From Actinostola sp. cb2023 (Eukaryota > Cnidaria > Anthozoa > Actiniaria > Actinostolidae), in NCBI GenBank assembly GCA_033675265.1, contig JAUJYZ010000781.1:310001-374000 (forward strand): a DNA stretch of 64,000 bases, given 5' to 3'. Below, one piece after another: positions 1-64,000 of the stretch. The position numbers were made by a program, and so were the translations under genes. Position 1 is the first letter of the stretch; each line of letters begins with the position of its first letter. A model generated the notes under the pieces. The model was given only the letters and a program-made list of their open reading frames with translations, did no database searches and had not been told where the DNA came from.

Positions 1-2300
1 CACGTGACCTGACACTATTTTAACTTAAAAGTTCTCTTTTTCTCAAAAATATTTTATCGGCAAAATTGGGAAAATATGTCAGTAGCAAACTTTTCATATA
101 CTTGTCTTGGACAAATGTTTTAGTGTGAAGCTCCGAGATTTGGTTTATTATAACCATTTTGAAATCAGTGAAGTTTCCTGCAATCTGATTGGTTCCTAGC
201 AACAGTGATTTCACACTAAATTGTGCTATTTTAAGGCTACAGTCGCACTTAAAGCTGAAATCGCACCATTTTTATAATGGTAATAAGCCAAGTCAGAGTT
301 TAAGGATGACCGTGATTCCTGGAACCGAATCGGGATAAAATCCAACCGTAAGTTGAGTTTCGCCATACATTTACTGTAAATCTGCTAGAATCTTAGGTGA
401 AAATATCAGTCGTTTGCGTGCCTTAGTTAGACTCTAAGAAATATTTATTCGACTAATGGTGAGTGTTTAAGACATAATGCGCCTTTGTGAGCCAATATTT
501 GAGTGTCAGGACAAAAAGAACACGATTATAGAGCCTTTTTTTTAAATTTATTTTTTATTTTTTATTTTTTTTATTTAATAATTATTTTTTTTACATTTAA
601 ATTTACAAAAACAACATACACTCATGTTTCATTACAATACAATATTTCAAAAACATAGAAAACTGATATATATCTATCTATATATATATACACCTAATTT
701 CAAAAACGTTGTCCAAATAGCCAAATACAAATTCATTCAAAAAGACAAAAGAAACAGTTCAGCTTGAGTGCACTTCTTTTGTCTTTTAATGAAATCCTAT
801 TTGGCTTTTTTGATTATTATTGGACAACGTTTTTGAAATTAGATGTATATATCTAACTACGAAACACTCAGAAAATAAATAAATGTATAACTAAATAAAT
901 AACTAAATAACTAAATAATTTATAATTGTTTTCAGTCTTTGTATATTTTGAATAGAATTCAAAAGAATAAGTTTGACGTCAAGCGCGGAAAATCATGCAT
1001 TGTGGGATTTATTAAAAGGGTCTATAGATGGTCTTGTTTTGACTAAGTAATGACACACCGGGACACTCAAACTTGCCTAATAGTTTTAAATTCACTTGAA
1101 TATTTCCTGATAAACTATAATTTTATCCTTAGATGAGGATTTGTGCATTTTGTTGTTGTTGTAGAGGAGACGAAGGAACTATTGAAGGAATACTGAGGAT
1201 TTATTTCGGTTAATTGGTTTCCCGTCGACAAAATGTGCACTGAACATATTCGTCAATCTTGACGAGGCTGCCATTTTCCCCCAGTTTGTTGGGTCTTTTC
1301 TGAGACCAGTTTAATCCACTCTCTTCTAGTCTCAATAATATTTGCTATCAATGGTGAAGGACGAACGGAGGAAGAAAAGTATTAAAAGTACTGTGACTGC
1401 AGTGGTAAATGCACAAATCCTCATCTAAATATAAAGTTATAGTTTATCAGGAAATATTCAAGGGAAATAAAATTATTCTAGGCAAGTTTCGGTGTCCCGG
1501 TGTGTCATGGCGGGCGAATCTCCAGTCATTACTCAGTCAAAACAAGACCATCTATAATCGTGTTCTTTTTGTCCTGACACTCAAATATTGACTCACAAAG
1601 ACGCATTATGTCTTAAACACTCACCATTAGTCGAGTAAATATTTCTTAGAGTCTAACTAAGGCACGTAAACGACTGATATTTTCACCTAAGATTCTAGCA
1701 GATTTACAGTAAATGTATGGCGAAACTCAACTTACGGTTGGATTTTATCCCGATTCGGTTCCAGGAATCACGGTCATTCTTAAACTCTGACTTGGCTTAT
1801 TGAACTGAGTGGAGAAATGGAGTGGAGTGCGAAGCGGGAGTGTAATTTTGTAAGTGTGATTTCCTGAGACCAAAATTGCAGGAGATGAATTTCAATGACC
1901 ACTTAATAATATCCATTTTGAAAAATTTTAGATAAAGGCAAAATTTATAGTACTTCTTCGGTCAGCCTTATATTCAAAGTACACACATGTATGTAAAACA
2001 TCAAATATTTGTTGTGACAAAATACAAAATCTTTCTGTTCATTTATTTGCCTGCATTTTTCCTTGTGTTCGGCTGATTTGCTGTTTCATGTTGTTCCTGC
2101 AATTCGATTGAATATTCAAATTCGTGTGATTACAGACTCAAAATGGTGCGATTTAGCCAATCTGACATCACTGCTGCTGGGAATCAATCAGATTGCAGGA
2201 TTTCCTAAGGATTTCCTAAGGATTTCCAAATCAATATATTTAAGTCTGTGATCGCACCATTCGGTCTATTTTACAACATTGGCTTACTGAGGGAGATTTC
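1..2300. repeat. Large nested fold-back region, no gene
   Basis: No credible coding sequence. Positions about 280-530 reappear inverted at about 1560-1803 (shared stretches include ATCCAACCGTAAGTTGAGTT), and 990-1150 reappear inverted at 1405-1560. The whole is therefore a fold-back of about 1.5 kb. Its left arm is broken by an AT-rich insert (about 534-985) that itself contains a small hairpin element at 684-856. Outside it, the text around 160-215 is also similar, inverted, to 2150-2220 (shared AATCAGATTGCAGG), suggesting a still larger or second symmetric structure. This is seen directly in the sequence; interpretation as a non-autonomous DNA element is inference. Confidence 0.7.
684..856. 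repeat. Small hairpin element, ACGTTGT-tip family
   Basis: Inverted repeat with tips close to ACACCTAATTTCAAAAACGT followed by TGTCC on the left and the reverse complement on the right (near 822-850). The arms include AAAGACAAAAGAA and its complement. It belongs to the family of hairpins that share a CTATTTCAAAAAACGTTG-like tip. It is nested inside the larger fold-back. Confidence 0.65.
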
Positions 2301-2327
2301 AAAATGGATATAATAAAGTGGTAATAT

Positions 2328-2588
2328 AATAGACCTTCTGCATAATGACGTAATATGACTACAACTACCAGAATGCTTTGCGCATCTTTTTTTGTGAGAT
2401 AATTAGTACCCTTTGTCTTAGTGAATTGTGAACTGTTTATTAATCATTACTTGGCAGCCAAAACTGAAATACGTAATCTACAATTGAATGAATTACCTCA
2501 TGAGCGAATAAAAATCTAGGAAAAAAAAAATTCGCAAAGCATTCTGGTAGTTGTAGTCACAATACGTCATTATGCATAAGGTCTATTG
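2328..2588. repeat. Fold-back element with AATAGACCT tips
   Basis: Long inverted repeat. The left arm from AATAGACCTTCTGCATAATG is repeated inverted up to 2588, and both arms contain the complement pair around CAGAATGCTTTGCG. The AATAGACCT tip is shared with the fold-back at 12520-12718, whose arms are otherwise different. Confidence 0.7.
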
Positions 2589-2599
2589 AACTTGATGTC

Positions 2600-4620
2600 G
2601 TGCAAGTTTGGTCTAAAATCATACTTATTACGTAATTACGCGTATGATTTTAGACCAAATTTCACTCCACTCAATTACCATGATTTATCTTTACACGAAT
2701 AATTACATGTAAATGAAGTATATACATTCGAACCTCTACTAACAGCCACCTCACCACAACGGCCACCTCTCTGTAATGGCCAGGGTGTTTAGTCCCGCCC
2801 ACCATTATTCGTTTTTGAAACCTCCTCACAACGGCCACCTCTACACTACGGGCACAAATTAAAAGTTCGTTCCAAGGTCGAGGTGACCGTTGTGGAGAGG
2901 TTCGACTGTATTTGGGAAGATATACCTAAGAAATAAATAATCTTCAGACCAATTCCACGATCTTTAGAATTCAATGGCGAGTGTAGATATATACCGTAAC
3001 GAATGGCTTGTTAAATAAGAATGTAATGATTTCACATTTATATAGAGCATATCAGCCATAAATGCTTTATGAGCTTTAAAAGGAAGTGCTTTTGTCGGAC
3101 CGCTATCAAAGGCGCAATTTGCAGCCACGCGCAATGTGAACCTGTTCCATAAATCGTAGTATTTGAAATCATGGTTTAGGACGAAATGGAACGGGAAAGA
3201 ATTGAAATTTCTCGCATTGAAATTGCTCGTTTAGTTTTTAAACTGCTTGTATGAGAAGTTCTTATGAATCCCACTTACCTGACATCGTTTTCTCGTTTCA
3301 GTGATAAGCATGGATTCATTAGAATTGATAATTCCTTACTCACTTTTCTTCTTCCTGTGGTATATTTGTTAAACGGAAAAAGATGTTTTTCGTAATTTAA
3401 ATTTTAGTGCTTTTAAAAAAGTGGTCGGAAGTGATGCGCGAAAACTACAATTGATTTGTGAGTGCAAGGGATTTATCGACCATTAAATCCAAACGTTTTA
3501 CCTTCGTGAAGTACTCAAATACTTCGATAGCTATTCATTATCGAAAATGCGCTATTTGTATGTACTTATTTGGAGATCTTCCTTTGTTATTATGAGTTCA
3601 CATCGAGAAATTCAAAAATACATTCGAATAATTCTAGCGAATATTCGTCGGGTCAGCAGCACCTGCCATGAACCGCGAGACACCACACACGGACAAACAG
3701 CTAATTGACGTAAGGCGTTATTATTTATACTCTATAATGTTATATAATGTGATTAGTTCCTTTCTTTCCCCGACTCACGATATATAAATAGGCTTAACTT
3801 TACTTTAGAAATCGGTTGAATCTTGAACTAATAGATTACTACTCACTGTTAAGTAAGGGTTACTTCGCTGTTAGAAATATTAATGGAGCTAATGTTTCTA
3901 ATATAAACCGCCCCAATAGCATTACCACAGTATAAGAATCTTGAATTTGGGGCTTTTCTGCCTCCATACGGTCATTGAACTCACAGCACGAGATGCAATA
4001 AAGTGGAAATTGTTAAAAAAAATTAGAAATATTAGAAAAACCACAACGACAAAAATAATCTAATGTACGTTTGAAGGTTGGATAATTCATGTAAACCGAA
4101 AAAACCCCCCGAAAAAAACCCCCCCCCCCCCCCCCCCCCAAAAAAACGAAAAAATAAATCCCGAATAAAAAAAGCATTTCAGGTTGAGGATACCACATTG
4201 TCTGACAAGACAACAATAAAGTTCATCTTTTCTGAATATCTTATCGTCTGTTGATCTCTTCTGAAGAATTATCGAGCCTTGTGTCCACCTTAATTATTCA
4301 GTTTTGTTTACTTAGCGAAAATGGATATCATGTTGAACAAATTCCAGAGTAAAAGGTTAAATGCAGATAGCCACCACAACATCCCTTCCGACATTAAATA
4401 GATAGATAGATAGATAGATCGATAGATAGATAGTTCGTTTATAAAAAAGTTACTATATACTGAGATGAAGAAAAAATATTGGATGCTATGCAGAATTTTT
4501 TGGATAGGTGGTATATATATATATTTTAAATGTATGTATACTAAAGTTATATAATTTAAATGATAGTACTGTCCTATAAAAAAAAAAGAGAAAGAAATCG
4601 ATTAATGATAGTGGCCGTTG

Positions 4621-4667
<47 letters not shown>

Positions 4668-5758
4668 ATTGTCTCTTTCCTGACATCGCTTCATTTCTTT
4701 CCGTCGTTCCATTTACGTGTTATTTATTACACATAACCTTTTGAGCCCATTGAAGTGTAAGATGGAAAAACCTAAGTATTAAATGTGTGAATGAGATTTG
4801 TCAATAGTAAGACAAGAGAGTTGTGGATCTTTCCATTAGACAGTGAACGAATTCAATTAGCCAATCCATAGCCATAGCCCTCAAGGCTAACTTCCACAAA
4901 AGATAACTTAATTAGTGAGTAAACACCTCTTAGTTTCTCTCATAGTTAGATAAATATACTGACAGCTCTTCATTCCTTTATTTTAAAGGTTCAATTGTAG
5001 AGATGTTCTTTGAATAATCCAGTCTAAAGAAAGCAGCAAAAGGAACAAGGTATGTTGAAATATATGGTGTTTTTCAAATGATACAAAAAGTGGGTCAGTC
5101 GAACTATTATACCTTTTCTGGCCAAAACATGCTTAGGCCGTTGAAACTGACGAAAGCGAGAACCTCTATGGAACCGGCAACTGTTTAACATGGCCAACGA
5201 AAGTAGCATTTACAATAATCGCTTCTGCGTCTTAAAACCGAGAAAGGCACCATATAGTTGATATAGAACTACAATAACTATGGTTTCATAAAGTTCCTTT
5301 ACTTTTAACGTGAAAAAGGACCTATAAGTTCATGGATTTTGCATGGTTTTTGTACCGGTTTCTGGTAAAAAGCAGATTTCCCATTCTTCTCCATATTGTA
5401 GAAAATGTAATGTACTGTACTGTACTAAAATCCATGGAAAACCCCATGTGATTCAGCCGAGTTTTCCTTAGTCTTATGTTTCGATGCATTATTAATTTTC
5501 TACCATACATTTGTTTGATATAAATCATCGTATCGCAAATATTGTTTTCTTCATGGTTTGATATTGAATTTCAGGAACACATATGTTTAGTGTGACGTCA
5601 GTTGGTTTGCAAACTGACTCTAGCTTCATTGTAACTATAGCATATATCGTTCGCCTTATGCACTAGAAAACAAACATGGGTGTTTGTATATCCCCACCCC
5701 CACCTTTGTCGATTGTTGTTTAAATAATTCCTCCTCAAACAAAAACCACGAAATTTAT
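2600..5758. other. Intergenic, repeats and homopolymers
   Basis: No gene supported. Contents: a short palindrome near 2608-2665 (GTCTAAAATCATAC and its complement); a degenerate element of GGCCACCTCTC-type direct and inverted motifs at about 2735-2905; a poly-C run at 4119-4139; a GATA microsatellite at about 4397-4432; and a run of 43 G at 4624-4666. The remainder is AT-rich sequence in which I recognise nothing. Confidence 0.55.
4624..4666. repeat. Poly-G tract (43 G)
   Basis: Uninterrupted G run, one of several in the window (also 33431-33456, 34474-34488, 39007-39037, 50343-50381, plus poly-C at 4119-4139). Open frames of poly-Pro or poly-Gly across them are artefacts. Exact lengths are likely unreliable in any assembly. 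Confidence 0.95.
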
Positions 5759-6328
5759 CCCAACAATCTATTCTTGGCTTTCACATGACGTCATCAAAAA
5801 GCTAAAATCCAAACTATTCACCTCACAAAACTGTTTGTTGGATATGTTGTTTATATCGTTATAAGAAAATTCTTACCAAAATAATTTTGTAATCTAGATG
5901 TTTGGTTTTCGTTTTATTGCGAGTCAAATTCTGTCACGCAATACAGTCACGCATTTTCAAAAGCCATAGAAATAGGAAAATTCGTTTGAAATAATACGAT
6001 TTTAACTTAGTAGATGATGGGTAACTTTATTTTGATGAATATAGCTATTGAAAACTTGAAGTATTTGCAATTAAACATGATTTTCAGTCTTCGTGATTTG
6101 GCCGCCATGTTGGTGTCGCTCGAAGCGACACCAACATGGCGGACCCAGGCATTTTAACTAAATTATGAGCATAAGCGATCGCTCATATCTTCGTATCTAA
6201 AACTTCTTTTAACTAAAACTTCGGCTGAGATATATGTTTTTGGCTGCTCTTTCGGCATATGAAGGTTTTGTTCTATATAAGTCCTGGGAAAATTTTTGAT
6301 GACGTAGGTGAAAGCCAAGAATTGTCTC
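5759..6328. repeat. Inverted-repeat element with perfect inner palindrome
   Basis: The outer arms are TCTTGGCTTTCAC...GACGTCATCAAAAA near 5772-5802 and the inverse TTTTTGATGACGT...GAAAGCCAAGA near 6294-6325. In the centre, 6102-6144 is a near-perfect palindrome built on CCGCCATGTTGGTGTCGCT. Motifs of CRE (TGACGTCA) and AACATGGCGG type lie in it. Confidence 0.65.
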
Positions 6329-6552
6329 GCATGTTTCTGCTTTGGAAACGTTGCTCGCCGCTGGCACGCAATGCTAATTCTACTACAATGTACACGTTTT
6401 TAGCAGCTTTCGCTGGCAGCGCCAAAAACTAGCCCTTTTGGACAGTTTGAATTTCAATTTTCGCCTTAGATAAAAACACTTTATAAAAAAAAAACTATTA
6501 AAAAGCAAAGTAAAGCTATTTAATTATATTATATTACAGAAGCATAAAACTG

Positions 6553-6868
6553 AGGGCGAATGTTTGGCGCTTTTAACAGATACTACGCGATATTGAAATA
6601 CATCTACTCTTAATTATTATATAATTTTTAAAAAGAGCGTACTTGCAAATATTCCAGAAGGTTCTACAGTATCATGTTCCTATTTAATTATCTTATCTCA
6701 GAACCATAAAAGGGCGAGTTTTTGGCGCTTTTGACAAAAACTACGATATATTGAAATACATCTACTCTTAATTATTATTTAATTTTAAAAAGAGCGTACT
6801 TGCAAATATTCCAGAAAGTTCTACAGTATCATGTTCCTATTTTTAAAATTATCTTATCTCAGAACCAC
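6553..6868. repeat. Tandem duplication, unit about 159 bp
   Basis: Two adjacent copies start at GGGCGAATGTTTGGCGC (about 6554) and GGGCGAGTTTTTGGCGC (about 6712). They run in parallel through ATTGAAATACATCTACTCTT and TTCTACAGTATCATGTTCCT. There is no coding potential. Confidence 0.85.
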
Positions 6869-7475
6869 CTTTTTCTATGATAAACGATCGTTTGTACTTA
6901 TGGAGTTGGAATGGTCTAATGTGTAGAATATTGATGACTTTAAGATTCGTTTCGTTTCGTTTTGATTACCTCCCACTATGCAAATTAAGATATATAAGAT
7001 AGATGAATTGCAGTGAAAGGCTAAAAAGGCACTTATTTTAAGAAAAAAAAGAAAAAAAGTGGGGTAGTATTCACGTTCACAAACACCAGTTAAAAAATGC
7101 AGTGACATAAATATGTTTAAAAAGCCATTTCTTTAAAGCGGCGTGTCATCCTACAAACTTCAATGACATTCTAGAAAACGGCATAAATATTTACAGCGAC
7201 ATGAAATTACTAAGCTTTTATTTTTTATTTTTTATTTACTAAGCTATGAATTAAGGTTTCTTACATTTTATAGATATTTTTATATGTCATTTTTGGAGAG
7301 TAGTTTTTATATTGGAGTTAAGTTTTCCCCTACTACTATCCTTTACCATTTGTAATTTTGTTTTATTATTAATAATACTATATTTAAGTATTATTATACT
7401 TAAACTTAAACTTATCAATAAAAAAAATGAGCTTTGGCCTGGACTGACTAGCCTCATTTCCATGTATTTGCCAGA
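6869..7475. other. Intergenic, nothing recognised
   Basis: AT-rich sequence between the tandem duplication and the next fold-back. Short open frames here have no domain signal and no splice-consistent partner. Confidence 0.5.
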
Positions 7476-8045
7476 TTTAAAGTGCTACTTGGACGAAAAT
7501 CGATCGAAATTTAATTTAGCTGAAACTTCACTGAAATAATCTCAAAGAGCCATACAATTACTGGTTAATGTGTTTTCTCAAAATTCCTATGGGAAGTATT
7601 ACATTTTTATGAATCGTTAGAAGTGTCAGTGAGGTCATCTACTCAACCCTAACAATCAACACAGCTTCGCTCCATACATTTCTTTGTGTTTAGTTTCTTG
7701 AATTATTTTATTTCTATGAAGCTAAAACTTTGGGTGAAGGAGTTTTCTTACATTATTTGTGCTTAGGATTGATTGTCTGACCAGTTGTCTTCAATGCGGA
7801 GCTGTTATCTGAACAAAACATTGAGATATTTTGACTCACAAAATACAAAGAAATGTATGGAGCTGAATGTTGGGTTGAGTAGATGACGTCACTGACACCT
7901 CTAAAGATTCATAAAAATATAGTACTTCCCTCTGGAATATCGAAAAAAGATTTTAACTAGTTATTATTAGACCCTTGAAGAATTATTCAATGAAGTTTCA
8001 GCTAAATTAAATTTCGATCGATTTTCGTCCAAGTAGCACTTTAAA
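7476..8045. repeat. Fold-back element, arms about 220 bp
   Basis: The left arm begins TTTAAAGTGCTACTTGGACG and returns inverted ending at about 8045. Internal pairs include GTAGATGACGTCACTGACAC with its complement near 7623-7645, and AAATGTATGGAG with CTCCATACATTT. Arms have diverged by several substitutions. The small hydrophobic open frame at 7312-7539 overlaps the left arm and is not supported as a gene. Confidence 0.75.
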
Positions 8046-8540
8046 ACTGTACGATGTTTTTTTTTTTTTTTGTCGGTGTTACATTTACTAAACCCGTTAG
8101 TTCACTCAAGGTATGGAAATTACTGTGTAGGTTTTGTATCCGGCCTACGGTACAGATCAGATGTATGAACAACCGCGAGATATTACCTGAGATAATCAAA
8201 ATAAACAAGTAATAGTCTGAAGCACACTTCCCTCTGCTGTGGAATTAAACATGTATAATTCAATAGAGTTCACGATCCGTGAGGCGAAAAGGTAAACATT
8301 GTGTTTTGGGAGCAACTTCAGAATAACCCGCAACTATATGAAGCTCCTATAGCGGAATAATTAAGTTATTATTATTATTATTATTATTATATTATAACTC
8401 TTTGACGCAAATTACAATAGGCCAGTTTAACGCGGCATAAAATATGATACTAAATTTAGTTCATTAAAAAAAACTTAGCAATTTGTTAAACATTGATTTC
8501 ACGCCTTTGCTCAAGTTCAAGTTCAATTTTATTTCAAATT

Positions 8541-9005
8541 TATAGTCATTCTCAAGAACGTTGTCCGCTCTCAAATATACATTTATACATATATACTGTA
8601 AGTACAAAATGCAGGTTTTTGACCTATAACGATGCCTACTATTATGGGATGCTATTGAAAAAATATATTTCATATACCTTATACAATGAACAAGGTCGAC
8701 ACAAGAAATCCGAACATGCGAACAAAAGGAAATATATTTATTGGTTTATATAAAATTTGCCATGTCATTAAAATTTTAGTTATTCCAAATTCAAAAAAAA
8801 ATATTAAAAAAATATTTCCTTTTGTCCAAATGTTCGGATTTTTTATACATTTTGCTAATCGTATGAGTAATGAGGAACATATATGTTCACAAACTGATCC
8901 CATAATAGTAAGCGTTGTGATTGGACAAAAACCTTCATTTTGTACTTACAGGATATATGTATAAATATATATTTGTAAGCGAACAACCTTCTTGAGAATG
9001 ATTAT
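8541..9005. repeat. Hairpin element, ACGTTGT-tip family
   Basis: The ends ATTCTCAAGAACGTTGTCCG (left) and the inverse near 8978-9001 define a fold-back. Arms include TACTGTAAGTACAAAATG and its complement near 8937-8955. A second inner inverted pair surrounds AATCCGAACATTTG-like text. The tip fits the family that also includes 684, 9031, 13133, 32093 and 46225. Confidence 0.65.
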
Positions 9006-9030
9006 ATACATATTATATATTATATGTTAC

Positions 9031-9310
9031 ACTCAATTGCAGAAACGTTGTAGTATATATTTATACAAATATACAAATATCTAATGAGATGCAAAATGCT
9101 AAACATGCTAAAATACAACTATTTAAGCACAAAATAGTGCTGAAAATTATTGTGTTGTCCTTGTTGGATGCTATACTAATCTAAAATTGATGATTCTGAT
9201 CTATTAGAAGAAAATAAGCGATGTTTCGCACTTTGTATCTCATTAGATATATTGTATCTCATTAGATATTTGTATAAATGTATACTACAACCTTTCTGCA
9301 ATTGAGTGTA
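9031..9310. repeat. Hairpin element, ACGTTGT-tip family
   Basis: The left end ACTCAATTGCAGAAACGTTG is mirrored by the right end TTTCTGCAATTGAGT. The inner arm ATATCTAATGAGATGCAAA pairs with text near 9230-9262. It abuts the preceding hairpin with little between them. Confidence 0.7.
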
Positions 9311-9464
9311 TATACATATTAATTATTGCTAATCGTTATAAAACGACGCGGCTCAAAATAGGTTATCCCCACAGGTTTCTCTAAACGAAGCAACGCACTA
9401 ACAAATATTTGCAATGCGGAGGTCAGTTCCTTCGTGCCGAAACAATGCACCGCATTATTAGTAT

Positions 9465-9590
9465 ATGTAATATGACTCCATGCTGTCCAATTTGGAAATA
9501 ATTGGATGAAAACAATTTCTCGGACTGTTTGGCTGTCGGAGGAATATTTTGAGTCCAATTATTTCCAAATTGGACGAGCATGGACTCCAT
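9465..9590. repeat. Inverted repeat
   Basis: GACTCCATGCTGTCCAATTT with AAATAATTGGA (about 9473-9505) is mirrored at about 9551-9588. The loop is about 45 bp. No gene is involved. Confidence 0.7.
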
Positions 9591-9825
9591 GGAGTCATCT
9601 ATCGCTTATTAATTATACAGCTGTCAGTTTTAAAATCCATTATCGAATTCATGAATAATTAATGAGGGAAATACAATAGAAATCATAAGCGTAGCAGACA
9701 TCTGTAAATTGGCAAGAGATTCGTCCTCATTTGCATTCAACTTTAACTTGGATTTTCTCGGCCAAACTGTTTCCTATCATCAAAATTATAGGAAAACATC
9801 CACTTATACATCGTTGGATTCGATA

Positions 9826-9930
9826 AGTAATATACAATATTCGCGTCCGATCTGTATGGGATTTACAAACTCTCGCCTACGGCTCGAGTTTGTAAATCCC
9901 ATACAGATTGGCCGCTCATATTGTATATAG
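9826..9930. repeat. Palindromic element
   Basis: The arm ATCTGTATGGGATTTACAAA (left) is mirrored after a loop of about 14 bp around CGCCTACGGCTCG; outer ends are TATACAATAT and ATATTGTATA. Near-perfect, so probably young. Confidence 0.8.
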
Positions 9931-10206
9931 TACGTGAAGAAACGGCAGCCAACAGCGTCCACCTCTCTTCGGCTCGCCACTCGTTGTCTAAGTACTTTTA
10001 AGATAAGCTAGTTTATTTACCGTCAATTACACGGGGAGTGGTTGCCCATTCTCCCGAGCCAGAGGCTCATGGTAAAAGTGCTTGACAAAAAAAAACGTAA
10101 AAATAACAAAAAAAATCTAATTATTGAATTCTAATATGCATAAATAATTAACTATAACAAAAATTAAAATCCTAAAAATAAATATCTAAAAATTTATAAA
10201 CAATTT

Positions 10207-10392
10207 TTACACTGGCAGCCAACCAAGTTGGTGCCAACTATTCGTGGTGTTTTTGTTTCCACTATTTAGTCGACTAGCTTGGATATCTTCTTCGGAAAAC
10301 TCTGAAAGCCTTTCTCTCGAGGTTGTGCTGTTAAAATCACCGAAAGAATGTGAAAAATCTGGTAATAGATCGACGAAATCCGCCATTATCAA
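10207..10392 (-). pseudogene. Possible tyrosine-recombinase-like N-terminal fragment
   Basis: A 61-residue reading frame. The part ERLSEFSEEDIQ followed by NSGNKNTTNSW resembles the start of the animal recombinase-derived proteins of the Crypton/DUF3504 type, in which an acidic segment with EFS/SEEEI is followed by NKNTKKST and a basic helix. The match is from memory of the family's look and is weak. The frame stops soon after and no catalytic part follows on either strand, so if the call is right this is a relic. It sits amid repeats. A chance open frame is the alternative. Confidence 0.25.
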
Positions 10393-10400
10393 AACTCGGT

Positions 10401-10592
10401 CAGGTCTTCGTGTAGCTGCACAAACGTCCTGGCTATTGTTCTATGGTCGTTCTATGTATTGTTTTTACATATAGGTCAGGTCTTCGTGTAGCTGTACAAA
10501 AGTCCTGGCTATTGTTCTATGGTCGTTCTATGTATTGTTTATACATAAACAAACAATAGCCAGGACAATTTGTGCAGCTACACGAAGACCTT
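10401..10592. repeat. Repeat cluster: direct plus inverted GGTCTTCGTGTAGCTG
   Basis: CAGGTCTTCGTGTAGCTG with GTCCTGGCTATTGTTCTATG occurs twice directly (about 10401 and 10473) and once inverted (ending about 10590). The same inverted pair, with an ACAATACATAGAACGACAAT core, occurs at about 47612-47700, inserted inside another element. This identifies it as a mobile hairpin. Confidence 0.75.
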
Positions 10593-11141
10593 GCCCAAAA
10601 CTCTGGACATCAACAAAACTTTTTATTTTCAGTGCTGACGTCATGCAATGCGCTGATTGGCTAGTTTCATTCACCAATTGTTTTTTTCTCGAATACGATT
10701 GGCTTAGCCAAAACTGTCCTATTTTTCATTAATTGTACATTTTGGCTTTTTGAAAAGAAAATCCCATTTGAAAACTGTCCCAATTGATCCTTGGCCATGG
10801 GCAGTTTGCGGACAATATTGGATTAACTGACAGCTAATAATAATAATAATTATTATTACTGGACATCAGTATATAATGCCATAAAATACTTTACATAATC
10901 GTTTCGATCTTTCTTTAGTTTGAAATATGTCTACTAACTGAGCTCCCTATTTAAATAAAGGTGTTTTATTCTATTCTATTCCGCTTCGGCTTTCTTTGTC
11001 CAGCTGAAAGGTTCGCTGTACTTGTTATTACAAAAGGACCCCAGACACGCCCACTCAGACCAAGAAAGTGACATCTATAAACACTGTCCCTGTCGTTCTC
11101 TCTTATCATAAACCTTTACAGATTATCTTGATACCTTTGAT

Positions 11142-11682
<541 letters not shown>

Positions 11683-11751
11683 TACTCCTATTGATCTACT
11701 ACTCTATATTCATACAGTCCGTAGTAACACCAAGGGTGCGTGAATAATAGT

Positions 11752-12466
11752 TTAAAGGGGCAGTGTCAAGCCTCACGCATGCGCATGCGCAATCAAAACA
11801 ATAACACTCGGTTGAGAAGCCTACCTTGCCCGGTAGCGAGTTACAAAACCCCCCTAAAACCGTTCTAATCGCTAAATAAATGACCTACAGGACTCATGCA
11901 GATACTAATCTTTATTTAGAAAGCAATTTTAGAACTTCAATATATCAAAAGGATTGAATTCTACTGTGAATTCACGGCGATATCATTTTCCAACGGCCGA
12001 TCAAATAAAACACAGGAAGCCCAACACATAAGTAGATGGTGGGAAGCTCACCGGTTTACAAGTAGTTCTACGTGAGTTTTTCTCTTCAAAAGTCATGAAC
12101 AGTACTGCACCTACGATTGATGATCAAGATTCCTTCGCAATCGACCAGAATTGCCGGTTTACAATTCGGTTTTCTTCACTCGAGGATGATGGCAGCCTGC
12201 CTCTCAACGGCTGTTCGACACTTTTTTCAACGGCTTCAAAGTCAGTTCTAAGATGAAATAATCTCCACTAGGAATTGTTGAAAATGAAGAACATGCTTTG
12301 AATTATTACTAGTGATCCATTAGACGCTTGAACAAACATGATTAAGGTCGATGGAAACGGATTGAAAACATCGATAATAATAAAAGTCCACGGTGGACTT
12401 TTATTATTTCTCGCTTCTTCGTACCCAGGCCTACGCGGTCATATGGCTTGACACTGCCCCTTTAAA
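11752..12466. mobile_element. Non-autonomous DNA element, AAAGGGGCAGTGTCAAGCC ends
   Basis: Terminal inverted repeats AAAGGGGCAGTGTCAAGCC (left) and GGCTTGACACTGCCCCTTT (right) enclose about 715 bp with no transposase. An ACAGGAAGCCCAAC motif lies at 12012-12025. The right end is close to a short palindrome around CCGTGGACTTTTATTATT. Typical of a MITE-like element. Confidence 0.75.
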
Positions 12467-12519
12467 TAAATAAATAATATATTATTAAGTAAATAATATC
12501 AGTTATTATATTATTACCC

Positions 12520-12718
12520 CAATAGACCTCTTTAGCTTCGTATGTAAATTGCCCATTTCAGATCATGTGATGTAAACATAGTGTTCTCTGGAGAATTAGT
12601 ATTTTCAATATGAACCAATAAATTGAAATATAAAGGAACAATTCTCCAGAGAATATCATGTTTACATCACATGATCTGAAATGGGTAATTTGCATACGAA
12701 GCTAAAGAGGTCTATTGG
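12520..12718. repeat. Fold-back element with CAATAGACCT tips
   Basis: Near-perfect inverted repeat. The left arm starts CAATAGACCTCTTTAGCTTC; the inner arm contains CAGATCATGTGATGTAAAC; the right arm ends AGGTCTATTG. Arms are about 80 bp. The same tip, with different arms, is at 2328-2588. Confidence 0.85.
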
Positions 12719-13132
12719 ACTCAATGTCCTCCTATAGACCGAATGCAATGATGGCGTCCAATTTCCATTGCCATTCGGTTCTGGACTGACTAACCTAGTG
12801 TTCATGTGGAAACACAAATGCATTTCTATAGTTTTTAAGGATTATTTTGACTTTATATTTCAAACTTTTCAATAAAACTTGAACTTGAATAATCAACGGC
12901 TTCACAAAGCATTTTCGTAGCTGGCATAGGGCGGAGTACAGAGCAGCAGCACTAGTTACAACAGTTACATGATAAACAGGTAACAACGACATCAAACAAC
13001 AATAGTATCATCAGCCACAACGACATCAAACAACATCTACAAAATTGACGAAAAATTCCTGCAAACATTTCGACTTCATTCAATCATTCATTTATCGCTA
13101 CGAAATCAGATTGCAATCGGCGACGCGAGTGA

Positions 13133-13360
13133 ATACAGCTATTTCAAAAAAAGGTTGTCGGAGCCGGCGATATATATCTAGGAGATTACAAAACCGATTA
13201 AAAACACTGGTAATGTTTAATGAATCAAGTAAATTATAACGACCCTATAGGTCCATAACGTTCAATCCATGTGAGGAGTTTGTGCATTCAGACAAAACTT
13301 GCCTTTCGCATATCGCCTTTCGCCTGTGGCTCCGACAACGTTTTTTGAAATAGCTGTATA
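13133..13360. repeat. Hairpin element, ACGTTGT-tip family
   Basis: The left end ATACAGCTATTTCAAAAAAA with GGTTGTCGGAGCC is mirrored by GGCTCCGACAACGTTTTTTG with AAATAGCTGTAT on the right. The loop is about 150 bp and the interior is unrelated to other members. Confidence 0.75.
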
Positions 13361-13419
13361 TTATATTATACTGCTATCAGCAATACACATGAATATATAT
13401 ATTACACTGCTATCAGCAA

Positions 13420-13700
13420 TACAGCCCTTTGCAAAAATTATGTAAATCAATTCAAATATATCAGTATATCCATATATCGGTTGCATTATGGGTAATACTA
13501 TTTTAGAGTTTTTCCACAAAATATGCAGCAGAGACTTACAAACAACAAACTAGAGACTAAATTGCATAACATTCTAGAGTTTCACCAATGTTGCTCACGT
13601 GAAACATCATTTAGGGGACTTTTTCAATTACCCATAATGCACCCGATATATGGATATACTGATATACTTGATTTACAGAGTTTTTGCAAAGGGCTGTACA
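13420..13700. repeat. Inverted repeat with TACAGCCCTTTGCAAAAA ends
   Basis: The left arm TACAGCCCTTTGCAAAAA...ATATCAGTATATCCATATAT is mirrored at about 13625-13700. A single related end (ATACTGATATACTTGG...TTTTTGCAAAAGGCTGTA) occurs near 38583-38630 in AGXT intron 1. AT dinucleotide and CTGCTATCAGCAATACAC direct repeats flank it (13370-13800). Confidence 0.7.
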
Positions 13701-13705
13701 CATGA

Positions 13706-13739
<34 letters not shown>

Positions 13740-13800
13740 TTATACTGCTATCAGCAATACACATGAATATATATATATTATACTGCTATCGGCAATACAC

Positions 13801-16660
13801 CTGAAGTTATCTCATATCATACTGTCAGAGCTATAAATACCTGCCACATGAAATATTTATGCCCCACTATAATTGAAGCTTTAGTGCGAATAGTATAGAG
13901 GCCAAAGGTAACCGCAGTTGCCTGAAGTCATAGATATAACACCGAGATATCCAATATTTGCAAAGCGGTTAATATGCATCTCGGCTGACAGGGCTGGACT
14001 GACCCATCAGTTACCTTCATAAAACTAATAAATGTTTTAATAGATACAATCGTACAAAAACGGTAAGCCAAACAAAGACTTAGTTTATTTTACGTTGAAG
14101 GCAGAAGGATCACTCAGTACCACCTATAGGTAAGATTACCAGTAATTACTCTAACTTACATTGTTTTCTTTTTTCACAAACTCGTAGAAAATGTATTGCC
14201 TTTTTAACTGATATTACTTAAGAAAACTGTATTCTTCCAGGCCAGTTTTGCAATGTCCAGTACAGTTATATGTAATGGCAGTGTTGGTCAATGAATCACG
14301 ACTCTGACCCAGGTGACAAGAATTACTTGTTTCAATACGAAATAAGGACGTTTTTTAACCACACTAGCATCAGTGGATGATAAAGTACAGGCAGAAGGCT
14401 GCAGGTGCTTTGAGAGTTTTAATTAACTTTATGTCAAACGGTTTCGGTAAACAACGTTTTTGAATTTAATCGGCCAGGAGGAAACTCTTGATATCTGCTC
14501 GTCAGCGAAGTCAAGCAAAGTGCAACATGGATTGAGAAATGGTTATTAGTAGTTTTATGAGATCGGTCTTTGAGCTTGTTATACCAACAGTGAGATTGGT
14601 AATTAAACCCCTTACCAACTACCTCCTACTGTGCCTATTAGAATTAGTAACGTTTACGACGTCTTTCCCCTTTTTCCTTGTCGCCTTTTGCTGTTGTTTC
14701 GCGGTAATCTCTTAGGCTCGCTCTCTTGTCGCTGTTTACTTGTATTACAAGGACAATAATTCTCTATCTCAGAGATATAGAGTCCAATACCGCATACCCT
14801 TTAATCATATTGGTGCTCGTGTATATATGTATTTTAAAGCATAACAACAGCGACTTACTGCTGTTCCCGCAGTTGAACCAATTACTGGACGACGACGACA
14901 AATAGCTCCGCGTAGAAGTGATCAAATGAACCAATGATTTGCGAAGAAGCCGATTAACATGTACTATTCTCAAGCGCAGCCAAACACGAATGATTCCGTT
15001 ATTGTCTCATGAATTTAGTCATTGCGCCGTTATATTGATATTTTCGAATTCTCTATTGCCAATCGGTATTGGGGCATCATTTTCATTAGGTCCCCTAGCA
15101 GGGGGCAGCGACTTCCTTGTTTCGTAGGATCTCAGTTTCGAAGAAGTCTAACTGAAGAAACAGGAAGAGAATAGAAAGAGAATAGGGTGCATTGTCGATT
15201 GTGATGGCCATACAATTCATACACATATTCGTCGCTTCTGTTCCTTGGCTAGATATTGTTGCCTTCTTGCCACGTCAATGAATTGTTTGATGACATTCAT
15301 GTACTGATTCTTTTATTTAATTAACCAATAAACGCGGTGCAGATGCGTAATATACCTTTGTACACTCGAACAGTCTTGTGAATGATTCTCGATACGGCGA
15401 AGAACAGTTCAAACTGCCAACGTTTGTAAGGTATGTCAATAATCTCGCAATAATATTACAGCATCATGATAAATAGCAACGTTATGTTGGCTAAAATAAC
15501 GCTCTTGATCATTGAACTTACTCGATACCTTCCTTGTTCTCAATTATTTTTTTGCGAAAATGTTCGCGAAAAAAATAAATAATAATAATAACATTCTTAA
15601 TTAAAAGCACTAAATATTGATCTCAGTGCGTTTTACAACTGAGTGAAAGTCAAATAAATAAAATTATAACTAAAATATAAAATATAAATCGAAATTCGCC
15701 AGAAAAAATATTGTTAATCATAAGCGCTCCGTTTTATGCTTTGGCATCCGTTTCTTCGTGAAAAGGTAAACAAACAAAAACACTCCTAAATATGAAGTTT
15801 CATGAATGTAAGTACCGATAGAAATACGTAGTACACCATGATAGATCAAATCCAAGCTTATTCGACGGCTTGATGGCCAATAAGTGAGGATGCTTCACAT
15901 CATATTGCGTGAATTGTCCTCGAGTGTTATCTGTCAGACCATCGATTTACATGTATTATTCCGCTGCACTGTATTTGTTTATTTTTATGTCTTGGTTGCC
16001 AAATTTGCTCAGTTATTCTCAAGCTACTGTGAAATACGCGTGCATATTTGGCGCCGGTCTTCACCTTGTGTAGTAAAATGACGCACGAGTGGAATAACAA
16101 ATGAAGGTTATTTCGTGGCATTTTAGGCAGCGTTCTTCCATTGCTCGGATCGGACCAATATCTGGTACTTTCGCTGAGAACACTCATTCAAACACATCAA
16201 GTCTAGAACAAACCGCTAAAGCCTGGTCTACTCCAACTGACGGAAACATAAGCGCAAGCACAAGAGGCCTTATGTCACTGTGATAATGGACATTGCGAAG
16301 CACATATTTTCCATGTCTTGTGCACGCGACTATGCTGGCGTAGGGCCCATTTTCACGACATAACTCTTGCCGTTTGTGCTTGCGCCGCTAGTGAAGTCAT
16401 GGTTTAAACGGTACTCTGCACATTGTCGCTTTAAAGAGGCTAAAAGACCTCGTCAGTCCTAAGTCCTAAGTCCCAAGTCCACCAGTCTTTTGTTCCTCAG
16501 TAGGTAAATAAATCGTTTATGTGTTTATTTAGTGGACTTAAATTTTCAACGCGTCTGGTGTTTACCCCATATGATTATTATTATTTTATTAAATAAAATG
16601 TTTACCCCATAATGTTTACCCCATAATGTTTACCACATACGTAATCTTACTGATTTTTGC
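13801..16660. other. Intergenic, no gene recognised
   Basis: No exon-like frames with domain signal. Around 16220-16285 there is AGCCTGGTCTACTCCAACTG, resembling the end of the element at 41790-41995 (AGCCTGGTCCTCACTAGCGA). Around 16460-16490 the word AAGTCCTAAGTCC is repeated, and TGTTTACCCCATA is repeated near 16560-16635. Confidence 0.45.
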
Positions 16661-17035
16661 ACAGGAAACCCAGGCTATGTATCTGTGCTGGGTATTTGGT
16701 AAGAATGTATGTGGCCTTTACGTAAATTATAGTAAAATACAGTAAATGAATGATAGCTTCTAAATAAAGTGTATTTCACATGTACATACGGTCTTGTCTT
16801 CATTTTTCCTCGTTTCGGATGATTTTGACGTGTTTTGGCAGCTCTAACTCTCCCCTCCATAAATAATGGGTGAATTTAGGGGAGAGTTAGAGCTGCCAAA
16901 ACACGTCAAAATCGTCCGAAACGAGGAAAAAAGCTATCATTCATTCACTGTATTTTACTATAATTTACGTAAAGCCGGGGCCACATACATTCTTACCAAA
17001 TACCCAGCACAGATACATAGCCTGGGTTTCCTGTG
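16661..17035. repeat. Long fold-back bounded by ACAGGAAACCCAGG
   Basis: The left end ACAGGAAACCCAGGCTATGT is mirrored by ACATAGCCTGGGTTTCCTGT on the right. The inner arm, CCTCGTTTCGGATGATTTTG with CGTGTTTTGGCAGCTC, is mirrored around about 16860. The arms total about 180 bp and are nearly perfect except for one gap. It shares its outer motif with several other elements (31632-31998, 63774-63863). Confidence 0.85.
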
Positions 17036-17711
17036 ATTTTTGTTACAAATCCAGAACTTGTTTTAAGAGACTAAAACGTACGATCGATTAGATCTTGCAT
17101 AAGGGTATGTAATAAATGCTATAAATCGCAAAAGGATATATGAGCTGCTGAAAAAATCGCTTGTTCTTCAAACCTTGGAATTTGGACATTCATTGGACAT
17201 AATTAGTTGGAAAGTTTCAATCCAAGGTTTTGGGTGTTTCTTGGTGCTACAGTCTGCATTGTATTCTTGGTTAGGTTTCTTTGTATGCAGGGTATTGTTT
17301 TGGTTCAAGTTCATTCTTCTCGTTCTTTGTGTTCATTGTCTAACGTCCTCTGGTGTTCTGCAACACCAAGAAACCTCCCAAGTTTCTGCAATCACAGACA
17401 AATGGTGATGATTATTCCTTTTTACAATTTACTATTTCAAATAAGACAACGTTTCTGAAAACAGGTGTAAGCAACGTTTTCACAATCACAACAGTTCGAT
17501 TGTTAGAATAATTGCATTGGGTAATAATCAATTTTTAAATGAAAATAATTCAACAGTAAAACGCTAAATTACCATCCTTTACCCTCCTACATCTATTATT
17601 ATTATTAAAAATAACATTCTTTGAAATATTCCTTGCGGAGCCGAGAGATTTCGTTAACTTCATCATTTGGTAAAGTTATATACCTTTCCTTGTATCTCTA
17701 TGCACAGGAAT

Positions 17712-17855
17712 TATGTGGGAAAGTTACGGTACCGCGCCTTGCCGTATTGAAAGAGTTTGATTGGATGAGATGCATCTACACGCTTTTTGATTGGTTTAGA
17801 AAGGAAGCCATTTGAGTGTCACGGTACCGTAGGTTTCCCACTCGTACGAAAACGA
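17712..17855. mobile_element. MITE, family GTCGTTTTCGTATGAGTGGG
   Basis: The right end TTTCCCACTCGTACGAAAAC is complete; the left end is eroded to GTGGGAAAGTTACGGTACCG. The interior (TTGAAAGAGTTTGATTGGAT, AGAAAGGAAGCCATTTGAGT) matches, inverted, the copy at 63048-63215. These two form one subfamily of a group with copies at 23736, 28347, 29661, 31372 and 47544. Confidence 0.8.
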
Positions 17856-18529
17856 CTACTGTAATGCATCGGATTGATACTGATACTAGCTACCGCTACT
17901 TGTAATAATACTAACAATATAGAACCTTATAAAATGATAAAGTTACAAAAATATATACAATAAAAATACAATAGCATTAGAGAACTATATAATCAAATTA
18001 TCTATCTTTTCTTTAGATCTAATATAACAAAAATAGCGGAAATAGTAAATACCCATTTATATAATAATTATGATATAACGCGCGCTCTGATTTGCAAAAG
18101 GATGCGTATTCCGCATGCTCTGAGAGCACACAGCACGCGCGCGCAGATATTCAAACATTTCGATTTCGTTGGATTTTTTAAAACGTACCATTTTAGAGAA
18201 GATGTTTTCTTGGTTATTTATGACCTATAATATGATGGGTATTGGAAGGCTACAAATCGAGAAAAAAAGAGTTTTGTTTTCAAAATAAAACGTTCGGCAC
18301 GTGAATATGCAAATTAGCTCGAAATTTTAAGATACATTCGTGAAAAGAAGATTGACTCGTAAAAGGTAGTTAAAACACCTACATTGGTCTTATTTTCCGT
18401 CCGACAACTGACATGCATGCCTACTGGCTATCGAAGTTTAAATTTTTAAAGTTACGGCAAGTCAAAGTGATCCATATTTCTATAAATTTTGCCGCGTTTG
18501 TCCCAATTCAAAATGGCGGACGACAGCGT

Positions 18530-18990
18530 GAAGTGGCTTATTATCAACCTCTAATTAGCCACTACCAAATCGAGCAGGGGACTGGGAATGAGTTTATTAG
18601 AATTAATGTAATTACGAAATTAAGTTTATGACATGAAAGAGCATGTTGAAATTAGCATCTGTGCAAAGTTTGATGTGATTTGGGCGAATTCTGTCGGAAT
18701 TAAAAACTTTTGAAACTGTGTTGTCCAGCGAAAAATTTTACAGTGAATGTATGGTTTGGATGGACAACGTATAAAAAATGTACAGAGTTTGTATGGGAAA
18801 ATAGACATCTTTGATGCCCTCAAAACATCGTCAATATTAAGCCGAAGTTCACCAAACTTTGCAGGCTAGCTAAGTTGATCTGCTCTCTCAGAAAATGATG
18901 CCCTACAATTTTACTAGTATCAAATTGAATTAATTTTTTACGGACTTGGTACCAGTCCCCTGCTCGATTTGGAAGTGGCTAATTATCAAC
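18530..18990. repeat. Inverted element with AATCGAGCAGGGGACTGG arms
   Basis: TAGCCACTACCAAATCGAGC with AGGGGACTGG (about 18557-18590) is mirrored by CCAGTCCCCTGCTCGATTTG (about 18953-18972). Flanking direct copies of GTGGCTTATTATCAACCTC and GTGGCTAATTATCAACCTC lie on both sides. The arms are related to the ends of the 33308-36462 element (GTGAAGGACTGGGAACGAG). Confidence 0.6.
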
Positions 18991-21844
18991 CTCAAATATG
19001 CCGAAATCGGCTCCTTTGATGTCACGAGACAAGACGCAGCGACCATGTTGGTGGTATATACAAACAAGAGAACCTAATCAGAGATGCTTTCTTATCGGGC
19101 ACCAACATGGCCGCCATGTCGTCACGTGCAATCCACCAATAGTTGGTTTACAAATTTGATCTGGAATGATGCATCAACAAATAGTTTAAACAAATAATAC
19201 TATTTCAAAAAGTTCTGACAATGAAAAACAATGAGGTCCAGGGGGTACTCAGGGGCGATACCTTAATATATATATATATACATAATTTAACAGGAACACC
19301 CAGTATATCCAAGGGCTAGTTTAATAGAGTCCATGTAATATCCAATATCCAATATCCAATAAAATACTCATGGGTAAAAACAATTGACCGACCTCACTAC
19401 CCCCCGAGAAGCAAAATTTAAACCCCAAAATAAGTAATCGCGAGGGAAGGGATTGGGTCTTTTACTAATTATTTTGCTTACTTGGTTTTTATATAATTAA
19501 TTGAGTGTAATCGGTCGATAATTAAACCCATGTACACACCTTGCTCCTTCCATTAGTTATTGATCGGTATCGTACTATGGCGGCGTGGCGAACTGTGTAT
19601 ATGGCACTAAAGTACTAGAAAAACGAAATCTAAAAAAAAGATATGTTATTATTTATTGGTTGTGAAAGTATGGTAAAGTAATGATTAATTAACTATAATT
19701 ACATAAACCTGTTTTCAGAAACATAAAAATATGAAATATAAAATATAAAAATGAATAATTATCAGAAACTTGGCAAATACAATTATTCTATTTTTGAGGT
19801 CTCCTCCGCATCTAACTTCGAGTTACTGCATTTATTTCTGCTTGAGTAATCTGCTTAATTCCACGCTAATTATTCCTTTTTTATTTTACTCTTTACTAAG
19901 TTTCTCAAAACAGGTGTATATGTGAACATTGAAAACAATAAAAATAAACAAATATTATCATTGTTCCTTTTAAAATAGACTAAAAACAAGATTCCTTTAT
20001 TAAATGGTATTACAAAATATATAATTCATTTGTCAACACGTTAGATATTCAAGACCGCATTGAATTGATCGCTTTAATAGGACAATCAAAGAAGCTCGAA
20101 TTCCACGCTGGGGTGGCTTTGTGGGGGAGGCTTGGAAGTAAGCGACAATCTAACGAGATCACAATCAAGACAATAACATAACTACATCCTATTCATGGGT
20201 CTTGACCGGCTTGACCACCACTGATCCAAACGGCCTATTAGAATCATTCATACTGTAGACACTAACTCTAGATATTTGATATATAAGATATACATTTTTC
20301 TTTAGTTATTTTGGATAGGCATTCAAATGTGAACGATAATACTGAGAAACTAGTCCTGGTATTACTGGTTGGATCACATCAGTTTGAAATGCACTTGTTT
20401 TTCCCAATTAAAACAATTGTAAATTCCAAGCCCCATAGATTTCAGACAAAAAAACAAACAGTGATAAATATCTGGGTAGTATGACTACTGAGAAAGCCAA
20501 TTCCTCCCTGGTATTACTAGTTGGATGACATCAATAGAATTGACCTTATGACATCGCCCGGTTTAAAATATTTGTTTTTCTCCATTAAAAATAATGCAAA
20601 TCCCAGGCTCACAAAAAATCAACAAGTATCAATATCGGGGTAGTATGACTACTTGCGAACAACAACACAAGAGAGAGATATGTAGAACATATTGAGAAAT
20701 GACCACAAATTGCTGAAACCAAAACATACTCTAATATTATGTAAATGGTTGCGATAACGACCCTTTTCACTTGACAAAGCCAGTGGTTTGATTTTCTAGA
20801 CTGAAGTGCGCCAAACATGAAGCTGGAATTTGATGGAATCTCTTCCCTAAATCCATGACCATAATTGAAAATCACTTCAGAGTATTTTACTTCATTGGCG
20901 CACTAAGTGATTTCAGTAAGGATAATTACAATCAATTGTAAAAACATTACAAGCAAATCTAGTGTAGAAAACTACCTTGTGGACTTTTACCTTCGCTTGT
21001 GTTACAGGTACATCCATTTTTACTTAAGAAAACGTTGAAAATGTAAAATAGGGTCGAAGACTGTGCACCTATACCGAGGAGAATAATATAAGCAGAGGGA
21101 ATTTGGTTTACCTTGTTATCACAGTCTAAACGAAAACTGCGAGAATTATTGTTCGAACTGGGTTCTCAAAGTGTGACGATGGGGAAATTAATGCATCCGT
21201 GGAGGGTTTGCATTCAATTATTTGTTATACAAAAGCTGAATACTTTTCATAATTGCCCTTCAGGCAAAATTCCAATATATGAAATATAGCCGTATATACA
21301 ATAAAATCCGTTCTATGAAAAAAAGATGATTAAAAAAAAAAAGTGCTCCATTTCGGCTGCGACTAGATATAGTCTAATAGAATAATCCTTGGCTATTATA
21401 CTCCCTTGAATTGTATATAACATCGTTATTCTATTGGGTGTTTGTTTATTGTTTGTACATTAGTAGCTCCAGTGTCCACTATCTAAACGTTCAAGATCTA
21501 CTCTAATTATCTTTGATTTAAGGAATGCCGGCTGTTGTGGCTCAAGTTTAGCCAAGAGATTACTTAGTACTGTGTTTGGTCAGCATTTTAAAAATTACGC
21601 TATTATTATAAAAGAAACCCACATAAAAGTCGATTGCATTTCCTATTGGTGAAGAAATCCCGGGTAAGGAATTAGCGGTTTTTGGTTTGTCGATCTAACT
21701 TAAAACGTAAAAGGCTTTGCCACCAGCATTATGATTCGTCAATGATCAGAATTGCCATAAGCCTGCTTTGATCAGTTGACTGGGTTCCTTGAATGTTTCT
21801 CTTAAACGTCAATCATACCAATAACACCAACATTCCCTTTTCAG
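18991..21844. other. Intergenic upstream of the channel gene
   Basis: No gene recognised. Contents: an inverted pair around ACCAACATGG (about 19045-19120), an ATATCCAAT tandem near 19336-19362, and an imperfect tandem duplication of about 160 bp at about 20355-20660 (GGTAGTATGACTACT and TTGTTTTTC recur). The sequence just before the first coding exon, a pyrimidine-rich tract ending TTTTCAG at 21844, looks like a splice acceptor. A 5' non-coding exon may therefore lie in this stretch. Confidence 0.45.
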
Positions 21845-21856
21845 AGTTCAAGTATC

Positions 21857-24800
21857 ATGGCTGGCCTATCGAAAACGTTAGTGCTCCTGGCGTTCTCACT
21901 TTGCCTCTCTGGAATATCATCCTTGGAATCGAAGACGTCTCGGCGATCCAACACACCCACTGACAAGAAAACTTCTGAATCCTTTCACTTGAAATCTCGA
22001 AACGTCTTCGCCGAATCGGATCCAATTTCCTCGCCAAGCGAGAATCAGTCAATAACTTCTGGAAAGATGCTGACTGCTGCACAATTATCCAAGAACACGC
22101 TGGATGAAAAGTGTTCAAATGGTTTACCTCTCGCTGCTACGTGGGAGTATTACGGCCCATACGCAAAACCTTTGAAAAATAAAACCTTAGGTCTAGGAGT
22201 GGAGGGGATCTTCCCTCATCTTGTCAATCAAATGTTAAAAGTTTGCTGCAATCAAAATACTAAGGTGATCAAAGGCAAAATAGTCTACTCTATCATTAAG
22301 CTTGAAGGGGAACTGGACGATCCAAACTCTGCGTACGATCTAACTTTTCCCATCACTGGGGTAAATATCGATGAGACGACGTTTAAAGACATGGTATATA
22401 TTCCCATAGTCGAGGCACCCAGGATCGCTATGCTTGTTCTGGACAAAGAAGGTGCTGAGAAAACGTCACAGTTACTAGGAACCGTTACAAAGGCATGGCC
22501 AATACTCGTGTTCATCCTTGTGGCAGCAACACTCTCTGGAATTATTATATGGGCACTGGTAAGTTGGACGTCTTTTTCATTGTATACTATAACGAGCCAC
22601 AACTCCTTATAGTTACCAGCCAAAGGCAGGAAATTTTGCCGGCATATTTTAGATTCCTTTCGACACCACAGATGACCACAACTAATATGATACCATCCCT
22701 ATAAAGTACATGAAGGTTAAACAAAGGCGACAAAATGATTGATGTCCATAAAATCATTATAAAAGGAAAATTGTAAATTTCGGCCGTATTATTACATTGT
22801 ATACATATATACGAGGATCGACATGTTGGTGGGACTCCAATGATATACAAATGATAAAGGAATCTTTAAATACGCACCCCAGAGCACCAGAGAGTAGACA
22901 TCGCTGGATGTGCTTCGTTTAATACAGCTCTGATATGCGAAATCTGTACACGTATACTTTTCCGTTCGCATAGCTGCCCATTTTAATCATTGAAATATTC
23001 CAATTATACAATATTGCAAAAAGGACTATTTTCGTTCATGTTATCGTTCATTTACGGCCGGATTGCTACTTAATTATTCAATGAATTATAGATTATATCA
23101 GTTATAAGTATATGAGTATATTTTCAGTCTTGTCGGCATTTCTAGATTATAAGAATCTCTACTGTGGTAACAGCACAGCACTGATTTATCAGTATAAACT
23201 GATTCCCAGCTCAGCAGAGATGCAGTTTGGTGTGACATGATTGTTAGGCTGATTTATCAGTATAAACTGATTCCCAGCTCAGTAGAGATGCAGTTTGGCA
23301 GTGTTACATGACAATAATACCTCTAGAAACAAAAATAATATACATATAGACTGTACATGTAAATATGAACAGAATATTGAGCATTTTATAGTCGGCATCA
23401 AGAAGACAAGATATTGAAATTCGTTCAAGCGAGCCGTGACGTCACACTGGTAGGTATGATTGAATGGAAATGTTAATCCGAGAACAATAGAGTCACCCCC
23501 TCCCTCCTGGTTCTATCGTACTTACAGCAGACATCTTGGATCAGTGTCTTTGGTTTGTAAATTGAATCGGTTAAGAACCTTACATGCTGACCGCTCTAAA
23601 TAGCCATAGCAATCCACCAATCTAGTAGTCAAAGGGTTTAGATATCTTTAGAACTAGAAAAGTGAACTCTTGTTACACTTTTTACAGCGGACATCTTGGA
23701 TATGTCTTTGGTTTGACTTCGGTGTAACGAACCTTAGGGTCGTTTTCGTAAATGAGCATGGGAAGTAGTTACGGTACGGTTTGTGCCGTGACCGTGTCGT
23801 GTCCAAGCATTCTGATTGGTTGAGTAATGATTTTGCGCGCTGTGATTGGTTGATTACAACGTCTTCGATTCCGTACCGTGACCGTAACTCCGTGCCGTAG
23901 GTTTCCCACTCATACGAAAACGACTCTATTGCTAATTTTAAAAATAGCCAAAACAATTCATTGATATATGCCAGATTCATCGATCAGCCAATCCAGTAGT
24001 CAGATGAACGAAGTGATTGATAGAGAGAAATTAATTTAGTTGTGAGGTTTTTACACCGAGATAAACCCCTCGTGGTGTTGGTATCCCGCGTGGAAACAAA
24101 AGTAAAACTGGCTCTGGAACTTTTGTCGGCGATGTCCTATGCGAGATTTCCATTGACTGCACTAGTACTTGAATGAATGAATGAATGAATGAATGAATGA
24201 ATGAATGAATGAATGAATGAATGAATGAATGAATGAATAATTAAAAAGAAAGAAAATAAGCGACCTATCAAGCAAGCTGTCTTTATTCAATGAATCGGTC
24301 GGTCACTAAATCGGTCAAATCAGTCAATCCATCTAATCGTCAAACCGGCAGGAATCAAATTAACACAATCAGTCATTTTTTTAAATAAGTCAGACTATAT
24401 ATTAAATCACAATTATGATTTCAGGATCGCCTGAAAAACCCTGACGAATTTCCACGTCCGTTCATTAGTGGAACATGGGAAGGTTTTTGGTGGGCTTTCG
24501 TCACCATGACAACTGTGGGGTAAGTGACGTATTAGAGTTACAGTCGAACCTCCCGTAAGCGACCACCCAAAATGTTAAGCCATGTGGTCGCTTACGGGAG
24601 GTGGTCGCTTACGAGAGGTTCCAACTATAGTGATTTGACTTAATTGGAAACTTTTGGTATTTTGGAAATCTGGTCGCTTACGAGAGGTGGTCGGCTTACG
24701 AGAGTGGTCGCAACCGGAGGTTCGTTTTCAACTGTATTTACAATCCCTTGCAAAAGGCTTGACACCCCCTACACAAAATAGCATGCCTACCACAAATATA

Positions 24801-27800
24801 GGTTTCAGTACGATCTGATTAATATTATTTTGAATAAATTGATATCCTCCTCCCCCGATACAATGTTGTCGAGAGATGCAATCATCAAACAACATTGCAT
24901 GGGGATAGGGGAGAGAGGAGGGACGAAAGAGGGGTGGTCATATTATCGGTCAAAATGGCCAAAGTGTGTCAAACATTTTTGCAAGGGATTATATATAGCA
25001 CAAACCAAGCCTCCCATCACGATCTCCCATCATGCATCATCATCTTTTCAAAATGGCGGACTCTAAGGTCCTCTATACCACGATTGTGTACCCGGGTCAA
25101 TTGGCGTTTGTAGTCATCGAAGCGAATGTGGGAAAGGTCTATATAGGCTGGGTATCAATCAGCTGTTAAAAGTCCTTGAATCTCGTTATTTACCTTTGAC
25201 TGAGGGGCAAACACTGCCCACACGTGCTATCAAGCATAGATAATTATATATTGAACATGTGCAATTCATCTTATGAAAATTTCTCACGAGACCGGAATTT
25301 ATATTTAAATTTAAATTTTAAAAAGACGTCAATATTATTTTATATCAAGCAATACTCCAGTTTCGAGTTTACGCACTGCTGTACTCCTTGACAAAAGACG
25401 CGTTTGCTCAGGCTTAGCCTCAATCCAGAGAATAACCTGTGCATTTAAAAATTGCTTCTATTGTTGAATGTCAGCAAATGCGTCCTTTGTCAAGGAGTAC
25501 AGCGGTGTCTAAGCAACTCGAAACTGGAGTATTGCAAGAGACTTACAAAAAATACAATCTGTTCTATGATTGGAAGTTTGGAAGTTAACTATTCTTTTAT
25601 GCTTACAGATATGGAGACCGCGCACCCAAGTCATTGCTGGCTCGTATATTCTGTATAGTTTGGATTTTGGTTGGAATTATCATCATTGCTATTTTTACTG
25701 CTATTATCACAGCCTCACTTTCAGCCAGCATTCAACATCATTTCACCGTTCATGGAGCTAAGGTAAGTCCTCGCTATTTATGTTTTTATCCTTTGGCCCA
25801 CTCAGTCTACGGTATTAGTGTCTATGCAGTTTAAGGCCCCGTTCACACGGTACCGGACTAATATTTAACCGTTCAAAAAGTTGTACGTTTAGGCGTTCCG
25901 TTCACACGGAACTGTGCTATCTGGACAAAAAAGAGACGGTCCCGTGTAAACGGTGTGTACTGGTCAAATTTTTGAACGGTTAAAAATTCGTCCGGTACCG
26001 TGTGGTACCGTGCACAATCCGAAACACATACAGTCAACTCATGCACGCTTTGTAGGCACCTGGCTATTCTGGTCCAATGGAAATATCCACTCTCATACCC
26101 GTAGGATTGGGTGATCGAACTCCTTTATCAGAAGTGCCTTAAGGTGATCGAACTCCTTTATCAGAAGTGCCTTAATCCTTACTAAAACTGGGGGGGAAAC
26201 GAACCCCTTTCAGACAAAATCTGTCCACTGACATTCTGACATCGAAAAGAACCCCGGGTCGCAATGCACAAGGAAAACGGTTGTCTATGCATGTGTGAAT
26301 GTATTAAGAATAAACCGAAGCAGAAGGGAACGGTGCCAATAAAATTGCAGAATAACAGACAAACCTGGTATTAATTGTCTACTAGCATTGACCCTATAGC
26401 CTCTCTCTCATGCTCAGCCATTCAAGAAGCTGTGAACATGACGACGCCGACTAGTCTCTTCGACAAGACTTCTTGCTGGTTTTGTATTCTTAATTGTTAT
26501 TCAAATTTCTGTCTCCTGCATGAGTTGTGGTATTAATTAAAACTTCTTGATTAAACTAAAAGAGGAATAGAGGATTTTTCATCAAGGCGCAGATTGCGTA
26601 TATCCCTCGTCGTACTCAAGTAGAAATGAAAAATTTGTCATGAATCGACAAGCATTTCTTACCGTTGTTAAAGTGCAACTAACCACTATGAGATTGTTTT
26701 AAAAATCTATTCAATATATGCTGAATAGTTGGTGGGTTCAGTATTTTGTGATTTGAACCTTGCGTTTATGAGTTATAGAGGTTTGAAATCTCAATATGCA
26801 AATTTGATGACGTCTACTAAGGAATCTCATAGGGGTTAGTTGCATTTTAAGACGTTAACGTTGATCGTTTACATTCAGGTCGGCGCAGTCAAAGGCAGCG
26901 AGGAATTTCGCTTCGGAGTCAGTCTCAATGCTCAAATGATCCGTAAGTGTTTTACGCAGAATTACATCCACCTCTACATATATTTTATTCAGTTGGTAAA
27001 ATAGTAGCCTCCCTCGCATCCGTTTTTAGTTCCGTCACGCAACGTATCCGTTGCGTGATGGAACTAAAAACGGATGCGAGGGAGGCTAGTAAAATAGGGG
27101 ACTTGCACTAAGAGGTCACGTGATTCCACCTCCGTTACATCATGCAGCAGTGTCAAAATGAACACCAGGCTCCGGTTGCACGAAAGGTGGTTGTGCTATC
27201 CACCGGATAAGTCTTATCCAACGCAGATAAAATTGATGCAGTTATCCAATAAATTGTATCTGTTGGATAAGACTTATCCGGTGCATGTGGATCGGGTAGC
27301 GCTATTCACGGCTTTCGTGCAACCTGGGCCAGAAATGAAAAGAGCAATTCGATTAGATCTCTGTATCTAATGCTAAAACGTAAATGCAATTTTGCCATGC
27401 AGTACGCAAGGACCTTTTCATTGGGTCAAAACTTTAGATAGAACTGAGTAATTTTTAAATGGTGACGTCTGGCTCCTCTGTGAACCTGAGCACAATAGAC
27501 GTCATTCCACGAGCTATGATGACGTAGCACTTATAGGACTCAGTCTTTTCTGTAAAATGAGTGCACTCGGTCAAACAGAAAACGTCACAGGAATACAACC
27601 GCAACAACAATTTGGATTACATTTCCACGTTCGTAAGGAGTCAAATACACGCAAAATGCTGATGTTAGTTTTTAAATAATACAGACGCTCTATAAGCGTT
27701 TACTCGGCGGGCTTCAACAGGGAGCCTTCGGTTTCCTCAGCGGCACAGAGCGCATGCGCCCTGGTACCCAGTTGGCGATTTGTGGCCATAAGAAAAAGAA

Positions 27801-30414
27801 AGCCCGTTTTTTCAACAAGTTTAACAACTGTATTTCAATCTATTTCACAGCATATGGCAGCATACCAGACATGAATGCAGCCCTTTTGAATAGAAGCCTG
27901 AGTGCCTCGCTGATAGATAACTATGTACTAACCTACTACCATGAATACGTGAAAGATAACCCTGTACGCATTGAGACTACGTACCAACATCCTATTACGT
28001 ACGGAGTCGTACTGAGAAATAATGCCAGCAAGATGACAAATTGCTTCCGTACGTACATACGTAACCACCCACAAGAAGTGTTTGAAGTTATTGCAAAATA
28101 TTTGGAACCTCTAAAGGTATGACATCTTAGTACATTCTGACATACATTCTTTATTTGGTAATGCAGGTTTGGAAGTCGCAGCCTATAGGCTGATGTGAAC
28201 CTACAGCAATAAATTATGTAGCATTAATAAGTGCGCATGCGCCCATAGAGAGACTGTGATGATGTCATTGTTGACAAAAGCTTACACACAATAAATCCAT
28301 CTTAACTTCCTGCATGGCTCCATTTGGATGAACCACCCGTTTTACTAGTTACGGTACAGTTCGTGCCGTACGGTGACCGTGCCGTGTCCAAGCATTCTGA
28401 TTGGTTGAGCAATTATTTTACGCGCTGTGATTGGTTGAATAGACGTCTTCGATTCCGTATCGTGACCGTAACTGGCCGTGCCGTAGGTTTCTCACCTTAT
28501 GCACTCACCTAATCATTTAATTTCTTTATATTTCTAGAACCCAACCGACGATGAAAGCCAAGAAGTCAAGGCATCTCGAGAACTGTTTTTCTACAGTGAG
28601 CCATCATTCAGGAAAGCCCTGCACATTTTGATAGGCGTGGTTGCATTCCTTATTCTGTCTGGTGCATTATGGGAACGTCTTTACCATAAACCACGTCAAC
28701 GTAAGTTACCATAGCAACAAAAGATAAATAATAAAAAAATAGTAACATTTCCCCTTTTCTCAGCAATTGCAGCTAAGTGTAGATGTATAAAGGTACTAAC
28801 AATCAGGTGCATTTAGTGTACATTAGCGTTAACTTACTTTATAGGCTGTTCATTTCCCAATCAACCCAATCCTTGTACCTATCCTATTAGACGTTCGCTG
28901 GGAATTGTTCCGCTTCACTGAGTGGAGTCGGTAGCGGAGGACCGCTGGCTGTCTGAAAATGAGCCTAGAATTAGAATTGTGGGGCTGTTTCATAGGGGAC
29001 GCCATAGCTAGTTGTCTATTTACTGTAAAACATCCGGGAAACGACTGGGAAACATAATTGCTGTGAGCTAAACTCACTTACTTTAGCCTTTGGTGATTTG
29101 AGTAAGACTTTCTCTGATCGATTTTAGTTCTTTTGGCTTTTGATTTTTTCGTATCGTTATGTGAAATCACACTAACGCTCTTCGATAGACCGAATGCAAT
29201 AATGGCGTCCAATTTCAATTGCCATTGTTCTGGACTGACTAGCCTCGTGTTCATGTGGAAACACAAAAGCGTTTGCACCTGTATGGGAGTCTAGTCAGTC
29301 CAAGAACAATGGCAATTGAAATTGAAATTGAAATTGAAATTGCATTCGGCCTATAAGGACTGTCGATTATACATCTTGCGCGCACTCTCTAGATATCTTG
29401 TACTTAGTTGCGAACCAAGACTGAGGTTGTAGTTCAGGTCGTGCTTGAAAGTACAGACCTAAGTTAGGAACGTGGACGAGTAAGGAATTCCTTCTGACAA
29501 CCACATCTACTAAGGAAAGTCTTTCTGGTCGGCTTGGCTCTTCCCAAGCTTGTATACGATCTTTCGCAAAGCTTGTAATTAGCTCAGGCACTGGTACAGA
29601 GATTAATGAACGAGTTGGCAATCCAGAAAGATCCCGTAAAATACTAGTCTTTTACACAATAGAATCCTTTTTGTATAAATGGGTAACCTACGGCACGGAG
29701 TTACGTAAAAGTCTTATTTCCCAACCAATAATATAGGGCTCTATAAGTAATAAACTATTATTATTATTAAATAAATTGTAGTGGCTTCATCTGCATTTAA
29801 AATTTGTTTAATGAACCAAGCTTTCGGCCATGAAGCTTGGTTCATTAAACAAATTTTAAATGCAGATGAAGCCACTACAATTTATTTAATCTGATGCCTG
29901 CATACAAGGAAACCCTTAATATATTATTATTATTATTATTACGGTCACGGTACGGAATCGAAGGCATCTATTCAACCAATCACAATGCGGGAAATCATTG
30001 CTCAACCAATCAGAATGTGGCATGGACATGGCATGTTCACCGCACGGCACGAACCGTACCGTAACTACCTTCCCACTCATACGAAAACGACTCTATGTAA
30101 AAATATGTGGCGTAAAATTATTTTAGAAAGTCTATACATGACGATTCTTCCCCGTGTTATTTCTTGAAGGTGAAACGCAGGAGGAAGCCCAAAAGAAGAC
30201 CGGTTCGTACTTGGCCCTGTCTCAAACGCAAGGAGGTAAATGCGACTGCCACGAGATGATGTTGAACCATCAGACTATACAGGCCATCAAAGACAAGTCA
30301 ATTCGTATTAAAGAACTCATCAAAGAATACGAAGAGTTCTATGAGACGTGGCTTACTAAAGTCAAAGACGTGGAACGAGATAATAATGGCCATGTAACGC
30401 CGGACATGGTGTAG
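21857..30414 (+). CDS. Ionotropic-receptor-like channel with K+ selectivity filter
   Basis: Seven exons joined by phase: 21857-22558, 24425-24519, 25609-25762, 26879-26942, 27851-28116, 28538-28700, 30170-30414; 562 residues. Order: signal peptide (1-22); first half of a periplasmic-type ligand-binding domain (about 85-210); M1 (214-234); pore loop GFWWAFVTMTTVGYGD (254-269); second pore helix (277-302); second ligand-binding half (about 315-427); M4-like helix (455-471); charged, possibly coiled-coil tail (to 562). This is ionotropic glutamate receptor topology with a K+-channel filter, as in bacterial GluR0 and rotifer AvGluR1. No amino-terminal domain is present. Where glutamate receptors have PLTxxxxR, this protein has PITGVNID, so the Arg that binds the ligand carboxylate is Asp172; the acidic residue of the second lobe may be Asp361 (LIDN). 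The ligand is therefore unknown. Expected at the plasma membrane as a tetramer (family knowledge). Exon 7's acceptor is the weakest join. Confidence 0.85.
22559..24424 (+). other. Channel intron 1
   Basis: Phase-0 intron (donor GTAAGT, acceptor TTTCAG). It contains a direct repeat of about 70 bp around CTGATTTATCAGTATAAACT (about 23180 and 23250), a MITE (23736-23928), and a pure (GAAT)17 microsatellite (24171-24238). Confidence 0.7.
23736..23928. mobile_element. MITE, family GTCGTTTTCGTATGAGTGGG
   Basis: The left end GGTCGTTTTCGTAAATGAGC (slightly altered) and right end CCCACTCATACGAAAACGAC enclose a centre with paired CTGATTGGTTGAG and GTGATTGGTTGA boxes and GGTACGGT/ACCGTACC inverted motifs. 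It lies in intron 1 of the channel gene, same subfamily as 28347, 29661 and 31372. Confidence 0.85.
24540..24735. repeat. GTCGCTTACGAGAGG repeat element
   Basis: GTCGAACCTCCCGTAAGCGA is mirrored by TCGCTTACGGGAGG, followed by four GGTCGCTTACGAGAGG-like boxes and GTTCCAACTATAGTGATTTG. Related copies are at about 32778-32950 and 63620-63700. It lies in channel intron 2. Confidence 0.75.
25346..25538. repeat. Inverted-repeat element, CAATACTCCAGTTTCGAGTT ends
   Basis: The left end GCAATACTCCAGTTTCGAGT is mirrored on the right; arms include CTGTACTCCTTGACAAAAGA. A diverged copy with GCGAAACTGGAGTA lies at 44926-45187. It ends about 70 bp before channel exon 3. Confidence 0.8.
25834..26013. repeat. 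Inverted-repeat element, CCCCGTTCACACGGTACCGG end
   Basis: The left arm with GTTCACACGGTACCGGAC and TTTAACCGTTCAAAAA is mirrored near 25961-26013. It lies in channel intron 3, followed by a 33-bp tandem duplication (GGTGATCGAACTCCTTTATC) at about 26110-26175. Confidence 0.75.
27005..27089. repeat. Near-perfect palindrome in channel intron 4
   Basis: TAGCCTCCCTCGCATCCGTT with TTTAGTTCCGTCACGCAACG is followed at once by its reverse complement. Arms are about 41 bp with almost no loop. A partial relative (CACGTTACGCACC...GTTGCGTGACGACACTAAGA) lies near 61437-61475, upstream of the GPCR. Confidence 0.85.
27167..27330. repeat. MITE, CGGTTGCACGAAAGGTGG type
   Basis: The left end GGCTCCGGTTGCACGAAAGG is mirrored by CGTGCAACCTGGGCC; the centre has GGATAAGTCTTATCC-like boxes (GATAAGACTTATCCGGTG). 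Related copies: about 58940-59092 (GGCCCCAGTTGCACGAAAGG) and a diverged one at about 47287-47410 (GGCCCTGGTTGTTCAAAG). Confidence 0.8.
28347..28497. mobile_element. Degenerate MITE, GTCGTTTTCGTATGAGTGGG family
   Basis: The interior GTGCCGTGTCCAAGCATTCT, GATTGGTTGAGCAATTATTT and CGTGACCGTAACT is clearly that of the family; both terminal repeats are eroded. It ends about 40 bp before channel exon 6. Confidence 0.75.
29183..29358. repeat. Inverted element with AATTGAAATTG tandem
   Basis: ATAGACCGAATGCAATAATG ... AATTGCCATTGTTCTGGACT is mirrored by AGTCCAAGAACAATGGCAATT followed by GAAATT repeats and GCATTCGGCCTAT. Related single ends are at about 12733-12800. It lies in channel intron 6. Confidence 0.75.
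29661..30095. mobile_element. MITE with a nested fold-back insertion
   Basis: The ends AGAATCCTTTTTGTATAAAT (eroded left) and CCCACTCATACGAAAACGAC (right) belong to the GTCGTTTTCGTATGAGTGGG family. The MITE body is interrupted between about 29705 and 29939 by other sequence, which includes a near-perfect palindrome at about 29777-29890 (GTAGTGGCTTCATCTGCATT and its complement). It lies in intron 6, ending 75 bp before the last channel exon. Confidence 0.75.
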
Positions 30415-30624
30415 GCATGCCATTTTAGAAGTCGAACTTCAGCTGAACTGATGACATGTCGACGTTTTGTAACTCCATATCGCAAGATCACTAATGTTCA
30501 TGTGTGTTTACTGGTGCATGCTACTGCATGATGGAACTAATGTGTTAATCGAATTAAGGATATGCACAAGTACAAACCATCAAAAACCACTGATACTGCT
30601 ACCTACATAGTAATGTGACCAGGG

Positions 30625-30630
30625 AATAAA
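30625..30630 (+). terminator. Candidate poly(A) signal for the channel gene
   Basis: AATAAA about 210 bp after the stop codon, the first one downstream that I find. It is a signal by sequence only. Confidence 0.5.
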
Positions 30631-30759
30631 AGCAAACGGAGGTGCGAATATATATAGAACATTAAAGCAAACTTCCCCAGTTCAGGCAAATTCGGCCAAA
30701 AGAATATCCATCTATTTCGATATAAATCGCCCCTAATGTATTCATTGAATTCCAATGAA

Positions 30760-30974
30760 GGCCGCCATCTTGATTCGTGACGTCACATTGAAGCTCGACC
30801 AATTGTGAAGGTCAAGACATGTTTATAATAAGTAAATCATGGTCATAATGTTGAACTTGGATTAGTCAATATCTAAAAAAATGCAATGATAAAAATATTG
30901 GAACTTATGATAAATAATTGTACAAACAACGGTCGAGCAATCGTGTGACGTCATCACAAACCAAGATGGCGGCC
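30760..30974. repeat. Inverted element carrying CRE and ATGGCGGC motifs
   Basis: GGCCGCCATCTTGATTCGTG with ACGTCACATTGAAGCTCGAC is mirrored by GGTCGAGCAATCGTGTGACG with TCATCACAAACCAAGATGGC. A further CATCACTAACCAAGATGGCG copy follows at about 30982-31005. Confidence 0.75.
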
Positions 30975-31371
30975 TGAGACATCATCACTAACCAAGATGG
31001 CGGCGTCCATGGATTCAGAAGCTCAACTTGCAATGCGAATTAATACTTAAGAATACACTACAAGTAATTATTATCAAGATGGATCATTATTTGGATATAT
31101 TTGGATTCATTTGGCCGATATATGTCTGAATAGTTTAATAAGAGACAGCGCTCGGTTGTGTGGTTTGATGGCCGTTCAACAATGTCATTTGTACTTATGG
31201 ATATTCGTAGCTCTCTCTCTCTATCTATATAAAGGTTTGGCTTATATAACTAACGCCAGCACTGAATAGTCTAATAAGAACTATATACAATTTAACTAAC
31301 AACTGGTTCCTGAAAGACCACTTAACCTTCCAGGAGCAATTTTAAAATACCCCACCACTATAAAGTCGTTT

Positions 31372-32037
31372 TCGTATGAGTGGGAAGTAGTTACGGTACG
31401 GTTCGTGCGGTGACCGTGCCGTGTCCAAGCATTCTGATTGGTTGAGCAATGATTTTGCGCGCTGTGATTGGTTGAATAGATGTCTTCGATTCCGTACCGT
31501 GACCGTAACTCCGTACCGTAGGCTTCAGCTTTACCAGTTATTCTGAGTAACTTTTACCTGTAATGACAGTTCTTCCTTTTCTAAGTTTGTAATTTTGTTG
31601 TCATTTTATGGTAATAAAGTTGTTGTTGTTCCACAGGTAACCCAGGCTGTGTGCTTGTGAAGAGAATGTATGTGAAGAATATATTTACCTCGACATACCG
31701 AAAAATTATTGTCAGTAAATCTTGAAGTGTTAGATAACAATTGTATTTACCGTCTTGTCTTGATTTCTTGCGATTTTGAGCGTTTTTTAGCGATTTTAGG
31801 CATCCCCTCTCCTTCCCCTAAATCGCTAAGAAACGTTCAAAATCGCAAGAAATCAAGACAAGACGGTAAATACAATTGTTATCTAACATTTCAATTATTT
31901 CAAGCTTTACTGACAATATTTTGCTCAATAATTTTTCGGTATGTCGAGGTAAATATATTCTTCACATTCATTCTCTTCGCAAGCACATAGCCTGGGTTAC
32001 TCCGTGTGGTTGTTCCAACTCATACGAAAACGACTCT
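31372..32037. mobile_element. MITE split by a fold-back insertion
   Basis: The left half, with AAGTCGTTTTCGTATGAGTG and the family interior, runs to about 31530. The right end CAACTCATACGAAAACGACT is at about 32015-32036. Between them lies the ACAGGTAACCCAGG fold-back of 31632-31998. The order of insertion is readable: MITE first, fold-back second. Confidence 0.75.
31632..31998. repeat. Long fold-back bounded by ACAGGTAACCCAGG
   Basis: The left end CACAGGTAACCCAGGCTGTG is mirrored by CACATAGCCTGGGTTACTCC. Arms include AATTGTATTTACCGTCTTGT and CTTGATTTCTTGCGATTTTG, with a short centre around 31800. Arms are about 170 bp and nearly perfect; they are unrelated to the arms of 16661-17035 although the tips match. 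Confidence 0.85.
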
Positions 32038-32092
32038 ATCAAGCTGTTGTAGCGCAATGACGCAAAATACAATAGGTTATATTGTTATGCAT

Positions 32093-32452
32093 ATACAGCT
32101 ATTTCAAAAAAGGTTGGTGAAGGTTTTGTTGCATGTTGCCATACCAAGCCCGAAATGTATTGTGGATCATATGTAAATAATGTCAGCATTGCACATACAG
32201 AAGAAAATATGCCGGCTCCATACATGCTCGAGGATCCAGCGGTTTTTTCGGCCGGTGACTTCGGAGCGCGGACAAAAACCGATGGATCCTCGAGCATGGC
32301 TCCATATTGCGAAGACAAAGTTTGGGAAAATTCCCAGAGTCCATATTGTTGCGACCTTTCACTGATTCCATTCACATCGTCCATAGTGCATTTCGGGCTT
32401 GGTATGCAAGATGCAACAAAACCTTCACCAACCTTTTTTGAAATAGCTGTAT
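32093..32452. repeat. Hairpin element, CTATTTCAAAAAAGGTTG tips
   Basis: ATACAGCTATTTCAAAAAAG with GTTGGTGAAGGTTTTGTTGC is mirrored by GCAACAAAACCTTCACCAAC with CTTTTTTGAAATAGCTGTAT. An inner inverted pair surrounds CTCGAGGATCCA. Long open frames on both strands across it arise from the symmetry and are not genes. Confidence 0.8.
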
Positions 32453-32777
32453 CATATAGTCTTACACGGTCTTTTAGGCGCTATGTCCCGTGTGCTAAAA
32501 TGAACTCAGCCAAATATTTTGAACTGCCAATAGTACAATTACAATGTATGACGGACAGAAACAGCAATGTTAATAATGCCGTCATTTTGGAACACCTCGA
32601 TTTGTCCTTGATTCCGTAACTATATAAACCGGTCTGCCGCTGATTTTAGGCACCTGCAGTTCAGTCTAAATGTGCCTAAAAATTAAGGCCTAGGGGCCCG
32701 AAAGCTTATTGAGGCCTTGTATCAAGGTAGCCCGGTGCGTCCTGTCCATGTCCAAGATGACGGCTGCTTGAGTTATG

Positions 32778-32950
32778 CAGTCGAACCACCTCCCGTAAGC
32801 GACCACTCAAAATGTCAAGCTTTGTTGTCGCTTACGAGAGGCGGTCGCTTACGAGAGGTTCCAACTATAGTGATCAGTGTAACTTGGAACTGAACTTTTC
32901 AGTGGTTTTGGAAAACTGGTCGCTTAGGATAGGTGGTCGCAACCGGTAAA
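32778..32950. repeat. GTCGCTTACGAGAGG repeat element
   Basis: GTCGAACCACCTCCCGTAAG, then boxes GTCGCTTACGAGAGGCGGTC and GTTCCAACTATAGTGATCAG. It is a relative of 24540-24735. Confidence 0.75.
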
Positions 32951-33479
32951 ATCAGCTGACAGACCGGCCCGGTCCGGGCCAATCTGGAAAGCGTCCTTTC
33001 ATAATTTAATTCCACATGAAGCACTAGAGTTGTTGTATGATTTCTCTGTCCAACAAACATTTTTTTGAAATTCTTTAATACTTGTTTCCACCATACATAT
33101 GTATATCTGACTCACCTATATAAAAAAAAAACACAAATCTTATTACAACTTGAACAGAAAATAAAGGCACACTGGATGCTTGGATTTCGATCGTTGTGGT
33201 ATGGACGGTAGGGAAGTAAGTGCTTTGTAAAGTCAAAATCGCTCGATTATTAGCTAAAATGCTTTACTGTTTGGACTGGTGCTGTCTCCCTGTCAGTCAG
33301 TCATTCTCAATATATTAGCCACTTTACGGAAACTAGTGAAGGACTGGGAACGAGTTTTAAGAATTAATCTAATTAAAAAATGAATCCCATCACAAGAAAG
33401 AGCATATCAGAATTAGCATTATTACAAACAGGGGGGGGGGGGGGGGGGGGGGGGGGTCATGATTGATAAAGGAGAATTA

Positions 33480-34425
33480 GGTAATCGGACTCTATTGTTG
33501 TTGCGGTAAAAATGATAAAATAAATGATGTGGGGTGAGGCTAGGAATTAGAAAAGGGAGAGGGTCTTCATTGGGATAGTAGAATATGAGCTCATATGGTC
33601 ACTAAAGCATTGTTGTTGGGGTAAATGAATAGGTGATAAATGATGTGGGGTGAGGCTAGGAATTGTGGAGAAAAGGGAGAGGGTCTTCATTGGGACTGTA
33701 GAATATGAGCTCATATGGTCACTAAAGCATTGTTGTTGGGGTAAATGAATAGGTGATAAATGATGTGGGGTGAGGCTAGGAATTGTGGAGAAAAGGGAGA
33801 GGGTCTTCATTGGGGGGACTGTAGAATATGAGCTCATATGGTTGTGGAGAAAAAAGCATTGTTGTTGGGGGTAAATGAATAGGTGATAAATGATGTGGGG
33901 TGAGGCTAGGAATTGTGGATAAAAAGGGAGAGGGTCTTCATTGGGACTGTAGTAGAATATGAGCTCATATGGTCACTAAAGCATTGTTGTTGGGGTAAAT
34001 GAATAGGTGATAAATGATGTGGGGTGAGGCTAGGAATTGTGGAGAAAAGGGAGAGGGTCTTCATTCATTGCTCATATGGTCACTAGCATTGTTGTTGGGG
34101 TAAATGAATAGGTGAATATGAGGCTAGCTCATATGGTCACTAAAGCATATGGTCACTAAAGCATTGTTGTTGGGGTAAATGAATAGGTGATAAATATGTG
34201 GGGTGAGGCTAGGAATTGTGGAGAAAACCCAGGGTCTTCATTGGGACTGTAGAATATGAGCTCATATGGTCACTAAAGCATTGTTGTTGGGGTAAATGAA
34301 TAGGTGATAAATGATGTGGGGTGAGGCTAGGAATTGTGGAGAAAAGGGAGAGGGACTTCATTGGGATAGTAGAATATGAGCTCATATGGTCACTAAAGCA
34401 TTTGGATGGGGGATTGGTAGAACCA
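33480..34425. repeat. Satellite array, 120-bp unit
   Basis: About seven to eight copies of a 120-bp unit containing GAATATGAGCTCATATGGTC, ACTAAAGCATTGTTGTTGGG and GGGGTGAGGCTAGGAATTGT. Early copies are exactly 120 bp apart (33578 and 33698); later copies carry short indels and rearrangements near 34060-34200. It gives artefactual repeat reading frames on the minus strand. Confidence 0.92.
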
Positions 34426-34759
34426 TGAGCCCTGATTATCTGTATGGGAGAATACTGAAAACTAGAATGAATTGGGGGGGGGGGGGGGATTGAGTATGAA
34501 ATGGTCACCATTTGAGTAAACCCAGTTTAACCACAGGTAGCCCAAGCTGATTATCTGTATGGGAGAATATATATGAAAACTACGAATGATCACTGAAAAT
34601 ATCTTTATTCTAATAAAATGCTTCAAAAACCTTCATTTACCTTTGTTGTGATTCCTTTAATATCTTGTAGAATTGTAGAATATGAGCTCATATGATCACT
34701 AAAGCATGAATTTTATTTTAGCGGTAGGGTTGGTAAACCCAGTTTAACATTACTCATCA

Positions 34760-35576
34760 GGCCCCGGTTCACCTGAAAGCCCGATTAGTGCTAACCCAGG
34801 ATTAAACCTAGGGTTAACTTTAACCTGAGATTAGTTTCTGTTCCTGAAAGCCCGATTTGCGCTAACCGAGGATTAAACCTAGGGTTAAATTTCATCCACC
34901 TAGCGAGGAGGTTTAAACTGTTAATCCCCGATTAAAGTTGACGAAACCAAAACAAAATGGCGGCTCAAGAAAACAATTTTCATCGAGTTCGAATATCCGT
35001 TCCGTTTGAGATATTTTCATGTGAAAACTTCTAAAACAGTATTCGAAAATAAAAGAGTGATAGTTATTGAAGCTTTCTGAGTGGTTTTCTTGATAGTTTT
35101 GAATTGATTTGAGTGTTTTTTTGGGCGGCGATTTTGACGTTTGTTCGTAGTTCAAGGATCAAAAAAAAATTAAAAATACCCCAATTTCATGTCGTATGGA
35201 CGTAAAAAACCCCAAAAGGGAACAAGTACACCAAATGTATGTTTATGCAAGCAAATTAAGCTATAAAAAAAAATCAAAATTTTCAAAATATACGCCACAA
35301 ATGCAGAGCTTGGGCTTCCTGTGCCTGTAAAAACAGCGCCTGGCCTGTGCGCGAGCAAATTTGAAATTATCACGTGTAAAAACTGGTTTAACCAGTTTAA
35401 TCCACGTTTATCTAGGTTAATCTTGGATTAGTTAATCCAGGGTTAAATAAGGTTAAATCGTGCTTTCAGGAACAGCTATTTAACCAAGGATTAGCTAATC
35501 CTGGGTTAGCTGAGTTAACCCTGGGTTAGCACTAATCCTGGGTTAAAGTTAATCGGCCTCTCGGGAACCGGGCCCA
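34760..35576. mobile_element. Non-autonomous element with GGCCCCGGTTC ends
   Basis: The left end GGCCCCGGTTCACCTGAAAG, with repeated GCTAACCCAGGATTAAACC, is mirrored at the right (GGTTAGCACTAATCCTGGGT ... GGGAACCGGGCC). The centre (about 34913-35370) is unrelated and has no transposase signal. Confidence 0.75.
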
Positions 35577-35894
35577 GGGGTTAAGACGTTAAACTGTTGT
35601 CATTATGGACTGGTAGATGACAAACGTGTTTCATACTTCAAGGCCTTGATCATGAAGCTTAACCCTACACGTGGTTACCAAATAAATTCATGCAATAGTG
35701 CAACCTGGGACATAAGTGTTGGGTGGGATGAATGGGAGACTTACGCTAACTCGTGAACATGTATACGTAAGGCCAAAAACCTGAACTTAAACCGGAAAAA
35801 GTGAAAATAAATGGTAAAAATTGCTGAAAAGAAACAAAAGGTTGGAGAAAAAGGGAAGAGCATACCTTGAAGGATGAATCAGCAAAATGTTAGA

Positions 35895-36180
35895 AATTCA
35901 CGGGCGATTTTTTTTGCAAATTCACGCGTCACGGACAAAAATGTCCGAAATTCGCGAATCACGAGCGCTAGCCAAAATTTTGGAATTTCACGCGTGAAAA
36001 TGTTTAGATCCTAAACGTTCACGTTTCACAGAGCATAACAACGGTAAATCACGAATCACAGTCGGTCAAAAGGGGCAATCACGCATCACATTGAAACATA
36101 AATTCACGCATCACGCTCGAATTTCTATGATTTTCACGATATGATTCACGCTCCATTTTTTGGTCAAATCACGCGTAATC
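35895..36180. repeat. Degenerate TTCACGCATCAC short-repeat cluster
   Basis: At least ten diverged copies of a TTCACGC(A/G)TCAC-like word on the + strand, e.g. ATTCACGCGTCACGG, CGCGAATCACGAGC, AATCACGAATCACAG, AATCACGCATCACA, ATTCACGCATCACGC, ATGATTCACGC. Spacing is irregular. No gene. Confidence 0.65.
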
Positions 36181-36462
36181 CATTGCTACCCTGTACAAAG
36201 TTTCAAAAGGTTTTGTTAGATATTGAACGAGTAACAACTTTCCAAAAATCACAAAAATTACAAAGAAATGTATGTTTAGTAGTAGGGACGCTTGTCAGTT
36301 TTTAAATGTCTGCAGTTAATAATAATTTCAGTTGCTGCTTTTCCAAACCCTATCAAACTCCTAAAGTTATTAATTCTGATATGCTCTTTCTTGTGAAGGG
36401 GTTCATTTCTTAAAAAAACTCGTTCCCAGTCCTCCACTCGTTTCTAAAGTGGCTAATTCGCT

Positions 36463-37140
36463 TACGGGTACCGTATCCCTTTCATTTATTCTCAAATGTC
36501 ATTTATTCATTCATTCATTCTCATATCGCACTAGCTTTATCGGATGTAACACAAGGCACACTCATCACTCTCTGTCATATTATATATGTGACTTTGCTAG
36601 ACTCTGATATTTTACTCGTTATAACTGATTATGGCTGATTACTATTATGGTAATTATATGCAAATTCATGCTTTAAAAATGCTTTTTTAATTATTTTAAA
36701 AATGAAAACGCGATTTCAATTCAACGGCTCGCATACTATGTACGTGGGCATGTTTAGCTTGGCCATTCGCGCGTCGGGCGTGGATGTTTGGTTTGGTAAA
36801 CCAGGCACAGCGGTAGTTAACCAATCAGAGCTCGCATCTTATCGAAGAGTGAAGCTGCCATGAAATAATAATAAGCGCAGGTACTAGTCTTGGATCAACA
36901 AACATTAGCTCGAATATTCCAGGCCGTGACTCTTGGAATTTTAAAATGGCACAAATGTAAGTTATGCATGGGCCTACAAAGACACTCCCGGGGCCATTCC
37001 AGCGCGTTCCACCGAGACTGATTGAGTGCATGAATTATGACGATCGATTCGTGCCACGATGCACGGCTTACATTACGTCAGTACAGTCACGTCACGTGAC
37101 CCTTCGCTAAAACACAAACATTCACCCCAAAGTCAACCCA
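36463..37140. other. Intergenic, upstream flank of AGXT
   Basis: No gene recognised. Just upstream of AGXT there is GTCACGTCACGTGACC (about 37087-37102), holding a CACGTG E-box within a partly palindromic context. Confidence 0.45.
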
Positions 37141-37148
37141 AAGTCAGG

Positions 37149-37156
37149 TATAAATA
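37149..37156 (+). promoter_or_regulatory. Candidate TATA box of AGXT
   Basis: TATAAATA about 157 bp before the AGXT start codon. A start site about 30 bp downstream would give a 5' leader of about 125 nt. An in-frame stop (TGA, about 37259) between it and the ATG, with no intervening in-frame ATG, argues against an N-terminal targeting extension from this promoter. Confidence 0.5.
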
Positions 37157-37305
37157 CAGACGAGTCTGTTCATCGAATAATAATTGAATACGAGTTGGAC
37201 TAACTTTTTCCAATCATTTTGTGTTTATAATTAGTATTTGGATATTTTCAAGTTTTTCTGAATCGCTATCACTGAGAAGGGGAACTATCACCAGTACAAC
37301 TGAAC

Positions 37306-39006
37306 ATGGCCACATTTGGTTTGGAGAAGAAAACGAAAATCCCACCTCCCACCCAGCTTTTAAAGCCGTTATGGCCTCATCCAAAGATGCTGTTTGGACC
37401 AGGACCATCAAACCCTAATGCTCGAATCTATCACGCATCTTCGTTGCCTATGCTGGGGCATTTTCAAAAAGAATTCCACCTCATACTGGATGAGATTCAA
37501 GTCGGTCTACGATACGCTTTCCAAACAAATAATGTCTACACCTTGGTGTACACTGGGGCTGGCCACACTGGAATGGAAGGGTCAATGATGAATATATTGG
37601 AGAGAGGAGAGCGAATTTTAGTCTGTGAAAATGGCATGTGGGGATTGCGTGCAAAGAATATCGCAGAAAGACAAGGTACGTATGCCACGTGTCGGCCTTT
37701 ACAACGTATTAAATCAATGTGCAATATTTCTTTTTTACAGATTTATTAGACCATCTTTTGTCTACGTTCTTTAATTCTAACAATCGTCGCGAATGAAAAT
37801 CGAAGTCACTACAATACTTGTCAGTTCTTGGCAATCGAACGAACCAGTTGTTTGGGAAGCCATTTGAAAGTCGAAATAAAAATAATATTTGTGCGTGACA
37901 GCCAGTCGAACAGGTTTTTGTACAGGTTTTTCTCCGCGGGGATTTAAAAACATCACTGACATCAGCTCAAGACTGACATCCATACGGATCCAATTGAATA
38001 TGATAGATTTATAAATGTCTATGTTTATACTGTTTCCGAGTATTATTGTTTTACGATGCGCTGACACGTACTCAAGACACATCACAAAGCCATTTGAAGT
38101 TTACGTGTTATACGAAATATATAACAGGTTTTTCGAGTTTTAGAAAGAACGGCAGAAATGATCATAGTGAAAACAAAATACGTGGTTTCTTTTATTGCAC
38201 AATTTACACGTGTACACGTACCAATACAAAGATTGCGTTTTTACATCATTGACATTTTGACCTCATTGACATTTTGACCTCATAATTAATTGCATAGATT
38301 ACCATAATTATTATATTAGTGTTGACATAGCTAAGTGTAAAATCCTGACCTCCTGTTGTGATCCATATGCTCATCAGTTGTTATATAGATTTATAACCTA
38401 TAACTTATAGGGGGTTAACTTAATATGGGGATTCAGTTCCCCCTGTAGACACCCCCGTACACGCATTTCAAGATGGTTGACTGTACAAGCATGGATTGGA
38501 GAGCCATGAATACGATACAAGCTACACACAAACGTTATTTTCACATTCATTTGATAGTATAAATCTTCGGGTATATAGTGATATACTGATATACTTGGTC
38601 GTGACATAATTTTTGCAAAAGGCTGTATTATGTGTTAGTATAACCCTATTTATTACTTTGATATTAGAGCTTGATGTGAGGGTTATTAAAAAGCCACCAG
38701 GAGAGGCCTTCACGTTAGAAGACATTGAGAAGGGACTTAAAGAACACAGTCCTGCTGGAATGTTTATAACACACAGCGAGTCATCGACAGGCGTCCGTCA
38801 ACCTCTGGAAGGTGTGGCAGCACTTTGTCACAAGTAAGATTATACTGTCAATATTGTGTCAATACAAAATGATAAAATACAAATTAACAATATAGTATTG
38901 GATTAGAAAATGGATAAACTAGATAGCCATTTATTATAGTATATATTCTTCAGTCGGGTTATCACAGATGCAAGCTACTCCTTATTTTCTCCCTACTGAA
39001 ATACAT

Positions 39007-39038
<32 letters not shown>

Positions 39039-42000
39039 GGGTTAGTACTCAAGTATTCTTGTGAGAAAAGCGAACCAACTAAAACGTCTGTGGAGGCAGC
39101 ACCCAAAAAGTCCAATACAGCTAAAATGTAACACAACAGAACACAACCCAAAAATGTCCTAAAGTCCATAATGTAACCATGCATAAATGTCTTCTGCAAA
39201 TAATTTTCCAAAGTTGTATAAATAGAAAAAAAAAGTATTTTTTAAAAATTCAATCTACAGGTATAACTGTCTTGTCATTGCCGACACTGTGGCATCACTT
39301 GGTGGGACACCATTTTTTACCGATGAGCTAGAATTGGATGTCGTCTATACTGGTTCACAGAAAGTCTTTGCTTGTCCACCTGGCATCTGCCCAATCACAT
39401 TCAGTCCCAGAGCAATGTAAGAATTAATGCCATTCATTCTACAGTGGAACCCAGCCTTACGGACACCCGGTTAATATGGACACCCGGTTATTATGGACAC
39501 CCGGTTATTATGGACACTTTGTCTCATCCCAATGGTGTCCGTATTAATTAACTGGGTTCCACTGACAGTATATAATTCATTTCCTTATATTATCCATTTC
39601 ATAAACAAGCAGGAACTTGGACTGTACCATTTACTAGTATTTAGATGTATTTGTCAATAAGGTCTTTTTTTGTTTTGATAGAGAAAAGGTGCGCAATAGG
39701 AAGACCAAGGTGCCATCTTTCTACTTAGACATACTTGAAATTGGTAACTATTGGGGATGTGATGGTCAGTCACGCAGGTACTAATGTAACTTAATTTGAT
39801 ATACTGTTTATAAATCACTATATACTGCCATATATATAGATACTGCCATATATATAGAGGTTATTTACCGGTCAGGAGGTCCGGATAGGGAAAAACTGTG
39901 TCCTTGGCCTTGAAAACGGCCGTATGCTCAATACCTCAGGCACAGTTTTTCTCTATCCAGACATGACCAAGGCTAGTATAATAACTTGTTTTTTTCCTTT
40001 CTGTTATTATTCGCCTATCTGCCACGACTACTCAAAACATGAACTGCAAACAAAAAAACAAAACGAAAAGAAAAAAACAAAGCACACAACATTAAACAAA
40101 ACAAAAAAGAAAGAAAATTAAAATGTTTCTTCAAATTGTGCTGATGGGCATTCTGGTATGCTAGGATATCGCAGACCGTGGTCAGATATAGAAAATTCCG
40201 CCCACTTCAACAACCAATCAGATCAGTGCACGATTTCTTAGGATAGCAGCCCGGAAAAAAAGAACTATGTTTATATTTATTCTACATGTAATTAATGAAT
40301 CTTGTCTGTTCCAATAATCTAAGTTGCAACTGTTACTGTATTTAGATATCACCACACTGCTCCAATAAACCTTCTTTACACCTTAAGAGAAAGTCTTTCA
40401 ATGCTTGTGGAAGAGGTAAGCTACGTACATATACTTAGTAGTGTGTACAACAAAAATAGGCACTACATGGCTGTAATTAACTGTTACATACACACTGGAT
40501 ACATTTAATAATCTAGCCACCTTTGGGTCAATAAAACATCTCCATATTAATGGAGTGTCTGTAAATAACATCAAAATAATGTATGACCAGGATGTTGGTC
40601 ATGCAGCCAAAAGTGTAATAATGAAGTTATTTTTTATTTTTTATATATATTTTTTAATTTCTGTTCCACACGACCCCGCAAGCTTTAGCTTTAAATAATA
40701 TCGTGTTTAAATAAAAGTTATTGTAAAATTGTATTGTAGTGGCTACAAGGTGATGTGTCTGTTATGTGGGTTCTTACATGTATAGCTATACTGTACACAT
40801 ACTGTATCTAATTTTCAGGCAGCACAGATCGAGATCTAGTAATATTACGTACAGGTACATTGTGCATGAATGATTTTTAACAAGATGTTACAATGTATCT
40901 CTATAGGGTCTAGAGAACTCCTGGAAGAGGCACCATGACAACATTGAGATATTTTGGGAAGGACTTGAGAAAATGGGTCTTGAACTGTTTGTCAAAGACA
41001 AAGTGAGTCTATATACATTGTAATTATGTTGATTTTTAATTATGTTGGAAGGCCTAGCTATTTCAAATGCCGTACTTTCCAAGAGCTGTTGTTCTTAATT
41101 GCCCTATATCACTATGACGTCACATCAAAACAATCTATTGTTTAAACGCTAAGGATCATGGTCGCTAGAGGGGGACAAAACAGCAACAACATAAGGATTT
41201 CGCAAATAAATGTATTTTACAGACGGTCTGAAAGCGATAAAAGTCACCGAACACAGTAAATATTGTGGGAAAAGCATCGATGGACATAATATCTGGAAAC
41301 TAGCCAATTTGAAATCAAGCGAACCTCAGCAGAGCAGATTTAGTTCAAATTTCTATTGTTCTTCACGATTCTGTCCCCCTCATAAACAAGCCGTTACGTC
41401 ATAAGGGTATAGGGCAATTACTCCAAAAGAATTTGAAGCCGCCTCATTATCTATTGTTTGAAATGAGAATGGCTCATGATTAGCACAATGTCTGAACTAG
41501 GCCTAATTAAGCTGCCAATTAAACCTCCAATTTCTCTGATGATGTTTCTCAAGCATTCTGTTGTTCTATGTATATTCTCAGGACCTACGACTACCAACAC
41601 TTACAACAATCAAGATCCCTGAAGGGTATCCCAACTGGCAGGGTGTTGGCAGTTACCTCATGGAAAAGTATGTAGACTGTCATGATTGTATTATTATTTG
41701 GATATTTTAATATTAAAATTAAATATGTTAGATCTCTTTTTTTTAACTATAGGTTATACATATGTAGTTACCAACTGCTTTGGTTACTTAAGCCTGGTCC
41801 TCACTAGCGACATTAAAGCACAAGCAACATACGCAGACTCTGTAAATGCATTGCTCATTAACGGTGCTTGTCTTTTGTCACACCTATTGCATAAATGGTG
41901 TCCTAAGTCTGCGTACACTGTATGTTACTAAGTTTAATAATTTAATTTAATAATTATTGTGCTTATGCTTATGTTGCTAGTGAGGACCAGGCTTTAGTAT

Positions 42001-44254
42001 TGTAAAGTGCTATTGGATAGTTATAGTAGAAATAGTGCAATTATATATAAATATAGTATTAATTTATTATTTATATTAGTTAAGTACGTATCACTGTCAT
42101 GCAATATTCCATATATTGTACATTAAAGGGCAACTGAAGTCTAAAATTGAACGATTTTCAAATGAAAGTATATCAAATATTAAACTCGAAAATCCAATTT
42201 TTAGAACGAACTACGAATCTCTGTTCGAGATTTTCCCTTTCAAACTTACTACCTGGTGGCCATGTTGTGACGTCACTGCGTCAACCTTCCACAACTCACC
42301 CTCTTGGTTCACTCAGTTTTGGCTGAATAGTTAGTGTATTCTGGCACACAACAATGTATCATTTTACAAAGAAATCGCAGAGACGCTAGGTGTAATTTGC
42401 TATTAGAGTATCATTGAGTTACATGGAAGGTTGACGCAGTGACGTCACAACATGGCCACCAGGTAGTAAGTTTCAAAGGGAAATTCGTGAACAGAGATTC
42501 GTAGTTCGTTCTAAAAATTGGATTTTCGAGTTTTATAATAATATTTGATATCCTTTCATTTGAAAATTGTTCAATTTTAGACTTCAGTTATCCTTTAATG
42601 TTTATTCTAAAACTCATTAATAATTCATGAGCAATTGGTCCAATCAGGGTTGTCCAATCGGTCACATGCATGGATCTTTATATGCCGATAAAACACGGTC
42701 TCTCGTTCTATAAACTTCACATAATGATCATGGTAATTTACAATGGCCATAGAATAGTTTTGGCGAGTGTTTAATTGATTCATTTGCCTGATATTTCTAG
42801 ATATCACTTTGAAATTGTTGGTGGAATGGGACCAACTGTAGGAATGGTGAGTTAGTATGTAGTAGTTATATTGTTGTTCACGTCTACATTGTTATGGTCA
42901 ATTTATAATACAGTCATGTTGTGTGATTTAATACATGTTGGTGGTTTTTATAGCCATGGTTTAGATAAGGCCAGAGTTTATTTTAATGGTGCATGCTGTA
43001 TCATTGCTGATCTTAGAGTTTCCGTGGGTGTAACATGCATGTACAATGTAGTTGCAAAACTAACAAATATACATGTAATAACCATTTAACAACTGCACAG
43101 TCAAAGACTTTTGTGGTGAAAACTGCCACTACAGTGTATCTGTATACAGTGCAAGCACAAAATGGAATTAAGATTTTGATCCTTGTTGTCAAGCTGTTTT
43201 TTCTTGACTGCTTGCACAAATTTAAGGTTGCATGTAATTATAATTAATTATAGGCTAATTGCAATGATGTAATGAAATTATATTTATAAATGGCAATATG
43301 ATAAATTAACAGCATGCAGTAATACATACTAATTAAACCTCATCTTTCGTGTATGATCTAGACACTGACAGTTAATTCTAACAACTAATACTAACAATCG
43401 TATTAGAATCGGGTTAAGGTTAATGTACATGTACGTACAATTCTACAGGATATACAGTCAATGTCATTAACATTGTCCAGATAAAAAGAGATTAACACTA
43501 CTATAAATGTCACATGTCTCACAATATATTCATTTTGCACGCGTGGAATTTGCAATTTCAAAAGCAAACTATATTTATATCACCTCTGTGTGAGAACAGA
43601 ATTCAACAATTTAAATGCCCACTTTCACAGGCAGAGGTACAGTGATGTTTCCTTTTGATATTAAAATTCCACGCCCGCAAAATGAATATATGATGAGACA
43701 CCATTTTATTGCAGTAGTGTTAATCTCTTTTTGGCTGGACAACATTAATGACATTGACTATATATAAGAGCATAAAGGCTTGTATAATGCAATTTTGATC
43801 TGACATTAAATTATTGTACATGCATCATAAACAATCAAATCAGGAATTATAGTAATGTTATCACAAGTAGCATAATGATACAAATGGGTTAATTGTAAAA
43901 AATGTAAACTTCATTCAATTATGTTAATTTTAATTAAAAGTTTTAAAATGAATATAAATTATTTTAATACAAAAAAAATATTTAAATTTTATAAAACCTT
44001 CCTTTCAAAAGTTAAAAGCCCATCATATATTAGCCTCGATGTCCTTTTTGTGGACTAGATATTCCAATCTCTATAATTATTATTAATAACTGCATTACTG
44101 TAGCGTTGGATAAAACTTCTAGTTTTATAATCCTGTATAACTGGTTTACCTATAGGTGTGGCGCATTGGACTAATGGGTCACAATAGCCAGAAGGAAAAC
44201 ATTCCTACTGTACTTCGACTCTTCCAAGAGGCATATGAAGAGAATAAAAAGTGA
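37306..44254 (+). CDS. AGXT: Alanine/serine-glyoxylate aminotransferase, proximal last exon
   Basis: Nine exons: 37306-37675, 38668-38833, 39261-39416, 39682-39777, 40346-40415, 40907-41002, 41582-41667, 42801-42846, 44156-44254; 394 residues, close to the 392 of human AGT. All phases join and all introns are GT-AG. A fold-type-I PLP enzyme transferring an amino group from alanine or serine to glyoxylate, giving glycine. Visible: [13 protein letters not shown] near the N-terminus; ENGMWG with Trp112; THSESSTG with Ser162; DTVASLGG with Asp187; [12 protein letters not shown] with the PLP lysine Lys213; [15 protein letters not shown]; and VWRIGLMG, whose Arg365 matches the substrate-carboxylate Arg of the human enzyme. 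This product ends ENKK with no PTS1, so it is likely cytosolic unless the N-terminus is a cryptic mitochondrial signal. An alternative distal last exon exists (46831-46947). Confidence 0.95.
41790..41995. repeat. MITE in AGXT intron 7, AGCCTGGTCCTCACTAGC ends
   Basis: AGCCTGGTCCTCACTAGCGA is mirrored by GCTAGTGAGGACCAGGCTTT; the interior has GTAACATACAGTGTACGCAG-like inverted pairing with CATACGCAGACTC. A related single end is near 16223. Confidence 0.75.
42119..42598. repeat. Long fold-back in AGXT intron 7
   Basis: CATTAAAGGGCAACTGAAGT and the long arm through CTACCTGGTGGCCATGTTGT, GACGTCACTGCGTCAACCTT are mirrored from about 42425 to 42598. Arms are about 175 bp with few differences, so the intron RNA would form a long hairpin. 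Confidence 0.88.
43447..43764. repeat. Fold-back in AGXT intron 8
   Basis: TATACAGTCAATGTCATTAA with AAAAAGAGATTAACACTACT and ATTCATTTTGC is mirrored at about 43655-43763. The loop contains unrelated sequence. Confidence 0.8.
44156..44254 (+). CDS. AGXT: AGXT exon 9a (proximal alternative last exon)
   Basis: Phase-0 acceptor TTACCTATAG. Encodes [15 protein letters not shown]... and ends ENKK then TGA (32 residues). It aligns residue for residue with exon 9b through QK(E/D)N, so the two are duplicates. AATAAA occurs just before the stop (44243-44248) and again at 45356-45361 and 45659-45664; any could serve as poly(A) signal. Confidence 0.88.
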   Translation: MWRIGLMGHNSQKENIPTVLRLFQEAYEENKK

Positions 44255-44925
44255 ACTAGTATAATAATAGACTTATAGTGTGAAGACTTTATGATGATGA
44301 AGACTTAATTGTTTCAAGAGGGTAGCACATATGAGTGACAATCAAGCATGCAGGTTCACTGTCAATCACTTAATTAATTTATAAATGGAGGATGGACTGA
44401 TAGAGTCCATCTTTAGCACTTTGCTGGCTGTTATCTAGCCAATCAGAAGTAATTATGTTAGAGTGTTAAGTCCGGGTAGTTGTCGACACTTAATTTATAA
44501 TATTTGCATTCTAAATGTAAGGGCAATTTATTCAATGATTCAATTAATCAAATACCGGTTATATTATTTAAATATTTGTATATTTTTGAAATAAGGTGCA
44601 TAGAATACACTATATGATGTTATTTTTTGGTTTATTTTATGTCCATATTGGTTGTGCATGTATAATTTTACAGGATTTTTTAAGGACTTATTTTATTTTT
44701 AGTACACATATTTATCATTATTCTATTGTTTGTTAGCATATTTATCATGGCATATAACCATACATGCACATATGGAAGTTTGGATATTTTTGTAAATTGG
44801 GTTCCACAAGTGTGGTACAGTACATGTAGCTAGGTTTTTAAGAGTAATACACCATGCATTATTTACTTCTTCATCAATTATTTTATCACTTCAAGGACGT
44901 CATGTGTATGTTATTTATCAGGTTT

Positions 44926-45187
44926 AATAGTCCCTTTTCGCGTTCACAGATCCCATTGTAAAACCGCTGTACTTATTGACATCAGACGTATTTGTACAGG
45001 GTTAGCCTCGAGTCAGTGTAAATTATTCACAAATATCAACAAGAACACGAAAAAATGTTGAGCAGACATAAAACAATAGAAACATTTTTGAATTGCACGG
45101 ACTGTTTTCTGAATCGAGGCTAAGCCTGTACAAATGCGTCTTTTGTCAAGGACAGCGGTCATCTCTAAACAACGCGAAACTGGAGTA
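44926..45187. repeat. Inverted element with GCGAAACTGGAGTA end
   Basis: A diverged copy of the element at 25346-25538: TACAGGGTTAGCCTCGAGTC is mirrored by GAATCGAGGCTAAGCCTGTA, and GCGTCTTTTGTCAAGGACAG is shared. It lies between AGXT exons 9a and 9b. Confidence 0.7.
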
Positions 45188-45625
45188 CCGTAAATGCTCG
45201 ATTTAGAGCCCTGGGCGCTTATTAAATTTTTAGACCTCTAGGAGGAGGCACTTATTCGAGGGGGGCGCTTATTGGAAGCAGGGCACTTATTTCTTTTCTC
45301 AGATGATGAACTCAATGTTTTCTTATATACGGTACTGTAACATACATATACAGTGAATAAAAATGGCAAACATGTACTGTGCGGTACTTGGTATTAAAAC
45401 TGTATACTGGTATACTGTAAATATACGGTATTGACATACGGTATACCGTGTTTCTGTTTATCGGTAAAGTTTTATTTTAGAGAGTTGTTTCTGAATTTCT
45501 TTTAGGGGGAGGGGGTGCTTATTGGAAGGGGGGCACTTATAAAATTTTTAGACCTCTAGGGGGAGGCGCTTATTCGAGGGGGGCACTTATTGGAAGCAGG
45601 GCGCTTAATCAAGCATTTACGGTAT
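45188..45625. repeat. GGCGCTTATT repeat element
   Basis: Direct boxes GGGGCGCTTATTGGAAGCAG, GGCACTTATTCGAGG and TTTTTAGACCTCTAGGAGGA recur at about 45215-45300 and 45505-45605. The outer ends CCGTAAATGCTCGATT and AATCAAGCATTTACGG are inverted. It lies between AGXT exons 9a and 9b. Confidence 0.8.
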
Positions 45626-46224
45626 TACTAAATTTTTTGTGATGAGAAATGGAATTGTAATAAAATCATTGATGGAACAATATTATTGTTTGTTTTTCAT
45701 TTAATTTAATTAATTAAACATGTTTTATGTCACCTATCTTCTACATGCCTATAAGAGGTGCATAAGGCCTCTTTTTATGGCATTTTAAATTAATAATGGG
45801 GAAAGCAAGGTGTACATTAGTCATGATTTTGACAGAATGCTCTGGCAATATTAACGATAATTGCAACAAAACAAAAAATGGAACATGTAGCTCAGCCATG
45901 AAGGTATCAGCCTTGATTACTGTTAACAGCACATGCTTATAGATTTGTCGGCCTTTAATCCACATGGAAACTTTGCTATTGAAATGACTGATAAATATGC
46001 CAATTAAGTAATATTAATAATCTGAACTTATCCTTGCATCAATCTGGTATGTGTGCATTCAAGCCGAACTTTGGAAATTCCAAATGAACTTCGGAACCAC
46101 TCATCAAAAGTTGTGAATGTGAAACACTGAGTGTAAGTGTTGACACTGGTGCATGTCAAAACGAAAGGTGTCTGCGTTTACTAGCACTTACGAAACAGAT
46201 GGATGGAAAATTGAAGTGCTACCA

Positions 46225-46512
46225 GTATACACCTATTTCAAATAACGTTGTCGCGTTCAAAGCAACAAGCGTCAAGCCAAGACCGAAGTGAATGCTGGTT
46301 TTGTGTTGGCAATTATTTAAATCACAATTGTTTCTATAAGGACTAATTACAAAATGTGAACATTTCCACGTGCTTGTTTGCATATCACACTTCGTTCCAT
46401 AGAAAATAGGTCTGATTTAAATAATTTGCCAACACAAGACCAGCATGCACTTCGGTCTTGGCTTGACGCTTGTTGCTTTGAACACGACAACGTTATTTGA
46501 AATAGGTGTATA
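46225..46512. repeat. Hairpin element, ACGTTGT-tip family
   Basis: TATACACCTATTTCAAATAA with CGTTGTCGCGTTCAAAGCAA is mirrored at 46464-46512. The arms continue through AAGACCGAAGTG and the loop is about 150 bp. It lies about 320 bp before AGXT exon 9b. Confidence 0.8.
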
Positions 46513-46830
46513 TAACTAGAGAACAAATATGACCCCAATGACGACCTTTGGAACTGATCACTGATGCTCTACCAGCTTAATTACACACTCCTTGCTTCCA
46601 GTCTGGCCAGTTCCGAGGGTCGGGAGTTCGAATCCCATCTGCGTCAGAGATTGTTTCTCATTCTCCTCTCTTTCTAGGGCTAACGCTCAGAAGAATTTTA
46701 TGCATCCCATGGGTATCTTTATAGCAGTACTTTCCATTAATGTCTACCTAAGTTTATTAAAGCTGTCACATTTGATTATCAATAGTGTTTGTTGCTAACC
46801 AGTATTGGTATGTTTGTTTACTCTGTATAG

Positions 46831-46947
46831 GTCTGGAGGGTTGGTTTTATGGGGTTCAACAGCCAAAAGGACAACGTTTACTTAGCACTCCGCATGTTCA
46901 AAGAAGGTTTTGATAGATGCTCCGTCGCAGCACCAGCACGACTATAG
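46831..46947 (+). CDS. AGXT: AGXT exon 9b (distal alternative last exon, PTS1-like end)
   Basis: Acceptor TTTACTCTGTATAG, phase 0 like exon 9a. Encodes 38 residues beginning VWRVGFMGFNSQKDN and ending SVAAPARL then TAG. Spliced to exon 8 (donor at 42847) it would give a 400-residue enzyme. The substrate Arg is kept in VWRVG. The C-terminal tripeptide ARL fits the peroxisomal PTS1 pattern [SAC][KRH][LM]. AATAAA follows at 47198-47203. No other AGXT exon is repeated nearby, which favours an alternative exon over a second gene. Use by splicing is inferred. Confidence 0.82.
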   Translation, partial: VWRVGFMGFNSQKDNVYLALRMFKEGFDRCSVAAPARL

Positions 46948-48032
46948 AATAATGAATGAACATTGTTACAGATTTAATTTAAAAGTTGTAGTTTTATTGT
47001 TATTAATAGTTATTGACAGGCCAGATTGGAAAAAATATATATATATATCTGTAGTATAACAGTACTATAGTATTTATTATATGTTAAGTAGTAAAAATAT
47101 AAAAATACCAGTTTGTGTAAGATTTATATCATCATTTTATTTTCTCAATTATTGTCAGCAGTACTGTACTACTCTAGCTCTTCCGAACAAAATATTAAAT
47201 AAATTATACAGATATTGAATATCCATACAAAATGCTGGATACACAACCTCTTTGGTGGCAAACTTAAACACCCTTTTCGCACAATTCAGAAGGCCCTGGT
47301 TGTTCAAAGAGTGGATAGCGCTACATTGTGTATCTGTTGGATAAATCCTTACCCTGGCCAGGGGATAGCACTATATAGCTTATATCCACTATTTGAACAA
47401 CCATGCAGGACCATGCAGCTAGTACAAGTTTGACAAGCTTTCTATACGTACCTCCTACAAGTAATTGCACAATGGTTGTCAGTTTTGATTCATGCAATTC
47501 CCATTGTACTGATTCATTCAACAAAAATAATATATTGTGTAATAGAGTCGTCTTCATATGAGTGGGAACGTTATGGTACCGTGCTGTGGGCAATTCAAGG
47601 TCTTATGTACAGCTGCACAAAATATTGTACTGGGGGGACAATACATAGAACGACAATAGAACAATAGCCAGGACATTTGTGCAGCTACACGAAGACCTGA
47701 CCATGCTGTGCCACATTGAAAGAGTTTGAATGGATGACATGTATCTGCACGCTTTTTGGTTCTATCAGAAAGGAAGCCCTTTCAGTGTCACGGTACCGAA
47801 GGTTTCCGACTCACACGAAAACAACGGTATTTACGGTACTAAGCAATTACATGTAAGTACTTTACATACAAAAACTGTCTAGTCCTGAGCTGAACCAGCA
47901 AATGGACACTACTCCTTGAGTAAACAAATAACTGTACAACCTGTCAATACCAAACAACCCAACAAGTTCTGTTCAAAACGTTTTTGTTGCTTGTTACAAC
48001 TACATACATGTAAGTTTGCGTTGACTTCAAGG
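46948..48032. other. Convergent 3' ends of AGXT and GART
   Basis: Holds a + strand AATAAA at 47198-47203 (AGXT 9b) and a - strand AATAAA at 47141-47136, the nearest I find for GART. The two 3' untranslated regions may therefore overlap. Between them lie a diverged GGCCC-GGTTG MITE (47287-47410) and an insertion-bearing MITE (47544-47826). Confidence 0.5.
47544..47826. mobile_element. MITE with a nested hairpin
   Basis: AGAGTCGTCTTCATATGAGT at the left and CGACTCACACGAAAAC at the right are diverged ends of the GTCGTTTTCGTATGAGTGGG family. At about 47607-47700 it is interrupted by the GGTCTTCGTGTAGCTG hairpin also seen at 10401-10592. If GART ends where its nearest poly(A) signal lies, this is in its 3' untranslated region. 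Confidence 0.8.
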
Positions 48033-60762
<12,730 letters not shown>

Positions 60763-61490
60763 CGTTGTCAGTCGGCAACACGAACAACTTGAAGTTGAAG
60801 GAAGATTTACAAATCCACGTGGATTGATGTCATTTGTAAGGTGGGAGGGGAGGGGAGGGAGATGTTGACCGCAAGTCAAATTGGGCTCCCTGTGCATTGC
60901 CTGTCCACTAGTCAGATTTATCTGATTTATCCAAGAGACCGTATGCTCTCTTGATTTATCTGATTGTTATATATATAAATATCAATTTCTAGATAGAAAG
61001 GATAACTCCATTCACAATGTCAGTCAATACCCGGAAATAAAAAAAACCGATGCCAAACTTTTGTTGGGCTCCCTGTGTCGTGCCTGTCCAAACGTACCGG
61101 TTGAAAGTCAGTTTGGTTTTCAATATTTTCGCCACAACTTTCACATTTTTGTAGATAACTTGGTAGGGTTCTGTTTGTCAGTATACTATTCAAGAGTTTA
61201 TAATAACCGGTCACTTACTCCGTATCCTGTGAACAGGCTCCCCGCGGACAGGCTCTCAGTAGGGGAGGGAAAGAGAGGAGGATACGGAAAGGGAACTGGA
61301 GGGGGAGAGCCCTAATGGAGCTAGAACCTGTTCACAGTGCACAAATTAAAATGAGTATTTCTGATTCCACTATTTTTGCATATAAAGGTCAAATTATGCT
61401 AGTCTCCATATGATCGCAGCCGATGTTAGTGTTGTCACGTTACGCACCCTCCCGTTGCGTGACGACACTAAGAACGGAAGTAGATGACAC
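60763..61490. promoter_or_regulatory. Divergent intergenic region of GART and the GPCR
   Basis: About 730 bp between the two opposed start codons, so promoters must lie here or overlap it. Two direct copies of GGGCTCCCTGTG followed by TGCCTGTCCA occur at about 60883 and 61070. A G-rich AGGGGAGGGGAGGGAG box lies at about 60845. A partial palindrome with GTTGCGTGACGACACTAAGA sits at about 61440-61475. No clear TATA. Confidence 0.5.
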
Positions 61491-63029
61491 GTGATCCTGG
61501 CAGGCACCAACACAACCCTTCTATGTCACGCTATATACGATAGCTACAACATGGAACCTCACGATGATACTAATTCTACGACTTTGCTAATGGTGAATCA
61601 GGTCTTGACGACGGTTGCTGGTTCCTTATCGATATGTGGAACCATCTCTATCTTTATTACGTTTGCTCTTTGGCGGGAAATGCGAACTTCATCGAGGAGA
61701 ATTCTTGTTTTTATATCGATTGGCGACCTTCTCACAGCCATAGTCAACGTAACTGGTGTGTCCATGACGTCTCTTCACGGTCCGCTCTGCCAAGTGCAAG
61801 CTTTTATCAACATCGCTGCCATCTTGTCTTCGTTCTTTTGGACAGTGTATTTGTCACTGTTTCTTTACCTATCGCTCTGTGGCATGGGAAGCGAGACGGA
61901 GAGACGTGTGATGATTGCGTTTCACGTCTCCGCATGGGGTATCCCCTTAGTAGTTGCTGTATCAGCGGCAATCGACAATGCATTTGGCCCAACTACGATC
62001 TCTGATGGATGGTGCTGGATTTCGTATCAATTGCCTTCGAATTTGTTATTGTTTTGGATGCTCTTCGCCGGTAAAGGATGGGAAATTTTTTCGTACCTTG
62101 CCATTTCTGTTTTCTATGTGAAAGCTAAGCTGCTTCTGAAGCGAAAGGTGAGAATGGAACAGATTCAGTGACTATAATAAGGGACGTAGGGGCGTATGGG
62201 CGTACGTAGGGACGTAGTAGGGGCGTAGTAGGGCCGTTCGTAGGGGCATAGTAGGGGCGTACGTAGGGGCGTACGTAGGGGCATATAGGGGCATAGTAGG
62301 GGCGTACGTAGGGGCGTACTTATAGGGGCGAGCGTAGGAGTGTACGTAGGGGCGTAGTAGGGGCGTATGTAAGGGCATAGTAGGGGCGTTACGTACGTAG
62401 GGGCGATGAGCGTATTAGGGCATAGTAGGGGCGTTACGTACGTAGGGGCGATGAGCGTATTAGGGGCGTACGTAGGGGCGTACGTAGGGGCGTAGTAGGG
62501 GCGTTACGTACGTAGGGGCGATGAGCGTATTAGGGGCGTACGTAGGGGCGTACGTAGGAGCGTACGTAGGGGCGTAGTAGGGGCGTACGTTGGGGCGTAC
62601 GTAGGAGCGTATAGTAGGGGCGTTACGTACGTAGGGGCGATGAGCGTATTAGGGGCGTGCGTAGGGGCGTACGTAGGGGCGTACGAAGGGGCGTACGTAG
62701 GGGCATAGGGAGGGTTACACGAGGGGGCAGCTACAATCGATATACATTTTATGGATGATATTTTTTTAGTTCTTAAAACTTAGTTCCTTGTTGTTTGACT
62801 CTATGTTGGATTTTCTTAGTTTCAGTATCCCAACTCCAGTACTCCATTTCTGACCACAGCCTCGTTGCTAGCCGCGCGGAAAGCCGATCGGAAATTCACA
62901 TTTATTCCTGTCATATTCATTCTATTGCGACTGTGGGGAACTGTTCGCTTTATACGGTATGCTGCCTGTCTGCCTGGGTGTCAAGGGGTAGGACCTGCTC
63001 ATCAATATGTTTGGCTTCGTATTTTACAT
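61491..63029 (+). CDS. GPR157-like seven-helix receptor (3' end beyond window)
   Basis: Two exons: 61491-62147 and 62826-63029, joined in phase 0; the donor CATGTAAGTG after the second shows that the gene continues. The first ATG is at 61491; a second at 61551 (MEPHDDTN) is also plausible and gives a short N-glycosylatable N-terminus. Helices: about 36-60, 72-92, 102-130, 140-166, 188-212 and, in exon 2, FTFIPVIFILLRLWGTVRFI. The Cys of GPLCQVQ and of DGWCWI can form the usual disulphide. DGWCWI, LFAGKGWEIFSY and the helix 6 motif point to the GPR157/cAMP-receptor-like group of G-protein-coupled receptors. Helix 7 and the tail are not seen before 64000. The intron contains a 12-bp minisatellite. 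Confidence 0.82.
62181..62715. repeat. Minisatellite GGGGCGTACGTA
   Basis: About 535 bp of 9-12-bp units GGGGCGTACGTA and variants (GGGGCGTAGTA, GGGGCATAGTA), with a higher-order block GCGTTACGTACGTAGGGGCG plus ATGAGCGTATTA repeated at least four times (about 62386-62660). It starts about 35 bp after the GPCR exon 1 donor. Confidence 0.93.
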
Positions 63030-63047
63030 GTAAGTGTAACAAATATG

Positions 63048-63215
63048 AGAGTCGTTCAGTTTCGTATGAGTGGGAAACCTACGGTATCGTGGCACTCAAA
63101 TGGCTTCCTTTCTGAACCAATCAAAAAGCGTCCAGACGTACGCATCTCATCCAATCAAACTCTTTCAATATACGGCAGGGTATTAAACTTTCCCACTCAT
63201 ACGAAAACGACTCTA
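63048..63215. mobile_element. MITE, family GTCGTTTTCGTATGAGTGGG
   Basis: AGAGTCGTTCAGTTTCGTAT (left, with a small insertion) and CCCACTCATACGAAAACGAC (right). The interior, AACCAATCAAAAAGCGTCCA and CTCATCCAATCAAACTCTTT, matches 17712-17855. It lies 18 bp after the GPCR exon 2 donor. Confidence 0.85.
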
Positions 63216-63329
63216 TGTCGCAAAATAATAAAATTCTGTTTTTCACAATACGCTGCTCTGAATTGAACGCGCGCAAATTAAACGATCCCCAGCCGTTCCC
63301 AACAACACAGGGAGCCTAAATGATGCATA

Positions 63330-63620
63330 TAAGCATCTATTACAAGCATCAAGAGTTCCAGACTTCTGGTATTATAACAAAGGAAAAGTGAGCACCAATT
63401 CTAGACACAGGGAGCCCAAGCTATGTTTTTGTTCACTTGGTGCTCACTTTTCCTTTGAATGAATGAATGAATGAATGAACTTTATTTAGACACTTTATTT
63501 AATCTTATTAGCACTTTATTTAATCTTATTAGAATTATTAGCATCGAGCCATTTGTAATAATCTCACAATGCATTGCGCGCGTACCGGAAGTCTGGAACT
63601 CTTGATGCTTGTATTGTGGT
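63330..63620. repeat. Fold-back with GCATCAAGAGTTCCAGACTT arms
   Basis: The arm AAGCATCAAGAGTTCCAGAC (about 63346) is mirrored at about 63588-63612, and GGAAAAGTGAGCACCAA is mirrored at about 63436-63458. Two ACAGGGAGCC motifs (about 63306 and 63407) and a (GAAT)n run followed by CTTTATTTAGACAC lie in it. Confidence 0.75.
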
Positions 63621-64000
63621 TGCTTACGAGAGGTGGTCGCTTACGAGAGGTTCCAACTATAATGATTTGACTTGCAGAACTTTTGGTATTTTGGTATATC
63701 TTCACTAGTGATGCAAGCATTTATAAGCGCAGGTAAAAGCACAGGCAGCCCAACCATTGCTTCTGAGGCTAGTTATAACACAGGCAACCCAAGCTCTTAA
63801 TTAGTGGTTTTTGGTAATTTTTCAAAAACCACTAAATAAGAGCTTGGGTTGCCTGTGTTATAATAAATAAAATTAAACGATATTTGTATGCGAGTAGATC
63901 GCGCGCAATACATATATGTTGGCCGTATGTTGGGCTGCCTGTGGTATACTGAGAAAAGAGGTGGTTATTTCAGATTTGTTTCATTTCTTATGCTTGCGTT
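63620..64000. other. Right edge: repeats, no exon recognised
   Basis: GTCGCTTACGAGAGG boxes (63627-63660), an ACAGGCAGCCCAACCATTGC motif (63740), a short near-perfect hairpin (63774-63863) with ACACAGGCAACCCAAGCTCT ends, and GTTGGGCTGCCTGTGGTATA at about 63930. The seventh helix of the GPCR is not found here. Confidence 0.6.

Follow-up and report, generated by a model that had tools for sequence, protein, structure and literature searches.

The glyoxylate-detoxifying aminotransferase AGT is peroxisomal or mitochondrial according to diet, and is a textbook case of a diet-linked change of organelle. When it is sent to the wrong compartment, primary hyperoxaluria type 1 can result. In mammalian AGT the N-terminal mitochondrial signal varies while the C-terminal PTS1 is retained (PMC8779045 and PMC3328432, in the parts drawn on here). 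This agrees with the initial annotation of the locus described below, in which mammalian AGT targeting was taken to be set by N-terminal starts with a constant PTS1. Human AGT that lacks its PTS1 is cytosolic, according to the same part of PMC3328432.

PTS1 isoforms made by splicing are already known in plants and fungi. The portion of PMC3798809 used here gives four examples in which alternative splicing leads to peroxisomal isoforms, namely pumpkin hydroxypyruvate reductase, Ustilago GAPDH, Aspergillus PGK and Yarrowia malate dehydrogenase. Among animals, vertebrate ACOXL and USP2 have isoforms with and without a PTS1 (PMC8919083, in part).

Here we describe an AGXT gene from the deep-sea anemone Actinostola sp. 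It resembles mammalian AGT (AGXT1), as presented in the parts of the papers cited above, in that the same enzyme, from one gene, would have a variable localisation and a C-terminal PTS1. It is unlike mammalian AGT, in which the mitochondrial signal is optional and the PTS1 constant, because in Actinostola the PTS1 itself appears to be optional, and no mitochondrial leader is evident. As in the plant and fungal cases (PMC3798809, same portion), production of a peroxisomal isoform from one gene would depend on splicing. In the same source, the introns of Yarrowia malate dehydrogenase differ in size by four nucleotides and Ustilago GAPDH gains a C-terminal extension, whereas Actinostola AGXT has a duplicated homologous last exon, and in an animal. 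The predicted isoforms are similar to those of ACOXL and USP2 in being animal proteins with and without a PTS1, but those are other enzymes, and homologous duplicated last exons are not stated for them in the relevant part of PMC8919083. The literature searched yielded no description of an AGXT gene with a duplicated last exon.

Gene structure and identity

The window, by which we mean the whole stretch of DNA analysed (64,000 nucleotides, positions 310,001 to 374,000 of contig JAUJYZ010000781.1), contains an AGXT gene of eight exons followed by two homologous phase-0 last exons. All features described here are on the forward strand, and coordinates are those of the window. Exon 1, which carries the start codon, is at 37306..37675, where an Actinia protein is 85% identical. 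As read from the sequence, exon 2 is at 38668..38833, exon 3 at 39261..39416, exon 4 at 39682..39777, exon 5 at 40346..40415, exon 6 at 40907..41002 and exon 7 at 41582..41667. Exon 8 (42801..42846) ends GAATG/gtgagtta, the gtgagt donor being common to both last exons; it ends in phase 0, so the frame is open into either of them, giving 394 or 400 amino acids. Residues 1-362 are common to both isoforms. The deposited gene set of the assembly comes from homology and de novo prediction, and its fragment P0121 stops at the end of exon 8, covering neither last exon.

Residues 9-392 align with chain 4cbs_A, named serine--pyruvate aminotransferase, with E 5.1e-126, and the protein matches an Actinia tenebrosa protein at 86%. 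On this comparison of sequences, the gene is AGXT1, a class V, fold type I alanine/serine-glyoxylate aminotransferase. In exon 3, YTGSQKV aligns with YSGSQKA of the solved structure, and the lysine of this GSQK motif is presumably the PLP-binding lysine. In the last exon, VWRVG aligns with VLRIG of 4cbs. The arginine here, which we take to bind the substrate carboxylate, is invariant in 13/13 alignment rows, including both Actinostola exons, and so the earlier observation that both exons keep it holds.

The two last exons

The frames, acceptors and stops of two homologous phase-0 last exons, as first annotated, can be read directly. The two exons have equal phase, and each has its own acceptor and its own stop. 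The proximal exon (44156..44254, including the stop) has the acceptor ...acctatag/GTGTGG at 44156 and 32 codons, and gives the isoform of 394 amino acids. Its end, ENKK, is of the same type as that of Actinia isoform X2. The distal exon (46831..46947, including the stop) has the acceptor ...ctgtatag/GTCTGG at 46831 and 38 codons, VWRVGFMGFNSQKDNVYLALRMFKEGFDRCSVAAPARL, and gives the isoform of 400 amino acids, ending AAPARL. The distal acceptor scores 7.4, a value reached by 0.9% of the 3504 AGs in the window, compared with 3.8 for the proximal one.

The PTS1 consensus is [S/A/C]-[K/R/H]-L, as given in the part of PMC6770196 used. The ARL end of the distal isoform (codons at 46936..46944) fits it and the NKK end of the proximal isoform does not, in line with what had been noted for the two tails. 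Matches to poly(A) signals occur after both exons. Overlapping ATTAAA/AATAAA matches lie 3' of the distal exon at 47194..47203. The first three after the proximal stop (45221, 45356 and 45393, spanning 45221..45398) are all within an interspersed repeat; further matches follow at 45659 and 45713.

Homology and signs of selection in the distal exon

The distal exon is not a chance match. In tblastn searches, whose target was the window and eight other loci, it was matched at E 8.8e-7 by the proximal isoform and at E 1.5e-6 by an Acropora AGXT; the best match in the window outside the AGXT exons had E 0.30, among the matches listed for 4 of the 11 queries. It is identical to the proximal exon at 14/32 positions and to Actinia X2 at 15/34, compared with 22/32 between the proximal exon and Actinia X2. 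By eye, 16 of the first 28 residues are identical in seven cnidarian rows, and the distal copy keeps 13/16; the three altered are E to D, L to M and A to G.

The distal copy also bears signs of selection, judging by the pattern of substitutions. Over 28 codons, comparison of the two exons gives pS 0.76 and pN 0.27, so that synonymous sites are saturated but replacement sites are not. In a neutral simulation with the proximal exon as ancestor, no more than 16 runs in 1500, at each of six divergences, combined pS of at least 0.70 with pN of at most 0.30 and no stop. At divergences of 0.1 and 0.2, no run had pS 0.70 and pN at most 0.30. At these two divergences, 12 conserved positions were kept in 6.1% and 0.7% of runs, figures that tilt towards selection because 12 of the 13 positions kept by the distal copy enter the simulation, whereas the three that changed are omitted. 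The pS/pN figure is independent of which conserved positions are tested.

A FastTree analysis of 39 columns suggests that the last-exon duplication is old, on a weakly supported tree. Local supports of 0.80 and 0.83 place the proximal exon with its counterparts in Actinia X2 and Nematostella X1; the distal exon stands apart, adjoining non-cnidarian sequences (local support 0.73). These supports are too weak for the tree to date the duplication.

C-terminal tails in other species

In the alignment, corals, Trichoplax, lancelet and starfish have their PTS1-like ends at the position of the distal ARL. The distal tail, SVAAP-ARL, has the same length as the PTS1-like tails in the alignment (Acropora PKAQL, Pocillopora PKSQI, lancelet QARL and starfish SSKL), and after an aligned Cys it is three residues longer than the tail of an opossum AGT. 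The proximal tail stops early, as do those of Actinia X2 and Nematostella X1. The lancelet AGXT (P0081) itself terminates in ARL, and ARL is named as the PTS1 of zebrafish Gnpat in the part of PMC8919083 used. A strict PTS1 ([SAC][KRH][LM]) ends 19/5985 stop-terminated tripeptides in the window (0.3%) and 51 of 120 homologues among the matches listed (7991 found). Three coral proteins (P0003, P0004 and P0007) have no PTS1-like end, so its loss is not rare.

The initial annotation had proposed looking for the exon pair in related species, and protein searches with the distal tail and with 112 amino acids of the distal isoform found none. The region search with the distal tail gave no candidate for a distal-type protein in other species, a result that carries little weight because it also missed coral proteins sharing several 5-residue words. 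The 112-residue query gave one fragment from the same species and one Acropora-like protein, neither of them distal-type. The protein set was clustered at 90% identity, and may hide isoforms (the Actinia match is X2 and the Nematostella match X1).

Copy number and upstream region

A protein search of the assembly, with 11/11 candidates scored, gave nine matches, which are eight exons of the AGXT gene and one 27% relative on C88. The distal exon is listed once. Exon 8 and the proximal exon are absent from the matches, so very short exons escape this search. Apart from the 27% relative, the search found no second AGXT in the assembly. We considered a second AGXT gene in tandem but reject it, as no further exons 1-8 were found in the window (tblastn) or the assembly (protein search). 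The assembly is 83.2% BUSCO-complete, and a second AGXT could therefore be missing from it. A genome search with PF00266 (12/19 candidates scored) gave 12 matches, all outside the AGXT gene, which means that it missed the split AGXT exons; translations of six of these matches resemble what we take to be other class V enzymes. In searches for a copy of the exon pair on the other haplotype, 40 candidates out of 5556 and 40 out of 347 were scored and gave the locus itself and repeats, so such a copy may yet exist.

Upstream of the start codon, by about 150 nt, is a TATAAATA box-like sequence (37149..37156) of putative function. An in-frame TGA at 37273..37275 argues against a mitochondrial leader that is either contiguous or spliced at 37235. 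The three AGs between this TGA and the ATG have acceptor scores of -0.65 or lower. The acceptors of AGXT exons 2 and 8 themselves score only 0.45 and 0.30, so a weak leader acceptor is still possible. Overall, a mitochondrial leader on Actinostola AGXT looks unlikely.

Discussion

We think it probable, though by no means certain, that the choice of last exon decides whether the product of the single AGXT1 gene found can enter peroxisomes. The last coding exon would have been duplicated, probably long ago. Splicing of exon 8 to the proximal exon, with its own stop and poly(A) signals, would give untagged AGT, which has no recognisable targeting signal and is thus probably cytosolic. Splicing to the distal exon would instead give the enzyme a tail ending in ARL, which PEX5 should recognise as a PTS1. 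The two tails cover the same segment of the protein and retain the putative substrate-binding Arg, so both products are predicted to be active. Both exons may be used, the distal form imported, and the choice regulated by cell type or condition. The original proposal of peroxisomal versus cytosolic AGT by choice of last exon is thus supported in part: the homologous exons, the ARL at the position of a PTS1, the signs of selection, the failure to find a second AGXT and the lack of an evident mitochondrial leader speak for it; on the other side stand the failure of the protein searches to find a distal-type protein in a second species, the coral proteins that have no PTS1-like end, and the extra length of the distal tail relative to opossum AGT.

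The separation of the two forms need not be clean, because Pex5 binds AGT as a dimer and co-expressed isoforms could mix. It is conceivable, if unlikely, that both exons are used and that the proximal form enters peroxisomes in company with the distal form, since AGT is a dimer and PEX5 carries dimers in the folded state, so that exon choice tunes the dose of import. The isoforms share their first 362 residues, and PMC3328432 (in part) describes a Pex5p-(AGT)2-Pex5p complex and states that AGT is recognised as an oligomer, but isoforms made in different cells would not mix. We give rather little credence to the idea that the distal exon is a decaying remnant of an ancestor's PTS1 exon, seldom if ever included in transcripts, and that AGT in this anemone is cytosolic. 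The greater divergence of the distal exon, its three altered conserved residues and the lack of a relative with a distal exon in protein searches would all fit, yet its frame, acceptor, stop and PTS1 are intact though synonymous change is saturated.

The two tails could instead differ in kinetics, stability or expression, with ARL incidental. Each last exon brings a different 3'UTR, and the alignment with 4cbs implies that it encodes part of the C-terminal domain. However, a strict PTS1 is rare among the stop-terminated tripeptides of the window, yet occurs here at the homologous place, and is common at the ends of homologues; we consider this reading very unlikely. Least probable of all is an artefact of assembly or gene model, in which the distal exon comes from a collapsed second AGXT gene. 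Pocillopora damicornis has AGXT-like proteins P0004 and P0015 on contigs of the same length (1127691), so AGXT genes may lie in tandem in corals; on the other hand, neither the window nor the assembly yielded a second set of exons 1-8.

A choice of last exon that controls entry into peroxisomes may have a wider setting, which we put forward tentatively, as somewhat less than an even chance. Sea anemones would have an old last-exon duplication, and tagged and untagged AGT tails would switch glyoxylate handling between peroxisome and cytosol, mirroring the N-terminal switch of mammals. Since Actinia and Nematostella have ends of the proximal type, a C-terminal switch predicts that the distal exon is either present or has been lost there. 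Exons of hydroxyacid oxidase (PF01070), for peroxisomal glyoxylate supply, occur on several contigs, and no PTS1-bearing ends were recognised in the four flanks read.

If our reading is correct, the PTS1 would be an optional exon in this animal, and AGT would be controlled from the opposite end of the protein, the same problem having been solved independently in evolution.

Gene structure and identity

The AGXT gene has eight shared exons, at 37306–37675 (beginning with the ATG at 37306), 38668–38833, 39261–39416, 39682–39777, 40346–40415, 40907–41002, 41582–41667 and 42801–42846, the last ending in phase 0. Joined, they give a frame without interruption, which runs on into either a proximal last exon (44156–44254; product of 394 aa ending ENKK) or a distal one (46831–46947; 400 aa, ending PARL). 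The two phase-0 last exons of the initial annotation, with ends ENKK and ARL, were therefore both located, in frame after exon 8. The protein is 86% identical to one of Actinia tenebrosa and 80% to one of Nematostella, and matches the solved chain 4cbs (serine–pyruvate aminotransferase) with E 5.1e-126. Judged by its sequence, it is AGXT1. Intron 2 contains 31 consecutive G (39007–39037), a possible weak spot of the assembly.

The window is positions 310001–374000 of contig C752, in an assembly of 424,152,321 bases and 1594 contigs. An excerpt of the genome report on this hydrothermal vent animal gives 424.3 Mb, 1596 scaffolds, a BUSCO completeness of 83.2%, and a gene set from homology and de novo prediction, making no mention of RNA (PMC10803348). 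A short protein search returned an annotated Actinostola sp. cb2023 fragment (P0121), with 100% identity across 66% of the query. It ends at the final residues of exon 8, so both last exons are absent from the deposited protein.

The distal exon

Eleven queries, nine AGXT proteins plus the two isoforms, were run against the window and eight other loci, and the rows of four queries were inspected. The proximal isoform matched the distal exon at E 8.8e-7, the Actinia protein at 2.4e-6 and the Acropora protein at 1.5e-6; the best window match outside the AGXT exons in these rows has E 0.30. Comparison of the last exons over 28 aligned codons finds 76% of synonymous sites different (pS), against only 27% of replacement sites (pN). 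Neutral decay of a proximal-type ancestor was simulated at six divergences with 1500 runs each, and pS ≥0.70 with pN ≤0.30 and no stop occurred in at most 16 of 1500 runs at any of them.

Acceptors were scored using a small matrix derived from the seven other acceptors of the gene, giving 7.4 for the distal and 3.8 for the proximal exon; 0.9% and 9.7%, respectively, of the 3504 AGs in the window score as high. A poly(A)-signal match (AATAAA) lies 251 nt 3′ of the distal stop. The exon is present once among the matches of an assembly-wide protein search, and a DNA search with its flank, in which 40 of 347 candidates were scored, found no second copy among those. Taken together, this evidence suggests that the distal exon is a maintained coding exon.

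The intron between the last exons carries an interspersed repeat of about 440 bp with GGGCGCTTATT motifs (45186–45625; 39 further copies scored, 90–97% identity), which holds the three poly(A)-signal matches nearest to the proximal stop on its 3′ side. It also has a MITE-like inverted repeat (46226–46512; 96-nt arms, 93% complementary, spaced by 95 nt). Directly 5′ of the distal exon is an interspersed repeat (46608–46749; copies 73–91%) that looks SINE-like and tRNA-derived, judging by eye from its GTTCGAATCC box. Further along, the minus strand carries exons of a GART-type gene with phosphoribosylglycinamide synthetase domains (57691–60897), and the plus strand the ORF of a secretin-type 7TM receptor (61491–62168).

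Comparison of the C-terminal tails

As initially proposed, ARL fits the PTS1 consensus, [S/A/C]-[K/R/H]-L (PMC6770196, in part); an excerpt of PMC8919083 names it as the zebrafish Gnpat PTS1, and it ends the lancelet AGXT P0081. Of 7991 homologues found, 120 were listed; 51 of these carry the strict consensus [SAC][KRH][LM] at their end, one of the 51 as ARL.

The tails were aligned in 13 rows, comprising 11 homologues chosen from the 120 and both exons. The distal tail, SVAAP-ARL, reaches as far as Acropora PKAQL, Pocillopora PKSQI and a coral-like PKSQL, and is level with Trichoplax KSSL, lancelet QARL and starfish SSKL. The proximal tail ends earlier and has no PTS1; the same is true of its closest relatives, the tails KAEK of Actinia isoform X2 and SAGK of Nematostella isoform X1. 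A Cys in the distal tail aligns with that of opossum AGT and is followed by three residues more than in opossum; the proximal tail has a gap there and ends in ENKK.

Against this evidence stand three coral proteins that also have no PTS1-like end (P0003, RRS; P0004, KNS; P0007, FQP), so untagged AGXT is not confined to anemones. In corals, tagged and untagged AGXT may be divided between gene copies rather than exons. The contigs of Pocillopora damicornis P0004 and the AGXT-like P0015 (ending SQI) are equally long (1127691).

Possible other sources of targeted AGXT

Targeting could alternatively come from an N-terminal leader, but one resembling (by eye) the start of Nematostella isoform X1 is unlikely from the sequence upstream of the ATG. 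An in-frame TGA stands at 37273, preceded by a good acceptor at 37235, and none of the three AGs between this stop and the ATG scores above −0.65. The gene's own exon 2 and exon 8 acceptors score only 0.45 and 0.30, so a weak acceptor upstream of the ATG could still function. The assembly-wide protein search gave nine matches, namely eight AGXT exons of the locus and one 27% relative on a different contig. Exon 8 and the proximal exon are missing from these, and very short exons therefore escape the search. Within these limits, and in an assembly 83.2% BUSCO-complete, the distal exon is the only putative source of peroxisomal AGXT1 found.

A separate tandem repeat was seen in FMN_dh (hydroxyacid/glycolate oxidase-type) genes, where a 25-residue segment, SRSVDAIIVSNHGGRQLDGVLATVS, is repeated head to tail with a period of about 75 bp at C966:20367–21337 (locus L053), at loci L049 and L050, and on contigs C82, C822 and C1355. 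L053 has a 229-aa open stretch with nine NHGGRQLDG copies. Across several paralogues, the repeats look like either the in-gene amplification of a conserved, flavin-site stretch or a minisatellite that arose from coding sequence.

Proposed mechanism and age

Most likely, exon 8 is joined to either last exon. Both would supply the same C-terminal segment, with a PTS1 added by the distal exon only. The PEX5 contact of human AGT includes the helix that immediately precedes the PTS1, and the enzyme minus its PTS1 stays in the cytosol (excerpts of PMC3328432). Since PEX5 binds AGT dimers, the untagged form could be carried in by mixed dimers, and a clean switch between compartments would need the isoforms to be expressed separately.

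Alternative splicing is described as the source of peroxisomal isoforms of pumpkin hydroxypyruvate reductase, fungal GAPDH and PGK, and Yarrowia malate dehydrogenase (PMC3798809), and animal ACOXL and USP2 have isoforms with and without a PTS1 (PMC8919083, in part). AGT itself is known for N-terminal switching of targeting, as the initial annotation noted (PMC8779045, in part), whereas the putative Actinostola alternatives are last exons. The initial annotation knew of no described AGXT of this type, and no AGXT with alternative last exons appeared among the full-text literature matches listed, which cover few subscription journals.

A weakly supported tree built from 39 columns places the proximal exon beside the ends of Actinia and Nematostella and sets the distal exon apart from these. 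If this is right, the duplication predates the divergence of those anemones, and in their genes either the distal exon or traces of its loss would be expected.
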